In this document: piece by piece, positions 1 through 64,000 of the stretch
How positions within the stretch are numbered: the first letter of the stretch is position 1
Layout of the letters: each line of letters begins with the position of its first letter
Assembly (NCBI RefSeq): GCF_901538265.1
Contig: NZ_LR593886.1
Coordinates: 8,205,738-8,269,737, forward strand
DNA from: Gemmata massiliana
Lineage (GTDB): Bacteria > Planctomycetota > Planctomycetia > Gemmatales > Gemmataceae
DNA length: 64,000 nt
Direction of reading: 5' to 3'
Program-made: the position numbers and the translations under genes
The notes under the pieces: generated by a model
What the model saw: only the letters and a program-made list of their open reading frames with translations
Told to the model about the DNA's origin: nothing
Databases searched by the model: none

Positions 1-37
1 ACGTGTCCCTCTCTCGAACTCGCGCGGAGGACACCTC

Positions 38-883
38 ATGACCGACGACGAACTCGCGTTCATCCGGGCCGCGATCGCGGAACCCGACGAAGACACGATC
101 CGCCTCGCGTACGCCGACTGGCTCGACGAACAGGGCGACGCAGTGGCCGCCTCGCGCGCCGAGTTCGTGCGCCTCCAGGTCCGGCGCTCGCGCCTGGACG
201 TCTTCGACCCGGAGCGCACCAACTTACTCGAACAAGAGACCGCGTGCCTCCAGAAACACAAGCGCGACTGGAACGGGCGCGTTCACCGGTACCTCACGCG
301 CGCCAAGTTTCCGGGCAAGGTGGACGCCCGCCGCGGACTCATTCGCGGTTGGAACTACCACCGCGGGATGATCGCGCGCGTGACCGCACCCGCAGAAGCA
401 CTGACGACGCACCCGGATCTGATGTTCGCGCTCGGCCCGGTCGCGCACCTGCATTTGGCGACGTGGCCGGCCGCAGGTTGGGAACCCCAGGTTGTGCGCC
501 AACTGGCGGAACCTCTGTCCCGGCTCAAGATCGTCTCGTTCGCCGGAGCAACTTGGACCCATCCGCCACTGAGCGTCGCGAGCCTGGAACCGTTCGCCCA
601 GGTTCCGCTCCTCGACTTGCGAGCGGTGACAGTCGACAGAATTACGTTGGAACTTCTCGCCCGCACTTGGTCGGGGGTAACATCGCCGATCGTGTTGTAC
701 CGCGCGACCGTTACCACCACGCGCACCGAACGGTGGGGCGGGCGAGCGTACCAGGTTCAGGATTCGCGCCTGGAAGTTCGCGTGATCGACCCGCACAAAA
801 AGTGGGACGCCCTCCGTCTCGAATTCGCGGACCTCACCGGAGAAGTTCTTTCGCCCGTCCCTTACCAGGGCACGCGGCGGTAA
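38..883 (+). CDS. TIGR02996 domain protein
   Basis: The first 50 or so residues form a TIGR02996 domain, a short planctomycete module recognised here by 'DEDTIRLAYADWLDEQGD' followed by an 'EFVRLQ' helix. Residues 60-281 show no motif I recognise. TIGR02996 proteins occur in many copies in Gemmata-type genomes and their role is unknown. The start is set by a GGAGG ribosome site 8 bases upstream. The stop overlaps the 3' end of the convergent SDR gene by 22 bp, so the two genes share their tails and no terminator fits between them. A second TIGR02996 protein lies at 39208. Family assignment is confident; function is not known. Confidence 0.85.
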   Translation: MTDDELAFIRAAIAEPDEDTIRLAYADWLDEQGDAVAASRAEFVRLQVRRSRLDVFDPERTNLLEQETACLQKHKRDWNGRVHRYLTRAKFPGKVDARRGLIRGWNYHRGMIARVTAPAEALTTHPDLMFALGPVAHLHLATWPAAGWEPQVVRQLAEPLSRLKIVSFAGATWTHPPLSVASLEPFAQVPLLDLRAVTVDRITLELLARTWSGVTSPIVLYRATVTTTRTERWGGRAYQVQDSRLEVRVIDPHKKWDALRLEFADLTGEVLSPVPYQGTRR

Positions 884-2256
884 TCCTTGAACAGTACGCC
901 GGACGCCGGTTGCCCGCCCCCGATACCGGTAAACACCGGGTCGAGGATGCGGGCCGCAGCGTCGGTGGCGTCGAGCGGAATGCGCCCGCCGGTCGCCGCA
1001 AACTGCTCGGCCGCGGGCACGGCAGATTGCACCGAGAACCAGCCCGGATCGACCGCCGTCAGGAACACGCGGTCCGCGACGAACTCCGGCGCGGACGTGC
1101 GGACCATCATGTTCAGCCCGGCCTTCGCCATGTTCGTGTGGGGGTGGCGCCCGTTCTTTTCACTCGCGAACTGCCCCTCCACCGCGGACACCATTACGGC
1201 GAATCGGTCGCGCGGCGGTCCGGCACGAAATAGAGGCCGCAGCGCCCGCAAAAGTAAGAACGGTGCGAGACAATTCACCGCGTGAACTTCGACCAGTTCG
1301 ACGGTACTCACGTCTTCGTGGGCCAAGCCCCAACTGTTTTCCGCGCGCAAATCCAGCGGTTCACCGTCTGGAGCCAGTTGCCCTTGCGGAAACGCTTCGA
1401 TGACCTCGTCGCCAGCAACGAATGGAAGGAGCGCGAGTTCTGCGTGCCAGTTTGCATTTGGGGGCGTCGCATCCAAAGCGGGAAGCAGTGCGTCCGAATC
1501 CGCAACCGGAGTGAGCATTTCGCGCGCGAGGGTGGACAGACTCGCGCGCGGTTCCCGTTCGCCCGCAACGAGCGTGTGGTAGTAAGCGGGCGGGCGGCGA
1601 ACTGTTTGTGCGGCATTCGCCACAAAGATATCGAGGCGCCCCACCTGCTGAGCGAGCGATGTCGCGAACCGCTCGACCACGGCCAGCGCACGCAGGTCCA
1701 ACCCCACGAACCGGAGCCGCCCGGCCCATTCTTCTGCGTCCGGCTCGGTCGCGAACCGGCGCGCCGCGTCCTTTGGGAACCGCGTGGTCGCGACGACGTC
1801 CGCGCCGGCACGCAGTAGCTTCAGAACGGTGTGATACCCGGCTTTGATCCGCCCGCCCGTCACCAACGCCGTGCGTCCGCGTAGATCGGCCGTCTGGTTC
1901 CGCTTGGCGAAGTTCAGTTCGGCGCACGCCGGGCACAGCGAATCATAAAAGTGGTGCGGTTGCTCGAACTGCGCCTTGCAGACGTAACACGTGACTCCGC
2001 GTGCGAGCTTCGGCAGCACAGCGGGCACGTCTCCGGCCCGGATACCGGACTGATCGCGGACGTCGGCGTCGCGCCGGCGCGCGGTCGCGCGCTGTTGTTT
2101 GCGGTCGCGCTGAACCACACGAGATGCGAGACGCACGAGTTCGGCCAGAATCGGATCGTTCGAGGGCCACGAACCGGGCGCGCGAGTGAGCGCGTGCAAA
2201 GTGTCCCGCGCAGCTTTGAGTTGCTGCGGATCGGGCATAACGGAGGCATCAGACAT
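862..2256 (-). CDS. Atypical SDR oxidoreductase with N-terminal zinc ribbon
   Basis: A 464-residue protein. An N-terminal region of about 130 residues carries a CxxC...CxxC pair (CYVC and CPAC), which looks like a zinc ribbon. A Rossmann-fold short-chain dehydrogenase follows, with 'ALVTGGRIKAGYHTVLKLL' as the cofactor loop and 'NAAQT' in place of the usual NAAG. At the catalytic YxxxK site the sequence reads 'TNMAKAGLNMM': the lysine is kept but the tyrosine is replaced. This is known for some SDR subfamilies and makes a classical dehydrogenase mechanism doubtful. I chose the ATG at 2256 because the longer reading to 2283 adds only a short basic stretch. No clear ribosome site is seen. Substrate unknown. 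Confidence 0.8.
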   Translation of the reverse strand: MSDASVMPDPQQLKAARDTLHALTRAPGSWPSNDPILAELVRLASRVVQRDRKQQRATARRRDADVRDQSGIRAGDVPAVLPKLARGVTCYVCKAQFEQPHHFYDSLCPACAELNFAKRNQTADLRGRTALVTGGRIKAGYHTVLKLLRAGADVVATTRFPKDAARRFATEPDAEEWAGRLRFVGLDLRALAVVERFATSLAQQVGRLDIFVANAAQTVRRPPAYYHTLVAGEREPRASLSTLAREMLTPVADSDALLPALDATPPNANWHAELALLPFVAGDEVIEAFPQGQLAPDGEPLDLRAENSWGLAHEDVSTVELVEVHAVNCLAPFLLLRALRPLFRAGPPRDRFAVMVSAVEGQFASEKNGRHPHTNMAKAGLNMMVRTSAPEFVADRVFLTAVDPGWFSVQSAVPAAEQFAATGGRIPLDATDAAARILDPVFTGIGGGQPASGVLFKDYRRVPW

Positions 2257-2364
2257 AGCCGCCACTATAACGCGACGGAACACGCCAGCAAACGAGTGGG
2301 TTGTTACGGGATTGAGTGCGGAGGAATTGCAGTGAGCAGTGAGATGAGCAGCAGAAATAAAAGA

Positions 2365-2418
2365 ACCGGCCGCGATATACCGAACTGTCGCCCAATCAGT
2401 TCGGGAACCGCGGCCGGT
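2365..2418. other. Nested hairpin in the SDR upstream region
   Basis: An outer 10-bp perfect stem (2365-2374 with 2409-2418) encloses an inner 7-bp stem (2380-2386 with 2398-2404), leaving an 11-base loop GTCGCCCAATC. The loop contains the heptamer TCGCCCA that is clustered 250 bp further on. The structure lies upstream of the SDR start on the minus strand, or at the head of a possible plus-strand transcript. No thymine run follows on either side, so a simple terminator is not favoured. Confidence 0.45.
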
Positions 2419-2640
2419 CTGTAGACATACTACGCCACATCACCCCACAGAGTCAAACTTCCGACGACGGAAAGCCCGACGCATTTTCCTCACGTGTCGG
2501 ATTCCAAGACGGACTTCGCAGCGCCTAATTTTGCCACATCATCTCGAAGCAAAGACACAAACCATAATTCCAATTCAACTTGCATCCAATTTAGAATTTA
2601 TTTCCGTCGTTGGTACGGGCCGTGCTTTTAGCTGATGCGT

Positions 2641-2812
2641 CGCCCAGGATCGCCCAAAAAGAATCGCCCAATTTTCGCCCAGAACTGGTTCGCCCACGGC
2701 TCGAAGTCGCCCAACATCGCCCAGATTTTTCGCCCACGGTTCGCCCGCCTGTAGTCGCCCGATCGCCCAAAAGTGTGTCGCCCTCGCCCAAAAGTAACCC
2801 GGTCGCGCCCAC
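2641..2812 (+). repeat. Cluster of TCGCCC(A) heptamers
   Basis: About 14 copies of CGCCC preceded by T, mostly TCGCCCA, occur here. They include 2650-2656, 2664-2670, 2675-2681, 2690-2696, 2707-2713, 2717-2723, 2730-2736, 2763-2769 and 2784-2790, with TCGCCCG or TCGCCCT variants at 2741, 2755 and 2778. Spacing is irregular (9 to 17 bases start to start), so this is not a CRISPR or a simple tandem repeat. It fills most of a 745-bp spacer (2257-3001) that has no convincing gene. Further copies lie in the loops of the hairpins at 2365-2418 and 2877-2921. Open frames across it are low-complexity products of the repeat and I do not call them genes. Confidence 0.7.
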
Positions 2813-2876
2813 GACCGGGTTTCATGTGAACAATCCCAACATCATCGATATTCCGTTCCGGGTCGCCCTCGGAACC

Positions 2877-2930
2877 CCGCCCGCGTCGGGCGCCCGTTCG
2901 CCCACCACCCGACGCGGGCGGTTTCGTTTT
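2877..2930 (+). terminator. Strong terminator hairpin with no upstream plus-strand gene
   Basis: A perfect 14-bp stem (2877-2890 with 2908-2921) is followed on the plus strand by TTTCGTTTT at 2922-2930, the layout of an intrinsic terminator. No plus-strand gene precedes it for about 2 kb, only the heptamer cluster. It could also act on the minus strand after the sigma-factor gene that stops at 3002, but that side has no thymine run. The plus orientation suggests that the 2430-2930 region is transcribed as a non-coding RNA. Confidence 0.6.
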
Positions 2931-3001
2931 CACCGGTCCGCAATCATCTCTCTGCCACAATCGAACCCACAACGGTAACAAGTCACGGCAGAAGTTGAAG
3001 T

Positions 3002-4783
3002 TCAGGGTTTCTTCAGTGATTCGATGGAGACTTCAAAGGTGAGCGGCTTCACCTGCGCGCCCCGCCAGTCCTTGAAATGAACGGTCACTTTCGCCTTACC
3101 CTCTCCCGCGTCGTCGGGGACCGGCAGTTCGTCAGAGAACAAGTCATCTCCGGAACCGCGCTTCGTCAGCGGGATCTGGACCTGGATCGCCTTCCCCCCG
3201 ACCTGTTTGTTCGGGAACTCGATGTCCGCGATCGGGTGGATGTCGTCGGGGATGCCGCGGAACGGATTCAGCCACGCCCCCGCCCATTTGCCTACCCCGT
3301 CGGTCCCCACGCGGACGATAAGTTGCCCTGGTTTGTCACCACGCGGGAGAGCGTAGTCGGGTACCCAGGGATGAAACGCGAGCGGGCCGTTCAGGTGAAC
3401 GATCGGAGCGTCCTTCGGCCGGTCACCAAAGCTGAATGCGTACTCGGTCGCCTGGATGTATTTCCCGTTCACTTCAGCCCAGATACCGTATCGCTCGCTC
3501 ATGTCCTCGCTTTTTTCAGCGTAGACCACCCACAGGTTGTGCTTGGTCTTCCCGTCGCGTTCGGTGACGGTGCCGACCTTGAACGGAGCTTTCAGCAAGG
3601 TGGTACCCGTGTGGGTCTCATCTTTCTGCGAGGCATCATCGAACCGAACTAGGTCGTTCGTTGCGACGACGCGGTCATTGTCTTCCGTGAGGTCGCCGTT
3701 CCCGTTCCGGTCGACGTACAGGTCGTCACCGTCGTGAACGAGCCAAACGCGGGTCTTTGCTTCGGGGCCGAATACGAGCAAGCAATACTTGGGATTTTTG
3801 GTCGTGTACTTCGGCTCCTTCGCGATCGTGCGCTCGATCTTGCTGAGTTCGTTCTCCGCTCCCTTCTCCGGCGCGGGAGAGCCGGGCTTCGGAGTATCCA
3901 CCGCGGTGCGTTGTGTTGGCCCTTCGGGAGCCGAGGAAAGACCGATCCCCGCCCAGGTGCCGAGTGCCACGATCCCGAGCAGGATCGTCGTCACGATCTT
4001 GAGTTTGGCCGCAGACATTGTTTTCACTCCTTCCGCCAGAGCGGAAACGGGAGCCGAAACAGCGGGCAGGTGTGTTCCCACTCGCGCCGTTACAGCACCA
4101 ACTGTTGAAACCAGAAGTGCGGGAGTAACGGCCGTTGCCGACCCGCCGGTGAAGAGGGCGGCGACGAGCACCCCGGATAGCGTCAACCCGCGAACCGAGA
4201 GGCGGGCGCCGAGCCGTTCCCGGGCCTGTTCCAGTCGACTTTTCAGTGTGCTCTCTGGCCACCCGAGCCGAGTGGCCGCTTCGTCCCGCGTGAGCCCTTC
4301 GAGGTAGCAAAGAACGAGCGGCACGCGGAACTTGTCGGGGAGCCGAGCGAGTTCCGCGTCGAGGACGTCGCTCGCCTCTCGCACGGTGAGTTGGTCGAGC
4401 GGGTCCGCGGGTACCCGGTCGGTGACTTTCTCCTCGTGCTTCCGGCGGCGAGCGACCGCGACCCGCATCTTCTGGGCGGTCCGGTACGCAACACTGTGGA
4501 GCCACCCACCTACCGACTCTCGCGGGCGAAGTGAGCCGGCCGCACGAGCCAACGCGACAAACGTGGCCTGGAATGCGTCTTCGGCATCTTGCTGGTGTCG
4601 AAGAACACGAAGGCACACGCCCAGGACCATCGCCCCGTGCCGACGAACCAGCGCAGCGGTCGCGGTTTCGTCGCGTTCGGCGACCCGAACGAGGAGTTCC
4701 CGGTCCGCGACGCGGGTGTCTTCGGTCGCCTGCGCCAGCCCTCGAATGTATCGGAGGGTCGGGTTCGTTTGGGCCTTCCGCAT
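3002..4783 (-). CDS. ECF sigma factor with membrane-anchored C-terminal domain
   Basis: A 593-residue protein. Residues about 25-190 are a complete ECF sigma factor: region 2 ('LVRRHGAMVLGVCLRVLRH', 'DAEDAFQATFVALAR') and region 4 ('LPDKFRVPLVLCYLEGLT', 'GWPESTLKSRLEQAR'). A small hydrophobic stretch follows near residue 205, then a clear membrane helix ('LKIVTTILLGIVALGTWAGI', about 260-285). The remaining 300 residues should lie outside the cytoplasm. They contain an Asp-rich 'YVDRNGNGDLTEDNDR' segment that resembles a calcium-binding loop. ECF factors with C-terminal extensions are known in planctomycetes and may sense signals without a separate anti-sigma factor. The start has a GAGGAACG ribosome site. 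Transcribed divergently from another ECF gene at 4937. Confidence 0.85.
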   Translation of the reverse strand: MRKAQTNPTLRYIRGLAQATEDTRVADRELLVRVAERDETATAALVRRHGAMVLGVCLRVLRHQQDAEDAFQATFVALARAAGSLRPRESVGGWLHSVAYRTAQKMRVAVARRRKHEEKVTDRVPADPLDQLTVREASDVLDAELARLPDKFRVPLVLCYLEGLTRDEAATRLGWPESTLKSRLEQARERLGARLSVRGLTLSGVLVAALFTGGSATAVTPALLVSTVGAVTARVGTHLPAVSAPVSALAEGVKTMSAAKLKIVTTILLGIVALGTWAGIGLSSAPEGPTQRTAVDTPKPGSPAPEKGAENELSKIERTIAKEPKYTTKNPKYCLLVFGPEAKTRVWLVHDGDDLYVDRNGNGDLTEDNDRVVATNDLVRFDDASQKDETHTGTTLLKAPFKVGTVTERDGKTKHNLWVVYAEKSEDMSERYGIWAEVNGKYIQATEYAFSFGDRPKDAPIVHLNGPLAFHPWVPDYALPRGDKPGQLIVRVGTDGVGKWAGAWLNPFRGIPDDIHPIADIEFPNKQVGGKAIQVQIPLTKRGSGDDLFSDELPVPDDAGEGKAKVTVHFKDWRGAQVKPLTFEVSIESLKKP

Positions 4784-4936
4784 CGTTCGTTCCTCGTCCG
4801 CACTGCTTGTAGTTTCCCCGCCAACAAAGAACGGCGGAACAATTTCGGGTATTTGACCGCCCGGGCCGGAACCGGGCGCGCGAAGATAAATTTTCGAGAG
4901 CCGTAGGAATTTTCTCGGTGCGGGAACTTATCCGCG

Positions 4937-6748
4937 ATGATAACGGCCCTGCTACATGCGGTGACCCGAAAGATCGAGGCCGTCACCCCCGATGCGGAGT
5001 TGCTCGCCCGGTTCGTTCGGGAGCGCGACGAACCCGCGTTCGAGGAGCTCGTGCGCCGGCACGGGCCGCTCGTGTGGGCGGTGTGTCGGCAGTTGCTCCC
5101 ACACCACGCCGACGCCGAGGACGCATTCCAGGCGGTCTTCCTCGCGCTGGTGCGTTCGGCCCCGCGCATCCGCAACGGGCGCACGATCCCGGCGTGGCTG
5201 CACGGGGTCGCGATCCGCGTCGCGACGCGGGCGAAACGAGAGTTCGCGCGCCGGCGCGCACGCGAGCGCAACGCGGCCCACTCCGAAGTCGCTCCGTCGG
5301 TATCGGACGCGGCGTGGGGCGCGCTCGTCGCGACCGTTCACGAAGAAGTGCAGCAACTCCCGGAAGCGGAACGAACCGTGTTCGTGTTGTGCGAACTCGA
5401 AGGCGTTTCGCAGTCGGACGCGGCTATTCGGCTCGGTTGGCCACTCGGTTCGGTATCGGGGCGGCTGTGCAAGGCCCGGCAGTTCTTGTTGAGTCGGCTC
5501 ACCGCTCGCGGGGTTGCGCCCGCGGCCGTGGTGGGCATCGGGCTGACCGCCGGCGCCGCAAGCGCGCTGCCGGCCAAACTGTTTAACGCGGTGAAAACGT
5601 TCCCCGTCTCGCCGGGCGCGGCATCGAATACCGCGACCGCGCTGGCTCGTGGACTTACGGAGGGTGTGACGATGCGAATGAAGCTGTTTGCGGCTACCGG
5701 GGTAGTCGCGCTAGCCTTCGGGTTAACGGGCGGCGCGGTCTGGATGTCGAAAGTCGACGCCCAGCAACCCGGGGGTGGTGCCGGTCGTCCCGGACCAGCA
5801 GGCGGATTTCCCGGCGCGCCCGGTGGCGCACCTCCGGGACTCGGTGGTCCTGGGGTGGGAGCCGGTGGCCCTCCGGGCGCGGGCGCTCCTGGAGCAGGAG
5901 GATTGCCTCCGGGTGCTCCGGGCGGGATTACGGGTTTTAGCCCCGGAATGCCGGGCATGTCGGGACCGGGAAGCTCGGCAGTAGCCCCCAAAACGGTATG
6001 GGACTACAAGTTCGTGGATGTGAATAACGACCGCAGGGACTTCGAGAAGGTAATCACGCAGCACGGCAAAGACGGGTGGGAATTCTGCTCATCCAACCTC
6101 TTCGGGCAAAACGATCTGGTACTCGTCTTCAAGAAGCGGAAGGGCGGAGATCCGGCCCCCTTCTTCGGTGGCATGCCGGGACCCGGCATGATGGGTCCGG
6201 GCGGTATGATCGGCGTTCCCGGTTCGGGACCGGTTCCCGGCGGGCCAATGCCTACGGGTGGCTCCGGGTTGCCGGGGCGCCCTGGTGCCGGGCCAATGGG
6301 ACCGGGAAGTGGACCGACACCGGGAGCAGAAGGACCGGGAGGATCGCTGGGCGGTGTGATCGGCGGCCCCGGCGCGGGGCCGATGCCGGGCGGTGCCAGT
6401 GCGGGCGCGGGATTGAAAGTGGTCGTGCCGACGGGACCGGGAAGTGGACCGGCACCGGGGGCGGAAGGATCGGGGCCACCGTTCGGTGGATTGCCGGGCA
6501 GCGGCCCCGGGATGATGCCGGGCGGCGCTCGTGGCGGTGCGGGATTGAAAGTGGTCGTGCTGAAACACGCGATCGCGGAAGAACTGGTACCGGTACTGAA
6601 GAAAGTGTTCCCGAACGCGGAGATCACCGCCGACGCCCGAACGAACCAGTTGATCGTCCGGGCCGATACGGAACTGTTTCAGGAAGTGTCGAAGCTGCTC
6701 GAAAAGCTCGACGTAGACATTCCGACTGGAAACCGCCCGCGCAAATAG
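4937..6748 (+). CDS. ECF sigma factor fused to DUF4177-like and secretin-N-like domains
   Basis: A 603-residue protein. Residues 10-190 are an ECF sigma factor ('ELVRRHGPLVWAVCRQLLPH', 'DAEDAFQAVFLALVR', 'GWPLGSVSGRLCKARQFLLS'). A membrane helix ('LFAATGVVALAFGLTGGAVW') lies near residue 255. Then come a Gly/Pro-rich linker, a DUF4177-like segment ('VWDYKFVDV...GKDGWEFCSS', about 355-400), a second Gly/Pro linker with an internal duplication of about 45 residues (both copies end in 'GAGLKVVV'), and a final 60 residues resembling a secretin N-terminal domain ('HAIAEELVPVLKKVFPNAEI', 'TNQLIVRADTELFQEVSKLL'). The membrane helix would place all of this outside the cytoplasm. The start at 4937 has no strong ribosome site. 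Ends 5 bp before the convergent dehydrogenase gene. Confidence 0.82.
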   Translation: MITALLHAVTRKIEAVTPDAELLARFVRERDEPAFEELVRRHGPLVWAVCRQLLPHHADAEDAFQAVFLALVRSAPRIRNGRTIPAWLHGVAIRVATRAKREFARRRARERNAAHSEVAPSVSDAAWGALVATVHEEVQQLPEAERTVFVLCELEGVSQSDAAIRLGWPLGSVSGRLCKARQFLLSRLTARGVAPAAVVGIGLTAGAASALPAKLFNAVKTFPVSPGAASNTATALARGLTEGVTMRMKLFAATGVVALAFGLTGGAVWMSKVDAQQPGGGAGRPGPAGGFPGAPGGAPPGLGGPGVGAGGPPGAGAPGAGGLPPGAPGGITGFSPGMPGMSGPGSSAVAPKTVWDYKFVDVNNDRRDFEKVITQHGKDGWEFCSSNLFGQNDLVLVFKKRKGGDPAPFFGGMPGPGMMGPGGMIGVPGSGPVPGGPMPTGGSGLPGRPGAGPMGPGSGPTPGAEGPGGSLGGVIGGPGAGPMPGGASAGAGLKVVVPTGPGSGPAPGAEGSGPPFGGLPGSGPGMMPGGARGGAGLKVVVLKHAIAEELVPVLKKVFPNAEITADARTNQLIVRADTELFQEVSKLLEKLDVDIPTGNRPRK

Positions 6749-6753
6749 TGCCG

Positions 6754-7743
6754 TTACCAACGAAACGCGGTCCGGACCTCGGGATTCACTACCTTCTCCG
6801 TCGGCCACTCTCCGCGGCGCAGCGACGCGATCGCTTCCGCCGCGGACCGAGCCATGTCTTCGAGCGAGCGCACATCAACACCCGCCGCGTGCGGCGTCAG
6901 CACGACGTTCGGTAGCGTGCGGAGCGGGTTATCGGCCGGCGTCGGTTCCACCTCGAACACGTCCAGCGCGGCCCCACCCAAGTGCCCGTCCCGGAGCGCC
7001 GGGACGAGATCGGTTTCACACACCAACCCGCCACGCGACGTGTTCACCAGCACCGCGCCCGGCTTCATTTGCGCCAGCGTGGTGCGGTTGATGACGTGCC
7101 GCGTCTCCGCTGTGAGCGGTAAGTGGAGCGAAAGGAAATCAGACTCCGCCAGCAGGTGGTCGAACGACACGAGTTCGATCCCGTGGGCGATACAGAACGC
7201 AGTGTCCGGGAACGGATCGTAGGCGATCACCCGCATCTCGAACGCGGCCGCGCGCGTCGCAACGGCCTTTCCGATGCGCCCCAACCCGGCCAACCCGAGC
7301 GTGAGCCCACGCAGCGGGGTACTCATGAGCCGGTTCCACCCGCCGGAAGCAAGGGCCGCGTGGCGCGCGGGGACGTGCCGCGTGAACCCGAGCATGAGCG
7401 CGAAGGCGTGTTCGGCGACCGAGCCCTGATTGGTGCCCGGCGCGATCGTGACCGCTACCCCGCCGGCCGTTGCCGCGGGCAAATCGACTGCGTCGTAACC
7501 GACGCCCACGCGAGCGATCACACGCAACTGAGGGTTCGCGGCCAGCACCCGCGGCGAGTACGGCTCGGACCCGGCGACAACCGCCTCGACGCCGTGGAGC
7601 GCGACGAGCAGTTCGTCCTCGGTCGGCATGTTCACTTCGGCCGGCGGGAGCACGGCGACATTTAGACCGGCACCTTCGAGTACGTTGCGGAATTTGTCCG
7701 CGAACTTGGCCACTTCGCGCGGGGAGATCAGCACCGTGGGCAT
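6754..7743 (-). CDS. D-isomer 2-hydroxyacid dehydrogenase (phosphoglycerate dehydrogenase-like)
   Basis: A 329-residue NAD-dependent dehydrogenase. The NAD-binding loop is 'GLGRIGKAVATRAAA'. The catalytic triad is visible as Arg in 'NTSRGGLV', Glu in 'FEVEPTPADNPL' and His in 'LTPHAAGVD'. The protein has no C-terminal ACT domain, so it is shorter than a typical SerA, and the substrate could be another 2-hydroxyacid. I chose the ATG at 7743 ('MPTVLISPREV') over an in-frame ATG at 7968, because the longer N-terminus is not part of the family and would run through a terminator-like hairpin. The gene is convergent with the ECF factor and leaves a 5-bp gap. Confidence 0.85.
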   Translation of the reverse strand: MPTVLISPREVAKFADKFRNVLEGAGLNVAVLPPAEVNMPTEDELLVALHGVEAVVAGSEPYSPRVLAANPQLRVIARVGVGYDAVDLPAATAGGVAVTIAPGTNQGSVAEHAFALMLGFTRHVPARHAALASGGWNRLMSTPLRGLTLGLAGLGRIGKAVATRAAAFEMRVIAYDPFPDTAFCIAHGIELVSFDHLLAESDFLSLHLPLTAETRHVINRTTLAQMKPGAVLVNTSRGGLVCETDLVPALRDGHLGGAALDVFEVEPTPADNPLRTLPNVVLTPHAAGVDVRSLEDMARSAAEAIASLRRGEWPTEKVVNPEVRTAFRW

Positions 7744-7875
7744 TCTTGCACGTCCAATTGGAAGAGTTGTTGGCGACCGCGTCGCGTTGGTGTAGGAGTA
7801 GGTCGGAGGAGCACTACCGTACCCGGTTTGGCGAGCGCGCGGGAGCCTTTTTTGCGTGTCACCAGCCACAAAACA

Positions 7876-7905
7876 GCGCGGGCCGGGAATTGCTCCCGGC
7901 CCGCG
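7876..7905 (-). terminator. Terminator-like hairpin after structured element copy A
   Basis: A perfect 12-bp stem (7877-7888 with 7894-7905) has a 5-base loop. Read on the minus strand it is followed by GCTGTTTTG, a modest thymine run. It lies 33 bases downstream, on the minus strand, of the end of the structured element at 7938-8160, and upstream of the dehydrogenase start at 7743. The position fits a transcript that contains the element and stops here. Confidence 0.55.
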
Positions 7906-7937
7906 TGCGACCAAATGGTCCTTGTTCCCGTAGCGTC

Positions 7938-8160
7938 TACTTCTCAACCTGATTCGCGGAAGGCTCACGGCACCGCCACGGTGTCGGCGCCGAATTCGGC
8001 GAGTGAACCACGTCCCGCGGGGTTGTTCCAGTCACTCGCCGAATTCGGCGCCGACACCGTGATAGCGGTGCTGGAATAGCCTTCCCCGAGACGAGTGTCG
8101 AGCAGTTTTCTCGGACGACGCAACATCGTCCTGTCGCAGAGCGACGAGCTAAACACGATC
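7938..8160 (-). ncRNA. Structured RNA-like element, copy A (hypervariable 28-bp stem)
   Basis: On the minus strand this 223-bp stretch aligns with 57438-57659 with only one single-base gap. In minus-strand order it has: GATCG and TTTAGCTCG; a hairpin GTCGC-TCT-GCGAC; a 6-bp hairpin GGACGA/TCGTCC; then GGAAGGCT and GCACCGC, which pair with AGCCTTCC and GCGGTGC on the far side. Inside those is a perfect 28-bp stem (8033-8060 with 7978-8005) closed by a 27-base loop (8006-8032). The flanks and loop are conserved with copy B. The 28-bp stem sequences are unrelated, yet each pairs perfectly within its own copy. No protein reading is supported. The region 7744-8217 holds nothing else except hairpins. 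Confidence 0.75.
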
Positions 8161-8174
8161 GGGAACAAAGACAA

Positions 8175-8214
8175 AGTACCCCGGCGAAAGCCATAATGCA
8201 ATCGCCGGGGTACT
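8175..8214 (-). terminator. Terminator of the DUF1571 gene
   Basis: A perfect 13-bp stem (8175-8187 with 8202-8214) begins 4 bases after the stop of the minus-strand DUF1571 gene. On the minus strand it is followed by a thymine-rich tail, TTTGTCTTTGTT. This is a convincing intrinsic terminator. It separates that gene from the structured element downstream, so the element probably has its own promoter. Confidence 0.75.
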
Positions 8215-8217
8215 GGC

Positions 8218-9021
8218 TCAATAGTCGAAGTTGCTCTCGCCGAGGCCGACGTTGAGCTTTACGTCGCTGAAGCTGTACGCCTCGAACAAATCACCCACGG
8301 TCGCGTTGCCCTTCGGCTGGTCGTAGGCTTCGTACCGGAGCGGGAGTTTCGTTTCCTTGTCGATGTACACCAGCATGCGGTGCGCGTACCGGAAGGCGTG
8401 CGGCCGGCGCGTCAGGATCTCGTAGCGGGTCACGTTGCGCCCGGCGAACTGGAAGTCGCCCGTGAAGACCTCGACCGGGTTGTTCAGCGTCTTCTCACGG
8501 GCGGTGGCCGCGGTCACGCGATCGAGGACCGCGCTCATGGTCCACTCGGTGACCGGGTGCCGGTTCTCGGCCATGAACTTGCTGTCGTCGAGGTCGACCG
8601 TCCGGAACCCCTTCGCGCCGCCCACCCCGGCCGGGCGGTACTGCATCTTCTGGTTCTTCCGCGCCGCGGTGTAGGCGACTTCCATGCCCGCGATCGTGTC
8701 GGGCCGGGCGAACCGGACGTACACGCCGCCCGGGTTCAGCCGCACCTTCATCTCCGCAACCTGTTCGGCCGAGAGCGCCCCGTTCCGCACTTCCTGGCGC
8801 GTGAACGTGCAGGTGTAGTCGCGGGTCTTGGCCAGCGCCGCACGGGTGTCCGCGATCATCGTCACGAGCGCGTCGCCGGCCTTCGCGCCCTCGGGCGCCT
8901 TCGGCGCTTCGAGCTTGTTCAGCTCGGCCTTCACCGGTGTCGACTTCGGCGGTTGGGCGATGACCGCGCCGCCCACGAACAAGCCGGCGCACGCCACCGA
9001 TGCCCACGTCTTCCCACGCAT
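8218..9021 (-). CDS. DUF1571 family exported protein
   Basis: A 267-residue protein. The N-terminus ('MRGKTWASVACAGLFVGGAV' then AQ) is a signal peptide, so the mature protein is probably periplasmic. The rest matches the DUF1571 family of planctomycetes: a 'YTCTFTRQEV' start to the fold, 'VYVRFARPDTIAGMEV' in the middle and 'YIDKETKLPLRYEAYDQP' near the end. The layout resembles LolA/LolB-type lipid-binding folds, but a function has not been shown. The ATG at 9021 is preferred over an ATG five codons earlier because it directly precedes the signal peptide. A clear terminator follows. Not obviously in an operon. Confidence 0.8.
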   Translation of the reverse strand: MRGKTWASVACAGLFVGGAVIAQPPKSTPVKAELNKLEAPKAPEGAKAGDALVTMIADTRAALAKTRDYTCTFTRQEVRNGALSAEQVAEMKVRLNPGGVYVRFARPDTIAGMEVAYTAARKNQKMQYRPAGVGGAKGFRTVDLDDSKFMAENRHPVTEWTMSAVLDRVTAATAREKTLNNPVEVFTGDFQFAGRNVTRYEILTRRPHAFRYAHRMLVYIDKETKLPLRYEAYDQPKGNATVGDLFEAYSFSDVKLNVGLGESNFDY

Positions 9022-9178
9022 GGTTCGTTCCCCCAACGACCAAGTGATGAGTCTTTACCTGCGGCGTATACCGCCCCCGTCGCGTTGAGGGAAGACGAGA
9101 TGTTCGGAATTTTCAGGCTAAGTGGCGGGGTGCATAAAATTGAGTAGCGATGGGTCCGCGTGCGCGTTCGAGGAGCTT

Positions 9179-9823
9179 ATGCCAGTTCAAATTTTCACCG
9201 TCGAGTCGCAACCGTTCGCCGAAAACTCTTACGTCGTGTGGAAGGACGGCAGCCCGGACGCATTCGTAATCGACCCCGGCTTTGAACCGGACCTGATCCT
9301 CGAAGCGCTCGCGGAACGCGACCTCAAGCTGGTTGCGATCGTCTGCACGCACGGGCACTGCGACCACATTGCGGGGAACGCCGCACTCAAACAGGCGCAC
9401 CCGGACGTGCCGATCATCATCGGCGCCGGCGACGCGGCGATGCTCACCGATTCGACGCAGAACCTGAGCGCACCGTTCGGGTTCGACATTACCAGCCCGC
9501 CCGCGGACCGCACCGTATCCGAGGGTGAAACGCTTACGGTGGCGGGTCTCGCGCTGGACGTGTTCGAGATTCCGGGCCACTCGCCCGGCCACGTCGTGTA
9601 TGTGATTCGCGAGACGCAGCCGACCACGGTACTGGGCGGCGACGTGCTGTTCCGCGGGAGCGTGGGGCGGACCGATTTTCCCGGGGGAAGTCACGAGCAA
9701 CTGAAGTCCGGAATCCGCCGCGTGCTGTGGGCACTGCCGGACAACACGGTGGTGTACCCCGGTCACGGCCCGGTCACAACAGTCGGACACGAGAAGCGCA
9801 CGAACCCATTCGTCGCGGATTGA
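9179..9823 (+). CDS. MBL-fold metallo-hydrolase (glyoxalase II-like)
   Basis: A 214-residue metallo-beta-lactamase-fold hydrolase. The metal site is intact: 'THGHCDHIAGN' gives the HxHxDH motif, 'PGHSPGHVVY' the third histidine region, 'GGDVLFRGSVGRTDFPGG' the bridging aspartate, and 'YPGHGPVTT' the last histidine. The 'GSVGRTDFPGG' segment is typical of the small glyoxalase II-like (YcbL-type) group that may cleave thioesters such as S-lactoylglutathione. The ATG at 9179 is set by GAGGAG at 9170-9175; an in-frame ATG 57 bases earlier has no such site. The stop is directly followed by a long inverted repeat. Substrate not determined. Confidence 0.88.
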   Translation: MPVQIFTVESQPFAENSYVVWKDGSPDAFVIDPGFEPDLILEALAERDLKLVAIVCTHGHCDHIAGNAALKQAHPDVPIIIGAGDAAMLTDSTQNLSAPFGFDITSPPADRTVSEGETLTVAGLALDVFEIPGHSPGHVVYVIRETQPTTVLGGDVLFRGSVGRTDFPGGSHEQLKSGIRRVLWALPDNTVVYPGHGPVTTVGHEKRTNPFVAD

Positions 9824-9826
9824 GGG

Positions 9827-9965
9827 GAAGAACCTACCCCCCATCCCCCTCCCTAAAGGGAAGGGGAGCAGACCCTTTGGAGTCCGCTAGCACGGAGCGA
9901 ATTATCCGAGAGTTCGCGCGCCTGCTCCCCTTCCCTTTAGGGAGGGGGATGGGGGTAGGTTCTTC
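9827..9965. repeat. Near-perfect 44-bp inverted repeat, G/C-run palindrome family
   Basis: Arms 9827-9871 and 9922-9965 are inverted copies of each other with a single-base length difference in a run of C/G. A 50-bp spacer separates them. Each arm itself contains a CCCTAAAGGG-type palindrome. The unit begins right after the stop of the MBL hydrolase and ends just before the convergent outer-membrane gene, so it may serve as a two-way terminator. Related units, built from CCCCTTCCC...GGGAAGGGG and ending in TAGGTT, are at 15260-15382 and 36540-36775. Confidence 0.8.
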
Positions 9966-9974
9966 GAGCCCCGC

Positions 9975-12014
9975 TCAGAACGTGAAGATGATTTCGCCGA
10001 ACCCGGAGAACAGGCTCGTCACCTTCCCGCCGCCCTTGTCGTTGTACAACTGGCGGAACCCGCCGCCCGGGAGCAGCACGGCCAACCCGCCCATGAAGAT
10101 CGCGTTGTTGTTCAGGCGCGGGCGGTACTCCAGCCCGGTGCTCAAATCGACGCCGATGAACCGGTCGATGTTGCTCTGGAACGTGAACACTTCCAGCGAA
10201 CTCGTCTTGTCGAAGAACAGCGCGTTCGCGTTGTTGATCGACCGCAACCGTGGGGTGATGTCGAGGTCCACGCCGTAGTTAATCAGCCACAAACCGGGGT
10301 TCACGAAGTTACTCTGCCCCTGGATGCGGCTCGACCGCAGGTTCGCCAGGTTGCTCTGGTCGTTCGTCAGCCCCACGCCGAATAGCGGGATGCGGTTGCG
10401 GCGCCAGAAGCTGAACTCGCCCCCGAAGTTCTGCTGGTCGAGGATCGAGTCGAAGCCGGTCGCGTGGCCGTTGCGGGCGTTGCCGTCACCGGACTGGTAC
10501 AGGCCGCTCACGCGGAACCGCGCCCAGTCGCGGTCGTAGGACAGTTCGAGCGCGGCGAGCTGGGCGCTGATCGACGTCGGCTGGCCCGCGATCGGGTTGC
10601 GGCTGTCGCGCCCGAGCACCCAGTAGAAGGCGTGCGAGATGTTGTACCGGTCGATGTGGCCGTCCCCGGCCCAGCCCAGGTAGTGCGCGTCGATGCGGTG
10701 CGGCTGGAACGTGCCGGCCGGGTCCGGGCGCACCAGGAACCCGTTCTTGTCGAACTTCGTCGAGGGCGCGTCGTTGTTGTAGTGGTAGCTCACCGACGAC
10801 GTGTACCCGGGGAAGATGAAGTCCTGCCGGTACAGGTTCGCGATGATGATGTCCTGGTCGCGGTCGGTAAACGTGTTGAGCTGGCTGTTGGTGTCCTTTT
10901 CCAACTGCCGGAAGTACGCGAGGTTGAACTGCGTGCGGTTCCCGTCCAGGTTCCCGAACAGGCGCACGCCGCGGTTCACGTCGCTGAAAATGAACCCGCG
11001 GAAGTCGCTCGTGAACGGCTGCGAACCGGCCCGGACCGAGACGAAGTCGTACTGCGGGCTGAGGTCCGCGATCTTGTACTCCGCGAACCACTCTTGCACC
11101 GTCGTCCACGACCGGTTCCGAACCGTCCCCTTGCGCACGTCCGGGTTGATGACGCCCAGTTCGGACACGCTGAGCGTGTTGGCGTTGAACGCCGGGGTCA
11201 CCTTCACCCGCCAGTCCGCCGGCTTGAACGCCGCGTCGCCGTGGAACAAGTCGAACGAGAGCGTCGCCAGTTCGGAGAACACGAACTGGCCCGGGCGCTG
11301 GAAGAATTCCGTTTCCAGGGGCCGCGCGGTGCTCTCGAACGGCGTCGTCGCGGTCGGGATCATCCGGCCCTCGAACAGCGTGCTGCTCGTGCCGGTGAGC
11401 GCCAGAAACGTGTGCTGCCCGATGATCGGGTAGTCGCCCTTGAGGACGTTTTGGTTGTACGGGTCGTACCAGCGCCCGAGCCGGTACGGGTAATCGAACA
11501 CGCGCGGGTGGTTGAGACCGTAGCGGTCCCACGCGGGAAACCCGATGCGCCACCGGTCCTCAACGGTTTCGTACTCGTTGTTGCTCCCGGACCGCGGGAG
11601 CACGCCGCTCTGCCCGGCGAACCCGAGCGTCGGGAAGTACGTGTACGACGCCGGAGACGCGGCGTCTTGCGGGCCACCGGGCTTGGGCGGGTTCGCCGGC
11701 TCTAGTAACCGATCGATGGGCTGCCGCGTGGTGTCTTGCGGTAACCCGGTGGGCTGCGCGGCCGGAGCGGGCGCCTCTCCACCTGTCGGGACCGCAGGAA
11801 TGGGCGGCAGTGCGGCGTTGGACGGAGAAGTAGGCGGGGCCACAGCCCCTGGCAGCGCGGCCGGAGCGGGCGGTAACGGCGGCAGCGCGGCCGGCACTTT
11901 TGCGGCAGCCTTATGTGGTAGGGGCGCCGGTACCGGTTCGTCCCCGCGAGCGAAGCCCGCGACGCACAACAAACCGCCCGCGACACAGCGGCTCAATTTC
12001 CAGGCACGCCCCAT
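9975..12014 (-). CDS. Outer-membrane beta-barrel protein
   Basis: A 679-residue exported protein. It has a signal peptide ('WKLSRCVAGGLLCVAGFARG') and a Pro/Ala-rich linker (about residues 20-120). A long domain follows, with alternating strand patterns rich in aromatic residues and short Asp/Asn turns, such as 'NRTQFNLAYFRQLEKDTNSQ' and 'RFRVSGLYQSGDG'. It ends in phenylalanine ('FGEIIFTF'), as expected for a barrel inserted in an outer membrane. I do not recognise a named porin family. The start is put at 12014 because an ATG nine codons earlier only adds residues before the signal peptide. The promoter region is shared with the divergent gene at 12216. Confidence 0.75.
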   Translation of the reverse strand: MGRAWKLSRCVAGGLLCVAGFARGDEPVPAPLPHKAAAKVPAALPPLPPAPAALPGAVAPPTSPSNAALPPIPAVPTGGEAPAPAAQPTGLPQDTTRQPIDRLLEPANPPKPGGPQDAASPASYTYFPTLGFAGQSGVLPRSGSNNEYETVEDRWRIGFPAWDRYGLNHPRVFDYPYRLGRWYDPYNQNVLKGDYPIIGQHTFLALTGTSSTLFEGRMIPTATTPFESTARPLETEFFQRPGQFVFSELATLSFDLFHGDAAFKPADWRVKVTPAFNANTLSVSELGVINPDVRKGTVRNRSWTTVQEWFAEYKIADLSPQYDFVSVRAGSQPFTSDFRGFIFSDVNRGVRLFGNLDGNRTQFNLAYFRQLEKDTNSQLNTFTDRDQDIIIANLYRQDFIFPGYTSSVSYHYNNDAPSTKFDKNGFLVRPDPAGTFQPHRIDAHYLGWAGDGHIDRYNISHAFYWVLGRDSRNPIAGQPTSISAQLAALELSYDRDWARFRVSGLYQSGDGNARNGHATGFDSILDQQNFGGEFSFWRRNRIPLFGVGLTNDQSNLANLRSSRIQGQSNFVNPGLWLINYGVDLDITPRLRSINNANALFFDKTSSLEVFTFQSNIDRFIGVDLSTGLEYRPRLNNNAIFMGGLAVLLPGGGFRQLYNDKGGGKVTSLFSGFGEIIFTF

Positions 12015-12215
12015 GTCCGTACTCCCCGTCGCGCTGGCCACAGTCGCACCGCGAGTCCGGTGCCTCTCATCTTCTCCATCGGTTCACGAAGAGACGGTCA
12101 TGAGGATTCTTCCGATTATGCAACGAATGACCAATAAGCCGAAGAATCCGTAAAGGGCGATTCCGCCACATCCGATACCGATCAAGGAACCATTTCCGAC
12201 CACGCGGGCCGGGCC

Positions 12216-14588
12216 ATGCACACTGCGACCGACCGAGCCGCTTTGCGGCGAGCCGCCCTTCAGTGCGAATCACTCGAAGAGCGGTCGCTGCTTTCGACCG
12301 CCGCGCTCGCGGCCGGCACGCTGACGATTACCGGAACCGACGGGAACGACCGCATCCGCGTGGTGAACGAGGGGGGCACCCTCCGCGTGTTCGACGGCAC
12401 CACGAACATCGGCGACTTCGCCTCGTCCTCGGTGACGACTATCGCGGTGAACGGCGGCGCGGGGAACGATTCGATCATAATCTCCCCGAAGGTGTCACAG
12501 CCGGCGACCATCAACAGCGGCGACGGCACGAACAAGCTCGTCGCCGGCGGAGGGGCCGCTACCCTTACGGCCGGGGCCGGGCGCGACGTGCTGTTCGGCG
12601 GGACCGGGGTGAACACCTTCAACGGTGCCGGCGGGCAGAACGACCTCTTCAAGGTGAAGCCGACCGACGTCGTTCAGCCGAACGCGGGAGATCGGTTGCT
12701 CGGTTCGCTCCCGGTCGGAACGACCGTCTCCACGCCGCAAGAAACGATGACCGCGTCCGAAGTGGACGCCCTGCTCAAGCGAGCCGCGGCCGCGTCCGCC
12801 AGTTCGGACGCGATCATCGTCATCACCGACCGGAACGGCCAGATCCTCGGGGTCCGGGTCGAGAGCGGGGTCGCGGCAGAGATCACCAGTAACGTCAACA
12901 ACCTGGTGTTCGCGATCGACGGCGCGTATGCGAAAGCGCTCACGGGGGCGTATTTCGCCAACAACCAGGGGCCGCTCACCTCGCGCACCGTCCAGTTCAT
13001 CAGTCAGTCCACCATCACCGAGCGCGAGGTGGAATCGAACCCGAACATCACCGACCCGAACTCGACGGTGCGCGGGCCGGGTTTCGTCGCGCCGGTCGGC
13101 AGCAAGGGGCACTTCCCTCCGAACGTCGCGAACACGCCGCAGGTCGACTTGTTCCAGATCGAGCACACGAACCGCGACGGCACGTTCCACGTCGGCGTCG
13201 ACGGGATCAAGGGCACCGCGGACGACGTGCGACTGGAGCAGCGGTTCAACATCGACCCGACCTACGTCCCCGCCGGTCAGGATCTGACTTCGCCGGACTC
13301 CTACGGGTTCCAGAGCGGGTTGCTCACCGGGGCTCAGTCCCGCGGGATCGCGACCCTGCCTGGTGGCATCCCGATTTACAAGAACGGGCAGGTGGTCGGC
13401 GGCATCGGCGTGTTCTTCCCCGGTAAGACCGGGTACGCGACCGAAGAGAACTCGTCGCTCAGTGCCACCTACGACCCGACGAAAGCGGACCGGACGCTGG
13501 AAGCCGAGTGGATCGCGTTCGCCGCGGTCGGCGGCACGCGCGTCAGTGTGGACGGCTCGCCCACCATGCCGGTCGACGACCTCGGCGGCGTCGCGCTGCC
13601 GACCGGGTTCGGGCTGCCGACCGGGCGCCTCGATCTCGTCGGCATCCAGCTCGACGTGTTCGGCAAGGGCGGGGTGATCGAGGGCGCCAAGCAACTACAA
13701 AACGTTGCCAACTTGGTGGGCCGCGGGAGCGCGAACGACGGTACCAACCAGATCGTGAACGCGGGCGCCGACGGCATCGCCAACACCGCCGACGATATCA
13801 CGCTCCGCGGCGGGAAAGCGGTACCGGAAGGGTGGCTGGTGACCCCGCACGACGGCGACGGGATCACCGCCGACGAGGTGACGGCAATCATCGCCAATTC
13901 GATCCAGCAAGCGAACAACACCCGCGCCGCGATCCGGGTGCCGCTCGGTACGCGGGCCAAGTTCGTGTTCGCGGTGTCCGACCGCCAGGGCAACGTCGTC
14001 GGCCTGTTCCGGCAGCCGGACGCGACCGTGTTCTCCATCGACGTGGCCGTGGCGAAGTCGCGCAACGTGGCCTACTACGCGAATCCCACGCAGCTCCAGT
14101 TGATCGACCAGGTTCAGGGCCTGCCGACGGGAGCGGCGCTCACGAACCGCACGTTCCGGTACCTCGGCGAACCGCGGTTCCCGGAAGGTATCGACGCCGC
14201 CCCGCCGGGACCGTTCTCGCAGCTCAACGACGACCCGAACGGTACGAACCGATTTACCGGTTTGTTGACCGGGGCGCCGCTGGCAGCATCGGCGTACCAG
14301 AGCGTGGTCGGGCACGATGCGTTCAACCCCGGCACCAACTTCCACAGCCCGTTCAACGTCCTCAACCAGAACGGGATCGTGTTCTTCCCGGGAAGCTCGC
14401 CGCTGTACCGGTCGGGCATCCTACAGGGCGGGTTCGGGGTCAGCGGCGACGGCGTCGATCAGGACGACGTCACGACCGTGGCCGGACAAACCGGGTTCGA
14501 GGCGCCGAACCCGATCCGGGCGGACCAGTTCCTCGTAAACGGGGTCCGGTTGCCGTACCAGAAATTCAACCGCAACCCGGAGGGGTGA
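12216..14588 (+). CDS. Surface-type protein with two GlcG/HbpS-like haem-binding domains
   Basis: A 790-residue protein. The N-terminus has 'ALQCESLEERSLLS', a planctomycete motif close to the LEPR-XLL type found at the start of exported surface proteins. An RTX-like stretch follows ('GTDGNDRIRVVNEG', 'NGGAGNDSIIIS', 'GAGRDVLFGGTGVNTFNGAG', about 35-135). Two copies of a GlcG/HbpS-type domain come next, near residues 180-480 and 530-780; each has an 'ITDRNGQILG' or 'VSDRQGNVVG' strand and a 'FFPG' segment near its end. HbpS-like proteins bind haem or corrinoids, but binding residues cannot be judged here. A GC-rich terminator hairpin follows at 14620. Confidence 0.75.
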   Translation: MHTATDRAALRRAALQCESLEERSLLSTAALAAGTLTITGTDGNDRIRVVNEGGTLRVFDGTTNIGDFASSSVTTIAVNGGAGNDSIIISPKVSQPATINSGDGTNKLVAGGGAATLTAGAGRDVLFGGTGVNTFNGAGGQNDLFKVKPTDVVQPNAGDRLLGSLPVGTTVSTPQETMTASEVDALLKRAAAASASSDAIIVITDRNGQILGVRVESGVAAEITSNVNNLVFAIDGAYAKALTGAYFANNQGPLTSRTVQFISQSTITEREVESNPNITDPNSTVRGPGFVAPVGSKGHFPPNVANTPQVDLFQIEHTNRDGTFHVGVDGIKGTADDVRLEQRFNIDPTYVPAGQDLTSPDSYGFQSGLLTGAQSRGIATLPGGIPIYKNGQVVGGIGVFFPGKTGYATEENSSLSATYDPTKADRTLEAEWIAFAAVGGTRVSVDGSPTMPVDDLGGVALPTGFGLPTGRLDLVGIQLDVFGKGGVIEGAKQLQNVANLVGRGSANDGTNQIVNAGADGIANTADDITLRGGKAVPEGWLVTPHDGDGITADEVTAIIANSIQQANNTRAAIRVPLGTRAKFVFAVSDRQGNVVGLFRQPDATVFSIDVAVAKSRNVAYYANPTQLQLIDQVQGLPTGAALTNRTFRYLGEPRFPEGIDAAPPGPFSQLNDDPNGTNRFTGLLTGAPLAASAYQSVVGHDAFNPGTNFHSPFNVLNQNGIVFFPGSSPLYRSGILQGGFGVSGDGVDQDDVTTVAGQTGFEAPNPIRADQFLVNGVRLPYQKFNRNPEG

Positions 14589-14619
14589 GCGAGCCGATAA
14601 GTTGGGGTGACGCCGAAAG

Positions 14620-14652
14620 CGCGGGGGTGAAGTCGCTCCTTGCGCCCCCGCG
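14620..14652 (+). terminator. Terminator after the haem-binding-type gene
   Basis: An 8-bp GC stem (14620-14627 with 14645-14652) lies 32 bases after the stop at 14588. TTCTTTCC follows on the plus strand. This is consistent with an intrinsic terminator between two plus-strand genes, and the next gene starts only 30 bases later. Confidence 0.55.
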
Positions 14653-14681
14653 TTCTTTCCCCCAAGCTACCGGTGCCCCTC

Positions 14682-15251
14682 ATGCGGCGTTTACTAGCCC
14701 TCGTGGGCGTTACATCTTTCGTATTTTCCGCGCCCTCACGGGCCGACGACCGTCCGTTCCTTCAGCGGATCGCGGAACGCACGCCGGCCCCGCTCGTGAA
14801 CATCGAGCACTCCGCCGAGCGCGCCGGTTACCCGCTGAACGTGAAGCGGCACGCGATCCCCAGCGTCACGCGATTCGACCAGGGTGGGTATGTCGGTGGC
14901 GCATCGCTGCGCAACAACAGTCTCATCGCACGCGGCCCCGGTTCGGCAACCGGACCGACTCAAGACGGCACATACGGAACGGACTTCGGCGGGTTCCGCG
15001 CCCACCTAGGCCGCGTGTTCCTCGCGTCGTCGAACGACCCGTCGCGCGGGCGCCCGGCGTACCTCGCGTACCGCACCGACGGCCCGCGCGTCCTGGACGT
15101 GTTCGCACTCCGGCCACTCCGCAAGGCTGTTCTGGAGAGGCGCGAAGACGCCGAGGAAATGCACCACGGAAAAGAAGAACACGGCGCCGGAGGCCACGGA
15201 ACCGAAGGACACGGACCGGAGGGTGGCGAAAAGAAGGGCGGGGGTCACTGA
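14682..15251 (+). CDS. Exported protein with His/Gly-rich tail
   Basis: A 189-residue protein with a signal peptide ('MRRLLALVGVTSFVFSAP', cleaved near SRA-DD). The body (about 25-155) has no motif I recognise. The last 35 residues are rich in His, Gly and Glu ('EEMHHGKEEHGAGGHGTEGH'), a composition that often binds metal ions. I chose the ATG at 14682 rather than one 42 bases earlier because it starts the signal peptide directly. The gene ends about 10 bp before a dispersed palindromic repeat. Function unknown. Confidence 0.65.
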   Translation: MRRLLALVGVTSFVFSAPSRADDRPFLQRIAERTPAPLVNIEHSAERAGYPLNVKRHAIPSVTRFDQGGYVGGASLRNNSLIARGPGSATGPTQDGTYGTDFGGFRAHLGRVFLASSNDPSRGRPAYLAYRTDGPRVLDVFALRPLRKAVLERREDAEEMHHGKEEHGAGGHGTEGHGPEGGEKKGGGH

Positions 15252-15259
15252 GCGGGGAA

Positions 15260-15382
15260 AGAAGAATCTCTCCCCAACCCCTCTCCTAAAAAGAGAGGGG
15301 CTTAAAACCAGTCTGGGGTTGTCTTTGTATTTGCTCTGCTCCCCCTTCCTTCTTAGGGAAGGGGGCCGGGGGGTTAGGTTCT
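15260..15382 (+). repeat. Dispersed palindromic repeat, G/C-run family
   Basis: Two palindromes make up this unit: CCCCTCTCC...AGAGAGGGG at about 15279-15300 and CCCCCTTCC...GGAAGGGGG at about 15341-15365. AGGTT closes it. The order and spacer (GCTTAAAAC, then TTTGCTCTG) match 36600-36720 closely, so these are copies of one element in the same orientation. It fills the gap between the convergent genes at 14682 and 15383. Its last bases adjoin the purK stop codon. Confidence 0.75.
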
Positions 15383-16477
15383 TCACTTCCGTGCGAATTG
15401 CGCGTCCCACTCCGGGAGCTTCTCCTGCAATTCGGCCGCGCTGTTTGCGCGGAGCGTGACGTGCCCGATCTTGCGCCCCGGGCGCGCGGACTTGCCGTAA
15501 AGGTGCAGGTGAGCATCCGGGTTCGCGAGAACCGCGGGTGTTGGCAGCGCGTCGCCAATGAAGTTGTACATCGCGGAGAACCCGACCGCGTCCGCGCGTC
15601 CGAGCGGCAATCCGCATACAGCACGAACATGGTTCTCGAACTGACTCGTCAGCGCGCCTTCAATGGTCCAGTGCCCGGAGTTGTGAACCCGCGGAGCCAT
15701 TTCGTTCGCAAGTAATCGAGGGCCGTCCTGGAACCACTCGATCGTTAGCACGCCAACATAATTCAGTTCGGTGAGCACACGGGCGGCGAACTCGGCCGCG
15801 CGTTCAGTTAGCTCCTCGCCCAGGTCCGGCGCGGGCGCGATCGACCGGTGCAAGATGCCATCGATGTGAACGTTTTCGATCAGCGGGTACGTCACGATCT
15901 GCCCGTCCCGCCCGCGCACCGCGACCAGCGACAACTCCCGGTCGAATTTCACGAATCCTTCGAGAATGAGGGGGCGCCCGCCCAATTTCTGCCACGCTGC
16001 GTTCGCCTCGTCCGGTGTGCGAATAACGGCCTGCCCCTTCCCGTCGTAGCCGAAGCGCCGAGTTTTCAGAACGGCGGGGAGGCCGATCTCCGCGACCGCG
16101 CGGTGAAAATCGGCCTCGCTTTCGATCGGTGCAAACGGCGGCGTGGGAATACCGAGCGACTGGAAGAACTGTTTCTCCGCGAGCCGCTCCTGCGACACTT
16201 CGAGCGCGCGAGATGGGGGAAACACCGGCACACGCTCGGCGAGCCAGCGAGCGGATTCGACCGGCACGTTCTCGAACTCGAACGTCACCACGTCGGACGC
16301 TTGAGCAAGTTTGTAGAGCGCCTGGAGGTCGTCGAACTCACCGGCGATGTGCTCGCACACCTGCGCCGCAGACGAACCGGTCCCCGGTTCCAGAACGGTC
16401 GACCGAATATCGAGCGGGTACCCCGCCAACGCGATCATCCGCCCGAGTTGTCCGCCACCGATAATGCCGAGTCTCAT
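15383..16477 (-). CDS. purK: 5-(carboxyamino)imidazole ribonucleotide synthase PurK
   Basis: A 364-residue ATP-grasp enzyme that joins AIR and bicarbonate using ATP in purine synthesis. The family start 'MRLGIIGGGQLGRMIALAG' is intact. 'VLKTRRFGYDGKGQAVI' is the ATP-grasp nucleotide-binding loop, and 'LANEMAPRVHNSGHWTIEGA' is the conserved C-terminal block. The start at 16477 gives the standard N-terminus; an upstream ATG adds eight residues. The gene lies 103 bp downstream of purE on the same strand, so the pair probably forms an operon for consecutive steps. The stop codon abuts a dispersed palindromic repeat. Confidence 0.95.
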   Translation of the reverse strand: MRLGIIGGGQLGRMIALAGYPLDIRSTVLEPGTGSSAAQVCEHIAGEFDDLQALYKLAQASDVVTFEFENVPVESARWLAERVPVFPPSRALEVSQERLAEKQFFQSLGIPTPPFAPIESEADFHRAVAEIGLPAVLKTRRFGYDGKGQAVIRTPDEANAAWQKLGGRPLILEGFVKFDRELSLVAVRGRDGQIVTYPLIENVHIDGILHRSIAPAPDLGEELTERAAEFAARVLTELNYVGVLTIEWFQDGPRLLANEMAPRVHNSGHWTIEGALTSQFENHVRAVCGLPLGRADAVGFSAMYNFIGDALPTPAVLANPDAHLHLYGKSARPGRKIGHVTLRANSAAELQEKLPEWDAQFARK

Positions 16478-16580
16478 AGTTGGTAATTCACCCGTCAGCA
16501 ATCTGGCCGCACCCCGGCGTAATCCGCTTCCCCTTCTTCTTATGAACGCGGGCGCCTAACCTGCGTACCGCGCCCGTGTT

Positions 16581-17129
16581 CTACCCGCCGCTCGGTTGCA
16601 CACGGGGGTTGGGGTTGTCGAGCACTTCTTGCGTGCGCGTGGCCCGGAAGTGTTTGAGCGCGTCGCGGATGCTCGGCGTTTTCAAGGCCAGAATCGCGGC
16701 GGCAAAGAGCGCCGCGTTGATCGCGCCGGCCTTACCGATGGCCAGCGTGCCGACCGGGATGCCGGCGGGCATTTGCACGATCGAGAGCAGTGAATCGACG
16801 CCGCGCAACACGGCCGACTCGACCGGCACGCCGAGCACCGGGATCACGGTCTTCGCGGCACACATTCCGGGCAGGTGTGCGGCTCCGCCGGCCCCCGCAA
16901 TGATGACCTCGATCCCGCGCCCCTCCGCGCTCTCCGCGTAGTCGAACAGCTTGTCCGGCGTGCGGTGAGCCGACACGATTTCCACCTCGTGCGGGATCTT
17001 GAGTTCCTTCAGCACATCGGCCGCGTGCTGCATTGTGGTCCAGTCCGAGCGCGACCCCATGATGACCCCCACGCGCGGGGGCAGGGTCGCAGTGGACGGC
17101 GAGTTGGGGGTCGGGCGTTCATCGGTCAT
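16581..17129 (-). CDS. purE: 5-(carboxyamino)imidazole ribonucleotide mutase PurE
   Basis: A 182-residue class I PurE, which moves the carboxyl group of N5-CAIR to give CAIR. The substrate loop '[10 protein letters not shown]', the catalytic '[10 protein letters not shown]' and '[14 protein letters not shown]' are all present, followed by '[20 protein letters not shown]'. The ATG at 17129 adds a short Pro/Ser-rich stretch before the domain, which is common. A much longer in-frame reading upstream to 17708 runs antisense through a lipoprotein gene and is not believed. Transcribed just ahead of purK. Confidence 0.95.
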
Positions 17130-17270
17130 AGCGTCGCCTCCGAATTGTGACTTGTATATGTGGCGACTTCGCGATTGTATCGCCCCCGCGCGTTCCGGGA
17201 AGCGTTGGGGTTGCGTTGCCGGCGCGGCGCGGTATACCGCCGGCTCCCAAACAGACAGATGAGGCGAGTC

Positions 17271-17735
17271 ATGCGCGGGTTCACACTCCGGGCGGTACCG
17301 GTGTATTTCGTGGCGTTCGCGTGCGGGTGCTTCGGGAAACAGGACGTGCAGCGCACGGACGGCCCGCCGCCCTCCCCGACGCACGCCTACTGGAAGCAAG
17401 CGAGCGAGATCCTCGCGCGGAAGCCCGACGCAGAGACCATGCCGGCCTACGTAGCCCTCGTGCGCGTACAAACCGACGCGCTCCGCGAGCTGCCCACGGA
17501 CGGCGTGGACGCGGAACTCATTGCGGCGGTGGCGAGCGTAATTAAGTGCGAAGAAGACGTTCTGCGCCGGGCGGAGATGGTCGACAACAATCCGGCGCGC
17601 CTGAAGGAATCGAAAGAGTTGGCGATGGGGTTCGCGAACGCGAACCGGGTCGCGACCGAGTCGAAAAAGCGGCTGAAGGCGCTCCAACCGGCTCTCAACA
17701 CGCGACACGGCGGCGGGTTCGCGCCGATGGTCTAA
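17271..17735 (+). CDS. Putative lipoprotein
   Basis: A 154-residue protein. The N-terminus is basic then hydrophobic, ending in a cysteine at a lipobox-like site ('[10 protein letters not shown]', cysteine at residue 18), so a lipoprotein is likely. The rest is mostly helical ('[20 protein letters not shown]', '[16 protein letters not shown]') with no domain I recognise. The ATG at 17271 is preferred because GAGGCGAG lies just upstream; that same stretch contains another ATG 12 bases earlier. Divergent from purE. Function unknown. Confidence 0.65.
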
Positions 17736-17814
17736 CTACTACTCGGTCTGGCCCACTGATGTGCGGCGATCCGTACCGCCTACCCCGAGATCGCCGCTGC
17801 GCTCAACATGGCGC

Positions 17815-20800
17815 TCACGCGCGGGTAAAAATCGAGTCACCCAGCGTACCCGTGCTGTCCGCGAACGTCTCCTGTTCGATGGCCAGCGCGCGCAGGATGC
17901 TGAGGTACATGTCGGACATGCGAGCGTCGTCCTTCTTCCAGTAGGTGCCGTGTTTGAGGCCCATCTTCGAGCCGCCGGCCACGAGCGTCGGCAGGTTCTT
18001 GGGTGTGTGTGTTGTACTCGCACCGCTGCCGTAAAGCACGATAGTGTTGTCCAGCACGGTGCCGTCACGGTCCTGATATTTCGCCAACCGGCCCAGGAAG
18101 TGCGTGAGTTGCTGACTGAGGAACAGGTCGTACTTCGCGAACGCCAGTTGCCCCGCCTTGTCCACGGCGTGCGAGAGCGTGTGGTGCGTGTGGCCCAGCC
18201 CGAGTTTGATCGGGAACGTGTCGCTGATGCCCATCCCGTCCTCGCGGTTGAGCATGAACACCACCGAGCGCGTGATGTCCGCGTCGAACGCGAGCGCGAT
18301 CAGGTCGAACATCACGCGGTAATAGTCGGCCGGGGCGCTCTCGTTCGTGGCATCTAGTTTTAGGTGCGCGTGGTCCTGCTTTTTCAGTGGTACGTCGACC
18401 CATTTCTCCGCCGCGATCAACCGCGACTCCAGTTCGTTGAGCGACGTGAGGTACTGGTCCATCCGCTCGCGGTCGGACTTGCCGAGCTGCTTGTCGAGGG
18501 CCTTGGCACTCGCGGAAACTGCGTCCACCAGCTTGATCTGCTTCTGGAGCTTTTCGCGCTCCGCGTTCATCGAGTCGCGGTCGCCTCGGAAGAGCCGGTT
18601 GAAGACGCGGCGCGGGTTGTTTTCCGCCGGGATCGGGCGCCCCTCAAGGCTGTACGCGATCGTACCTGTCCGCGAGAGGAACCCGGTGCCCGCATCGATC
18701 GACAGCACCAGCGAGGGCTGGCGGCAGTGCTTCTTCGTGTGCTGCGCGACTACCTGATCGAGGCTGGCGGTGTTGTACGTGCCCGGCTTCGGGTTGTGCA
18801 GCGGGGCACCGGTGAGCCACATGTCCGAGCACACGTGCGGGTCCGCCTTGGGACCGCTCGGGTGGTGCAGTCCGCCCAAGAAGCTGAGGCTCTTGCGGAA
18901 CGGGGCCAGCGGCTCGGTCGATTTGCCGAACACGAACTCGCCGTTCTTCTCGGCGGTCGGGAACCAGCTCCACTCGTCGATCCCGTGCGCCTTCTGCGGC
19001 AGCGACATGCCGTTCGCGGTGTAAATTGCGCAGAACCGGCGGGGCGCCTGTGCCGTGACCTCGGCGCCCATCGCGTCGAGCACCGGCAGTGCGAGCGCGG
19101 CCCCGCCGATCCCACGAAGAAACGCGCGGCGGTCCAGTTGCGGTGCGGTGGGCATGGCTCGTGTCCGAGGGAGGCGGGTGGGGCGGGGGTACTTTTTGGG
19201 GAACATCTTGCTGGGCGCGGTGTAGCGGATCATATCCTGCATTCGGTACCCGGTGGCCTTCCATCTTAACGCATCTTTTCGCAGGAACTCAAGTTCGCCG
19301 TATGTCAGGTTGCGGCCGGTCGCGTAAATCGCCAGGTGCTTCAAAACGCTGAACGCGACCTGATCCATGCGGTCGTCCGCGAGGTACTTCCGCAACCCGG
19401 CGAAGTCCGCGATCTCGGTCTTGTCTGGCAGCGTCGAGCGCGCGTCCACTTTGGTCGTCTTGAAGCGACCGGCGGCGTCGAACTCCTCGAACGGCACGCC
19501 CCACGGATCGACCTTCGAGTGGCACTGCGCGCAACCGGGCTGGTTGCGGTGCCGTTCGAGCCGCTCTCGGAGCGAGGCGAATTTCGTGTCCTCCTTCAGC
19601 GCGGGGACGTTCGGCGGCGGGTCGTCCGGTGGTTCAGCCACGATCTTGCGGGCGAGCCACGCCCCGCGCTTCACGGGGTTCGACTCGCGCCCGTCGGACA
19701 ACCCGGCGAGGATCGCCGGCTGCGTCAGGAGCCCGCCCAGGTCGGACCGGCCGTGGCGAATCGGCGCAAACCGGAACCCGCTTTCGGTCCGGTCCCCGAG
19801 GCCGTAGTAGTTCGCCACCACCTCGTTCGCCAGCACGAAATCGGACGTGACTAAGTTCCCCGCCGGCAGGTTGTTCCGGAGCAGGTACTCGAAGAACCGC
19901 ACGGGTTCTTCCGCCAGTTCCCGGCGAGTGTCGCGGGTGAGTTTCGGGAACCGCTTGCGGTCCGGTTCGAGCACAGCGAACTTGTCGAGCGCTAACCACT
20001 GTGAAGCGAACGCACCCGTAAATTGGTGGGACCGCGGATCGGCGATCATCCGCGCGACTTCCACGTCCAGCGCCTTTGGCAACGTGCCGTTCGCGGCCGA
20101 CTTCAGAAGCGCGGCATCCGGTGGGCCGTTCCACAGGAAGTACGACAGCTTGGATGCCAGTTCGTAGTTGTCCAGCGGTTCGGCTTCGGGCGTGCGGCTC
20201 GTTTCGATCAGGAACAGGAACTGCGGAGAGACCAGCACGACCTGGAGCGCATCCCTCACCGCGTCGCGGAAGCGTGAGCCGCTTTTGGTGGCCTTCTCGT
20301 ACACCGAGACGAACGCCTTTTCCTCTTCCGCGGTAACCGGGCGGCGGAACGCGCGCGTCGCGAAATCGCGAATCACCTGGTGCGCGACTTCGGGCGTCTG
20401 GTTGTCGTTCGGGAAGATGCTCCGGTGCGACTCGGGTGGCCACGTATCGTACAGCGGCCCCTCGAACTCCACGGAGCGGATCAACAAGCGTGGCACATCG
20501 CGACCGTCGGTGTACTCGCTCCGCACCCCGATTTCGCGAACGCCGGCGAGGTAGTTAACGTTGTCCTTCTCCACATTCGGGTCCGGGTAGTTCTGAATCG
20601 CCCCTTCAAACACGAACTTGGTGAGCTTCGTGTCGCGGACCGCGTGCGGTTCGCCGACGGGCGCGAGCGTGCTGCCGCAATCGCGCCGGAACCCCAGGTG
20701 TACGCCGAGTTGCGGGGACCGTTTCTCGAACGCCACGAACCGCTTCGCCAATTCATGGTCCGCGGCCAGTGGAGTAAGCGCGATCCGCTCCGGTACCGCT

Positions 20801-22098
20801 CCCTTTACACCAACCGTGAGCGCTCCGGCCGGCAGGCGCGCCACGAGGAACGCGGGCTGACCGGGTGTGCCGGTGAAGTGGCGCTCGCCCAGCGCGAGCG
20901 TTAGTTCGGCAGGCTTGGCTCCCCGCGCCGCGAACACATCGACCTGATAAATGCCGGCACGCGGAACGGTCACGGTTTGGGGGGCTTTCAGGTCGCGGCA
21001 CGAGACGGTGTCGTTCGCCTCGGCGGGCTTCGTGCCCGCGTCGAGTAACAGCCCATCATCGTACTTCGCGGCCAGAACCGTCACGCGGAAGCGCCCGTGC
21101 TCCGGGAGTTCCCGTACCGCGATCTTGAAGTTGGCCTTCGGCCCGTAGGTGCTGTCCTGGCCGAAGATTTCCGAACTCGGGATCGCGGGTCGGAGCAGTA
21201 GCCCTTGAGGCGCTGTGCTGTACGCGCGGCCCTTCGGGTACCCGTGGCTGCCGCGCATGCACGCGAACACCGAGTGATAGATGCTGTCGTATTCGCGCCA
21301 CCCGCGGACCGTGTCGTTCCCCTGGTACCCCTCGATGAAACGGTACTTCGTCTGCATCAGGAACGGTTCGTAGGCGAACGGCTTGTTCGGCTTGAGTTGC
21401 TCCACCGTGAAATCGCGCTTGTCCAGGAGCAAGCTGTCCGCGCCGAGGATCAGTTCGTCGGCGATCGGTTTCGCGTTGATCCCCGCGCCGAGATCCAAGC
21501 GGAAGTTCTGGATCACCGGTTTCGCCTTCGGGTCGACGATGCTGCGGGTCAGCGCCTGGTCCGCGATGTCGAAGTACGCCTCCAGGAGCAGTGGCGAGAT
21601 CTGGAGCGTTTCTTGATTGTTCACGAAGCCGTCCCGCGAAACCGCGTCCGGCGGCAGCACCTCTGCGAGATTGTCTTCGAGCAGGAGCAGTTCGCGGAGC
21701 GTGTTGCGGTACTGCGCGACCGTGAGCCGGCGCACGCTGCCGTTCTTCGGCGCCGGGCGCAACCGGGCGACTTTCAGCGCCTGTTCCGCCCACTCGACCA
21801 CCTTCTTGCGCTCGTCGGCGGTCGGCTGTTTGGCGTCTTCCGGCGGCATCGCGCCGTCCTTCGTCTGCCCCAGGACGTGTTCCCACAGCTTGAGGTGGCG
21901 GTCTTCCAACTTCGCGTCGAGGTGATCGACGCGGACGCCGGAAGTCTGCTTGTCCGCGTTGTGGCAGCGGGCGCAATACTGCTTGAGGAACGGCTTCACG
22001 TCGCGGTCGAACGCGGTTTCGAGCGGATCGGCGGCCCGGACCGGCACCACCGCGCACACCAACGCGAGTACGGCAAACGGAAGTCGGAAGGAGGTCAT
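17815..22098 (-). CDS. Fused DUF1592-type cytochrome protein and DUF1552 protein
   Basis: A 1427-residue reading with no internal stop. The first 981 residues form a planctomycete cytochrome-type protein: signal peptide, '[10 protein letters not shown]' (CxxCH haem site), DUF1587/1595/1592 core, then DUF1588 with '[13 protein letters not shown]' (second CxxCH) and DUF1585. From the methionine encoded at 19155 the sequence becomes a complete DUF1552 protein with its own Tat signal ('[20 protein letters not shown]'). In related bacteria these are two adjacent genes of about these sizes. Here only a Pro/Arg-rich joint ('[14 protein letters not shown]') separates them. Either the stop of the first gene was lost or the second part also starts at 19155. 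Role unknown; both parts are exported. Confidence 0.85.
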
Positions 22099-22404
22099 GA
22101 AGCGCTCGGGGCGGCGGGTAACGTGCGACTCGGCGGGAGTTCCGTCCCTGAAGAAGCTACCCGCGTGGAAGAGAAACCGCAATACGCTTCACCCCATTTG
22201 AGCGACCCGTTGAGATGATCTCGTCCGAAACAGTGAGACAAAATACACCTGAGAGTAGTAACGTCCCGAAGCGTCAGGTACCAGACCGACACGACCGCTT
22301 TACCATCACCGCCACAAAGAACCGTACCGCCGTGCCACGCGGTTCGCATAATGAGTATTGAGCGACCTCTCCGCTCGGCTGCACTTCGTGATTGAGGAAC
22401 CCCC
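22099..22404. other. Divergent intergenic region, 306 bp
   Basis: This gap lies between the divergent starts of the DUF1592/DUF1552 gene and the M28 peptidase and must hold both promoters. I see no hairpin, repeat or small gene that stands out. GAGGAAC at 22395-22401 serves as the ribosome site of the peptidase. Confidence 0.5.
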
Positions 22405-24030
22405 GTGAACCACCGATCGTTACCGGCCCTCTGTGCCGCGTTCTTTGTCGCCGCGCTCCCGGTGAGAGCGGCCGACCCGCCAGCGATTTCGCCCGAGCGG
22501 ATCAAGGCCGACGTCACGTACCTCGCGAGCGACCGGCTCGAAGGGCGTGCCCCGGGTACGCGCGGTGAGGAACTCGCGACCGATCACATTGCCGGCGAGT
22601 TCAAGAAAGCGGGTCTCAAGCCGATCGGCGCGGCCGGTACGTACCTTCAGCCCGTTCCGCTCGTCCGCGTCGCCACGAGTCCGAAGTCCACACTCCGTGC
22701 GACGAAGGGGAACGAGGCGTTCGACATCCTCTGCGACGAGGAATTCAGCGGCACGAGCCAAACGCAAACGGAACTCGAACAATTCGACGCCGAGGTCGTT
22801 TTTGTCGGGCACGGGATCACTGCTCCCGAGTTCGATTGGGACGACTACAAGGGCGTCGACGTGAAGGGAAAGGTCGTCGTTCTGTTCACGAACGAACCGC
22901 CCTCGGACGACCCGAAATTCTTCGGCGGTAAGGCGCTCACCTACTACGGGCGCTGGACGTTCAAGTTCGAGGAGGCCGCGCGCCGCGGGGCCAAGGCGTG
23001 CTTCATCATCCACACGAACGAAACGGCCGGGTACCCGTACTCCGTCGTCCGCCCGCTCGACGGCGCCCAGCTCAAGCGCGACCCGAACCAACCGGCGCTC
23101 GCGTTCGCCGGCTGGCTCTCGCGCAAGGCCGGAGAGAAGCTGCTCGGTCTATCCGGGAAGACGGTGGACGAGGCACTCAAGGCGGCTGATACGAAGGGGT
23201 TCAAAGCGTTCCCCCTCGGTGCCAACCTGAAGGGAAACATCTCGACCACGGTCGAAAAGATCGTGAGCAACAACGTCGCCGGCATGGTCGAGGGGAGCGA
23301 CCCGGTGCTCAAATCCGAAGTCGTTGTCTTCACCGCGCACTGGGACCACCTGGGTGTGGGCCGCGCAGTCGTCGGCGATTCGATCTATAACGGCGCCGCG
23401 GACAACGCCACGGGGTGCGCCCTGCTGCTCGAACTCGCACGTGCGTGGGCGGCTCAAAACCCGAAGCCGAAGCGGTCCGCGATCTTCCTCGCTGTGACGG
23501 CAGAGGAGAAGGGGCTGCTCGGGTCGAAATACTACGCGCAGAACCCGATCGTGCCGCTCGGGAAGACGGCTCTGAATCTCAACTTCGATATGATTCTGCC
23601 CCTCGGCGTTCCGGAGTCGGTTTCTGTTACCGGCGCCGATCGGACAAGCGTGTGGCCGACCGTCAAATCCGCGGCGGAGAAAACCAAACTCGAAATCGAA
23701 CCCGATCAGCGTGCGCATCTGGGGGTGTTCTACCGCTCGGACCACTTCTCAATGGCCCGCGCGGGGGTGCCCGCGTTCTCCATTGGGGCCGGAATGAAGA
23801 TTAAAGGGAAGCCCGCGGACTTCGCCCGCAAAGCGGCGCAGGAGTTCAACGACAAGGCGTACCACTCCCCGCAAGACGAAGTGCGCCCCGACTGGGACTT
23901 CTCCGGGTTCGTGACGCTGGCCGATTTCGCGCTCGGAATCGCCCGCGACGTCGCCAACGCCGACCGATTGCCGACGTGGAACCCCGGCGACGAGTTCCGC
24001 CCGGCACGAGAGAAAAGTGGGGTGAAGTGA
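22405..24030 (+). CDS. M28 family zinc aminopeptidase with PA domain
   Basis: A 541-residue exported peptidase. A signal peptide ('SLPALCAAFFVAALPVRA') is followed by a PA-type insert (about 100-260). The M28 catalytic domain shows the zinc ligands in order: His in 'AHWDHLGVG', bridging Asp in 'NGAADNATG', the catalytic Glu pair in 'TAEEKGLLGS', Asp in 'NFDMILPLG' and His in 'YRSDHFSMA'. It probably removes N-terminal residues from peptides outside the cytoplasm. The start is a GTG at 22405 with GAGGAAC just before it. A compact hairpin at 24042-24065 ends the unit. Confidence 0.9.
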   Translation: MNHRSLPALCAAFFVAALPVRAADPPAISPERIKADVTYLASDRLEGRAPGTRGEELATDHIAGEFKKAGLKPIGAAGTYLQPVPLVRVATSPKSTLRATKGNEAFDILCDEEFSGTSQTQTELEQFDAEVVFVGHGITAPEFDWDDYKGVDVKGKVVVLFTNEPPSDDPKFFGGKALTYYGRWTFKFEEAARRGAKACFIIHTNETAGYPYSVVRPLDGAQLKRDPNQPALAFAGWLSRKAGEKLLGLSGKTVDEALKAADTKGFKAFPLGANLKGNISTTVEKIVSNNVAGMVEGSDPVLKSEVVVFTAHWDHLGVGRAVVGDSIYNGAADNATGCALLLELARAWAAQNPKPKRSAIFLAVTAEEKGLLGSKYYAQNPIVPLGKTALNLNFDMILPLGVPESVSVTGADRTSVWPTVKSAAEKTKLEIEPDQRAHLGVFYRSDHFSMARAGVPAFSIGAGMKIKGKPADFARKAAQEFNDKAYHSPQDEVRPDWDFSGFVTLADFALGIARDVANADRLPTWNPGDEFRPAREKSGVK

Positions 24031-24041
24031 TTTGGTTTCTG

Positions 24042-24065
24042 CCCCTCTCGAATTTCAGAGAGGGG
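24042..24065 (+). terminator. Terminator hairpin between convergent genes
   Basis: An 8-bp stem CCCCTCTC/GAGAGGGG (24042-24049 with 24058-24065) starts 12 bases after the stop of the M28 peptidase. It can act for that gene and for the convergent DUF1579 gene that stops at 24093. There is no strong thymine run. Confidence 0.5.
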
Positions 24066-24092
24066 TGCTGCGCCGAACATGATCGGGCTGCG

Positions 24093-24575
24093 TTACGCTT
24101 TGCGCCGGTAATGCGACGTCATGAAACGGTGCCACGTCCCATCCTCGGTCTGGACCTGCGCGGAGAGGACACGGTGATCGGGTGATACGATTTCGATGGA
24201 GTCCTTGTACTTGGCGGTCTTGTTCGGGTCGGTGAAGCTCGGCCCCTCCGTATCCAGCACCAGCACCTTCTCGGCCGCGTCCAGTTGGCCGTCGTAGACC
24301 CACTGGTTGGTCATCATCGACCCGATACACGTACCGACGAAGCGCTTTTTGGCCGGGTCGTAACCGACCGTGATAATCATGAGCGCCGGTCCGCCGTCGG
24401 GCATCTGCCAGCGGTTCTCGCACTGAATCCACACGCCCCCAATCGACCGTACCGTCTCGACCCCGGTGGACTTCATCGGCGGTTGGTCCGGCCCCATGAG
24501 CGCTTCGGTCTCGCAGGTCCACTCACCGACGAGCTGCTCCAGCCACTTGTGCTCTTTCTGCGGTTCGACGTGCAT
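24093..24575 (-). CDS. DUF1579 domain protein
   Basis: A 160-residue soluble protein with the DUF1579 pattern: 'EHKWLEQLVGEWTCETEA' at the start, a 'GGVWIQCENRW' strand, 'IITVGYDPAKKRFVGTCIGS' in the middle, and an ending in 'EDGTWHRFMTSHYRRK'. The fold is lipocalin-like by pattern and no enzymatic activity is established. The ATG at 24575 is fixed by a strong AAGGAG site 7 bases upstream; earlier in-frame ATGs lack one. Monocistronic by position. Confidence 0.85.
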   Translation of the reverse strand: MHVEPQKEHKWLEQLVGEWTCETEALMGPDQPPMKSTGVETVRSIGGVWIQCENRWQMPDGGPALMIITVGYDPAKKRFVGTCIGSMMTNQWVYDGQLDAAEKVLVLDTEGPSFTDPNKTAKYKDSIEIVSPDHRVLSAQVQTEDGTWHRFMTSHYRRKA

Positions 24576-24769
24576 GGCAATCTCCTTGGGTTGAGCGAAG
24601 TGGGGAAGGTACGCCCGCCGAAACCGAAACGCGATGTCAGCTGTGCGGCTCAATAGCGACCGCGTCGGATCTGGGGTACGCGCAAGGCCCGCTCTGTAAC
24701 TTCGTTCGATTGACATCCGGGGCCGACCTGTGATAATTCCTTGGTCCAAACGCGGTTCAAGGGTACGCG

Positions 24770-25225
24770 ATGCTCGTCCGGGTACTTCTCACTGTGCTGA
24801 TGCTGGTAGGGCCGATGCCCTTCCGCGTTTGCACGTGTGCAGCAAGTGTCCCGGTCCCCGCGCCCACGGAACCGCCGGCGCCCGCTCCGCGTGTCGTGGC
24901 CAAGGCGTGTCGCTGTAGTCACCATCTGCCCGCCAAGAACCAGCAAAGTGTTCGTGTGCGGGTCGCTGATGTCGATCATCACACGTGTGGTAAAACGGAA
25001 CCCGATCGGCATGCGAGCGACTGCCCGGCCGCGAACGCGAACCCGATCGCACGCGACATCGCTCCGCCACTCGCGCCCGACGCTCCCGTCGATGTTAGTG
25101 CTGTTGCCGCCACAATTTGGGTAGGCATCGCGCCGGGCCTAGACCAAACGGTCGCACGATCGCCTGAACGATCCCCCACCCCGAGCGTTCCGCTCTACAT
25201 CTCGTTCCGCTCTCTGCGGAACTAG
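24770..25225 (+). CDS. Small exported Cys/His-rich protein of the metal efflux operon
   Basis: A 151-residue protein with a hydrophobic N-terminus ('VLLTVLMLVGPM'), then 'RVCTCA', 'KACRCSHH' and 'DHHTCGKT...DC', which could bind metals. It ends in 'VPLYISFRSLRN'. I do not know a named family. It is the first gene of a likely operon with an RND adaptor and pump, and a protein of similar make-up (52846-53298) precedes the outer-membrane factor 27 kb away. A role in metal sensing or delivery in the periplasm is an inference from context only. The start has no clear ribosome site. Confidence 0.6.
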   Translation: MLVRVLLTVLMLVGPMPFRVCTCAASVPVPAPTEPPAPAPRVVAKACRCSHHLPAKNQQSVRVRVADVDHHTCGKTEPDRHASDCPAANANPIARDIAPPLAPDAPVDVSAVAATIWVGIAPGLDQTVARSPERSPTPSVPLYISFRSLRN

Positions 25226-25336
25226 CCTCTTCGATTTGTGACCTTGCGGCGCAGATGTTCCGCGCCGTCGTCGCATTTTCCCATTCATCACCCAAAGCAT
25301 TCGCCCACAGACCCGCACGTTAGGAGGGTCGGTCCG

Positions 25337-26773
25337 ATGAGGCTCCGTCCACTGGTCACTCCGGCCATCACCGTGGTCGTTCTTGGAACGATCGGAGCGG
25401 TCGGCTACCGCACGCACGAAAAATGGGTGCCGATCGTGTTCCCGAGTAAAACCGCGGCGCCCGAAAGCGGGGCGCACGACGAGGGGGGGCACGATCACGC
25501 GGGGCACGACCACGGCAACCGCACCGATCGAGTGAAGCTCTCCCCACAGGCCCAGAAGAACCTCGGGCTCGACGTGGATACGCTCACACCGGAGGACTAC
25601 TGGCGCAAGCTCCTCATCCCCGGCGTGGTGGTGGATCGGCCCGGCGAGAGCGACCGCAGCGTGACCTCGAAAGTGGCCGGGGTGGTGATCGACATCAAGG
25701 CGCGACCGGGCGACACAGTTCGAGCCGGGGCGCCGCTGTTTACTCTGCAACTTGCAAGCGAGTTCATTCAGGCCGCGCAGACGGACCTCGCGAAGACGGC
25801 CCGGGAAATCGAGTTCGCGATCACCAAACGGGACCGCGTGGCCAACCTCGTGAAGCAGGGAACGCAACCGGGAGCCGCGCTGACCGAGGAAGAGAACCAG
25901 ATCAAGCGCCTTACGGTCCAGTTGCAGGCGTACCGGCGCCAGCTCCAGGTGTTTGGCCTCACGTCCGAACAGGTAACCCGGGCCGAAAAGGGCGAGGTCA
26001 TCACCGAACTGGTGATCGCCGCCCCAGACCGGCTCCCGGTTCCCGTACCCGCGTCGACTAACTCACCCTCCCCCGCTCTGCAGGTCACGCTCTACGAGGT
26101 CCAGGATTTGAAAGTGAGTTTGGGCGATCAGGTGCAGGTCGGTCAGATCCTGTGCCAACTGGCCAATCACCAGCAGCTCTTTGTCGAGGGGCGGGCGTTC
26201 AAGTCCGAGGCCGGAGCGCTGGCCTTCGCCGCGGAAAAGAAGGTGCCCGTTCGCATCGAGTTCGCCGACGAAGCCAACGGCGAGTGGCCGGAACTGGAGC
26301 CGCGCACCATCCACCACTTATCGAACCAGGTGGACACGGCCACGCGCACGTTCGCCTTCTACCTGCCGCTGGAAAACCAACCTCGCACCTTCGAGCGCGA
26401 CGGCAAGACGCACTTCGTGTGGCGGTTCCGCCCCGGTCAGCGGGTGCGGATCAAATTACCGGTGGAGCGATTTGTGGTGCTGGCCCCGGACGGTAAGTCC
26501 GAGGTGCGGCCGTTCGTACTTCCCGCGGGCGCGGTGGTGCGGGAGGGGCCGGAAGCGTTCGTGTTCGTTCAGACCGGCGACGTGTTCGTCCGCAAGCCGG
26601 TGCGGGTGCTGCACGAGAACCGCACCGAGACCGTGATCGCCAACGACGGCAGCGTGACCGAGGTCGACTTCGTCGTGAAAAACCAGGCCGCTGCCATCAA
26701 CCGCGCGCTGAAGGCCGCGGCCGCTGGGGGAGAGGGCGGACACGGGCACGACCACGCGGGCCACAGCCACTAA
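25337..26773 (+). CDS. RND efflux periplasmic adaptor (CusB/CzcB-like)
   Basis: A 478-residue membrane-fusion protein of a heavy-metal RND system. An N-terminal membrane anchor is followed by a His-rich stretch ('HDEGGHDHAGHDHGNR'), a lipoyl/barrel half-motif ('VTSKVAGVVIDIKARPGDTV'), a helical hairpin (about 135-200), the second half ('VGQILCQLANHQQLFVEGRA'), and a His-rich C-terminus ('GGHGHDHAGHSH'). The His clusters at both ends suggest metal binding. The ATG at 25337 has AGGAGGG upstream at the right distance. The pump gene starts 11 bases after the stop, so both are co-transcribed. Confidence 0.88.
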   Translation: MRLRPLVTPAITVVVLGTIGAVGYRTHEKWVPIVFPSKTAAPESGAHDEGGHDHAGHDHGNRTDRVKLSPQAQKNLGLDVDTLTPEDYWRKLLIPGVVVDRPGESDRSVTSKVAGVVIDIKARPGDTVRAGAPLFTLQLASEFIQAAQTDLAKTAREIEFAITKRDRVANLVKQGTQPGAALTEEENQIKRLTVQLQAYRRQLQVFGLTSEQVTRAEKGEVITELVIAAPDRLPVPVPASTNSPSPALQVTLYEVQDLKVSLGDQVQVGQILCQLANHQQLFVEGRAFKSEAGALAFAAEKKVPVRIEFADEANGEWPELEPRTIHHLSNQVDTATRTFAFYLPLENQPRTFERDGKTHFVWRFRPGQRVRIKLPVERFVVLAPDGKSEVRPFVLPAGAVVREGPEAFVFVQTGDVFVRKPVRVLHENRTETVIANDGSVTEVDFVVKNQAAAINRALKAAAAGGEGGHGHDHAGHSH

Positions 26774-26784
26774 CCGGAGCCGAC

Positions 26785-29700
26785 GTGCTGAACACTGTTA
26801 TCAAACTCGCGCTCCGGCACCGGCCGCTCGTCGTGGTTCTCAGCCTCGTCGCGCTCTTGTACGGCGGGTACACCGCGACCACGATGCCGATCGACGTGTT
26901 CCCGGACCTGGACCGGCCGCGCGTCACGATCATGACCGAGTGCCCCGGTCTGGCCCCGGAAGAGGTGGAGACGCTCGTCACCTACCCGCTCGAATCAGCA
27001 ATGCTCGGCGCGAGCGGCGTACAGGACGTGCGCACGCAGTCGGGCTTCGGACTGTCGGTAGTGTACGTCGAGTTCGCGTGGGGGACCGACATCCGCACCG
27101 CTCGGCAGACGGTGCAGGAGCGCCTCGCGACCGTTTCCGGCGACTTGCCCGAAGGCACCCGCCCGCAAATGGCCCCGGTCAGCTCGATTATGGGCCAGTT
27201 CCTCATCGCGGGCATGCGTCGGCAAACGGGGCCGAAGGGCGGCGAACTGGTTCCCGTACCGGACACGCCGTTCTATGCCGAGCGCGTTTTGGTACCCGGC
27301 GCTCAACCGGGACTGTTCGCGTGGAAGGTGACGGACCGCAAGAACCCGGCGGCGTGGGAATCAGTGTCGGTGGGGGAACCGAAGTACGATGCAGTCGATA
27401 CAGACGGCGACCAGCGTGTGCGCGTTGTAGTCGACGGGCGGGTACGCGACCTCGTGTTCCCCTCAACAGCAAAGCGAGCACTGGCGCTCCGAACTCTAGC
27501 TGACTGGGTCGTTCGCCCGCGGTTGCTGAAAGTGTCCGGCGTAGCTCAAGTCATCACAATGGGCGGCGGGCGCAAGCAGTACCAGGTGCTCGTAGACCCG
27601 ACCGCACTCCACGAACACAAGGTCACCCTTCAGGATGTGGACACGGCACTCAAAGCCAACAACGTGAACTTTACAGGTGGCTTCGCCGACCTGGACGGAA
27701 CCGAGAAACCGATTCGGGTCATTGGGCGGCTCGGCCCTCGCACAGAACAAGTAGTCGCGGACCTCAAGCTCATTGTCGTAAAAGCTCCGCCGCGGTCCGA
27801 ACCGGGCCAACCGCTGGGGCGCGCGGTGCTGCTCAAGGACGTGGCGAAGGTGGTCGAGGGCGCACAGATCAAGCGCGGGGACTCCAGCATCAACGGGCAC
27901 CCCGGGGTCGCGCTCACTGTCACGAAGCAACCGCACACGGATACCCGCGAACTGACGGATCGAGCCAAGGCTGCACTCGCGGACGTTGAGCCATCACTGC
28001 CCGCAGACGTGGTGCTCGAAACCGGGCTGTACGAACTGCGCGAGTTCATCGACCGCGGCGTCTACAACGTGGGCGAGGCGCTCGTCGTCGGGGCTCTACT
28101 GGTTCTGATCGTGCTGTTCCTGTTCCTGCTAAACTTCCGCACCACGTTCATCTCGCTCACCGCGATCCCGCTCTCGCTGGTAGTCACGGTGCTCGTCTTC
28201 AAGCTGATCGGCGCCATTACTGGCACCGAATTGAGCATCAACGTCATGACGCTCGGCGGGATCGCGGTCGCGCTCGGTGAACTGGTCGATGACGCGATCG
28301 TGGACGTGGAGAACATCTTCCGCCGGCTGCGCGAGAACAACCAGGCGCCCGAACCGAAGCCCGCGCTCCGGGTGATTTACGAGGCGAGCGTCGAAGTCCG
28401 CACGTCCATCGTGTTCGGAACCGCGGTGGTCGTTCTGGTGTTCCTGCCACTGTTCGCCCTGACCGGCGTCGAGGGGCGGCTGTTCACCCCGCTCGGGATC
28501 GCCTACATCGTGTCGATTCTGGCCTCGCTCGTTGTGTCTCTGACCGTTACGCCGGTCCTCGCGTCCTACCTCCTGACGAACGCGAAGGCCACCCACGCAG
28601 AACGCGACGGGTTCCTGGTGCGCGGGTTGAAGTGGGCGGCCGGGCACCTGGTCCGCTTCAGTATGAAGCGCGCGGGTGTGCTCCTACTCGTGACGTGGGG
28701 GCTGGTCGCGTACTGCGGGTGGCGGCTCACAACCATCGGTGCGGATTTCCTCCCGCCCTTCGACGAAGGAACCGTCCAGGTGGGTGTGACGCTCCCACCC
28801 GGGTCGTCACTGGATGCCTCCAACGCGACCGCGAAGCTCGTGGACGCCAAACTCAAGTCCCTTCAGAAGTCGCCGACGAATCCCAACGGCGAGGTGCTGG
28901 TGTTCTTTCGGCGCACCGGGCGCGCCGAGATGGACGAGCACGCGGAACCACCGAACGCCAACGAGTTTTTCGTCTCGGTGAACCCGGATTGCGGGAAATC
29001 ACGCGGCGAAGTGCTGGCGACCCTTCAGAAAGAGATCAAAGAGGAAATTCCGGGCGTCGACGTCGAGGTCGAGCAGCCACTCGCTCACCTCATCAGTCAC
29101 ATGATCTCCGGTAGCACCGCGCAGATCGCCATCAAGCTCTACGGCGACGACCTCGACACGCTCGAAAAGATGGCGAACCAGATCAAGGCCGCAATCGCCG
29201 GCGTGCCGGGCGTGAGTTCGCTCGTGGTCGAGCCGATCCGCAAGGTGGACGAGATCCACATCAAGTTGCGCCCCGACGACCTCGCGTTTTACGGCGTGGA
29301 CCGGGCCTACGTCGGCAGTTTCGTGCAGACCGCCCTGAACGGTGAAGTCGTCTCACAGGTGGTCGAGGGGCAACGGCGGTTCGACCTCGTGGTGCGCCTC
29401 GACGAACCGTACCGCGCGGACGTGGCGAACCTGAAGGAACTGTGGCTCGATTTACCCAACGGCCAGGAGCGGGTGCGGCTCAAGGATCTGGCCGACGTGA
29501 CCCCGATGACCGGCGGCGACGCGGGCGCGAACCAGGTGAAGCGCGAGAACGTGCGCCGGCGGATCGTGATCCGGTGCAACGCGCTGGGGCGCGACCTCGC
29601 GTCGGTGGTCGGCGACATTCAGACGAACATCGCCGAGAAAGTGCCGATGACGGAGGGGTACTTCGTCGAGTACGGCGGGCAGTTCGAGAGCCAGAAGCGG

Positions 29701-30327
29701 GCCACACGACTCATTGCGGCGCTGGCGAGCGTGGCTCTCGTCGGAATGTTCTTCGTGCTGTACATGCTGTTCGCTTCCGCTCGCACCGTGCTGCAAATCC
29801 TGAACGCGATCCCAACTGCGTTCATTGGTGGCGTCCTGGCACTGGTCATCACGAATCAAACGCTCACGGTGGCGAGTCTAGTGGGGTTCATCTCGCTCGG
29901 CGGAATCGCGGTACGCAACGGCATCCTTCTGGTGACGCACTACGTCCACCTGATGAAGCACGAGGGCGAGGGATTCACGCAGGAAATGGTGCTGCGCGGG
30001 AGCCTGGAGCGGCTCTCACCGGTGCTGATGACCGCGCTCACAGCGGGGATCGGACTCATCCCACTGGTGGTCGCGGGGCAGCAACCGGGGCGCGAGATTC
30101 TGTACCCAGTCGCAACGGTGATTCTGGGCGGATTGGTGACCTCGACGTTCTGCGAGTTCCTGATTCACCCGGGGATCTTCTGGCGCTTCAGCGGCACGTC
30201 CGCCGCGAAGCTCGCCGCCGCGGACGATCGGTCCGACGGGTTGGACGACCCGCCCGCGGCACACGAACCAAACCCGCTGCTCGGCGCGGCGGGAGACGGG
30301 AACACGGCCCACGCGGGTCGTGAGTAG
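26785..30327 (+). CDS. Heavy-metal efflux RND permease (CusA/CzcA family)
   Basis: A 1180-residue inner-membrane pump of the HME-RND type, somewhat longer than usual for the family. The N-terminus ('MPIDVFPDLDRPRVTIMTEC') and the TM4 motif ('ALGELVDDAIVDVENIFRRL', with acidic residues for proton movement) are typical. The second half repeats the fold ('YFVEYGGQFESQKRATRLIA', 'SLGGIAVRNGILLVTHYVHL'). An insertion of about 80 residues around residues 140-220 ('QTGPKGGELVPVPDTPFYAE') is not in standard family members. The metal cannot be named from these motifs. Starts with GTG after GGAG. No outer-membrane partner is in this operon; a candidate is at 51326. Confidence 0.9.
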   Translation: MLNTVIKLALRHRPLVVVLSLVALLYGGYTATTMPIDVFPDLDRPRVTIMTECPGLAPEEVETLVTYPLESAMLGASGVQDVRTQSGFGLSVVYVEFAWGTDIRTARQTVQERLATVSGDLPEGTRPQMAPVSSIMGQFLIAGMRRQTGPKGGELVPVPDTPFYAERVLVPGAQPGLFAWKVTDRKNPAAWESVSVGEPKYDAVDTDGDQRVRVVVDGRVRDLVFPSTAKRALALRTLADWVVRPRLLKVSGVAQVITMGGGRKQYQVLVDPTALHEHKVTLQDVDTALKANNVNFTGGFADLDGTEKPIRVIGRLGPRTEQVVADLKLIVVKAPPRSEPGQPLGRAVLLKDVAKVVEGAQIKRGDSSINGHPGVALTVTKQPHTDTRELTDRAKAALADVEPSLPADVVLETGLYELREFIDRGVYNVGEALVVGALLVLIVLFLFLLNFRTTFISLTAIPLSLVVTVLVFKLIGAITGTELSINVMTLGGIAVALGELVDDAIVDVENIFRRLRENNQAPEPKPALRVIYEASVEVRTSIVFGTAVVVLVFLPLFALTGVEGRLFTPLGIAYIVSILASLVVSLTVTPVLASYLLTNAKATHAERDGFLVRGLKWAAGHLVRFSMKRAGVLLLVTWGLVAYCGWRLTTIGADFLPPFDEGTVQVGVTLPPGSSLDASNATAKLVDAKLKSLQKSPTNPNGEVLVFFRRTGRAEMDEHAEPPNANEFFVSVNPDCGKSRGEVLATLQKEIKEEIPGVDVEVEQPLAHLISHMISGSTAQIAIKLYGDDLDTLEKMANQIKAAIAGVPGVSSLVVEPIRKVDEIHIKLRPDDLAFYGVDRAYVGSFVQTALNGEVVSQVVEGQRRFDLVVRLDEPYRADVANLKELWLDLPNGQERVRLKDLADVTPMTGGDAGANQVKRENVRRRIVIRCNALGRDLASVVGDIQTNIAEKVPMTEGYFVEYGGQFESQKRATRLIAALASVALVGMFFVLYMLFASARTVLQILNAIPTAFIGGVLALVITNQTLTVASLVGFISLGGIAVRNGILLVTHYVHLMKHEGEGFTQEMVLRGSLERLSPVLMTALTAGIGLIPLVVAGQQPGREILYPVATVILGGLVTSTFCEFLIHPGIFWRFSGTSAAKLAAADDRSDGLDDPPAAHEPNPLLGAAGDGNTAHAGRE

Positions 30328-30365
30328 GACGGTAGTGAGTGTTTTTCCAACAGGAGGAAGTGGCC

Positions 30366-30797
30366 ATGCGCACGGTGCTCGCAATGGGGCTGGCAACGAT
30401 CATCGGGTTCGGGTTCGGCGGAGCGGTCCGGGCGGAAGACGAAGTCGGCCCGCACAAGGGGCCGGTCGCCGAGTGGGGCGACGAGGAGTACCACCTGGAA
30501 GTCGTGGCGGACGCGAAGACCGGCGACGTGACGGTGTACGTCTACGGCAACCACAGCGATCTGCACAAGGGCCGGGCCAAGGCGATCGAGGCGAAGTCGC
30601 TCGTTCTCGCGCTTAAGACCACCGACCCGGCGACGACCGTGAAACTCGAAGCGAAACCCGCCAAGGACGACCCGCAGGGCAAGTCCTCGGTGTTCGTGGC
30701 GAAGAACGATGCGTTCAAGACCGACAAGAAGCTCACCGGCACCATCAGCGGGAAGCTCGGCACCAAGCCGTACAGCGGCGACTTCAAGCAGAAGTAA
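30366..30797 (+). CDS. Small exported protein of the metal efflux operon
   Basis: A 143-residue protein with a signal peptide ('MRTVLAMGLATIIGFGFGGA', ending VRA-ED). The mature part starts 'GPHKGPVAEWGDEEYHLEVV' and has a beta-strand pattern resembling a small copper- or metal-chaperone-like fold, but no Cys or Met cluster. The ATG at 30366 follows AGGAGG at 30351-30356. It lies 38 bp after the pump and is probably the last gene of the operon. Function not known. Confidence 0.7.
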   Translation: MRTVLAMGLATIIGFGFGGAVRAEDEVGPHKGPVAEWGDEEYHLEVVADAKTGDVTVYVYGNHSDLHKGRAKAIEAKSLVLALKTTDPATTVKLEAKPAKDDPQGKSSVFVAKNDAFKTDKKLTGTISGKLGTKPYSGDFKQK

Positions 30798-30821
30798 TAT
30801 CTGCCGTGTAAACGCAAAAAA

Positions 30822-30849
30822 CCGCTCGGCGAGTTAACTCGCCGAGCGG
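30822..30849. terminator. Palindromic terminator between convergent genes
   Basis: A 28-bp perfect palindrome (30822-30849, half-site CCGCTCGGCGAGTT) lies between the efflux operon and the convergent His-rich protein gene. It is preceded by AAAAAA on the plus strand, which becomes TTTTTT after the stem on the minus strand. It is therefore an intrinsic terminator for the minus-strand gene and may also stop the operon. Confidence 0.8.
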
Positions 30850-30867
30850 TCGCGGACGCCCCACCAT

Positions 30868-31236
30868 TTAGCGATGGTGGTGATGTCCGTTGTGTCCGTT
30901 GTGCCCGTGGTGATGGCCGGGATGATGGTGCCCGTGGTGGTGATGGTGATGCCCACCCCACGAACCACCGTAGAAGCCCCCGTACCCGAAACCGGGCGAG
31001 TAGAAGCCGCTCGAATAACCGAAGCCGGGCGAGTAGCTGTTAAACGAGTAGCCTGGGGAAGCGTAGAAGCCCGACGAGTAACCGCGGTAGCCGTAGCCGT
31101 ACACCGGCTGCGGGTTCGCGGGCACAACGTGGTAGTGGTTGCGGTGGGGCACGACAACCGCGGGCTGGGCGGACGCGGTATTGGAACCAATCGTCATGGC
31201 CGCAACGGACGCGGCCACGATGAGTGTAATTTTCAT
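30868..31236 (-). CDS. Exported Gly/Tyr-rich protein with poly-His tail
   Basis: A 122-residue protein. A signal peptide ('MKITLIVAASVAAMTIGSNT', then ASA-Q) is followed by repeats of the type 'YSPGFGYSSGFYSPGFGYGG', and the last 30 residues are mostly histidine and glycine ('GGHHHHHHGHHHPGHHHGHN'). The composition suggests a metal-binding or structural low-complexity protein. The gene lies next to the metal efflux operon, which is suggestive but not proof of a link. A strong terminator follows. The ATG at 31236 is chosen because it opens the signal peptide. Confidence 0.65.
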   Translation of the reverse strand: MKITLIVAASVAAMTIGSNTASAQPAVVVPHRNHYHVVPANPQPVYGYGYRGYSSGFYASPGYSFNSYSPGFGYSSGFYSPGFGYGGFYGGSWGGHHHHHHGHHHPGHHHGHNGHNGHHHHR

Positions 31237-31465
31237 GGTGCGGAACCTTATGGTGTAGTGGGCGATGTGCGGGGATCGTTCCTCGCACAAGTAAGACGCG
31301 GCCGGCTACGAGTCTTGCGCCGGTGGTGCAGAACAGGTGGTGGCGAACGTAGACGCGAGGCGCTGTGGCTCGCGGTTGAAGTGAAGTTGTCGGGTTCAAG
31401 TGACTCGTGGCGCGGCCCCTATTTGAGTCCGCGCCACGGCGTCGATTTGGAGTGCTACCGGAGAT

Positions 31466-32701
31466 TTACTTCCGGATCATCTTCGCGCACGCGGCCTTCG
31501 CCGCTTCGCGCACCATCGGGTCCGTGTCCACGCACGCGGTCTGGATGTGGCCCAGGAAGTTCCCGTTGAAGTACCCAAGGTTGCACAGGTGCGTGATGCA
31601 CGCGGCCCGCACCTCACCGCACGGGTCCATTTGCGCGGCCTTGAACAGCACGGTCTTGACCCCTTCGGTCGAACCGTGCCGGCCCTCGGCCAGCCCCTTC
31701 GCCGCGGTCAGCCGGCCCGACGGCGACTCCATCGACTGTAGCGCGATCACGAACGGCTCCACCTCGCGGTCGAACGCGACTTGCGGCGGAACGTACCCGG
31801 CCGGCACCACGATCTGGATCGGCTTGGTCGATGACGTCCCGCTCGGCGGCACCGGGATCGGCGGCAACCCGCCACCAGCCGGAGGCAGCGACGGCAGCGG
31901 TTGCGGGATCGGCACCGGGGCCGGGGTCGTGGGCATCGGCGTCGGAAGGCCCGGGAGCGGGGTCGGGATGGGCGTCGGGGTCGTGGGGACTGGGGCCGGC
32001 GCGGGGACCGTTTGCACCGGGGGAGCCGTCGGCACGGTGACCGGCTTCGTGGGCATCACGCGCGGCGGTTCGGCAGTGCTGCCGCCGGCCAACCCGCCGG
32101 AGGGGACCGGCAGCACCGGTGGCGGCGTGGACGAACTCGCCTTCACTGCGGGACCGGTCACGGGCGCGGCCATGTTCGGGCCGCTCGGCTTCTTCCCGAA
32201 CACGCGCGCCAGCATCCCCGGCTTCTTGGTTTCGCCCGAATCCGACGGCTTGTCCTTCTCGAACATGCGGAGGAGCGGGCGCTTCTCTTTGTCCTTGTCC
32301 TTCTCTTTGTCCTTCGTCGCGTCGGGCATCGCGTCCGTGGGGCGCGGTTTCGCCTTGGGCGCTCCGCTGTCCGTGCCCTTCGGAGGCTCGATGCCCTTCG
32401 ACGGCTCGCTGACGGGCGTCTTGGAAGGCTCCGCGCCCTTGGTCGGCGTGGTTTCGGGCTGATCGACGAGCGTGATCGTCTCGCCCGTCTTGGTGTCCTT
32501 CAGTTCCGACTGGTAAGACCCGTCGGCCTGCTTCTCGCACTTGAGCACCTTGAACTGGCGCTCGCCCTTACCATCAATGTTCAGGCTGATGACCGCGCCG
32601 ACCTTTTGGGGCGGCGCGTCCGCTCCCGTCGCGCCACCGACGGTCACGGTGGCTCCGACCACGACCGCCCACGCCCACCGCTTGCACAACCAACGTGACA
32701 T
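31466..32701 (-). CDS. Exported Pro-rich protein with C-terminal HEAT-like repeats
   Basis: A 411-residue protein with a signal peptide ('WAWAVVVGATVTVGGATGA'). A small N-terminal domain (about 30-85) is followed by a long Lys/Asp- then Pro-rich linker (about 90-310) with PxP-type runs such as 'VPTTPTPIPTPLPGLPTPMP'. The C-terminal 100 residues are helical and look like HEAT repeats ('PSGRLTAAKGLAEGRHG', 'CGEVRAACITHLCNLGY', 'DPMVREAAKAACAKM'), a scaffold for protein contacts. The start at 32701 gives the signal peptide directly. It follows the kinase gene on the same strand after about 200 bp that contain nothing I recognise. Function unknown. Confidence 0.65.
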   Translation of the reverse strand: MSRWLCKRWAWAVVVGATVTVGGATGADAPPQKVGAVISLNIDGKGERQFKVLKCEKQADGSYQSELKDTKTGETITLVDQPETTPTKGAEPSKTPVSEPSKGIEPPKGTDSGAPKAKPRPTDAMPDATKDKEKDKDKEKRPLLRMFEKDKPSDSGETKKPGMLARVFGKKPSGPNMAAPVTGPAVKASSSTPPPVLPVPSGGLAGGSTAEPPRVMPTKPVTVPTAPPVQTVPAPAPVPTTPTPIPTPLPGLPTPMPTTPAPVPIPQPLPSLPPAGGGLPPIPVPPSGTSSTKPIQIVVPAGYVPPQVAFDREVEPFVIALQSMESPSGRLTAAKGLAEGRHGSTEGVKTVLFKAAQMDPCGEVRAACITHLCNLGYFNGNFLGHIQTACVDTDPMVREAAKAACAKMIRK

Positions 32702-32900
32702 GATTTCGGCCTCCGTGCTCGTGCCCGCGGCGCCGTCCTTGGCGTATCGGGCTTCCGTGCGTAGGCGAGGTATCGGTTCGCCCGAATTCGCCGGTTGACC
32801 CAACTTGATGGGGTACGAGGGAAGTGCCGCGAAAGATGGGTAAGGTGTACGCGAAGTGGCGATCGAGACAGGCGCGGGCCGACACCCGCTGGTGCGCCAC

Positions 32901-35150
32901 TCACCGGAGCGTTCGCGGCCCGTCGGTTCCCGGGGTGATCGTCGCACCCAAGCGCGCGGTGCCCGCTCCGGGGAGCGAACTGCCTCGCGCGAACGTGCCC
33001 GTGGCGCCGCTGGTGGCGCTGGTCGGTAGGCCCGCCCACTTGCGCAGGAGCCGCGTGACCGGCGACCGCGACGACGTGTCCATGACCAGCACCATTCCGG
33101 TCCACATCAGCGCGACCAGCACGAGAACGACCACGCACGCGATGAGCCCGACGTAGCCGAGGCGCCATTGCAGGTTGCGCACCGGTTGGAGTACCTCGTC
33201 CCGGCGCTCCTGAACGACCACCACCCAACCCGTATCGACCTTGTCCGGCCCCACGCGCACGCGGTTCGCCGACGCGAGCCATTTACCCTCGTAAGGCGCC
33301 TGCCCGGGCACGCCGTCGTCACCCGCGGCAACGGGATCGGTGTACTCGTGCCCGCCCTTCAACGGCAGGGTGTCGCTCCCCGCCTCGCGCATCGTGTCGG
33401 CCCACTTCACCACCGCGTCCGCGTAGTAGAGCGGCGGGTCGCTCTCGCCCTTCGTTGCCGACCAGTACGGGTGTCGCAGGATCAGTCCGCGGCGCCCGGT
33501 TTTGAAGTCCGGGCGCGTGTCGATCAGCACCGAGAACCGGTTCGCGTCCTCGGGCGCGGCGTCCGCGAGGTCGATCGTCATCCCCACGACACCGATCGGC
33601 TTCGGGTTCGGGCCGTCGCTCATGACGGGCACCGTGAACGCCACCGCCCACACGCTCCCCCCGGTGTCCTGCTTGCGGCGGTACGCGACCGAGCGGTGCG
33701 GGCGCGTGACGATTCCCGGTGGGGTGCCGGACGCCGTTTCCGGAAACTCGCCCGTTCCGTTGAAGTAGTCCCGGTACCCGCGATACTTGTGGCGACTCGG
33801 TTCGGACGGCGGAGAGGTACCGCGCTGGTACCCGCCCGCGTCGTCCGCGAACCAGATGGACGCCTTCTCCGAGTCCGAAAATTGTTTGTCGCCGCGTTCC
33901 TTGCGCTCGGCCAGCAGTTGATCGAGTTTCGGCCCCGCGCCGGGGTCGTCCTTCATCTGCTCGCCTTTCTGGAGCAGTTCGCGGAGCTGCTGGTTACGGG
34001 CCGCGGCTTCAAGCTGTACCCACCGGAGCTGGACCTGCGCCCCGAGTTGCCGCGCTTCCGTTTGCGCGGCGAACCGGTTCGCGTCGAGCGCACGACTCTC
34101 GACCCCGTGCTCGGCCGTGTTCACCGTCGTGCGGAACAGATATTGGCCCAACAGCGCCATGAGGCAGAAGAGCAGCACGAACGTGAACCCGGTGACCCAC
34201 AGCAGCGGCCGGCGCACGCGCTGGAGGTTCCACGCATCCAGAGCCGCGAGAACCGCTTGCGGGTTCGCGAAGCGCTTGCTCGGACTCGGTTCCAGGCACT
34301 TGTCGATGATCGCGGCCAGCCCCGAGTCGACGCCCGGTACACTGCGATGCGCACGGGGTTTCGGCGCACTGAAGATCAGTTTGCGGTACGCCGCGAGTTG
34401 CGCGTCGAGCGTGCCCGTTGTGACATGCGTGGCGCCCGGTTCGTTCCGGTGGGGCGGTTCGCCGGTCAGCGTCCGGTACATCACCGCGCCGAGCGCGTAC
34501 ACGTCCCAGCGCGCGTCCGGCGCCGCACTCAAGTCGGCTTGTTCGGGCGCCATGTAGAAGAGCGTACCGAGGGCGGGCGCCACCTCGTTCGTGAGGCGCG
34601 ACTGGCCGAAGTCCGCGAGCCGGGGCTTGCGCTCGTGGTCGAGGAGGATGTTCGCTGGTTTCAGGTCGCAGTGCAGGATGCCCTTATCGTGGGCGTGAAC
34701 GAGCGCGATCGCGACTTCGCGGAACACCGTAACGGCGTCGTGAACGGTGGGGCGGTAGGCGCGGAGCAGGTCTTCGAGCGACCCGTTCTCCATGAATTCC
34801 ATCACGTAGTACGGCGGGTCGGACTCCCACCCCACCTCGAAGAGCTGCACCACGTAGCGATCGGAGAACAGGTACCGGAGCTTCTCGACCTCGCGCGCGA
34901 GCGCGGACCAATCGAGTCCCCCGCGCCGCGTGAAGAACTTGATCGCGACCCGGCGCCCGCTGTTCCGGCTCACCGCGGTCCAGACCTCGCCGTAAGCACC
35001 GTGGCCGAGGAACTGCTCCTGATCGTAGCCCGGCACCTTGGCCGGCGGGTGTACCCCGCGGAGGCTCAGCTCACGGGCCGCCTCGCGGTCCGTTTCGCCC
35101 ATCACGGGAGTGAGTCCGGAATCACTCACAAGGTTCCTGTGCGCGTTCAT
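32901..35150 (-). CDS. Receptor-type Ser/Thr protein kinase
   Basis: A 749-residue transmembrane kinase. The kinase domain (about 42-315) has the glycine loop 'GHGAYGEVW', Lys71 in 'VAIKFF', 'HCDLKPANILL' with the catalytic Asp162, 'DFGQSR' and 'APEQADLS', so it should be active. A first membrane helix ('LLWVTGFTFVLLFCLMALLG', about 320-340) leads to an extracytoplasmic region of about 340 residues with a Cache-like pattern ('RGYRDYFNGTG', 'GVVGMTIDLADAAPEDANR'). A second helix ('YVGLIACVVVLVLVALMWTG') follows, then a short cytoplasmic tail. The architecture implies an external ligand controlling phosphorylation. Divergent from the ThuA gene. Confidence 0.88.
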   Translation of the reverse strand: MNAHRNLVSDSGLTPVMGETDREAARELSLRGVHPPAKVPGYDQEQFLGHGAYGEVWTAVSRNSGRRVAIKFFTRRGGLDWSALAREVEKLRYLFSDRYVVQLFEVGWESDPPYYVMEFMENGSLEDLLRAYRPTVHDAVTVFREVAIALVHAHDKGILHCDLKPANILLDHERKPRLADFGQSRLTNEVAPALGTLFYMAPEQADLSAAPDARWDVYALGAVMYRTLTGEPPHRNEPGATHVTTGTLDAQLAAYRKLIFSAPKPRAHRSVPGVDSGLAAIIDKCLEPSPSKRFANPQAVLAALDAWNLQRVRRPLLWVTGFTFVLLFCLMALLGQYLFRTTVNTAEHGVESRALDANRFAAQTEARQLGAQVQLRWVQLEAAARNQQLRELLQKGEQMKDDPGAGPKLDQLLAERKERGDKQFSDSEKASIWFADDAGGYQRGTSPPSEPSRHKYRGYRDYFNGTGEFPETASGTPPGIVTRPHRSVAYRRKQDTGGSVWAVAFTVPVMSDGPNPKPIGVVGMTIDLADAAPEDANRFSVLIDTRPDFKTGRRGLILRHPYWSATKGESDPPLYYADAVVKWADTMREAGSDTLPLKGGHEYTDPVAAGDDGVPGQAPYEGKWLASANRVRVGPDKVDTGWVVVVQERRDEVLQPVRNLQWRLGYVGLIACVVVLVLVALMWTGMVLVMDTSSRSPVTRLLRKWAGLPTSATSGATGTFARGSSLPGAGTARLGATITPGTDGPRTLR

Positions 35151-35251
35151 ACCAGGAAACTGCGTGCGCCGTCCAACTTGCGCCGCTTACCCACACGAAA
35201 GATAGAGTAGCCCCCGGGCCGGTATCGGCCGCATAATAGGGCACAGAGAAA

Positions 35252-35293
35252 AGTGCGCTCGGGTTCCGGTCACGATTGGAACCCGAGCGCACT
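35252..35293 (+). promoter_or_regulatory. 16-bp perfect hairpin in the leader of the ThuA gene
   Basis: Stem 35252-35267 with 35278-35293, perfect over 16 bp, with a 10-base loop. It ends 10 bases before the AAGGAG ribosome site (35304-35309) of the plus-strand ThuA gene. It could be an RNA leader structure or an operator between the two divergent genes. It is unlikely to be a terminator, since both neighbouring genes point away from it. Confidence 0.55.
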
Positions 35294-35317
35294 GCAACTA
35301 TCCAAGGAGCAATGTCG

Positions 35318-36211
35318 ATGTCACTCTCCCGACGCGCGTTCCTAGCCACGAGCGCCGCGGTCACCCTTCATTCGTCACTTGCCTATGCTGCGGACAAGAA
35401 AAAGAAGCTCGTGATGATCGCGGGGTCGCCGAGCCACGGCCCCGGCGATCACGAGTTCAACGCGGGCGTGCGCCTGCTCGATAAGTGCCTGAAGGAGTAC
35501 CCGGGGCTGGAAACGGTCGTCTTCCTCAACGGCTACCCGAAGGACGATTCCGCGCTCGACACCGCCGACGCGATCCTCTGCTACGCGGACGGCGGGGCGA
35601 ACCACCCGCTCGTGCGCGAGAAGCGGCTCGAACGCATCGGCAAGTTGATGGCGAAGGGCGTCGGGCTGATGTGCGCGCACTACGGCGTCGAGGTGCCCAA
35701 AGACCTGGGCGGTCCGGAGTTCAAGGACTGGATCGGCGGGTACTACGAACACATGTACTCGTGCAACCCGATGTGGTCACCGGAGTTCAAGGAGTTCCCC
35801 AAGCACCCGATCGCGAACGGCGTAAAGCCCTTCAGCGTGAAGGACGAGTGGTACTTCAACATGCGGTTCCGCGACGAGATGAAGGGCATCACGCCCATCC
35901 TCTCTGCGAAGCCTGCCGACACCGTGCGTGACGGCCCTTACGTGTATCCACAGGGGCCGTACAAGCACATTCAGGCCGCCAAGGGGCAGCCCGAAACGAT
36001 GATGTGGGCGCTCGAACGCGAGAACGGCGGACGCGGCGTCGGGTTTACCGGTGGGCACCACCACCGCAACTGGAAGGACGACAACTGCCGCAAGGTCGTG
36101 CTGAACGCGCTCGTGTGGCTCTGCAAGCTCGACGTACCGAAAGACGGCGTGAAGTCCGAAGTGACCGAAGAAGACATGCGCGCCAACTTGGACCCGAAGG
36201 GAAAGAAGTAG
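35318..36211 (+). CDS. ThuA domain protein with Tat-type signal
   Basis: A 297-residue exported protein. 'SLSRRAFLATSAAVTLHSSL' is a twin-arginine signal. The mature part is a ThuA domain, a class I glutamine-amidotransferase-like fold seen in trehalose-utilisation proteins ('KKKLVMIAGSPSHGPGDHEF', 'KGVGLMCAHYGVEVPKDLGG', 'GFTGGHHHRNW'). Activity is not established for this family. Two ATGs, 35312 and 35318, are close together. The AAGGAG at 35304-35309 is only 2 bases from the first but 8 from the second, so 35318 is favoured. Convergent with yidD through a shared hairpin. Confidence 0.82.
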   Translation: MSLSRRAFLATSAAVTLHSSLAYAADKKKKLVMIAGSPSHGPGDHEFNAGVRLLDKCLKEYPGLETVVFLNGYPKDDSALDTADAILCYADGGANHPLVREKRLERIGKLMAKGVGLMCAHYGVEVPKDLGGPEFKDWIGGYYEHMYSCNPMWSPEFKEFPKHPIANGVKPFSVKDEWYFNMRFRDEMKGITPILSAKPADTVRDGPYVYPQGPYKHIQAAKGQPETMMWALERENGGRGVGFTGGHHHRNWKDDNCRKVVLNALVWLCKLDVPKDGVKSEVTEEDMRANLDPKGKK

Positions 36212-36229
36212 GCAAACGACTGGTATGAG

Positions 36230-36261
36230 CCGGCCGGTAGAGGAGCGTACCCACCGGCCGG
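36230..36261. terminator. Bidirectional terminator between ThuA and yidD
   Basis: A 9-bp stem CCGGCCGGT/ACCGGCCGG (36230-36238 with 36253-36261). A further outer pair GTAGGC/GCCTAC (36208-36213 with 36264-36269) includes the TAG stop codons of both convergent genes. The symmetry suggests shared termination, although no thymine run is present. Confidence 0.5.
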
Positions 36262-36265
36262 TCGC

Positions 36266-36514
36266 CTACGGTGGATCGTACCCACCCTTATTCCACGGGT
36301 TGCAACGGCAGATGCGCCACGCGCCTTTCGCGCACCCGTAGATCGGGCCGTGCTTCTTCACCGAGAGAATGAAGTATTCGCTGCACCCCGGATAGAAGCG
36401 GCACATCGGCGGCAGGATCGGGCGAATCAACTTCTGGTACCCGCGCACGCACACGATCATCACCGCGCCGAACGCGAGCGCCGGTCCGCGCCAGAGCCAG
36501 GAGAGGGACTTCAC
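36266..36514 (-). CDS. yidD: Membrane protein insertion efficiency factor YidD
   Basis: An 82-residue protein matching YidD over its full length: 'VRGYQKLIRPILPPMCRFYP', 'GCSEYFILSVKKHG' and 'RICRCNPWNKGGYDPP', including the conserved cysteines. YidD assists YidC-dependent insertion of membrane proteins. The start is a GTG that overlaps the rnpA stop (GTGA), so translation is probably coupled. No yidC gene lies in the window, although rnpA-yidD-yidC order is common in bacteria. Confidence 0.92.
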   Translation of the reverse strand: MKSLSWLWRGPALAFGAVMIVCVRGYQKLIRPILPPMCRFYPGCSEYFILSVKKHGPIYGCAKGAWRICRCNPWNKGGYDPP

Positions 36515-37155
36515 GAGGGATTGCCCTCGTTGGGGGCAGAACCTCCAACATCTCCCTTCCCTTCAGGGAGAGAGGACGGCGGGGTAGGTTGCGGCTGTAA
36601 CCCCTCCCCAACCCCTCCCCTAAACGGAGAGGGGCTTAAAACGGCCGTAGATTGCGTTGTGTCTGTTGGATTTTGCTCTGTTCCCCCTTCCTTCTTAGGG
36701 AAGGGGGTTAGGGGGTTAGGTTGCCTTTGCTCCCCCTTCCCTTTAGGGAGGGGGGACGGGGGGAGAGGTTGCCCCGGCCGGGGGCGTGGACCGTCGCGCA
36801 GTTTCCGCGATGCCTGGTTCGCCAGCTTCACCAGCGACGCCTTGAGCGCGTCGATGGCCGGGTACGGTCCCGGGCGCGGGATCATGATGTAGTCCGCGCC
36901 CGGTGGCAGGTCGTGCTGCACGAGGCGGAACGCTTCGCGGAACAGGCGCTTGTAGCGGTTGCGCACAACCGCGTTGCCCACCTTTCGCGACACGGAGCAG
37001 CCGAGCCGCGGGTGCGGGAGGTCGTTCTCGCACGCATACACGATCAACAGCCCGTCCGCGGACGAGCGCTTCCGCGCGTAGCACCGCTCGAACTCCGCAG
37101 GAGTCTTCATGTGGTGCGTTTGCGGGAACGTCAGTGGCTTGTCGGGCGCGGTCAT
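36511..37155 (-). CDS. rnpA: Ribonuclease P protein component with repeat-derived tail
   Basis: A 214-residue RnpA; the usual length is about 110-130. The normal domain is complete by about residue 120, with the RNA-binding block 'RLGCSVSRKVGNAVVRNRYK' and 'RLFREAFRLVQHDLPPGADY'. It binds RNase P RNA and helps cleave pre-tRNA 5' leaders. The last 90 or so residues are encoded by a run of dispersed palindromes (36540-36775) and read as 'PSPLPKGKGE', 'LTPFPKKEGG', 'LSPSPFRGGVGEG' and 'PSSLPEGKGD'. This looks like a repeat that inserted near the 3' end and was translated in frame. The gene lies between a DnaJ-like gene and yidD. Confidence 0.9.
   Translation of the reverse strand: MTAPDKPLTFPQTHHMKTPAEFERCYARKRSSADGLLIVYACENDLPHPRLGCSVSRKVGNAVVRNRYKRLFREAFRLVQHDLPPGADYIMIPRPGPYPAIDALKASLVKLANQASRKLRDGPRPRPGQPLPPSPLPKGKGEQRQPNPLTPFPKKEGGTEQNPTDTTQSTAVLSPSPFRGGVGEGLQPQPTPPSSLPEGKGDVGGSAPNEGNPS
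36540..36775 (+). repeat. Palindromic repeat array inside the rnpA 3' end
   Basis: Four palindromes are arrayed here: near 36550-36573 (CTCCCTTCCCTTCAGGGAGAG), 36610-36636, 36684-36710 (CCCCCTTCC...GGAAGGGGG) and 36731-36756. The middle pair and its spacer match the unit at 15260-15382 in order and orientation. The array is read in frame by the minus-strand rnpA gene. Units of this family elsewhere in the window are outside genes. Confidence 0.75.
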
Positions 37156-37180
37156 ATCTCAATTCGCTACACGAAGGGAA

Positions 37181-38116
37181 TCACACCCACGGAGCTTCCG
37201 TGCGCAGATTCTGTGGGTTCAGTTTCGCGAACTCCTCGATCAGTTCGCGGCTCTTGTCGTCGACTTTCCCGCTCGGCACTTCCACTTTGAAGACCAGATA
37301 CTGGTCGCCGCCCGAGACTCCCTTCCCACGCAGACGCAGTTTCCGACCGCTTGACGTTCCTGGCGGAACGGTGACGGTCAGTAGCGCCAGTTTGCTCCCG
37401 TCGAGCGTGGGAACGTCCACCTTCGCGCCGAGAACCGCTTCGACCACCGTGAGCGGCACGTCGAGATAGAGATCGTTGCCTTCGCGTCGGAAGAACGGGT
37501 GCGGGGCGATCTTCACTTTGAGTAGCACCTCGGGTCCGCCGGTCGCGTCGGCCGGTACGCGGAGCCGCTTCCCCTCTTCGATCCCCGCGGGCACCTTCAC
37601 GTCGATCCGGCGCCCGCCGACCTCCAGCGCGACGCTCCCGCCGTTCGCGGCCACGTCGAACGGGACCGTCACTTCGGACTCGATCGGCTCGGCGTGGCGG
37701 CTCCGCGTTCGGGTTTTGCGCTTGCCGCCGCCGAAGATGTCGCTCAAATCCGGGCCGCCCTGCCCGCCCATCCCGCCACCGAACATGTCAAAGAGGCGCT
37801 GGGCGGCTTCCGGGTCCATCGCGCCGCCACCCGCCCCCGGGAAACCGCCTCCGGGAAACCCGCCGCCCGGGAAACCGCCCCCAGAAAAGCCGCTCTGCGG
37901 GCCAGCGAAACCGAACTGGTCGTACTGCGATTTCTTGTTCGCGTCGCCGAGAATGTCGTGCGCGGCCTGGACTTCCTTGTAACTGGCGTCGGCCTGCTTG
38001 TCGCCCGGGTTGCGGTCCGGGTGGTACTTCTTCGACAGCTTCCGGTACGCCTTGTTGATCTCGTCCGGCGTGGCGGATTTAGAGACACCGAGCACTTCGT
38101 AAGGGTCGCGGGGCAT
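37181..38116 (-). CDS. DnaJ-type co-chaperone (CbpA-like)
   Basis: A 311-residue J protein. Residues 1-70 are a J domain with the HPD motif ('KYHPDRNPGDKQA'), which stimulates DnaK ATPase. A Gly/Phe/Pro-rich linker follows ('GGGFPGGGFPGGGFPGAGGG'). The C-terminal half is the DnaJ substrate-binding domain ('GGRRIDVKVPAGIEEGKRLR', 'PHPFFRREGNDLYLDVPLTV'). The zinc-finger domain of true DnaJ is absent, which makes it CbpA-like. It is 25 bp upstream of rnpA on the same strand, so the three genes DnaJ-like, rnpA and yidD probably form one unit. Confidence 0.9.
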   Translation of the reverse strand: MPRDPYEVLGVSKSATPDEINKAYRKLSKKYHPDRNPGDKQADASYKEVQAAHDILGDANKKSQYDQFGFAGPQSGFSGGGFPGGGFPGGGFPGAGGGAMDPEAAQRLFDMFGGGMGGQGGPDLSDIFGGGKRKTRTRSRHAEPIESEVTVPFDVAANGGSVALEVGGRRIDVKVPAGIEEGKRLRVPADATGGPEVLLKVKIAPHPFFRREGNDLYLDVPLTVVEAVLGAKVDVPTLDGSKLALLTVTVPPGTSSGRKLRLRGKGVSGGDQYLVFKVEVPSGKVDDKSRELIEEFAKLNPQNLRTEAPWV

Positions 38117-38262
38117 TGGGGATGACTATTGGTGAATGAAGCGCCGCTCCGTGCGGCTTGGTAAATTGTAGTGTTCCGGCCAACCGAACCGAAACCTCGT
38201 TCGTTTAGATTGGTACGGCGCCTGCTCGGATTCAGGGTCTCGCCCCTCGGATCGGGGAACTC

Positions 38263-39135
38263 ATGCGGCCTCACAAGACGCGCGGATTTACACTGATTGA
38301 ATTACTGGTAGTCATCGCGATCATCGCGGTACTTATCGGGTTATTGCTCCCCGCGGTGCAAAAAGTGCGGGCCGCGGCCGCGCGTATCTCGTGCAGTAAC
38401 AACCTGAAACAAACGGCACTTGCGCTGCACGCCTTCGCGGGAGACAACGAGCGGTTCCCGTCCGCGTTCGCGGGGCCGGATTTCAACGGCTCATGGAGCT
38501 GGTCCGCGCACCTGCTCCCCTACATCGAACAGGACAATCTCTTTAAACAACTCGGAGTGAGCGCTAACACGCGGTTCGGCGGCGGTCTGGTACTCGTTAA
38601 CGCGACCGACGTTCCGGGCAGTTTAAGCCAGGTCAAAATCAAGACGTTCCTGTGCCCCGCGGACAGCGCCCCGGAGATCAACCCGCAACGGCAGAACCAC
38701 GCGACCTCGAACTACCGCGCGGTGTGCGGCCCGTACACACTCCCAACGATCCAGATGAACTTCGACTTCGGCGGCATCATGTACCAGAACAGCCGCACGC
38801 GGATCACGGACATTACTGACGGCACGTCCAACACGCTACTCGTCGGCGAGTGCATCTTCGACGTGTCCACGCAGAAGCGCGCCGCGATCTGGGCCGGAAT
38901 GAGCGGTCAGCCCAGTGCGATCGTGCAAACCAGCGACACGATGTGGTGGCTGGACGCCGACACGTCGCGTGTCAATGGCTCGGCCGCGCAAGCGTTCAGT
39001 TCGCGGCACAGCGGCGGGGCACAGTTCGGGTTCGCCGACGGCTCTGTGCGGCTCCTCCGGGACTCCAGCGACCCGGCACAACTCCGGTGGCTAGCGGGAC
39101 GTGCAGACGGAATGGTTGTGAGCACGGATTACTGA
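38263..39135 (+). CDS. DUF1559 type II pseudopilin-like protein
   Basis: A 290-residue protein with a type IV pilin-like leader: 'RGFTLIELLVVIAIIAVLIG' has the prepilin peptidase site (G before F) and Glu5. The remainder is the DUF1559 domain ('ISCSNNLKQTALALHAFAGD' and C-terminal 'AQAFSSRHSGGAQFGFADGS'). This family is expanded in planctomycetes, where it is thought to be attached to the envelope by a pseudopilus-type route. No secretion genes are adjacent. Confidence 0.9.
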   Translation: MRPHKTRGFTLIELLVVIAIIAVLIGLLLPAVQKVRAAAARISCSNNLKQTALALHAFAGDNERFPSAFAGPDFNGSWSWSAHLLPYIEQDNLFKQLGVSANTRFGGGLVLVNATDVPGSLSQVKIKTFLCPADSAPEINPQRQNHATSNYRAVCGPYTLPTIQMNFDFGGIMYQNSRTRITDITDGTSNTLLVGECIFDVSTQKRAAIWAGMSGQPSAIVQTSDTMWWLDADTSRVNGSAAQAFSSRHSGGAQFGFADGSVRLLRDSSDPAQLRWLAGRADGMVVSTDY

Positions 39136-39207
39136 CGAACCTCCGCTCCGGTGGTTGTGTCCGTGCGGCATGGCTCCGTCCACGAACACAACACCCCGGG
39201 AGTGCAT

Positions 39208-40026
39208 ATGCACGAAGAGGCCGGTTTCCTGTCCGTGATCCGCCAATCGCCCGCCGACAACACCGCCCGACTCGTATTCGCCGACTGGCTCGACGAACAA
39301 GACGACCCGAACTGCAAAATCAAAGCCGACTTCATCCGTCTCGAACTCCACATAGCAACAGCCGAACAGGGCCTAACTCGGCTCCGGTGGTCCCAACGGC
39401 TTCAAAACCTTGCAGCGCAAATTGCCCCTCGGTGGCTCGCTATTGTAAGTCGTCCGAGACTCGAATCCTGTCGAATGTCGCTCGGCTGCCCGAGCCAGTG
39501 GGAACAGCTTACACCCACGGATGATGCGAAGGTGCGATTCTGCGCTGTGTGTAAGAAAGGCACCCACTATTGCGAAACTCTTCAAGAAGCCCAAAATTAC
39601 GCAGCGAACGGTGACACGATCGCCGTGACACCTGCTCTGGCGCGGTGGCTGTTCGATCGGCCGCCGCAACCGGGGCCGCCAAAGTACCTGGCTCCTCCGA
39701 GGCGGTTGAGGCAAATTGCGCTGGGCGCGGTTCGGCGATCAGCTCCTGGCCGAACTCCGCTACCTGTTCGAGCAAGTCACGTCAACGAGCCGATTAGCCT
39801 TATTCTGGGCGTAGTCGAACGAGTTAATCGACCGGTGACCAATCCGCCAACCGCCACCGAAGAGACTCCAGAACAAACACCAACGAACGATTCGCCCCAG
39901 TGGGAACCAGACCCACAGACCGGAAGTTGCGACAACACGGGGCGCAAAAGTCGACAACAGAAACGCCAAAAGGGACGCAATCAGAATCGCCGTATCGAGC
40001 GCGAGAACTGGGAAGAGACGGACTAA
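39208..40026 (+). CDS. TIGR02996 domain protein
   Basis: A 272-residue protein. Residues 1-50 form the TIGR02996 domain ('FLSVIRQSPADNTARLVFAD', 'WLDEQDDPNCKIKADFIRLE'). A middle segment has 'CRMSLGCPSQWEQLTP' and 'FCAVCKKGTHYC', with four cysteines that may bind zinc. The last 60 residues are polar and basic with no fold I can name. The ATG at 39208 starts the domain cleanly; an earlier in-frame start adds about 19 residues. It follows the pseudopilin gene by 72 bp. Function unknown. Confidence 0.75.
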   Translation: MHEEAGFLSVIRQSPADNTARLVFADWLDEQDDPNCKIKADFIRLELHIATAEQGLTRLRWSQRLQNLAAQIAPRWLAIVSRPRLESCRMSLGCPSQWEQLTPTDDAKVRFCAVCKKGTHYCETLQEAQNYAANGDTIAVTPALARWLFDRPPQPGPPKYLAPPRRLRQIALGAVRRSAPGRTPLPVRASHVNEPISLILGVVERVNRPVTNPPTATEETPEQTPTNDSPQWEPDPQTGSCDNTGRKSRQQKRQKGRNQNRRIERENWEETD

Positions 40027-40041
40027 TCTAAGATCTGGGCG

Positions 40042-40737
40042 CTACGCTTGAACTGTAGCGCCCGGGGCGATTGCGGGTGCGGACATTCGGTAAAAGAACG
40101 CACACAGCGAGAGTGTCAGCACGGCCGCGAAGAAGCACCAGACCGAAACGAAGGCGTACTCGTAAACCGCCGCCGCAACGAGTAGTGCGCTGAGGAGCAT
40201 AAGCCCCGGGAGCCGCCCCAAAGTCTTCGGGCCGAACACCAGCGGCACCACCACCGACACGCTGTACAGCACGCGCAAGACCGACTGCGGAACGTGCCGC
40301 GGTAGAGGCGCATCGGAGTACGAGTACAGAATCGAATGGTGAACAACCCGGACCGACAAAAGCGAGTCCGGTCCGATCAGAAGCGGGAGATAGAACGCCC
40401 AGAACCACCCGGACGAAAGCACTGTGAGCGCAACGAAAAACCGTCTGGGACCGGGGCGTGTCTCATTCACCGCAGCGATAAACGGCAACCAGAAGGGCCA
40501 GAACGCGAGCGCGAAAAACAGGAACGCGAGCGCCCCCACACGGATTTGGGCGGGATCGCTCGCGTGCAGCCCGAGCCACACGACCCCTTCCGCGATCTGC
40601 TGAACGGCGAACGCCGGCGGCATCAACGCGATCGGGATCAGGCGCTGGTTCTTCAGCCACGCGGTCCGCAAACAGTAGCCCGCGGCCGGGATCAGCGCCC
40701 CTCCGACCGCGAAACTCGCTTCGGGTGAAAAACACAT
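40042..40737 (-). CDS. DUF6629-like multispanning membrane protein
   Basis: A 231-residue integral membrane protein with about seven hydrophobic helices. The N-terminus 'MCFSPEASFAVGGALIPAAG' is the signature of a bacterial membrane family that I believe is DUF6629. No catalytic residues are evident. It is the last gene of a probable three-gene unit with the two DUF4058-type genes (gaps of 20 and 30 bp). Function unknown. Confidence 0.75.
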   Translation of the reverse strand: MCFSPEASFAVGGALIPAAGYCLRTAWLKNQRLIPIALMPPAFAVQQIAEGVVWLGLHASDPAQIRVGALAFLFFALAFWPFWLPFIAAVNETRPGPRRFFVALTVLSSGWFWAFYLPLLIGPDSLLSVRVVHHSILYSYSDAPLPRHVPQSVLRVLYSVSVVVPLVFGPKTLGRLPGLMLLSALLVAAAVYEYAFVSVWCFFAAVLTLSLCAFFYRMSAPAIAPGATVQA

Positions 40738-40767
40738 TTCAGCGGCTCTCGGTGAACCGTCGGTTCT

Positions 40768-41487
40768 TCAAGAAACGGTGCCGCGCTCGCAAGCCGCCGC
40801 GTAGGTGGCTTCGAGGTCGAGCTTCAGGTTCATCGCCCCACGAATCGGGACTGGGACCGTGGGCAGCGGGAACCCCGACGCGACCGTGTGGTGCCACACC
40901 GCGAACTGCTCCGCGCCGCCCTGCACTTGGGGGTGAACGACGAGCACAGGGGCGTCGGTGCCGCGTGGCCGCTTGGTGATCGGGTATACCCCCACCAAAC
41001 TGTGCAGGTGCGTGGCCCAGCTCGCGGGACCGGGTAGCGCGTCCACGATGACCACGCCCGCGCCGCGCGACATGAGCGCGGCCGCGCGCACGGCAAATGC
41101 GAGCGACGAGTCGGAGTCGGCCTTGTTGTCCGGGGTCACGAACATCACCACGGCTGTAACGCGCCGACCGTGGTGCGCATCGGACACGTTCACGCCCACG
41201 CGGTCGGTGAACCGGGCCGGCGCAACGAACGTCGGCGCCGGCGGGTCGAACGCGGGGTACTTCTGGTCCGTGTCCTGCCCGCCGGCGCTCACCACCGGTG
41301 GCCCTTGGGCGAAGCCCGCGATCTCCTCGCCCGTTTTCAGGCGCGTGCGGTCGAGTGGCTCTGCGCGAAACCGCTCGGTGTTCGGCAGTTGCGCGTTCAG
41401 GGCGTCGGCAACGCACGCGGACCAGTTCACCAGGAACGCGAACGGGTCGCGATCGTTCTTCGTCCAGTCGATATCGAGCAGTGGCAT
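40768..41487 (-). CDS. DUF4058-like protein, divergent copy
   Basis: A 239-residue protein that aligns with its upstream neighbour at both ends ('MPLLDIDW', and 'LKLDLEATYAAACERG' against 'VRLDLEATYTEACARL'). In the middle, where the neighbour has 'VIAVIELVSESNKK', this copy has 'VTAVVMFVTPDNKA', so the acidic residue of that strand is gone. This suggests a paralogue that has lost or changed the activity. The start at 41487 lies 20 bp after the stop of the neighbour. Function unknown. Confidence 0.65.
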   Translation of the reverse strand: MPLLDIDWTKNDRDPFAFLVNWSACVADALNAQLPNTERFRAEPLDRTRLKTGEEIAGFAQGPPVVSAGGQDTDQKYPAFDPPAPTFVAPARFTDRVGVNVSDAHHGRRVTAVVMFVTPDNKADSDSSLAFAVRAAALMSRGAGVVIVDALPGPASWATHLHSLVGVYPITKRPRGTDAPVLVVHPQVQGGAEQFAVWHHTVASGFPLPTVPVPIRGAMNLKLDLEATYAAACERGTVS

Positions 41488-41507
41488 CAGGTATCCTTTA
41501 ATGGTGG

Positions 41508-42257
41508 CTATTCAGTAATACGGAGTCGCGCGCACGCTTCCGTGTAAGTGGCTTCCAGATCGAGGCGAACGCACCCGTAACCCTTGAGCGCGAGAGGTAC
41601 GGCCGGGAGCGTGGTTCCGACCGCGAGCGGCCAGGTCCAGAGGTCGATCAGGTCTTCTTTGTTCCGGCGCACCGGACGATATGCGGTGGCATAAATCCAC
41701 GGATCGTCCGGCATCAGAAACTTGTCGTCGTGCTCGGCCAAGCGGACGAGTTCGTTGTGCAGGTTCCAGTGCCGCGACGTCACGATGTCGACCACAACGA
41801 GGCCGATCCCCTTACCGAGGTAACTGAGGCACTTCGCGGCGAACTGTTCCCGCTCGTTGGCCTCTTTCTTGTTCGATTCGCTTACCAGTTCGATGACGGC
41901 GATCACGCGCGACGCTTTGAGCGTGTCGCGCACTTCCACGCGGTACTCGTCGGGGAACGTGGTGGGCATGACCAGTTCGGGCGCCGGTGGCGCGTAGACC
42001 TCGACTTCGGTCACGAGCGCCACGCCGTTGCCGGTGACCGGCTCGTCGCCGCGGGTTTCGTGACTCTCGGAGAGCCACTCGCGTTCGGCCACGTCCGCCG
42101 CGACGGACGGCCCGAGGCGCATCGGGGCCGAAGCGAGGAAGCGTTTCGGCAAGCGCCGGTTCAGGTCATCGGCGAGAGCCACCCCCCAGCGGGTGTGAAA
42201 CGTTTCCCACTCGTGCGCTTTCGCAATCGGTCCGTGAAAGTGGTCGAGCAGCGGCAT
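41508..42257 (-). CDS. DUF4058 family protein
   Basis: A 249-residue protein with the DUF4058 pattern: 'MPLLDHFHGPIAKAHEWETF', 'VALADDLNRRLPKRFLASAP', and the strand 'VIAVIELVSESNKKEANERE', which resembles the core of restriction-nuclease-like folds (E...N-K). The C-terminus is 'GYGCVRLDLEATYTEACARL'. The family is abundant in planctomycetes and cyanobacteria and has no proven function. First gene of a likely operon with a divergent paralogue and a membrane protein. Confidence 0.75.
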   Translation of the reverse strand: MPLLDHFHGPIAKAHEWETFHTRWGVALADDLNRRLPKRFLASAPMRLGPSVAADVAEREWLSESHETRGDEPVTGNGVALVTEVEVYAPPAPELVMPTTFPDEYRVEVRDTLKASRVIAVIELVSESNKKEANEREQFAAKCLSYLGKGIGLVVVDIVTSRHWNLHNELVRLAEHDDKFLMPDDPWIYATAYRPVRRNKEDLIDLWTWPLAVGTTLPAVPLALKGYGCVRLDLEATYTEACARLRITE

Positions 42258-42287
42258 CGGTCTTCTCCTGAGAACACCCGCCCCATT

Positions 42288-43637
42288 CTACTTCGCGCGG
42301 TTGCTGCCCCAGTAGTGGATCAGGTCGATGCGGGTGACGATGTCCACCACCGCGCCGTCGTTCGTGGCCAGCACGCCGGTGTAGCCCGCTAGCAAGAGCC
42401 GGTACGCTTCGTCCAGGTGCGTGCGGACGTCGAGGGTCGGGAGCGGGCGCGCCATCAGGTCGCTGATCGTCACCTTCGTCGGGTCTTTACCGTCGTGCAA
42501 AATACGGGCCAGTGAAACCTCCTGGACGCTGCCGACCGGTTTGCTTCCATCCATAACGGGCAACTGCGAGATGCCAGTCGCTTCCAGGAGCTGAATCGCC
42601 TGCTCCGCGGTCGCTTCCGGGGTAATCATCACCAGTTTGCGCTCACCGCGCTTCTTGAGCAGGTCACCGACCGAGTGCGCCGGGGCTTCCGTGAACGTGA
42701 GCTTGTTTTCGGCCAGCCAGCCGTCGTCGAAGAACTTGCTGAGGTAGTTGCGCCCGGTGTCGCACCCGAGCGCGACGATGAGTTGGCCCGGCCCCAGCCG
42801 GCGCGCGTAGCGGAGCGCGGCGGCGACGTTAGTACCGGTGCTGCCACCGAGGAGCATACCCTCACGCCGGGCCAGTTCGCGCGCGACGAAGAACGATTCC
42901 GCGTCGCCCACGCGAACCCAGTCGTCCACGTACTTACTCGAAAACGTCTTGGGAACAAAGTCCTCGCCGATCCCCTCCACCTTCCACGGTTTCGGCGTCC
43001 CGCCGGAGAGCACCGAGCCTTCCGGGTCGGCGCCGACGATCTTGATGTTCGGGTTCATCTCCTTCAGGTATTTGCCGACCCCGCTCACGGTACCGCCGGT
43101 GCCGACCCCGCACACGAACACGGTTACCTTGCCCTTGGTTTGCTCCCAGATTTCCGGGCCGGTCGTGCGGTAGTGGACCTCCGGGTTCGCGGCGTTCGTG
43201 AACTGGTTGGGGCGCCACGCTCCCGGGATCTCGCGCGCCAATCGATCGGCCACGCCGTTATAGCTCTCAGGGGAGTCCGGCGCCACGGCCGTCGGCGTGA
43301 TGACGACTTCCGCCCCGTAAGCTTTGAGCAACAGGATCTTCTCGTTCGACATCTTGTCCGGCAGCACGAAGATGCAGCGATAACCCTTCACGGCCGCGAC
43401 CATCGCTAGCCCCACACCCGTGTTACCCGCGGTGGCTTCGATGATGGTGCCACCGGGTCGGAGCGCGCCGCGCAGCTCCGCGTCCGCGATCATCGCCTGG
43501 GCCACGCGGTCCTTCACGCTCCCGCCGGGGTTGGCGAACTCCACCTTCACCGCGACCTTGGCCTGGAGCCCCTCGGTGAGCCGGTTGAGGAGCACCAGGG
43601 GCGTCCGGCCGACGGTATCGAGAACGGATTCGAGCAT
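42288..43637 (-). CDS. cbs: Cystathionine beta-synthase
   Basis: A 449-residue PLP enzyme that condenses serine and homocysteine. The catalytic lysine lies in 'NPGGSVKDRVAQAMIA', the PLP phosphate loop is 'GVGTGGTVSGVG', and 'EATAGNTGVGLAMVA' binds substrate. The C-terminal 120 residues hold two CBS motifs ('ATGISQLPVMDGSKPVGSVQ' and 'LLAGYTGVLATNDGAVVDIV'), which separates it from cysteine synthase and suggests nucleotide-type regulation. The ATG at 43637 gives the standard N-terminus. No other sulphur genes are near. Confidence 0.9.
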   Translation of the reverse strand: MLESVLDTVGRTPLVLLNRLTEGLQAKVAVKVEFANPGGSVKDRVAQAMIADAELRGALRPGGTIIEATAGNTGVGLAMVAAVKGYRCIFVLPDKMSNEKILLLKAYGAEVVITPTAVAPDSPESYNGVADRLAREIPGAWRPNQFTNAANPEVHYRTTGPEIWEQTKGKVTVFVCGVGTGGTVSGVGKYLKEMNPNIKIVGADPEGSVLSGGTPKPWKVEGIGEDFVPKTFSSKYVDDWVRVGDAESFFVARELARREGMLLGGSTGTNVAAALRYARRLGPGQLIVALGCDTGRNYLSKFFDDGWLAENKLTFTEAPAHSVGDLLKKRGERKLVMITPEATAEQAIQLLEATGISQLPVMDGSKPVGSVQEVSLARILHDGKDPTKVTISDLMARPLPTLDVRTHLDEAYRLLLAGYTGVLATNDGAVVDIVTRIDLIHYWGSNRAK

Positions 43638-43819
43638 GGGTGTCTCCAGAATCAATTGGGAGCGGCGAACCACCGGGCGCGCGACACCGTATTGTCGGGC
43701 GCGGGCGGGAAGTTGGACAAGTCCGCCGATCTCGTTCTTTTTTGCGATCCGCAGTTGGCGTCGCGCGCGCCCGTGCCGTAGAGTGGCACAACGGTCCGCG
43801 CTGCCGCTCCGGTCGTGTC

Positions 43820-43960
43820 AAGTCGTAAGGTCGGCGAGAAGTCCAACGGTCGCAAGCTCGAAAGTCGCAAAGTCGGCGCCCCGCGTTCGGGGCCGCACCC
43901 GGCCCTACGACTTTAAGCTCTGAGCCGTTCGACCGTTCGCGAACCGCGCGACCCGAACCT
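43820..43960. repeat. Degenerate AAGTCGxx octamer cluster
   Basis: About seven units of 8-9 bases with the core GTCG (variants AAGTCGTA, AGGTCGGCG, ACGGTCGCA, AAGTCGCAA) run from 43820 to 43876. A short CCCCG/CGGGG hairpin (43880-43893) follows, and then related units on the other strand (CCTACGACTTT at 43911-43921 and GTTCGACCGTTCG at 43928-43940). It fills the 346-bp gap between the divergent cbs gene and the cyclase gene, so it overlaps their promoters. Nothing else is recognised there. Confidence 0.5.
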
Positions 43961-43983
43961 ACTAATTCGCTAATCTTCCCAAT

Positions 43984-44958
43984 ATGAGTTTGCCCAGCCA
44001 AAGCGTCGCTCTGCTCCAAGCGGCACGCGACCTCGTGAAGAGTTTGCCGGCCGACGCCGTGCTGCTGCTCACCGAAACGTCCATCGACTGGGACGAGGTG
44101 GGGCGCATGCTGGCCGGGTGCAAACTGTTCGTCGCGGCCGAGAACCCGGCGCTCACCAAGTCGCTGCGCGAGAACCCGGACTGGACCGTCATCGACCTCG
44201 ACCCCGAACCGCTCCCCACCCAGGAGCGGATGAACGCGGCGCTCCTGAAAGCGGTCACCGAAGACCTGCTCCAGCCCGGGTCGCACATCGTCGCGATCTA
44301 TAACGGGATCGCGACCCTCGAAGACGCGCCCGAACCGGTGGACAGCCTGAGCGTGATCCACCTCGGTGAGCACCTCGAGCGCATGACCGCGCAGGACCTC
44401 CGCGTGCTCGGCGACGCGGCCCCCATTGACGTGCTCCGCGCCGTCGTCGATCTGGCGACCGAGATCGGGCGCGAGGGGCGCGAGGGGCAGCCGATCGGCA
44501 CCATCCTCGTCGTCGGCGACACGCGGAAGGTGCTCAGCCTGTCGCACTTCCAGAACTTCAACCCGTTCCGCGGTTACTCGCGCGCGGAACGCGACGTCAG
44601 AAAACGAGACGTGCGAGAGCAGATCAAGGAAATCGCCAAACTCGACGGCGCCCTTCTGATCGGGCGCGACGGGATCGCGGAGGCCGCGTGCCTGCACCTG
44701 GGCGGGCGCGGGGACGGGGTGAACATCCGCAAGGGATTCGGCAGCCGGCACATGGCCGCGGCCGCGATCAGTAAGCAAACGAGTTCGGTCGCGTTTGCGG
44801 TGAGCCAGTCGAGTGGGAGCGTCCGCGTGTTCCAGGGGGGCGAAGAGGTGCTCCACATCGAACCGCTCGCGCGCCCACACGTGTGGCAACCGTTCCGACT
44901 TGAAAACCAGGAACAGGCACCAGCCGAACCCGACGATAGTGGGGATGAGGTTTCCTGA
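43984..44958 (+). CDS. Diadenylate cyclase-type protein (DisA_N domain)
   Basis: A 324-residue protein. The C-terminal half carries a diadenylate cyclase domain: 'LDGALLIGRDG' gives the DGA motif, and 'GFGSRHMAAAAISKQTSSVA' the RHR-type motif (here RHM) with 'FAVSQSSGSVRVFQGG'. Such domains make cyclic di-AMP from two ATP. The N-terminal 150 residues are alpha/beta and not assigned. There is no membrane helix and no DNA-binding HhH domain, so it is neither DacA nor full DisA. The change of the second arginine in RHR means activity should be tested. A small hairpin (44974-44994) follows the stop. Confidence 0.78.
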   Translation: MSLPSQSVALLQAARDLVKSLPADAVLLLTETSIDWDEVGRMLAGCKLFVAAENPALTKSLRENPDWTVIDLDPEPLPTQERMNAALLKAVTEDLLQPGSHIVAIYNGIATLEDAPEPVDSLSVIHLGEHLERMTAQDLRVLGDAAPIDVLRAVVDLATEIGREGREGQPIGTILVVGDTRKVLSLSHFQNFNPFRGYSRAERDVRKRDVREQIKEIAKLDGALLIGRDGIAEAACLHLGGRGDGVNIRKGFGSRHMAAAAISKQTSSVAFAVSQSSGSVRVFQGGEEVLHIEPLARPHVWQPFRLENQEQAPAEPDDSGDEVS

Positions 44959-45448
44959 GTGCCCACGCTAGCCGCCGGAAGCACTGGATCCGGCACAATT
45001 TACGTTAAATTCCGACTCAAACAGCTAACATTTGCTGACATTTTGGGCCGGGAGAGCGCCCGCCCAGTTCTCATTCACAGTATCAGCGCAAGTTATTGGC
45101 ACATCTGACGATATAGACTAATCGCGTTTTGTGGGCCTCCCTAAACCCGGTCAACAAGCGCCAACACCTCTCCTTGAACACCAAGTTACGAGTGAGCCGC
45201 TAGCGTCAGCCAGTCGTTCGCACGAAGCTACGCAACACAATTGTGACCGATTTCTGGTCAAATGTCCAGTTTTAATCTATTACAGCGTCAATTCCGCGAC
45301 GGAACACAATGGGCACGCTTGGAAGATAGCCAAACGTGCGCGTCATTGTTTTTACTCGCCGCACATTGCTCGTCACTCGTCACAGGTTGCGCGTCCCGTT
45401 AAGATGGGCACATGTGGGCCAATGCGCCCGCCGTCTTGAGGACACGCC
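44959..45448. other. Intergenic region, 490 bp, no gene seen
   Basis: This region is visibly lower in GC than its surroundings. It holds a 6-bp hairpin GCCGGA/TCCGGC (44974-44994) that may end the cyclase gene and otherwise shows no conserved gene, tRNA or repeat. A 102-codon open frame at 45131-45439 has no ribosome site and a composition unlike a protein, so I do not call it. GAGGAC before 45449 is the ribosome site of the next gene. Confidence 0.45.
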
Positions 45449-47269
45449 ATGTCTTTGCTGTTCCGCGCCGCAGTCGCGGCCGCCGTCATCGGCACGTTCG
45501 CCGCGTTTGTGCCCGCTTCGCCCGCCGCCGCTCCGGTCCCGCCGGATGGGGGAAAGGCCGTTACCTTCCCGTTCCCGGCGAAGGCCCCGATCGTTGTGCA
45601 GGTCACGGGCGTCGGGGCCGCGCGCGAGCGCCTCTCCGCGCTGCTCAAGACCGCGTTCCCGGACGCCGCCCAAATCGACAAGCAGATCGACAGCGCGCTG
45701 AAAGAACTCCTCGCCGACCGCAAGCTCACGGCCGTCCCCAAAGACGGTCGCGTGTACTTCGTCGTGAACAACATCGCGAGCCTGACCGAGAACAACGCGG
45801 CGATATCGGTGCTGGTGCCGGTCACCTCTTACAAGGAGTTCCGCGCCACGTTCCTCACCGCCGACGAGCGGAAGACATTTGAAGAGGGCAAGGGCGTCGA
45901 CGAGGTGAAACTGACCGTTGCGGGCGAAGAGCACGCGGTCCACGTGGTGGATCTGAAGGAATACGTCGCGATCTCGCCGGACAAGACGACTGCTGAGGTG
46001 TACGCGACCAAGTTCACCCGGGCCAGCACCACGGCAATGCCCGTCGAACTCGCCAAGTCGTTCGTCGGGTCCGATGTGGGGCTGTACGTCAACTTCGACG
46101 TCATCAACGAGGTGTACGGCGAACAGATTCGGGGGTTCAAGGGGCTGGTCGACTTCGGGTTCCAGCAGGCCCAGATGGGCGGCATGTTGCCCGGCCTCGG
46201 CAAGAAGCAACTCGAAGCCGTGAAGTCGATGGCCCACGGGTTGTTCCAGGCCGTCGGTGATTGCCGCGGGCTGGTGGTGGGTGTCGAGTTCCGCCCGGAA
46301 GGTTTGAACCTGCGCGTGCAGGCCCAATTCGCCGAGAACACTGAGAGCGTGAAGTTGCTGAAGGCCGAAATGCCCGGCGCGCTTGTGGACATTGGCAAAC
46401 TCCCCGCGGGGCTGGCGCAGTACGGCGCCTCGAAGGTCGGCACGAAGTTCTCCGACGCGGTGCGCGGGCTTAACCCGGAATTCGCCCCGGCGGACGACGA
46501 CACGAAGGGGAACGAGGCGATCGAGAAGCGCTGGGCCGAAATCGCCGCGGCCGGACCGCAGGGCGAGGTGTCGGGGACGGCCGGCGCGGACTCGTCGATC
46601 ACCGTCACCAAGTACGTGGAACCGAAGAAGGCAGTGGACGCGCGGCTCGGGTGCTACGAGGCAATGGCCGCCGGCGGTCGCATCCACAGCGCCGTACTGA
46701 AGGACGCTCCGAAGGTGAAGAAGGATGCGCGCAAGCACGCGGGCTTCACGTTCGCCGAGGTCCAACTCGCGTTCGATTTCGAGGCGACGGTGAAGGATCT
46801 CCCGGAAGGGGCGAAGGAAGTTACCCTGGAGCAACTCAAGCGGTCGGTGCCCGAAAAAATGGCCCTCTGGATCGGCACCGACGGCAAGACCGTTGTGCAA
46901 GTGGTCGCGAAGGATTGGGCAGCCGCGACCGCCGCGCTCGACGGCTACCGCGATAACAAGAAGCCGGTCGGTGAGACGGATGGGTTCAAACTCACACGCA
47001 AGCAACTCCCGACCGACGCCAGCGTGTTGACGATGATGGAAGTCGGCCAAGCGGTGACGGGGATGGTCGACTCGCTGCGCGCGCTCCAGGACACGATCCC
47101 CGGGTTCCCGCGGATCGGGAAGGTGCCGCCGGTGAGCGGCCCGCCCGCGTTCATCGGCGTCGCGGTGACGCTCAAGGACGACACCGCGACCCTGAACGTG
47201 TTCGTCCCCGGAGCCGCACTCGCCGCCGGGCGCAAGATCGTGTCCGGGTTGCTCACGAACCTTGAATAA
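45449..47269 (+). CDS. Large exported protein of unknown function
   Basis: A 606-residue protein with a signal peptide ('FRAAVAAAVIGTFAAFVPAS'). The mature part has an alternating helix and strand pattern: two or three segments with 'VPVTSYKEFRATFLTADERK' and 'VDLKEYVAISPDKTTAEVYA' resemble each other loosely, and it ends in 'VTLKDDTATLNVFVPGAALA'. No catalytic motif or membrane helix is seen. The pattern of large exported proteins with this N-terminus is common in Gemmata-like genomes. The start follows GAGGAC. Followed 91 bp later by a lipoprotein gene on the same strand. Confidence 0.65.
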   Translation: MSLLFRAAVAAAVIGTFAAFVPASPAAAPVPPDGGKAVTFPFPAKAPIVVQVTGVGAARERLSALLKTAFPDAAQIDKQIDSALKELLADRKLTAVPKDGRVYFVVNNIASLTENNAAISVLVPVTSYKEFRATFLTADERKTFEEGKGVDEVKLTVAGEEHAVHVVDLKEYVAISPDKTTAEVYATKFTRASTTAMPVELAKSFVGSDVGLYVNFDVINEVYGEQIRGFKGLVDFGFQQAQMGGMLPGLGKKQLEAVKSMAHGLFQAVGDCRGLVVGVEFRPEGLNLRVQAQFAENTESVKLLKAEMPGALVDIGKLPAGLAQYGASKVGTKFSDAVRGLNPEFAPADDDTKGNEAIEKRWAEIAAAGPQGEVSGTAGADSSITVTKYVEPKKAVDARLGCYEAMAAGGRIHSAVLKDAPKVKKDARKHAGFTFAEVQLAFDFEATVKDLPEGAKEVTLEQLKRSVPEKMALWIGTDGKTVVQVVAKDWAAATAALDGYRDNKKPVGETDGFKLTRKQLPTDASVLTMMEVGQAVTGMVDSLRALQDTIPGFPRIGKVPPVSGPPAFIGVAVTLKDDTATLNVFVPGAALAAGRKIVSGLLTNLE

Positions 47270-47360
47270 TGTGCGTATTTCGCGAATCGAGCAATGTCGT
47301 CATAAGATGATACGCGAAGTGGCGAACATCAAGTGCCAGCCGCATTAAGAAAGGACATCC

Positions 47361-47759
47361 ATGCCCACTCGATTCGCTCTCGCCGCGTGCGCGCTCGGCC
47401 TGTTCCTCGCGACCGGGTGCGGTCCCGGAAAATTGAACAAAACCTCGATTATCGCGCTCGACGCCAAGACCTCCGCGGGGGTGATCCGGCTCGATGCGCA
47501 GACGAAACCGCAGACGATTAACATCGAGTTCTCGTCTTCGGAGAAGGACGTGCGAGTGTTGGTGTTTAAGCAAGAGGATGTCAAAGATCCGGAGGAAGAT
47601 GCTCCGATCGTCGACGCGAAAAAGGCCCTCGCTTCCAAACAAGGGCAAGCGGACAGTTTCTCTGTCGAGGTGCCCGCGAATACGGCCGTTACGGTCGTTG
47701 TTCGCAGCGCAGCAGCACCCAAGACCGAAGTCACCGTTAAACTCACCAACGCGAAGTAG
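47361..47759 (+). CDS. Small lipoprotein
   Basis: A 132-residue protein. 'LGLFLATGCGPGK' contains a good lipobox (ATGC), so the mature protein is lipid-anchored at the cysteine near residue 20. The rest is beta-rich, with 'INIEFSSSEKDVRVLVFKQE' and 'VPANTAVTVVVRSAAAPKTE', and no known domain. AAAGGA lies before the ATG. Convergent with the FGGY kinase gene with only 12 bp between the stops. Function unknown. Confidence 0.7.
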   Translation: MPTRFALAACALGLFLATGCGPGKLNKTSIIALDAKTSAGVIRLDAQTKPQTINIEFSSSEKDVRVLVFKQEDVKDPEEDAPIVDAKKALASKQGQADSFSVEVPANTAVTVVVRSAAAPKTEVTVKLTNAK

Positions 47760-47771
47760 CCGTCGCGGTGC

Positions 47772-49307
47772 TCAACTCGGGCGCCGGCCGTTCAGCCAGC
47801 GCTCGAACACGTCTTGCCCGCGGGCGTAATCCTTCACCCACTCCGGCCGCGGGTCCACGCGGGCGCGGAACCGAACCATTGCGGAAACTGCGTCGGCCGC
47901 GGTGTACGGCTCCGCGATCCCCTGGTGCTTGCGCAGGTGGCTCTCCAACCCGGCCAGCGCCGCGACCGCCGCACCCAGCGCCGGGCCTTCGTCGGACACG
48001 AGCCGTTCGAGCGGGCGGTTCAGGGCGCTCGCGAGGATCTCGCACATCAACTGGCTCTTCGCCATTCCGCCGGACACGGTGACCCGCGTCACGGTTTGCC
48101 CCGCCTGTTCGTGCTCGCGAACGGCCCGGGCGAGCAGGTACGCGAGCGCCTCCAAGCAGGCCCGCACTTTGATCGCGCGGTTCTCGGTGTTCGCCGGGTG
48201 CCACTCGACACGCGGCGCTTCGACACCCACCGACGGCTCGGACAGCAGGAACGGCAACACGGACGTCCCGTTGCAGAGCGGCGGAACCTTGGCCGCCTCT
48301 TCGACCTTGAACCAATCCTTTCCCGCGACCTCATCGAGGAACTGGGCGCCGTTGGAGTAGCAGCGCATCCAGAGGTACGGCCCCCAGTTGAGTTTCATCG
48401 CGTCGAGCGTGCCCGATTGCGGGAGCCGAGCTGACGACGAGTTCACGACTGCGGAGTTACCGAGGATGATCGCAACTTGCCCGGCCTCGACCGCCCCGCC
48501 GCCGATCAGCCCGGCCGCCTGGTCGTCGAGCGTGGGGAACACAAGGGGGCGGCAATTGGCCGGAAGACTGGCGTCGAGCCCGACCGAATCGGACAGCGGG
48601 CCAACGGGCTGGTTCATGTCAATGATGTCGGGCAGGCTGTCCCACGCGAGGTCGCGGTACTCGGGCTTCGCGATGGCGTCGAGCATTTCCTTGCGCCACT
48701 GGTTCGTGCGCAGGTCCATGATGCCCGTCGACGCGGCCGACGAAACGCTCGTGACGTCGAACCGCCCCGTAAGGTAACCCGCCGCGAGCGGGCCGTGCGG
48801 GACGACCCCATCGGTGCGCCTCCAGTCGGCTTCGCTGAGAGCGTGCTCGTCCTTCACCAAGTGCGAGAGTGAGTAGCGAACGGCCCACGGCCCACCGGTC
48901 AGTTCTTTGGCCCGGTTCTGTCCGCCGAGTCGCTTTAAACCTTCCGCGTGGTACTGCGCGAGCGTCTGATCGTTCCAACAGATCGCCCGACGAACTTGGT
49001 TCCCGCGATCGTCGATCCGCCCCGCGGTGTGGTGGGTGGCCGAGATTCCGCAGCCACCGGTGCCCCAATCGGCGACCCGCGTGCCGAGCTCGCTCGCAAT
49101 CGCGCGGGTCGCGGCGCGAGCCTGCCCTTCGAGCTGCATCAGGTTGAGTTCGGAGACGCCGCCCTCGGTCCACAGATCGGTGGGGAGCCGGACCTGGGCG
49201 ACGGTGTTTCCGGAGAGATCGAACGCGAGCGCCTTCACGCCGCCGGTACTGAAATCGTAACCGACGATGATCGCGTTCGGCGGAACGCAGCGCAATGATT
49301 CGGGCAT
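47772..49307 (-). CDS. FGGY-family carbohydrate kinase (xylulokinase-like)
   Basis: A 511-residue sugar kinase of the FGGY group. 'IIVGYDFSTGGVKALAFDLS' is the N-terminal phosphate loop, 'RRAICWNDQTLAQYH' a substrate-side segment and 'TRVTVSGGMAKSQLMCEILA' the C-terminal ATP site. Overall similarity is closest to xylulokinase, but the sugar cannot be assigned; no isomerase or transporter is adjacent. The start is an ATG at 49307. The downstream lipoprotein gene is convergent. Confidence 0.85.
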   Translation of the reverse strand: MPESLRCVPPNAIIVGYDFSTGGVKALAFDLSGNTVAQVRLPTDLWTEGGVSELNLMQLEGQARAATRAIASELGTRVADWGTGGCGISATHHTAGRIDDRGNQVRRAICWNDQTLAQYHAEGLKRLGGQNRAKELTGGPWAVRYSLSHLVKDEHALSEADWRRTDGVVPHGPLAAGYLTGRFDVTSVSSAASTGIMDLRTNQWRKEMLDAIAKPEYRDLAWDSLPDIIDMNQPVGPLSDSVGLDASLPANCRPLVFPTLDDQAAGLIGGGAVEAGQVAIILGNSAVVNSSSARLPQSGTLDAMKLNWGPYLWMRCYSNGAQFLDEVAGKDWFKVEEAAKVPPLCNGTSVLPFLLSEPSVGVEAPRVEWHPANTENRAIKVRACLEALAYLLARAVREHEQAGQTVTRVTVSGGMAKSQLMCEILASALNRPLERLVSDEGPALGAAVAALAGLESHLRKHQGIAEPYTAADAVSAMVRFRARVDPRPEWVKDYARGQDVFERWLNGRRPS

Positions 49308-49361
49308 GTCAGAGAGGCTCCGGCGTGGAGAAACGGGGTGCGTTACCAGTAGAGTAGCGAC

Positions 49362-49868
49362 TTATGCCCATCCCCTCGAACGGTATTCCTCCGGTACGTC
49401 GGGCGGAAGTGGTGGCGGTGCATTCCGCCCGACGCACGCGACGGCCGCGCGCACTTTGTCCGCCCAATCGGGATCGTCCGGCAGAACGACGCAGACGTTC
49501 CGGTCGAAGCGGTTCTCGGCCCACACGCCCCAACTGTCGTCGACGTGCAGGTGAATCCCGAACCGACCGGGGCTCTTGCTCGGTCCGCGGCGCCCGAACG
49601 CGCGCTCGTGGTGGTCCTGGTTGATGACGCGCCCGACCCGCGTGCCATAGCACCAGAGCCACCACGAAACCGTCCGCGGGTCCCGGTAAGACGTGGTGTA
49701 AACCCAGATCTCGTGGTCTTTTACAAGTTCGCGAAGCAGATCCGCCGCCCCGAGTCGGAGCGGCTCATAGACCCACGGCCGCAACCACCAGCGCACGCGG
49801 CTCGGTTCGTGCTTCGCACCGGCGTGGTAGCAGATGAGCGTATCGTCGAGGTCGAACGAGATCCGCAT
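49362..49868 (-). CDS. HAD-like phosphatase family protein
   Basis: A 168-residue protein with HAD motif I 'ISFDLDDTLICY' (DxDxT type) at the N-terminus, a motif II-like 'EIWVYTTSY' and a motif IV-like 'HVDDSWGVWAENRF'. The short cap and Trp-rich segment ('VSWWLWCYG') suggest a small phosphatase with an unknown substrate. It lies 54 bp upstream of the FGGY kinase on the same strand and could be co-transcribed, which would fit a sugar-phosphate role, but this is only context. Confidence 0.75.
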   Translation of the reverse strand: MRISFDLDDTLICYHAGAKHEPSRVRWWLRPWVYEPLRLGAADLLRELVKDHEIWVYTTSYRDPRTVSWWLWCYGTRVGRVINQDHHERAFGRRGPSKSPGRFGIHLHVDDSWGVWAENRFDRNVCVVLPDDPDWADKVRAAVACVGRNAPPPLPPDVPEEYRSRGWA

Positions 49869-50111
49869 ACCCGCGTTACGCGGCGCGTGCGGGCTCAGTT
49901 CAATACGATCCGAAGTGCGGAGCCGATCAGGAGATCAAAGTCAAGGAACCGGCGGCGCCGGGTGAAGGAGAAATGAAGATCGAGATTCTGGTTCTGCCGC
50001 GTTTGCGTATTCGGCGTTCGCGTTCTATCTTCTCTCAGCGAACGGTCGGGTGCGTTTTGGGTGCCCGATCGGGGGCGTGCGTCGGCGCGTTCCGCGCGCC
50101 ACACCTTTCAT

Positions 50112-50206
50112 CCTCGAAAGGGCTAACCCGCCGCGAGGCGGGGGCGCAAAGCCACGGGCCTGCGGGGTACCCCACCAAACCACCCGCAGGTCGCCTGGTT
50201 GCCGAA
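50112..50206 (+). promoter_or_regulatory. Cyclic di-GMP-I (GEMM) riboswitch-like RNA
   Basis: The order of conserved blocks matches the GEMM-I aptamer. GAAAGGGCTAACC (50116-50128) is followed by P2, CCCGCC/GGCGGG (50127-50132 with 50137-50142), capped by a GNRA tetraloop GCGA. Next come GCAAAGCC (50146-50153) and P3, CCTGCGGG/CCCGCAGG (50159-50166 with 50183-50190), and then GGTCGCCTGGTTGCCG (50189-50204). GGG in the ligand junction is as in c-di-GMP-binding members. No plus-strand gene follows within 800 bp, so what it controls is unclear. The 49869-50483 region has no other recognised content. Confidence 0.75.
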
Positions 50207-50483
50207 GGGCTTGGCGGTGAAAACCTGTCCATCCCTGGGCCACGGGTCGGGTCACACCGGCCGGCGGCCTCCGCGTCGCGGAACACGGCTTATAAACCGG
50301 TGCCGACGCACACCCCGCTATTTCAGAAACGCACGTCGAACGAAACCCACCGCCAGCTGCTCTAAAAATTCTGATAGTTTCTGGTTTCGTATCCGCTCGG
50401 TCAGCAGATCAGATCGAGAGTCGGGATACGGTAGCAAAAATGAGTCGCGTGACCTGCTCCTGCGCCGCGATCACAAACACCAT

Positions 50484-50853
50484 TTACGTTACGACAATGG
50501 CCCGTAATTTTTCGTTCTTCGCATTCGGCACGATGTTGATCTCGACCCGCTGCCCAAGGGCGTTCAGCAACTTGAAGAGCCGGTCAATGGTGTAACCTTC
50601 GGTCCGACCGCGGAGGAGCTTCGAGAACTTCGGTTGGTCGAGCCCGAGTAGGTCGGCGGCTTTCATCTGTGTGAGTTTCCGTGCCTCAATAAGCCCACGG
50701 ATGCGAAACACGAGTTCCGCTTTGGCGAGTGCGAGGTCCGGGTTCGGGAAGGGCCAAGTCGTCGAACACGTTGCCGCTTACCTGTTCAATTGACAGCACT
50801 TCTTCGACGTCAGGTTTACCCTTCTTGCTGTTGCTGCTTGGTCCAGTCGGCAT
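50484..50853 (-). pseudogene. Frameshifted HigA-like antitoxin (XRE HTH)
   Basis: Read with one base removed, the minus strand encodes a full antitoxin: 'MPTGPSSNSKKGKPDVEEVL...NVFDDLALP' from 50853, then 'NPDLALAKAELVFRIRGLIE', then the XRE helix-turn-helix 'LTQMKAADLLGLDQPKFSKL' to the stop at 50484. The two halves are in different frames. The break is at the GGG run at 50746-50748 (CCC on the minus strand), where one base is extra compared with the expected sequence. The downstream half alone (75 residues from about 50711) still holds the whole DNA-binding domain. A sequencing error cannot be excluded. Confidence 0.75.
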
Positions 50854-50986
50854 GATGCTTTTTCGCCTCTTTAAACCAGGCATTAACCTTCTCGATTTGC
50901 TCGACCGGCGTCTTGATGCCACTCTTCGATTTCTTCTGAAAGACGTGTAGCGCGTAGACCGTACCTGTCAGTTTAATCGCGGTACA
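50816..50986 (-). pseudogene. Remnant of a HigB-like toxin
   Basis: The minus strand encodes about 54 residues reading 'AIKLTGTVYALHVFQKKSKS', then 'GIKTPVEQIEKVNAWFKEAK', to a stop at 50816-50818. This is the C-terminal half of a Gp49/HigB-type RNase toxin (the 'YALHVFQKKS...TP' block is the family hallmark). Upstream the frame closes at TAG within a few codons and the N-terminal half is missing. It overlaps the start of the antitoxin reading, the usual order toxin then antitoxin. The pair therefore looks like a decayed toxin-antitoxin locus. Confidence 0.75.
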
Positions 50987-51025
50987 CTAACTGTGGGGCA
51001 ATTACGGTCACGTGGAGGCGAATCC

Positions 51026-51298
51026 GTGCCCAAGCACATCCGCTGCGCCTGTCGGGGCGAGCCGGACTGTCGGCTCTGTTTCGGGAGGAAGTTCTACGAG
51101 TACGAGCCCGGCCCGCGCGGGTGGATGCCGTTCGTTTGCCCCACCTGCTCGGGGACGCGAGAGGTTACCGTGGAGGGTGCGGTAGAGAAGTGCTTCACCT
51201 GTGCCGGTACGGGGAGCGTGGACCCGGCCAACCCGCCGCGCGACGACAGTCCGCGCGGGCTGATCCGCAACTTGTGGCGCATTTTCTTCGGCGGCTGA
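51026..51298 (+). CDS. Small DnaJ-zinc-finger-like protein
   Basis: A 90-residue protein with paired cysteines: 'RCACRGEPDCRLCFGRKFYE' and 'VCPTCSGTREVTVEGAVEKC' followed by 'FTCAGTGSVD'. The CxxCxGxG-like repeats resemble the zinc-binding region of DnaJ, but there is no J domain. It probably binds zinc; its partner is unknown. A GTG at 50993 is possible, but GGAGG at 51014-51018 lies 7 bases before the GTG at 51026, which decides the start. Confidence 0.7.
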   Translation: MPKHIRCACRGEPDCRLCFGRKFYEYEPGPRGWMPFVCPTCSGTREVTVEGAVEKCFTCAGTGSVDPANPPRDDSPRGLIRNLWRIFFGG

Positions 51299-51325
51299 GC
51301 GCCCGCCGAGTAACCGAAGCGCGAG

Positions 51326-52783
51326 TTACGGCGCCTTGTCTTTTTTGGCCGGCGGCGGAACGGGTGGCGTCATGGGAGCGGGCGGCGGTCCGGGCCACCA
51401 GTCTTCCAAGAGCAACCCGGACAGTTCGGCCGCAGCGCGCCACGCTTCGCCGAGAGCGCGGTTGGCTTCCAGTTGCGCCTCGGCCAGAGCACGCTGCGCC
51501 TGAATGACCTTCAGGTACTCGAACTGCCCACCCCTAAACGCGGCCAGCGACAACTTGTACGTTTCTTCCGCGCGTGGGATCAGTTCCTTCTGGTACACCG
51601 CGGCCCGGGCGCGAGCCGCCGCATAACTCTGGTACGCGGTCGCGACGCGCGCGGCCAACTCGTTCTCGACCTGGCCGACCGACTGGATCGCCATGCCGAG
51701 TTCGGCCTTCGCCGCCTGAATGTTCCCCTGGTTGCGATTCCACACCGGCACGGGCATCGCGATCCCGACCGCGCCGTCGTAGGACCGGTTCTCGAACTGG
51801 CGCACGAAGCCGGTGTAGACCGACACGTTCGGAATCGGCTCCGCTTCGGCCCGGGCCACCGCCGCACGCGCACGCTCGATCCCGACGTGCGCGGAACGTA
51901 CCTGCGGGTGGTACGCCAGCACCACATCGCGCACCACATCGGCCTCGTACTCGGGTAGCCCCTCGAACGTGCCCGTAACGGTCGCGGGGATCGCCGCGTG
52001 CGCGCCCGCGACGGCCGCCAGGCGCCGGTACACGCCGGGCAGCTCACGCTTCACCGACTGGAGTTCGGCCCGGAACCGCTCGCGCTCGATCTCCAGTTGG
52101 ACGTAGTCGAGGCGCGCGAGCTGGCTCGCGTCGAGCAGAGTCTTCCCGTTGGAAACCGCCTCGTCCGCGAGTTTGGCCAGGTGATCGAGGATCTCGGCGC
52201 GCTTCTGGAGCGCGAGGGCTTCATAGAACGCGGACCGGACCGAACCGGCGATCGCGTACCGCTCGGCGACCAGTTCGAGCGTCGCCTGATCGATTTCCCG
52301 CGCCGCGACCGCCTGCGCGAGCGTGAGCTTTTTGCCCGTCACGATCGTCTGCGTGAGCTTCGGAGCGGTGAGGATACCGAGGCGGTCGCTACTGGACCGG
52401 TCACCGATTTCGTCCCAGTTAACCGCGACTTCAGGGTTCGGATACAGCCCCGCTTGAACGTGCCGCCCGCGCGCTGCATCGATTGCGAGATTAGCCCGCG
52501 CGAGGCGCGGGTTCCGCTCGACCGCCAGCCGAACGAAATCATCGACCCCGGTGGGAGCGGCGGCAACAGGTTGATCGGAATCCGTTGGCGGCGTCGGTTT
52601 CTGGTACGACGCTTGTTGGATCGGCCCCGCAGGGACGCGCGCTGCAGTCGCACGCGGTCCCGGCACGGGCGCCGTGAGCGGCGACCGCGCTTCGGGTGTC
52701 GTGCAGCCACAAGCGAGGGCGGCCAGCCCGCCGGTCCACACGAGTGATCGTTTCGGTAGTGCTCGAAGCCTGAATACCCACAT
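51326..52783 (-). CDS. TolC/CzcC-like outer-membrane efflux protein
   Basis: A 485-residue outer-membrane factor. The N-terminus ('TGGLAALACGCTTPEARS') has a lipobox-like cysteine. The rest shows the two repeated long coiled helices of the OEP fold: 'DDFVRLAVERNPRLARANLA', 'AGLYPNPEVAVNWDEIGDR', and in the second half 'VVLAYHPQVRSAHVGIERAR' and 'GIAMPVPVWNRNQGNIQAAK'. Members of this type form the exit duct of HME-RND metal pumps. The ATG at 52783 follows GGAGGG. Located with a Cys/His-rich protein gene and far from the pump genes at 25-30 kb. Confidence 0.85.
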   Translation of the reverse strand: MWVFRLRALPKRSLVWTGGLAALACGCTTPEARSPLTAPVPGPRATAARVPAGPIQQASYQKPTPPTDSDQPVAAAPTGVDDFVRLAVERNPRLARANLAIDAARGRHVQAGLYPNPEVAVNWDEIGDRSSSDRLGILTAPKLTQTIVTGKKLTLAQAVAAREIDQATLELVAERYAIAGSVRSAFYEALALQKRAEILDHLAKLADEAVSNGKTLLDASQLARLDYVQLEIERERFRAELQSVKRELPGVYRRLAAVAGAHAAIPATVTGTFEGLPEYEADVVRDVVLAYHPQVRSAHVGIERARAAVARAEAEPIPNVSVYTGFVRQFENRSYDGAVGIAMPVPVWNRNQGNIQAAKAELGMAIQSVGQVENELAARVATAYQSYAAARARAAVYQKELIPRAEETYKLSLAAFRGGQFEYLKVIQAQRALAEAQLEANRALGEAWRAAAELSGLLLEDWWPGPPPAPMTPPVPPPAKKDKAP

Positions 52784-52845
52784 GACGAACCCTCCGCGTG
52801 CGTCTAGCAGAGATTGATTGCCCTCAATTGGTGAGTGAAAACCAA

Positions 52846-53298
52846 CTAACAGCGGAAGGAATGGGCGTACCGCAAAGCATCCCGCCCGGTGCATGAAGTG
52901 GAGGCGGAAAACAAGAAGGTCGCGCCAACTAGAGGCGCAACGACAAAGGCACGTTCACCGGAAACCAGCGAATCAACGCCCGGATCGTCGTGACCGTGCT
53001 CCGAACGCGGCTGCGATCCGACGACTACGGCCGCGTTCCCCACCGTGTGGTGGTCACACGGCTCACCGGGCGATTCGCACGGCGAAGGCGGCTCTTGCGC
53101 GTGCTCGTTTGAGTGATTCGGGGCGTTCGCGTGAGATACGTGGCAGCACTTGCACTTGAGCGTGACCGGCGCAGAAGCAGACGACGTGCTGCGTTCCTTC
53201 ACGAAGCAACACGGGCACAGACCGGCCCCGGTGACCATCCCGGTCACCAGGAAAGCCGCCGTCAGCACCCACGCGACGATCGCTCGGAACATTGCCAT
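52846..53298 (-). CDS. Small Cys/His-rich exported protein next to the efflux duct gene
   Basis: A 150-residue protein with an N-terminal membrane segment or signal ('VAWVLTAAFLVTGMVTGAG') followed by 'LCPCCF', 'LKCKCCHVSHANAPNHSNEH' and 'CESPGEPCDHHTVGN', so many potential metal ligands. The C-terminus reads 'ALRYAHSFRC'. The design parallels the protein at 24770 in front of the adaptor and pump genes. It is 62 bp upstream of the outer-membrane factor on the same strand. A metal-binding periplasmic role is inferred from composition and context only. Confidence 0.6.
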   Translation of the reverse strand: MAMFRAIVAWVLTAAFLVTGMVTGAGLCPCCFVKERSTSSASAPVTLKCKCCHVSHANAPNHSNEHAQEPPSPCESPGEPCDHHTVGNAAVVVGSQPRSEHGHDDPGVDSLVSGERAFVVAPLVGATFLFSASTSCTGRDALRYAHSFRC

Positions 53299-53475
53299 TC
53301 GCCCAAATGGTGGCGCTGGGGCACACAGCCCGCATAACAGCTACATTCATCGGCCGTCAAGAGTGACGAACTTCATACGAGAATCGCGTTCTGGCTCAAC
53401 CGAAATGGCACCGCCGGGAACGCGCCGGCGGCGGGTCGGTGGCCGATTGGCCGTAAAAAAACGATACTAAACAGC

Positions 53476-53820
53476 ATGGAGGTACAACCGCGTACAACGA
53501 TTTCCCGCTCGGTGCTGGCGCGATACGTCAGCGTCGCGGTGGTTTTAATGTACCTCTTTGCGAGCGTCGTCACACTTCCGTCCGCGGCCCTCGGTACCAT
53601 TGCCGCTCCGAGCGAATCGACTTCCTCCAGTGAGGAAAGCGGCCCCGAGCCAGAAATGGGCTCGACCGCCACGCGCGTCACGCACGCAGCGCCTCACCCG
53701 GCGGAGTCGCAAACGCGGGGCGTCGTCCGGCTGTACGCGCACTGCGTACCGGCACGGACGCTCTCCCCATCTTCTACCCGCCCTGCCCTTCAATCGGCCC
53801 CGTTTTACCTTCGCTGTTAG
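53476..53820 (+). CDS. Possible small membrane protein
   Basis: A 114-residue reading with one hydrophobic segment ('YVSVAVVLMYLFASVVTLPS'), then a Ser/Glu-rich stretch ('ESTSSSEESGPEPEMGSTAT'), ending in 'SAPFYLRC'. The ending resembles those of the two Cys/His-rich proteins in this window ('LYISFRSLRN', 'YAHSFRC'). There is no clear ribosome site and no recognised family. It would precede the CNNM-type gene by 81 bp. I keep it as a weak call; otherwise the 53299-53901 gap would be empty. Confidence 0.35.
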   Translation: MEVQPRTTISRSVLARYVSVAVVLMYLFASVVTLPSAALGTIAAPSESTSSSEESGPEPEMGSTATRVTHAAPHPAESQTRGVVRLYAHCVPARTLSPSSTRPALQSAPFYLRC

Positions 53821-53901
53821 TCGGCCCCTCATTCGTTCCTGCCCGTACCGGACCAGCCGGCACGGGGTTCCACGGCCCGAATCTCGAATTGAGGAAGAGC
53901 C

Positions 53902-55053
53902 ATGACCTGTTTCGCCGTCGGCGATCCGGCTAGCACCCACTGGGCGTGGACCATCGCCGGGTTACTCGCCGTTCCCGCTCTGGTTGCACTAAACGGGTTC
54001 TTCGTCGCCGCCGAGTTCGCGCTCGTCGCGGTGCGCCGAACGCGCCTCGAAGAACTGGTCAACCGAAATGCGAGTGGCGCCAAAGCCGCGCTCGACGCGG
54101 TCGCCCACCTGGACCGCACCATCGCCGCGACTCAACTCGGCATCACGCTGGCCAGCATCGCGTTGGGGTGGGTCGGTGAGCCGGCCCTCGCCCGGTTGAT
54201 CGAGCCACTCACCGAAGCGATTCTGCCTGGCGCGTGGGCGGCGACCGCGGCGCACGCCGTCGCGTTCACTCTCGCGTTCGCCCTCATCACGTTCATGCAC
54301 GTCGTCTTCGGGGAACTCATCCCCAAGACGCTCGCGCTCCAGACCCCGGACCAAACGTCACTGTGGGTCGCGGCCCCGCTCAACGTGTTCGTCCGGCTGA
54401 CTCGGCCGTTCGTCGCGCTGCTGAACGGTACCGGTAACCAGATCCTCCGGTGGTGCGGTTCCGCGCCCGCCGGGTCCGAGAGCAACGTTCACTCGGTCGA
54501 AGAACTGGCGATGTTGATCGAGGAGACGCGCGAGTCGGGCGTGCTCTCGGCACAACAGGCCGAGTTCGTTCGCAAGGTGTTCACGCTGTCCGGCCGAAAA
54601 GTGGGCGACTGCATGGTGCCGCGCGAGCGGATGGCGGCCCTGGACCTCAGCACCCCGCCGGACCGGATACTCGAAGCGGTCCGGTCCGGCGCCCACACGC
54701 GGATGCCGGTGTACGACGGCACGCTCGACAAAGTGGTCGGCGTGGTCAACACCAAGGATCTGTTTCACCTATTCAGTTTGCGCGGGCTGGTGGTTCTGGA
54801 AGACGCGCTCTATCCGCCACTCTACCTGGCCCCCAACGACTGCGTGGCCGACGCGCTGGAACTGTTCCGCAAGGAGCGGCGCCCGCTGGCCGTGGTGCGG
54901 GACAAGGCGGGTCAGGTTCTCGGCCTCATTACCGTGGAGGATGTGCTGGAACAGATCGTCGGCCAGTTGGAGGACGAACACGACCGGCCGACACCCCGCT
55001 TGCGTCTCGGGCGCCGACCGATGCTGAGTCTCCCGCCGAAACGCGGGGCGTGA
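53902..55053 (+). CDS. CNNM/CBS domain membrane protein (hemolysin C-like family)
   Basis: A 383-residue protein. Residues 15-200 are the CNNM (DUF21) membrane domain with about four helices ('LNGFFVAAEFALVAVRRTRL', 'VVFGELIPKTLALQTPDQ'). Two CBS motifs follow ('CMVPRERMAALDLSTPPDRI' and 'YLAPNDCVADALELFRKERR'). The C-terminal CorC/HlyC domain is absent, so it is shorter than typical members. Relatives move or regulate magnesium and other divalent ions. The start follows GAGGAAGAG. A hairpin at 55088-55117 ends it against the convergent gene. Confidence 0.85.
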   Translation: MTCFAVGDPASTHWAWTIAGLLAVPALVALNGFFVAAEFALVAVRRTRLEELVNRNASGAKAALDAVAHLDRTIAATQLGITLASIALGWVGEPALARLIEPLTEAILPGAWAATAAHAVAFTLAFALITFMHVVFGELIPKTLALQTPDQTSLWVAAPLNVFVRLTRPFVALLNGTGNQILRWCGSAPAGSESNVHSVEELAMLIEETRESGVLSAQQAEFVRKVFTLSGRKVGDCMVPRERMAALDLSTPPDRILEAVRSGAHTRMPVYDGTLDKVVGVVNTKDLFHLFSLRGLVVLEDALYPPLYLAPNDCVADALELFRKERRPLAVVRDKAGQVLGLITVEDVLEQIVGQLEDEHDRPTPRLRLGRRPMLSLPPKRGA

Positions 55054-55087
55054 ATCGTACCGAAACGGGTGGCCGACAACAGAAAAC

Positions 55088-55117
55088 GCTCGGAACGAGA
55101 TCTCTCCCGTTCCGAGC
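55088..55117. terminator. Bidirectional terminator
   Basis: Stem GCTCGGAACG/CGTTCCGAGC (55088-55097 with 55108-55117), a perfect 10 bp with a 10-base loop, between the convergent CNNM-type gene and the membrane-protein gene at 55163. AAAA precedes it on the plus strand, giving TTTT on the minus strand after the stem. Confidence 0.65.
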
Positions 55118-55162
55118 ATGCGATATGGCCCCTTCCATGAACCTGCTCCCGAATCCCGGTGA

Positions 55163-55681
55163 CTACACCGCGTGGTTGTACTGGGCCAGCACCCGTTCGA
55201 GCCGGGCCGCCGGGCGAGTGGCCGCGCGGATCTTCAGCATCTGGTAAGTAACCCCCATCACGAACAGGGCGAGCAGGGCGAGACGGACCGGGATCAGCGA
55301 CGGGTCGTTCGGCCCGGTCGCGAACGGCCGACCGGTCGGGAACCGCTTCAGCGTTTCGGTCGTTGTGAAGACCATGAGCATCAGGAAGCTCATCGAAAGT
55401 GCGACGGCCTGCGTGTAACCGGCCTTGCGCCATGTGCCCCGGGTCGTCAGGGTTCCGATCGCGAGCAGCCCGAGTGTGAAGAGCCCGAACACCTGCCCCG
55501 GGGTGAACCCGAGCGTGAAGATGAACCCGAACCCGGATACGGTGCCCGCGAGCATAGTGCCGAGGTACCACTTACCGAGCCGGGTCTTCGGGTCGATCTT
55601 TCCGTACCGGGCAAACGACACGAGTCCGAACCCGATCGGCAGAATACTCACGGCGGTGTGTGCGATGGTAAGAGCGGTCAT
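55163..55681 (-). CDS. Small multispanning membrane protein
   Basis: A 172-residue membrane protein with about five hydrophobic helices ('LTIAHTAVSILPIGFGLVSF', 'LGTMLAGTVSGFGFIFTLGF', 'VFGLFTLGLLAIGTLTT', 'VALSMSFLMLMVFTTTETL', 'RLALLALFVMGVTYQMLKI'). No known family is recognised. The ATG at 55681 is preceded by GGAGACGG, which supports it over an in-frame start 75 bases earlier. Function unknown. Confidence 0.65.
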   Translation of the reverse strand: MTALTIAHTAVSILPIGFGLVSFARYGKIDPKTRLGKWYLGTMLAGTVSGFGFIFTLGFTPGQVFGLFTLGLLAIGTLTTRGTWRKAGYTQAVALSMSFLMLMVFTTTETLKRFPTGRPFATGPNDPSLIPVRLALLALFVMGVTYQMLKIRAATRPAARLERVLAQYNHAV

Positions 55682-55871
55682 GGCCGTCTCCGTTTCGTTG
55701 GTTTCAACTTGCAACTGAAGAGATCTACCGGGCCACAAGTTGCACCTTGCAACCAAATTTCAGAAAACCGCTTCGGACCGTATTCACGGCAATTCCTCCA
55801 CTCAATTCCTACCGGCCGCGAAGCCGATACAACCCGAACAGCCGTAATCCGTCTCGTTCGGGGGTGAGCAG

Positions 55872-57341
55872 ATGCGCAAGCGAATCGCGGCGGCGGGGTT
55901 GGGGGTACTTCTCGGCACGACCAGCGTTAGCGCGCAACCTGTTCCGCCGGCTACGTATCCGCCAGCGAGCTATCCGCTGCCCGGCTCGACTCTCCCCGCA
56001 CCGGCCGGTTTGCCCGCGTTCCCCGGATCGCCGATGGTCCCGAACGCCCCGACAGCACCGGGGTTACTGCCGCCGCTAACGCCGAACAAACTCCCGGTCG
56101 GGGTGCCCTCGCCGACGTTCCCGCCCGGCGCGCCCGGTAACTTCATGCCGAGTGCGCCGACAACGGCCCAGGGGACGTCCGTACTGCCGAAAGCACCTGC
56201 GGCCGTATCGCCCGCGGAACTCCCGCTGCCGCAACAGGAGCGGAAGATCGCGATGCGTGCGACGGACGTGGCCGTCAAGCGCGTCGTGGGCGGGTGGGAA
56301 GTTTGGGCCGGGCAACACGTGCTGCGCAACACCGGCGAGAACGAGACCGGCGCACGCGACGTGGCCCGCGTGATGCGAGAACTCCGGCCGACGGAATGGA
56401 TCACCGTCGGCGCGACGAAACCGGTCGTCGAGTACGGCCTCACCAACGGGCGCCCGGCGGTCTCGGGCACGCCCCCTGTTGAGTCCAAAGACAACAAAGA
56501 TGGCAACTTCGGGAGCGTGGCGAACGCGAGCGGCACCACGCTTCAAATGGGCGCGACCGCGGCGCAGTTCGTTCAACAGATCGACCTCCGTTCGACCCGC
56601 GTCGAGGCGATCCGCGGCGTGTGGTGCGTGCGCGACGAGAACAACATTCTGCTCAACTTCGGCACGGACAAGGGCGGGGCGGAACAGGCGAGCGCGGCCA
56701 TTCAGAAGTACGGGTTCAACCGCATGGGTGTGGTCGGCACACCCACTCAGCCGGTCATGAGCTACCTGTTCGTTTCGCTCGAACAGCCGAAGGCTGTACC
56801 CGGTGGTCAACTGATGCTGAGCGCCCAAATCGACGCGCTCTCGCGGACCGGCATCCCGATCCCGGGCGTGGGCTTCACCGGTGAGATGGTGAAAATCGAC
56901 TCGAACAAGGTGGAAGCGCGAAAGGACGGGGCCGAGTGGGTGGTCGCGTTCGGTCCCGAGGTGCTGGGCCGTTTCGGGCCGACGGAGTGGGCGGCGCGCG
57001 AGGCCACACGCACGATCCGGGACGCGAAGTTCACCGAGTTCTGCAAGCTCGGCGGTTCGACCGGGGTGACGTTCTTCCTCACGAACGAGAAGCCGCCTAC
57101 GCGCGCACCGTTCAACGCGCAGGGCCGCAATTTCGACCCCGCGGCCCTGAAGGTTCAGCAGATCAACAGCAAGTGGGCGGTCACGGACGCGGGCCGGCAG
57201 GTCTTTGAAGTGGCGAGCGCCCAGGAGGGCGAAACCATCGTCCGCGTGATGAAGGCTTACGGTTTCGATCAGACCGCGCACCTCTCCGCCGGCGGATCGA
57301 AGGGCGGGATCTCGTTCCTGGTGAAAAGCACCCGCCGTTAA
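55872..57341 (+). CDS. Exported protein with four tandem repeats of about 70 residues
   Basis: A 489-residue protein with a signal peptide ('KRIAAAGLGVLLGTTSVSAQ') and a Pro-rich linker (to about residue 120). Four repeats follow, each with a strand, a W-x-V or similar core, a 'vl..fg' turn, an Ala-rich helix, and a final strand: 'VVGGWEVWAGQHVLRNTGEN', 'IRGVWCVRDENNILLNFGTD', 'DGAEWVVAFGPEVLGRFGPT' and 'INSKWAVTDAGRQVFEVASA'. The repeat spacing is 70-90 residues. I do not know a named family; it could be a binding scaffold. A terminator follows at 57350. The structured element copy B begins 97 bp after the stop. Confidence 0.7.
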   Translation: MRKRIAAAGLGVLLGTTSVSAQPVPPATYPPASYPLPGSTLPAPAGLPAFPGSPMVPNAPTAPGLLPPLTPNKLPVGVPSPTFPPGAPGNFMPSAPTTAQGTSVLPKAPAAVSPAELPLPQQERKIAMRATDVAVKRVVGGWEVWAGQHVLRNTGENETGARDVARVMRELRPTEWITVGATKPVVEYGLTNGRPAVSGTPPVESKDNKDGNFGSVANASGTTLQMGATAAQFVQQIDLRSTRVEAIRGVWCVRDENNILLNFGTDKGGAEQASAAIQKYGFNRMGVVGTPTQPVMSYLFVSLEQPKAVPGGQLMLSAQIDALSRTGIPIPGVGFTGEMVKIDSNKVEARKDGAEWVVAFGPEVLGRFGPTEWAAREATRTIRDAKFTEFCKLGGSTGVTFFLTNEKPPTRAPFNAQGRNFDPAALKVQQINSKWAVTDAGRQVFEVASAQEGETIVRVMKAYGFDQTAHLSAGGSKGGISFLVKSTRR

Positions 57342-57349
57342 CCAACGAG

Positions 57350-57380
57350 AACGGCCGGTGCCACGATGCGCCGGCCGTTT
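57350..57380 (+). terminator. Terminator of the four-repeat protein gene
   Basis: Stem AACGGCCGG/CCGGCCGTT (57350-57358 with 57371-57379), a perfect 9 bp, begins 9 bases after the stop at 57341 and is followed by TTGTCG. A good candidate intrinsic terminator. It separates this gene from the structured element copy B. Confidence 0.6.
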
Positions 57381-57437
57381 GTCGTATCCGTGATTGCGGT
57401 CGCCGCGCCGGTCGGCTACTTTGCTCGCATGTTCTCG

Positions 57438-57659
57438 GATCGGTTTAGCTCGCTGCTTTGCAGCAGGACGATGTTGCGTCGTCCGAGTGCTCCGCTTCGC
57501 ACCCGTCTCGGGGAAGGCTGTTCCAGCACCGCTATCGGCCAGGGGCTGGCCAAGCATGCTGCGGTCTGGGCCAACCTCGCGAGTCGCGGTTCCGCAGCAT
57601 GCTTGGCCAGCCCCTGGCCGGCGGTGCCGTGAGCCTTCCGCGCCCCAGGTCGAGAAGTA
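57438..57659 (+). ncRNA. Structured RNA-like element, copy B (hypervariable 28-bp stem)
   Basis: The plus-strand counterpart of 7938-8160. Order: GATCG and TTTAGCTCG; hairpin GCTGC-TTT-GCAGC (copy A has GTCGC-TCT-GCGAC, two compensatory changes); hairpin GGACGA/TCGTCC; GGAAGGCT and GCACCGC pairing with AGCCTTCC and GCGGTGC. The core is a perfect 28-bp stem (57537-57564 with 57592-57619) closed by a 27-base loop (57565-57591). The loop has AACC/GGTT and an inner CTCGCGAG, where copy A has CCCGCGGG. The 28-bp stem is unlike that of copy A (about 9 of 28 positions match). There is no coding evidence. Confidence 0.75.
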
Positions 57660-57673
57660 AACATCCGAGAACG

Positions 57674-57704
57674 GACCGGGCCGCGGAAGATCCGCGGCCC
57701 GGTC
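57674..57704. terminator. Hairpin after structured element copy B
   Basis: A perfect 14-bp stem (57674-57687 with 57691-57704) with a 3-base loop, 14 bases after the element. It can stop plus-strand transcription from the element, and also serves the convergent minus-strand gene that ends at 57708. There is no thymine run. Confidence 0.55.
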
Positions 57705-57707
57705 GCA

Positions 57708-57962
57708 TTACCAGCCGAGCTTCGCGCGGAGCTGGTCGAGCCCGCCCGTGAGTGCCGCGTCCGCGGTGGGGTACGTGACCGCGGGATCGTCGAGGCGCTT
57801 GCCGTTCAGGGTGTTGCTCACCGAGCACGCAAACTTCCCCACCGCGGGTCGCACTTCCAGTTTGTAAAGCGGCTGCGCTTCAAGTATTACGAACGTCGTT
57901 TCCGGGCGCACGCCCGGTTTCAGCGTCCCACTTCGAGCGGCCAACCAATCAGGCGCGTTCAT
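57708..57962 (-). CDS. Small conserved-type hypothetical protein
   Basis: An 84-residue protein with a mixed strand and helix pattern ('TFVILEAQPLYKLEVRPAVG', 'DAALTGGLDQLRAKLGW'). No family is recognised. Composition and codon pattern match neighbouring genes, and it ends beside a strong hairpin, so it is probably real. It starts with ATG at 57962. Confidence 0.6.
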   Translation of the reverse strand: MNAPDWLAARSGTLKPGVRPETTFVILEAQPLYKLEVRPAVGKFACSVSNTLNGKRLDDPAVTYPTADAALTGGLDQLRAKLGW

Positions 57963-57997
57963 TTAGTTCCCCATACAAATGTCGGTAGCCACTGATA

Positions 57998-58118
57998 CAC
58001 AGGGCTTCCGCCCTGTGCTACAAACGCCAGCCGCTCCGCGGCGTGAAATGCGTTGAGAATCTTGGTCTTCGCCCCGGAGGGGCCGTCTGGCGTAGCACAG
58101 GGCTTCCGCCCTGTGCTA
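57998..58118. repeat. Paired copies of a CACAGGGC-GCCCTGTG palindrome
   Basis: Two copies of the palindrome CACAGGGCTTCCGCCCTGTG with flanking TA, at 57998-58020 and 58093-58118. In the second the arms are 11 bp (TAGCACAGGGC/GCCCTGTGCTA) with a 4-base loop. Between them is another short palindrome, CCCCGGAGGGG (58072-58082). The stop codon of the MFS gene (58116-58118) lies inside the second copy, so the repeat supplies the gene's end. Confidence 0.7.
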
Positions 58119-59522
58119 TTCCGGCAACGGTTTCCCCTTCGTCTCCGGGAGGAACGGCAGCACGAACAGCCCTACGAGGAAAATACTACACATCGTGACG
58201 CCCGCGTAGCGGAACGCATCCGCGCCCTGGCTCGCGAACACGACCGTGGTGAGTTGGCCGAGCGCCGCCGGCCCGAGCGCGGCCACGAGCCGACCCGCGT
58301 TGTAGCAGAACGACGTGCCCGTACTGCGGAACTTGGTGGGGAACAGTTCGGGCAGGTAGATCGCGTACCCGCCGAACAGCGCGAGCTGGCAGAACCCCAT
58401 AATCGGGATCATCCAGAATACGTCGGCGCGGGTCTTCAGGAACCAGAACGTTCCTGCCGTCGAGAGCATTGCAAGAACAAAGAACAGCGCGAACGTGGGC
58501 TTCCGCCCAAACACCCCGGTCACCCAGCTAAATGCGAAGATTCCAAAAAACGCCCCACCATTCTGCACCAGCGACGCCACCCCGCGCCACCACCCGATTT
58601 CGCCCTTCAACTGGTCCCCGCTCAACCCTTCACCGGCTAGCGTCGATTCGAGGGCGAGTTGCACCAAACGCGGCGAGAAGAACGCGATCCCCCACAACCC
58701 GATGACGCCGGCCCCGGTCAGCAGCAAGCCACAGAGCACACGCTTGTTCCACGGGCTCGTGGAGAAAATGCCGACCAACGTGCCGAAAAACGCCTGCCAC
58801 GGCGACGGCCGTTTCCCGAGGGCCTCCGCTTCCCGCATGGCCTTCCACTTCTCCGGCTCTCGGAGCGAAAACTGCACGATCACCAGCAGGATGCCGGGCA
58901 GAATCCCGATCAGGAACATCACCCGCCACGGGAGTAACCACCCGTCCGCCGGAAACGCCCCGCCCTTCTGAAGTGAGCCGAGGTACATGTTAATGAGCGC
59001 CGCGGAACAGTTTCCGAGCACGCTCGACGCCTGAAACAGTCCCAAGATGTACGGCCGGGCGTTATTGGGAACCGTTTCGGCCAGAAGCACGACTGCCGAC
59101 GCGAACGCCCCACCGACCCCCAATCCAGTGAGTAACCGATACGCCATGAAGTCCCAAGGGCCCGTCGAGAGCGCACTCAAACCCGTGAACAGTGCGTACA
59201 AACCGATAGTCATAGTCAGCGTTTTCACCCGGCCGAGTCGGTCGCCCAGAACTCCGAACCCGATCCCGCCGATCGCCCACCCGATCAGGAACACGGACGT
59301 CGCGTAGGTGCCGTAACTGCCGACCTGCGGATCGCTGGCGGGCTTCTGCAGCACGGTCGCGAGCGCCGGATCGCGAGCCAGCACGAAGAGTTGCTGGTCC
59401 ATGCAATCCAAATCCCAGGCCAGGCAGCAAACGACGAACACAAACCACTGGTAACGGGTCAAGTCTTTGAGACTGGCCCATCCGGTTCGCGGCGGGGACG
59501 GAACGGAAGAATCAACGGACAT
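58116..59522 (-). CDS. MFS transporter (sugar/organic-acid type)
   Basis: A 468-residue membrane protein with the 12-helix MFS pattern. The cytoplasmic loop motif between helices 2 and 3 is 'GVLGDRLGRVKTLTMTIGLY', and the C-terminal half has 'YLPELFPTKFRSTGTSFCYN', as in metabolite:proton symporters. An extra hydrophilic segment in the middle ('MREAEALGKRPSPWQAFFG') is typical. The substrate cannot be assigned; no metabolic gene is adjacent in the same direction. The stop codon is inside a dispersed palindrome. Confidence 0.88.
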   Translation of the reverse strand: MSVDSSVPSPPRTGWASLKDLTRYQWFVFVVCCLAWDLDCMDQQLFVLARDPALATVLQKPASDPQVGSYGTYATSVFLIGWAIGGIGFGVLGDRLGRVKTLTMTIGLYALFTGLSALSTGPWDFMAYRLLTGLGVGGAFASAVVLLAETVPNNARPYILGLFQASSVLGNCSAALINMYLGSLQKGGAFPADGWLLPWRVMFLIGILPGILLVIVQFSLREPEKWKAMREAEALGKRPSPWQAFFGTLVGIFSTSPWNKRVLCGLLLTGAGVIGLWGIAFFSPRLVQLALESTLAGEGLSGDQLKGEIGWWRGVASLVQNGGAFFGIFAFSWVTGVFGRKPTFALFFVLAMLSTAGTFWFLKTRADVFWMIPIMGFCQLALFGGYAIYLPELFPTKFRSTGTSFCYNAGRLVAALGPAALGQLTTVVFASQGADAFRYAGVTMCSIFLVGLFVLPFLPETKGKPLPE

Positions 59523-59688
59523 TGGCAGCGCTCTTCTTGAAGCGAGTGAGTGGCGGGAACCCGAGAATCGGTCCAGGCGGTTCCGAAAACATTACCCGGC
59601 CGCCCGATCCGATGCCAGCATTTCCGCGAGTGCCGCAAAGTCGCTATGATAGATTTTTCGCTTTCGCGAGAGCAGAGGTTCTAATCGG

Positions 59689-60519
59689 ATGCCCGCAGAG
59701 CGCACGTTTCCGCTAGCGGTCGGCTTTCTCGGTGCCGGACAAATGGCCACCGCGCTCGCGTCCGCGTGGGCGAAGGCCGGCCTGCTCGACGCCTCGCGCA
59801 GCCGCGCCGCGGATCCGTACCCGGACGCCCGCGCCAAGTTCCAGGCCGCCACGGGCATTAAAACCGTCGAAGCGAACCGCGACGTGGTCGCCGCGTGCGA
59901 CGTTCTCGTGCTCGCGGTCAAGCCGCAAGTCATGTCAGCGGTTCTCGATGAGATCAAGCCGGCCATCAGCGCGGCCCACTTGATCGTTTCCATCGCCGCC
60001 GGCGTCACACTGAAAACGCTCGGCGACAGTTTGGGCGCAGACACGAAACTCGTGCGCGTGATGCCAAACACGCCGTGCCTCGTGAGCGCGAGCGCGACCG
60101 GTTTCAGCCCCGGGTCGACCGCGACTCTCGACGACGCGGCCCTCGTCGAGAGCCTCTTTTCGGCGGTGGGTACGGCGTACCGGGTGCCCGAGTACCTGCT
60201 GGACGCGGTCACCGGTTTAAGCGGTAGCGGACCGGCGTTCGTCTACCTCTTCATCGAAGCACTCGCCGACGGCGGCGTCCGGTGCGGGCTCCCGCGGCCG
60301 GTGGCACAATCACTCGCAGCGCAAACGGTGCTCGGCGCGGCGCGCATGGTACTCGAAACGGGCCAGCACCCCGGTGCCCTCAAGGACGCGGTCGCCAGCC
60401 CCGGCGGTACGACCATCGCGGGCATTCACGCTCTGGAACGTGCCGCGTTCCGCGCCGCCGCGATCGATGCGGTGGAAGCCGCGACAAAGCGGGCGCAGGA
60501 ATTGGGGAAGAGGGAGTAA
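59689..60519 (+). CDS. proC: Pyrroline-5-carboxylate reductase
   Basis: A 276-residue enzyme for the last step of proline synthesis, NAD(P)H-dependent. The Rossmann loop 'VGFLGAGQMATALASAWAKA' is at the N-terminus. 'VMPNTPCLVSASATGFSPGS' and 'VTGLSGSGPAFVYLFIEALA' are the hallmark blocks, and 'DAVASPGGTTIAGIHALE' near the C-terminus completes the family pattern. The length is normal. The start at 59689 has GGTTCTAATCGG upstream, a weak site. Followed by a repeat-rich spacer and guaA. Confidence 0.92.
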   Translation: MPAERTFPLAVGFLGAGQMATALASAWAKAGLLDASRSRAADPYPDARAKFQAATGIKTVEANRDVVAACDVLVLAVKPQVMSAVLDEIKPAISAAHLIVSIAAGVTLKTLGDSLGADTKLVRVMPNTPCLVSASATGFSPGSTATLDDAALVESLFSAVGTAYRVPEYLLDAVTGLSGSGPAFVYLFIEALADGGVRCGLPRPVAQSLAAQTVLGAARMVLETGQHPGALKDAVASPGGTTIAGIHALERAAFRAAAIDAVEAATKRAQELGKRE

Positions 60520-60559
60520 AGAACTCGCCACGGATCAAAACCGAAAACCGGAACGTTTT

Positions 60560-60690
60560 TCGACGAGATTAGCAGGACCGACAGGATTGAGCATTCTCAT
60601 CCCGTTAATCCTGTCGATCCTGTCAGAACGCTCCGCTCGGTCTTCCGTCTTAATCCGCGTTTATCGGTGTTCATCCGCGGCTGATTGGGT
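60560..60690. repeat. Dispersed-type repeat with ATCCTGTC inverted motifs
   Basis: GACAGGATT (60590-60598) and AATCCTGTC (60607-60615) form a 9-bp inverted pair. GATCCTGTCAG and then AATCCGCGTTTATCGGTGTT and TCATCCGCGGCT follow. From memory, this string of motifs recurs in planctomycete spacers; only one copy is in this window. It occupies the gap between proC and guaA and may contain the guaA promoter. Confidence 0.4.
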
Positions 60691-60699
60691 TGCGAACTC

Positions 60700-62244
60700 A
60701 TGACAAATGAACTCGTTCTGATCTTCGACTTCGGTTCACAGTTCGGGCAACTCATCGCCCGGCGGGTGCGCGAGCAGAACGTGTTCTGCCAGGTGGTGCG
60801 CCACGACCTCTCGCCCGAGCGCGTGCGGGAACTGAACCCGAAGGGGATCATCCTCTCAGGCGGGCCGGCAAGCGTGTACGAACCCGGGGCGCCGCACTGC
60901 TCCCCGGAAATCTTCAACATGGGGATTCCGGTCCTTGCGATCTGCTACGGGATGCAGCTCGCGTGTCACTTCCTCGGCGGCAAGGTCGGCGGGACCGCCC
61001 ACACCCGCGAGTACGGGCGCGCGACGCTCACCGTGAACGAGCGGAACACGATCTTCCAGGGGTACCCGGCCGAATCGACCGTCTGGATGAGCCACGGCGA
61101 CCAAGTGGAGAACATCAACGGCGATTTCGAGCCGCTCGCGTCCACGGACACGTGCCCGCTGGCCGCGGTGAAGCACAAGTCGCGCCCCATCTTCGGGTTG
61201 CAGTTCCACCCGGAAGTGGCGCACACGCCCCACGGCGGGCAGATCCTCGCCAACTTCCTCCGCGACGTGTGCGGGTGCTCTGGCCAGTGGAAGATGCAGG
61301 CGTTCATCGACAACACGATCGCCGACATCCGAGCCAAGGTCGGCAACAAGCGGGTCATCTGCGGGCTGTCGGGCGGGGTCGATTCGAGCGTGTGCGCCGC
61401 GCTCCTGGTCAAAGCGATCGGCGCGCAGGTGGCGTGCATTTACGTCGATAACGGGCTGATGCGCGAGGGCGAAACGGAACTGGTGAAGCACACGTTCCGC
61501 GACTGGTTCAAAGCCGACCTGCACGCGGTGGACGCCGGTGAACTTTTCCTCTCCGCTCTTGCCGGCGTGACCGACCCGCAAGAGAAACGCAAGATCATCG
61601 GGAAAGTGTTCATCGACGTGTTCAAGCAGGAAGCGAAGAGCATCCCGGATGCCCACTTCCTCGCGCAAGGTACGCTGTACCCGGACGTGATCGAGAGCGG
61701 CGGGAGCGTAGACGGCCCGGCGGCGACGATCAAACTGCACCACAACGTCGGCGGGTTACCGGCGGAACTCGGATTCGAGCTAATCGAACCGCTCCGCGAT
61801 CTGTTCAAAGATGAAGTGCGGCGGCTGGGTATCGAACTCGGGCTGCCCGAAGACGTGGTGTGGCGCCACCCGTTCCCCGGTCCCGGGCTCGCGGTTCGGT
61901 GCCTCGGCGAGGTGAGCGAGCCCAAGCTCGCCACGCTCCGCAAAGCGGACACGATCTTCCTCGAAGAACTGCGGAAAGCGGGCTGGTACCGCAAAACGTC
62001 TCAGGCGTTCGCGGTGCTGCTCCCGGTGCAGTCCGTGGGAGTGATGGGAGACGGCCGCACTTACGAGAACACGATCTGTTTGCGGTGCGTACAGACCGAC
62101 GACTTCATGACTGCCGACTGGTCGCGGCTCCCCGAAGACCTGCTCGCCCGTGTCGCGACGGCGATCATCAACCGCGTGAAGGGCATCAACCGCGTGGTGT
62201 ACGACATCAGCAGTAAGCCGCCCGCGACGATCGAGTGGGAGTGA
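60700..62244 (+). CDS. guaA: GMP synthase (glutamine-hydrolysing)
   Basis: A 514-residue enzyme that converts XMP to GMP. The N-terminal class I amidotransferase has '[17 protein letters not shown]' (nucleophile Cys) and '[15 protein letters not shown]' (His, Glu). The ATP-pyrophosphatase has '[20 protein letters not shown]' with the PP-loop, and the C-terminal dimer domain ends in '[15 protein letters not shown]'. The ATG at 60700 ('[20 protein letters not shown]') gives the standard start; an ATG 15 bases earlier is less likely. Acts in the same pathway as purE/purK at 15-17 kb, but not in one operon. Confidence 0.95.
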
Positions 62245-62331
62245 CCCTACCAATTCGGTTCCGACCGGCTGTGCTCCAAGTGTGTTAATACTCGCACCGC
62301 CGGTCAATACATCACCGGCGCGTCCGGGGGT

Positions 62332-62826
62332 TCAACTCCGGGGGCTCCAGAACCACTCTGGGCGCTTCGTCTTCCGACGATAGCTGATGAGCGGGCCGTC
62401 CTTCGCCGTGAAATCTGTCGGGCGCACGCTCTCCATGAACTCGGGCTTCCCGTCCTTCTCCACGACCGGCGGCGAGCCGATGCACACCCGCAACCGCTCG
62501 TTATCGATGAGTTCGTAAATCGCTCGGACCGTTAAGCGATTGCCACTCGGGTCGGTTTGAATCAAATCCAGTTCCTTCGGGGACTTGTTCGGGTCGATCG
62601 TGTACTCGAAGTCCTCGAACCGGTCCCCCAGAAACTGTTCCGACCACGTCTCTTCCGAAATGATCGCGTGCTTGCGGCGCTGGCCGCGGTCCTCGGTCCC
62701 CTTGGGGGAGCGGAAGTCTACGACTATCCACTCGCCCTGGACGCACAGCGAATCATCGGGCGGCATGCGATCGGAACACCCGCAAAGCACGCCGAGCCCG
62801 AGGAACAGAAAGCAGAGTCGGTTCAT
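62332..62826 (-). CDS. TIGR03067-like lipoprotein
   Basis: A 164-residue protein with a lipoprotein signal ('FLFLGLGVLCGCSDRM', lipobox VLCGC). The mature part ('VQGEWIVVDFRSPKGTEDRG', 'EYTIDPNKSPKELDLIQ') matches the pattern of the planctomycete TIGR03067 domain, usually a beta-rich protein of unknown role. It starts 30 bp before the AhpD-like gene's stop on the same strand, so the pair could be co-transcribed. Family assignment is likely but not certain. Confidence 0.65.
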   Translation of the reverse strand: MNRLCFLFLGLGVLCGCSDRMPPDDSLCVQGEWIVVDFRSPKGTEDRGQRRKHAIISEETWSEQFLGDRFEDFEYTIDPNKSPKELDLIQTDPSGNRLTVRAIYELIDNERLRVCIGSPPVVEKDGKPEFMESVRPTDFTAKDGPLISYRRKTKRPEWFWSPRS

Positions 62827-62846
62827 GCCTCAAACATAGTTGACGA

Positions 62847-63278
62847 TTACTCCAGCGGCGGCAAAATGTCCGGTTCGATCTGGTACGCATCGGCGAGCGA
62901 ATTCGTGGTGTTGAACAGCCCCACAACGGCCATCACTTCACCGAGCGCCTCAACGTCCAATCCGAGCTTCCGTACCGCCGCAGTGTGTGAATTCACGCAG
63001 TACGCGCAACCGTTGGTCGCGCTGACGGCCAGCGCGATGATTTCGCGCACCAGCGGATCGAGTTTGGACGCGCGCCCGCAGGCTTCCGGGTGCATGATCG
63101 CCTTCAACCGCGTCCACACGAGTTCGAGGTGGTCCGGGTTGGTGGCGAGCACGCGCCACAAGTTCGGCACGAAGGTAATGTTCTTCGTCGCTTTAATGTC
63201 GGCGAAGACCGCGGCGACTTTGCCGGTCGCGGCCTCTTCGGAAACGGGAGTCACGGTCGCGATGCGTTTGGCGGACAT
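62847..63278 (-). CDS. Carboxymuconolactone decarboxylase / AhpD-like protein
   Basis: A 143-residue protein of the AhpD-like fold. The redox motif 'NGCAYCVNSHTAAV' (CxxC followed by His) is intact, with the helix 'LDPLVREIIALAVSATNGCA' before it. Such proteins act as peroxide-defence reductases or decarboxylases; this one has the disulphide form. The ATG at 63278 has AGGGA upstream and starts just before the family region. Divergent from the DUF1080 gene. Confidence 0.85.
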   Translation of the reverse strand: MSAKRIATVTPVSEEAATGKVAAVFADIKATKNITFVPNLWRVLATNPDHLELVWTRLKAIMHPEACGRASKLDPLVREIIALAVSATNGCAYCVNSHTAAVRKLGLDVEALGEVMAVVGLFNTTNSLADAYQIEPDILPPLE

Positions 63279-63383
63279 GACACGGTCCCTTCTGGTTCGA
63301 GGAGGGCAGATAGGCATTTCCTACGAACCCGCGCCGTACACTGTCAGTGGCCCCCAATCCTCCGCCCGCACGAGCCAATTCCT

Positions 63384-64000
63384 ATGCGTTCCTTGAGCTT
63401 GCGCCTCGGACTTCTCCTGGTTCCGGCCCTGTGTGCCGCGCCGCTGACGCGGCCGAATTCGGCCGCGGCCGACGAACCCAAGAAAGACGAGTGGGTGTCG
63501 CTGTTCAACGGTAAGAACCTCGACGGCTGGACGCCCAAAATCACCGGGCACGAGTACGGCGACAACTACGGGGACACGTTCCGCGTGGAGGACGGCACCA
63601 TCAAGGTGCGGTACGACAAGTACAAGGAGTTCGACGGCCAGTTCGGGCACCTGTTCTACAAGGACAAGTTCTCCCACTACCGGCTGAAAGTGGAATACCG
63701 GTTCGTCGGCGACCAGTGCAAGGGCGGCCCCGGTTGGGCGACTCGCAACAGCGGCGTGATGTTCCACTGCCAAGACCCGAAGACGATGCGGAAGGACCAG
63801 GAGTTCCCGGTGTCGATCGAGGCTCAGTTCCTCGGCGGGCTGGGTAAGGGCAAGCGCACGACGAACAACATGTGCTCTCCCGGCACGAACATCGTGCTCG
63901 ACGGCAAACTGTTCACGCCGCACTGCACGAACTCGAAGTCGAAGACCTACGACGGCGACGTATGGGTGACGGCTGAGATCGAAGTACACGGTGCCGGCAC
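63384..64000 (+). CDS. DUF1080 domain protein, 3' end outside the window
   Basis: The reading starts with ATG at 63384 and stays open to the last base, so it is truncated by the window. The N-terminus has a signal peptide ('RLGLLLVPALCAAPLTRPNS'). The DUF1080 domain (3-keto-disaccharide hydrolase family, a concanavalin-like fold) begins 'DEWVSLFNGKNLDGWTPKIT' and continues 'YRLKVEYRFVGDQ', 'WATRNSGVMFHCQDPKT' and 'EFPVSIEAQFLGGLGKGKRT'. These are exported carbohydrate-active proteins, abundant in planctomycetes. It is divergent from the AhpD-like gene. Confidence 0.88.
   Translation, partial: MRSLSLRLGLLLVPALCAAPLTRPNSAAADEPKKDEWVSLFNGKNLDGWTPKITGHEYGDNYGDTFRVEDGTIKVRYDKYKEFDGQFGHLFYKDKFSHYRLKVEYRFVGDQCKGGPGWATRNSGVMFHCQDPKTMRKDQEFPVSIEAQFLGGLGKGKRTTNNMCSPGTNIVLDGKLFTPHCTNSKSKTYDGDVWVTAEIEVHGAG

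Follow-up and report, generated by a model that had tools for sequence, protein, structure and literature searches.

Dispersed solo elements in Gemmata resembling type XIII retron RNA genes with largely unrelated msd stems

Retrons yield small hairpin DNAs via reverse transcription. The non-coding RNA (ncRNA) of a classical retron, for example Ec86, carries a1 and a2 segments, msr hairpins and a long msd hairpin, and normally one such ncRNA adjoins its reverse transcriptase (RT). To our knowledge, retrons have been studied as one RNA beside one RT. The classification published by Mestre et al. in 2020 reportedly includes the type XIII retron. In Nannocystis exedens the msDNA-like repeats (Retron-Nex1/Ne160), attributed to Lampson and Rice (1997), are, in the accessible part of a review, duplicated msr and msd copies with no RT within a kilobase, and a distant RT was suggested for them (PMC6868368). 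The same part of that source describes diversity-generating retroelements, in which adenine mutation of the template is directed at a protein gene (PMC6868368).

The elements considered here were found in Gemmata massiliana and share with the classical retron RNA (Ec86) a1 and a2, an AGC with the presumed priming G, msr hairpins and a long msd hairpin, but differ from it in that Gemmata has many ncRNAs per genome, which would act in trans if they act at all. Their likeness to the type XIII retron lies in a founder locus with RT_XIII, two HEAT-ARM_XIII and SWIM_XIII genes (PADLOC models) and the element RNA at its head, whereas in Gemmata the RNA is additionally encoded by dozens of solo genes whose stems are unrelated. 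As in Nannocystis exedens, the nearest precedent, msr-msd copies lie away from the RT; perfect locus-specific stems, exchange of cassettes and spread over many species are seen for Gemmata and do not appear in the accessible part of the Nannocystis account (PMC6868368). Diversity-generating retroelements, as far as the accessible part of the source describes them, likewise tie an RT to genomic sequence diversity, but in Gemmata hairpins are replaced whole, with both arms staying complementary. No report of such dispersed retron elements was found in the accessible parts of the open-access literature on retrons, Gemmata or planctomycete RNAs, orphan msr-msd, type XIII and wobble or covariation (including PMC8867640, PMC9252829 and PMC12548924). 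Both type XIII retrons and msDNA-like repeats that lack an RT (Nannocystis) are known; the dispersed, diversified and swapping set seems to be new.

The window, as the whole 64,000-nt stretch of DNA analysed is called here, contains two such elements. An earlier note on this DNA had described two look-alikes at 7938-8160 (minus strand) and 57438-57659 (plus strand), and both are present there in opposite orientation, aligned as described (around the stem, one block of 107 nt at 80% and one of 43 nt at 88%). The inverted repeats that it gave as perfect are perfect, but the arms are longer than the claimed 28 bp: in copy 1, 7977-8006 pairs with 8032-8061 over 30 bp (100% complementary), and in copy 2, 57536-57564 pairs with 57592-57620 over 29 bp. 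The loop of 27 bases holds for copy 2 and is 25 nt in copy 1. Direct alignment bore out that the arms of the two copies are unrelated while flanks and loop are conserved. Folding of copy 2 gave z = -10.3 for the RNA and z = -10.4 for the complementary DNA, each against 200 shuffles, and the hairpin is therefore not a product of chance. The parts of the two copies are as follows.

7922-8168, minus strand: copy 1, putative solo retron ncRNA (msr-msd), a1 to a2; covariance model match at 7921-8168, 253 bits, high by construction because the model (R1) was built from 52 copies that include both window copies
8173-8201, minus strand: copy 1 sigma70-like promoter (TTGCAT, 17 nt, TACTTT), by pattern, letters checked
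8160-8168, minus strand: copy 1 a1 (TTGTTCCCG), partner of a2, from the a1:a2 duplex test
8148-8150, minus strand: copy 1 conserved AGC, in which the G at 8149 is expected to prime; AGC invariant in 52/52, role as in the accessible part of PMC6868368
8133-8145, minus strand: copy 1 msr hairpin SL1, predicted structure
8113-8131, minus strand: copy 1 msr hairpin SL2, predicted structure
7977-8061, minus strand: copy 1 msd variable stem, arms 8032-8061 and 7977-8006, loop 8007-8031, from the inverted-repeat search
7922-7930, minus strand: copy 1 a2 (CGGGAACAA), from the a1:a2 duplex test
7867-7905, minus strand: copy 1 putative intrinsic terminator, 12-bp hairpin, CTGTTTTGTG (locus L015), by hairpin pattern
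57430-57672, plus strand: copy 2, putative solo retron ncRNA (msr-msd), a1 to a2; covariance model match at 57429-57676, 252.7 bits, likewise high by construction
57394-57422, plus strand: copy 2 sigma70-like promoter (TTGCGG, 17 nt, TACTTT), by pattern
57431-57440, plus strand: copy 2 a1 (GTTCTCGGAT), partner of a2, from the a1:a2 duplex test
57447-57449, plus strand: copy 2 conserved AGC, in which the G at 57448 is expected to prime; AGC invariant in 52/52
57452-57464, plus strand: copy 2 msr hairpin SL1, predicted structure
57466-57484, plus strand: copy 2 msr hairpin SL2, predicted structure
57510-57642, plus strand: copy 2 msd, with lower stem, variable 29-bp stem and loop 57565-57591, from inverted repeat and fold
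57663-57672, plus strand: copy 2 a2 (ATCCGAGAAC), from the a1:a2 duplex test
57674-57704, plus strand: copy 2 terminator-like hairpin with a weak T run on the plus strand (locus L001), by hairpin pattern

Elsewhere in the window, a c-di-GMP-I riboswitch was recognized at 50111-50206 on the plus strand (59.6 bits against a gathering threshold of 35), and 9838-9871 forms a perfect 34-bp inverted repeat with 9922-9955 that belongs to a CCCCTCCC-type repeat, relatives of which lie near 15.3 and 36.6-36.8 kb.

Read 5′ to 3′, the element consists of a1, GTTTAGCTCG with the invariant AGC, SL1, SL2 around GATGTTGCGTC, a short variable spacer, the msd and a2; the msd is made up of a lower stem, the variable stem and a loop of the form CTGG..CAACC..GCG..TCG.GGTT. 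The AGC near the 5′ end is found in all 52 aligned copies, and in retrons, according to the accessible part of the source, the priming G sits within a conserved AGC (PMC6868368). Among 123 elements passing the anchors there are 108 distinct a1 sequences, so that a1 and a2 vary from copy to copy yet match their own partner: the median a1:a2 duplex is -20.1 kcal/mol with the own partner versus -11.5 with partners exchanged, and 8.5% of the predicted a1:a2 pairs are G.U. Covariation, seen as double changes in the aligned copies, occurs at 37 of the 66 predicted pairs. A promoter pattern precedes 19 of 30 copies in the window's own genome (3 of 900 control windows), and a terminator hairpin follows 18 of the 30 (25 of 900 control windows), so not all copies are clearly autonomous. 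Together with the operon linkage described below, the anatomy gives good support to reading each window element as a solo version of the ncRNA of a type XIII retron, a putative stand-alone msr-msd gene. A search for an Rfam identity yielded no family that fits; weak matches to miRNA precursors reflect long hairpins only. Two loci in other genomes, L055 (G018) and L056 (G010), carry a similar long additional hairpin within msr SL1.

The variable stem was surveyed in 157 distinct copies, out of 207 detections in the fetched loci, of which 152 had scorable arms (L025, L046, two in L052 and L113:8735 were dropped from the scoring). The test proposed in the earlier note, run on the collected copies, found the length nearly constant and the sequence free, with neither a common stem in most copies nor ragged stems. 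Of 4408 stem pairs in the 152 copies, 4366 were Watson-Crick, 6 were G.U and 36 were mismatched; 120 stems were perfect over 29 bp, and the loop was 27 nt in 140 of the 157 copies. Since 99% of pairs are Watson-Crick despite unrelated arms, the proposal that both arms change together at a set length is upheld. Where arms were alike at 21 or more of 29 positions (46 pairs), 235 changes affected both arms versus 14 in one arm; these are not independent events, since arms occur in more than one pair and some of the likenesses at 21 may be fortuitous. The idea of an identity-bearing hairpin fits in that most loci have a stem of their own; some arms recur in more than one copy. Membership of a passive repeat or MITE family, with its sequence common throughout and subject to ordinary decay, was rejected, the arms being mostly unrelated and yet 99% Watson-Crick. 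The two arms of L046 (G018:C713, in a fragmented genome) are unrelated to each other, and either recombination or an assembly error may have produced this copy.

Internal inverted repeats were sought within single arms. In 119 non-redundant arms the mean was 5.39 pairs, versus 4.28 (sd 0.08) in dinucleotide shuffles and 3.72 in genomic 29-mers of like G+C; an initial test of 49 arms, from which L046 and L016 were left out, was weak except at one centre. Such repeats would be palindromic sites in an msDNA duplex. No exact match in IMG/VR was found to the 28-nt arm of either window copy, no plasmid matched a whole window element, and phage matches to a whole window element were only partial, with E from 3 to 10 among the 20 of 80 records listed. 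For the two arms tested there is therefore no evidence of an origin in phage.

Comparison of the same loci between genomes revealed that the variable core is replaced as a unit, one of the three possibilities raised in the earlier note, both at the locus of window copy 1 and at loci with recurring cassettes. By automatic comparison, ten loci of the window's genome have homologous flanks on both sides in genome G009; eight of these keep the arm (28 or 29 of 29 positions), and two have unrelated arms, L004/L131 (12/29) and L024/L144 (10/29), with the msr 88-100% identical. L131 and L004 are the same locus, with identities of 0.95 upstream, 1.00 in the msr and 0.93 downstream but 0.41 in the arms, and the arms and loop of L131 are identical to those of L150, a different locus in another species (G012); in flanks, a1 and msr, by contrast, L131 agrees with its own locus. 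The cassette of L024 is common to L017, elsewhere in the same genome; farther upstream, the flank of L024 is unlike its G009 ortholog (0.48). At the locus of window copy 1, the flanks are 96% and 90% identical in G009 and the arm matches at 10 of 29 positions, and in G012, where one flank matches at 85%, the arm matches at 3 of 29; three species thus have three unrelated stems there. The arm of copy 2 is identical in G009. The comparison with G012 shows switching at the founder (L014/L129) and at L005/L156 as well, and L002 and L151 share a cassette at different loci on different scaffolds. In the automatic ortholog comparison, pairs matched on both flanks numbered 45, two of which (one a tandem pair within L085, the other L113/L119) are not genuine orthologs. 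Because arms and loop recur elsewhere while flanks follow the locus, the msd is exchanged as a unit, and the aligned sequences themselves demonstrate the replacement of whole msd cassettes between loci.

The genome of the window (G000) has nine RVT_1 genes, five of them retron-like among the eight scanned with PADLOC; the scan omitted the RVT_1 gene L063, the translation of which resembles L062. Two of the five retron-type RTs fit type XIII at more than 500 bits, RT67 (best PADLOC model RT_XIII, 528 bits) and the also RT_XIII-like RT64 (517 bits). The operon partners of RT67 are HEAT-ARM, WD40/HEAT and SWIM proteins, and the founder operon has the order element, HEAT-ARM_XIII (1178 bits), HEAT-ARM_XIII (2112), SWIM_XIII (620) and RT_XIII (528). 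Here the founder element lies 12.3 kb upstream of RT67 and more than 0.6 Mb away from the window copies. A similar operon with HEAT-ARM and SWIM partners is present in G110. Both the element and RT67 occur in 29 genomes; in all 19 in which both were found on one contig an element stands upstream of RT67 on the same strand, at 11.4-12.6 kb in 18 of them and at 13.2 kb in G002. The 15.5 kb upstream of the RT in G085, a genome with RT67 and a single element, contained no element (L124); the fetched contigs of G048 and G063 stop short of the expected founder site. In G215, from another family, an RT_XIII gene (543 bits) is followed after 87 bp by an element that has a TTGACT/TATAAT promoter and a terminator of its own. 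None of five RT queries matched in the 1.5-kb flanks of 90 loci with solo copies, which makes the case for service in trans an indirect one, and within about 9 kb of the element in other genera one weak 53-residue match was the only RT signal, this near-absence arising because the RT sits about 12 kb away. At L100 (G069), L105 (G045) and L113 (G105), paired elements side by side head a type XIII operon. Long inverted repeats with GGATTCACCGCAGAGGGCACG occur between type XIII operon genes in L114 (3629-3734) and L115 (3321-3431 and 5352-5498).

Across 95 genomes of the family, element and RT67 were both present in 29 and both absent in 62. RT67 was seen without a found element in two (G050 and G051), whose short RT contigs could not have shown the founder site, and the element without RT67 in two (G053 and G057), in which the matches are weak or partial. 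G023, counted as having neither, has a 111-residue RT67-like fragment (65%) and no elements. In each of five genera (g1, g25, g37, g40 and g52) some genomes have both and others neither, and no genome has one alone. Over the 95 genomes, phi with the element was 0.90 for RT67, 0.58 for RT64, 0.52 for RT66, 0.29 for RT65 and 0.11 for RT69; p values on co-occurrence across related genomes do not represent independent tests. Orthologs were counted at or above identity floors read by eye (RT67 61%, RT64 53%, RT66 55%, RT69 59% and RT65 43%); the next full-length match to RT67 was at 46%, and fragments in G023, G013 and G047 went uncounted. A link of the element to the type XIII RT is well supported by this combination of gene order and co-occurrence.

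Copy 2, used as a BLAST query against the window's 10.1-Mb genome, had 37 matches; setting aside the one that falls on the inverted repeat of the query itself leaves 36 element places, 33 near full length and 3 partial. With the covariance model of 52 copies, a match was found in 31 of the 95 family genomes and 10 of 39 genera; within the window's genus 17 of 19 genomes have the element, with at least 7 to 24 matches each among the best candidates scored. The exact SL2 motif also occurs in named relatives, among them Gemmata sp. IIL30. A scan of 294 genomes of the phylum identified three with a match besides the window's own, strong in G173 and G215 and with E 4e-4 in G171. Two copies outside the family, as aligned, keep a long paired stem of different sequence (43% and 49% G+C). 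The site of copy 2 is occupied in the window's genome and in G009 and is without an element in the seven other genomes in which both flanks could be connected, the gap between the aligned flanks being 43 bp in G012, 97 in G005, 110 in G003, 120 in G002, 127 in G001, 144 in G004 and 185 in G008.

The strand on which the pairing is selected was approached through wobble pairs, since a transition in one arm turns a pair into G.U or A.C on the RNA, and A.C there corresponds to G.T on the complementary strand. Events were counted once per cluster of related arms, pairs usually in the wobble state were excluded, and rows L025, L046, L097 and L099 were left out. The ratio of G.U to A.C was 41:15 in stems classed as RNA-only and 15:40 in msd stems (Fisher p 1.5e-6), and 2:17 in the variable stem alone (p 7e-4), counts that rest on alignments fitted to the model and in which kinship of the genomes makes the Fisher p overstate independence. 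Five closing pairs, classed as RNA-only, break the RNA pattern (5:9 after wobble-consensus pairs were dropped). Opposite wobble directions inside one transcript argue against mutational strand bias, and the counts suggest that selection acts on the msd hairpin as the complementary, putatively reverse-transcribed strand. The hairpin is accordingly not best read as the dsRNA that the earlier note had entertained, or as a guide RNA, given a wobble test that favours the cDNA strand, the msr-msd anatomy and the retron linkage.

From these sequence comparisons we consider it very probable that the solo elements are self-standing retron ncRNA genes, most likely served in trans by the type XIII enzyme RT67, for which we infer msDNA output, service in trans, replacement by a cDNA route and a role in defence. 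Each element would comprise a promoter, a1, the msr (AGC, SL1 and SL2), the msd, a2 and often a terminator. RT67, the likely provider in trans, would reverse transcribe the solo RNAs, primed from the G of the AGC, and copy the msd, and one cell could then contain dozens of msDNAs with a common scaffold and differing perfect 29-bp stems with an internal palindrome. Replacement of cassettes would proceed through cDNA, and different stems might serve as different baits or sensors in defence; a role as a defence repertoire is a guess. The full scheme, in which one RT serves dozens of dispersed ncRNA genes and msd hairpins are written back into other copies as heritable, diversified DNA baits for a type XIII defence complex, is offered tentatively, and we lean somewhat against it.

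Several other explanations were weighed. A structural RNA, a long dsRNA hairpin dispersed in Gemmata with no reverse transcription and only its pairing of importance, would account for the strong RNA fold, the promoter- and terminator-like ends of many copies and the conserved pairing with free sequence; selection on RNA should, however, tolerate G.U above A.C, against the 2:17 of the variable stem, and this explanation leaves the AGC, a1 and a2, the place in the type XIII operon and the co-occurrence with RT67 unaccounted for, so we regard it as quite improbable. A passive interspersed repeat in decay, or an element of MITE type, would fit the many copies, the presence or absence at a site and the three partial copies, but is very hard to reconcile with 99% Watson-Crick stems of unrelated sequence and nearly fixed length, with covariation and with a conserved operon place. 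We find it equally hard to credit an integron attC-like folded-DNA recombination site: folded single-strand DNA, conserved ends, a variable stem and a hairpin that is the unit of exchange all recall one, but here the hairpin itself is exchanged rather than a gene between sites, and what the elements were found linked to is an RT operon; the attC comparison drawn in the earlier note is not needed.

The remaining alternatives accept solo retron RNA genes and differ over the enzyme or the route of exchange. Another retron RT of the genome might serve the solo copies, for example RT64, with its 517 bits to RT_XIII and moderate co-occurrence (phi 0.58); this is unlikely, as 11 of the 31 element-bearing genomes have no counted RT64 ortholog (G001 and G004 have short RT64 fragments), six genomes have RT64 but no elements, and it is RT67 to which the element is linked in 19 genomes. 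The switching of stems might be ordinary RecA-type gene conversion between chromosomal copies rather than a cDNA-mediated event, and to this we would assign an even chance. Conserved blocks flank the arms in all copies and are enough for conversion, and the spacer, and sometimes the msr, also differ in switched pairs; on the other side, the tract at locus A is that expected of an msd, with msr, a1 and a2 as in the ortholog, although the cases are few and boundaries in conserved blocks fit both routes.

The wobble-strand test provides a simple, sequence-only query for use of a hairpin as cDNA that is applicable to other retron RNAs. For the biology of the group, the reading as solo type XIII ncRNA genes would describe a retron family in which the RNA has expanded into a genome-wide set of locus-specific hairpins. 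With many natural variants in each strain, and natural swaps among them, the purpose of the msd stem would become testable.
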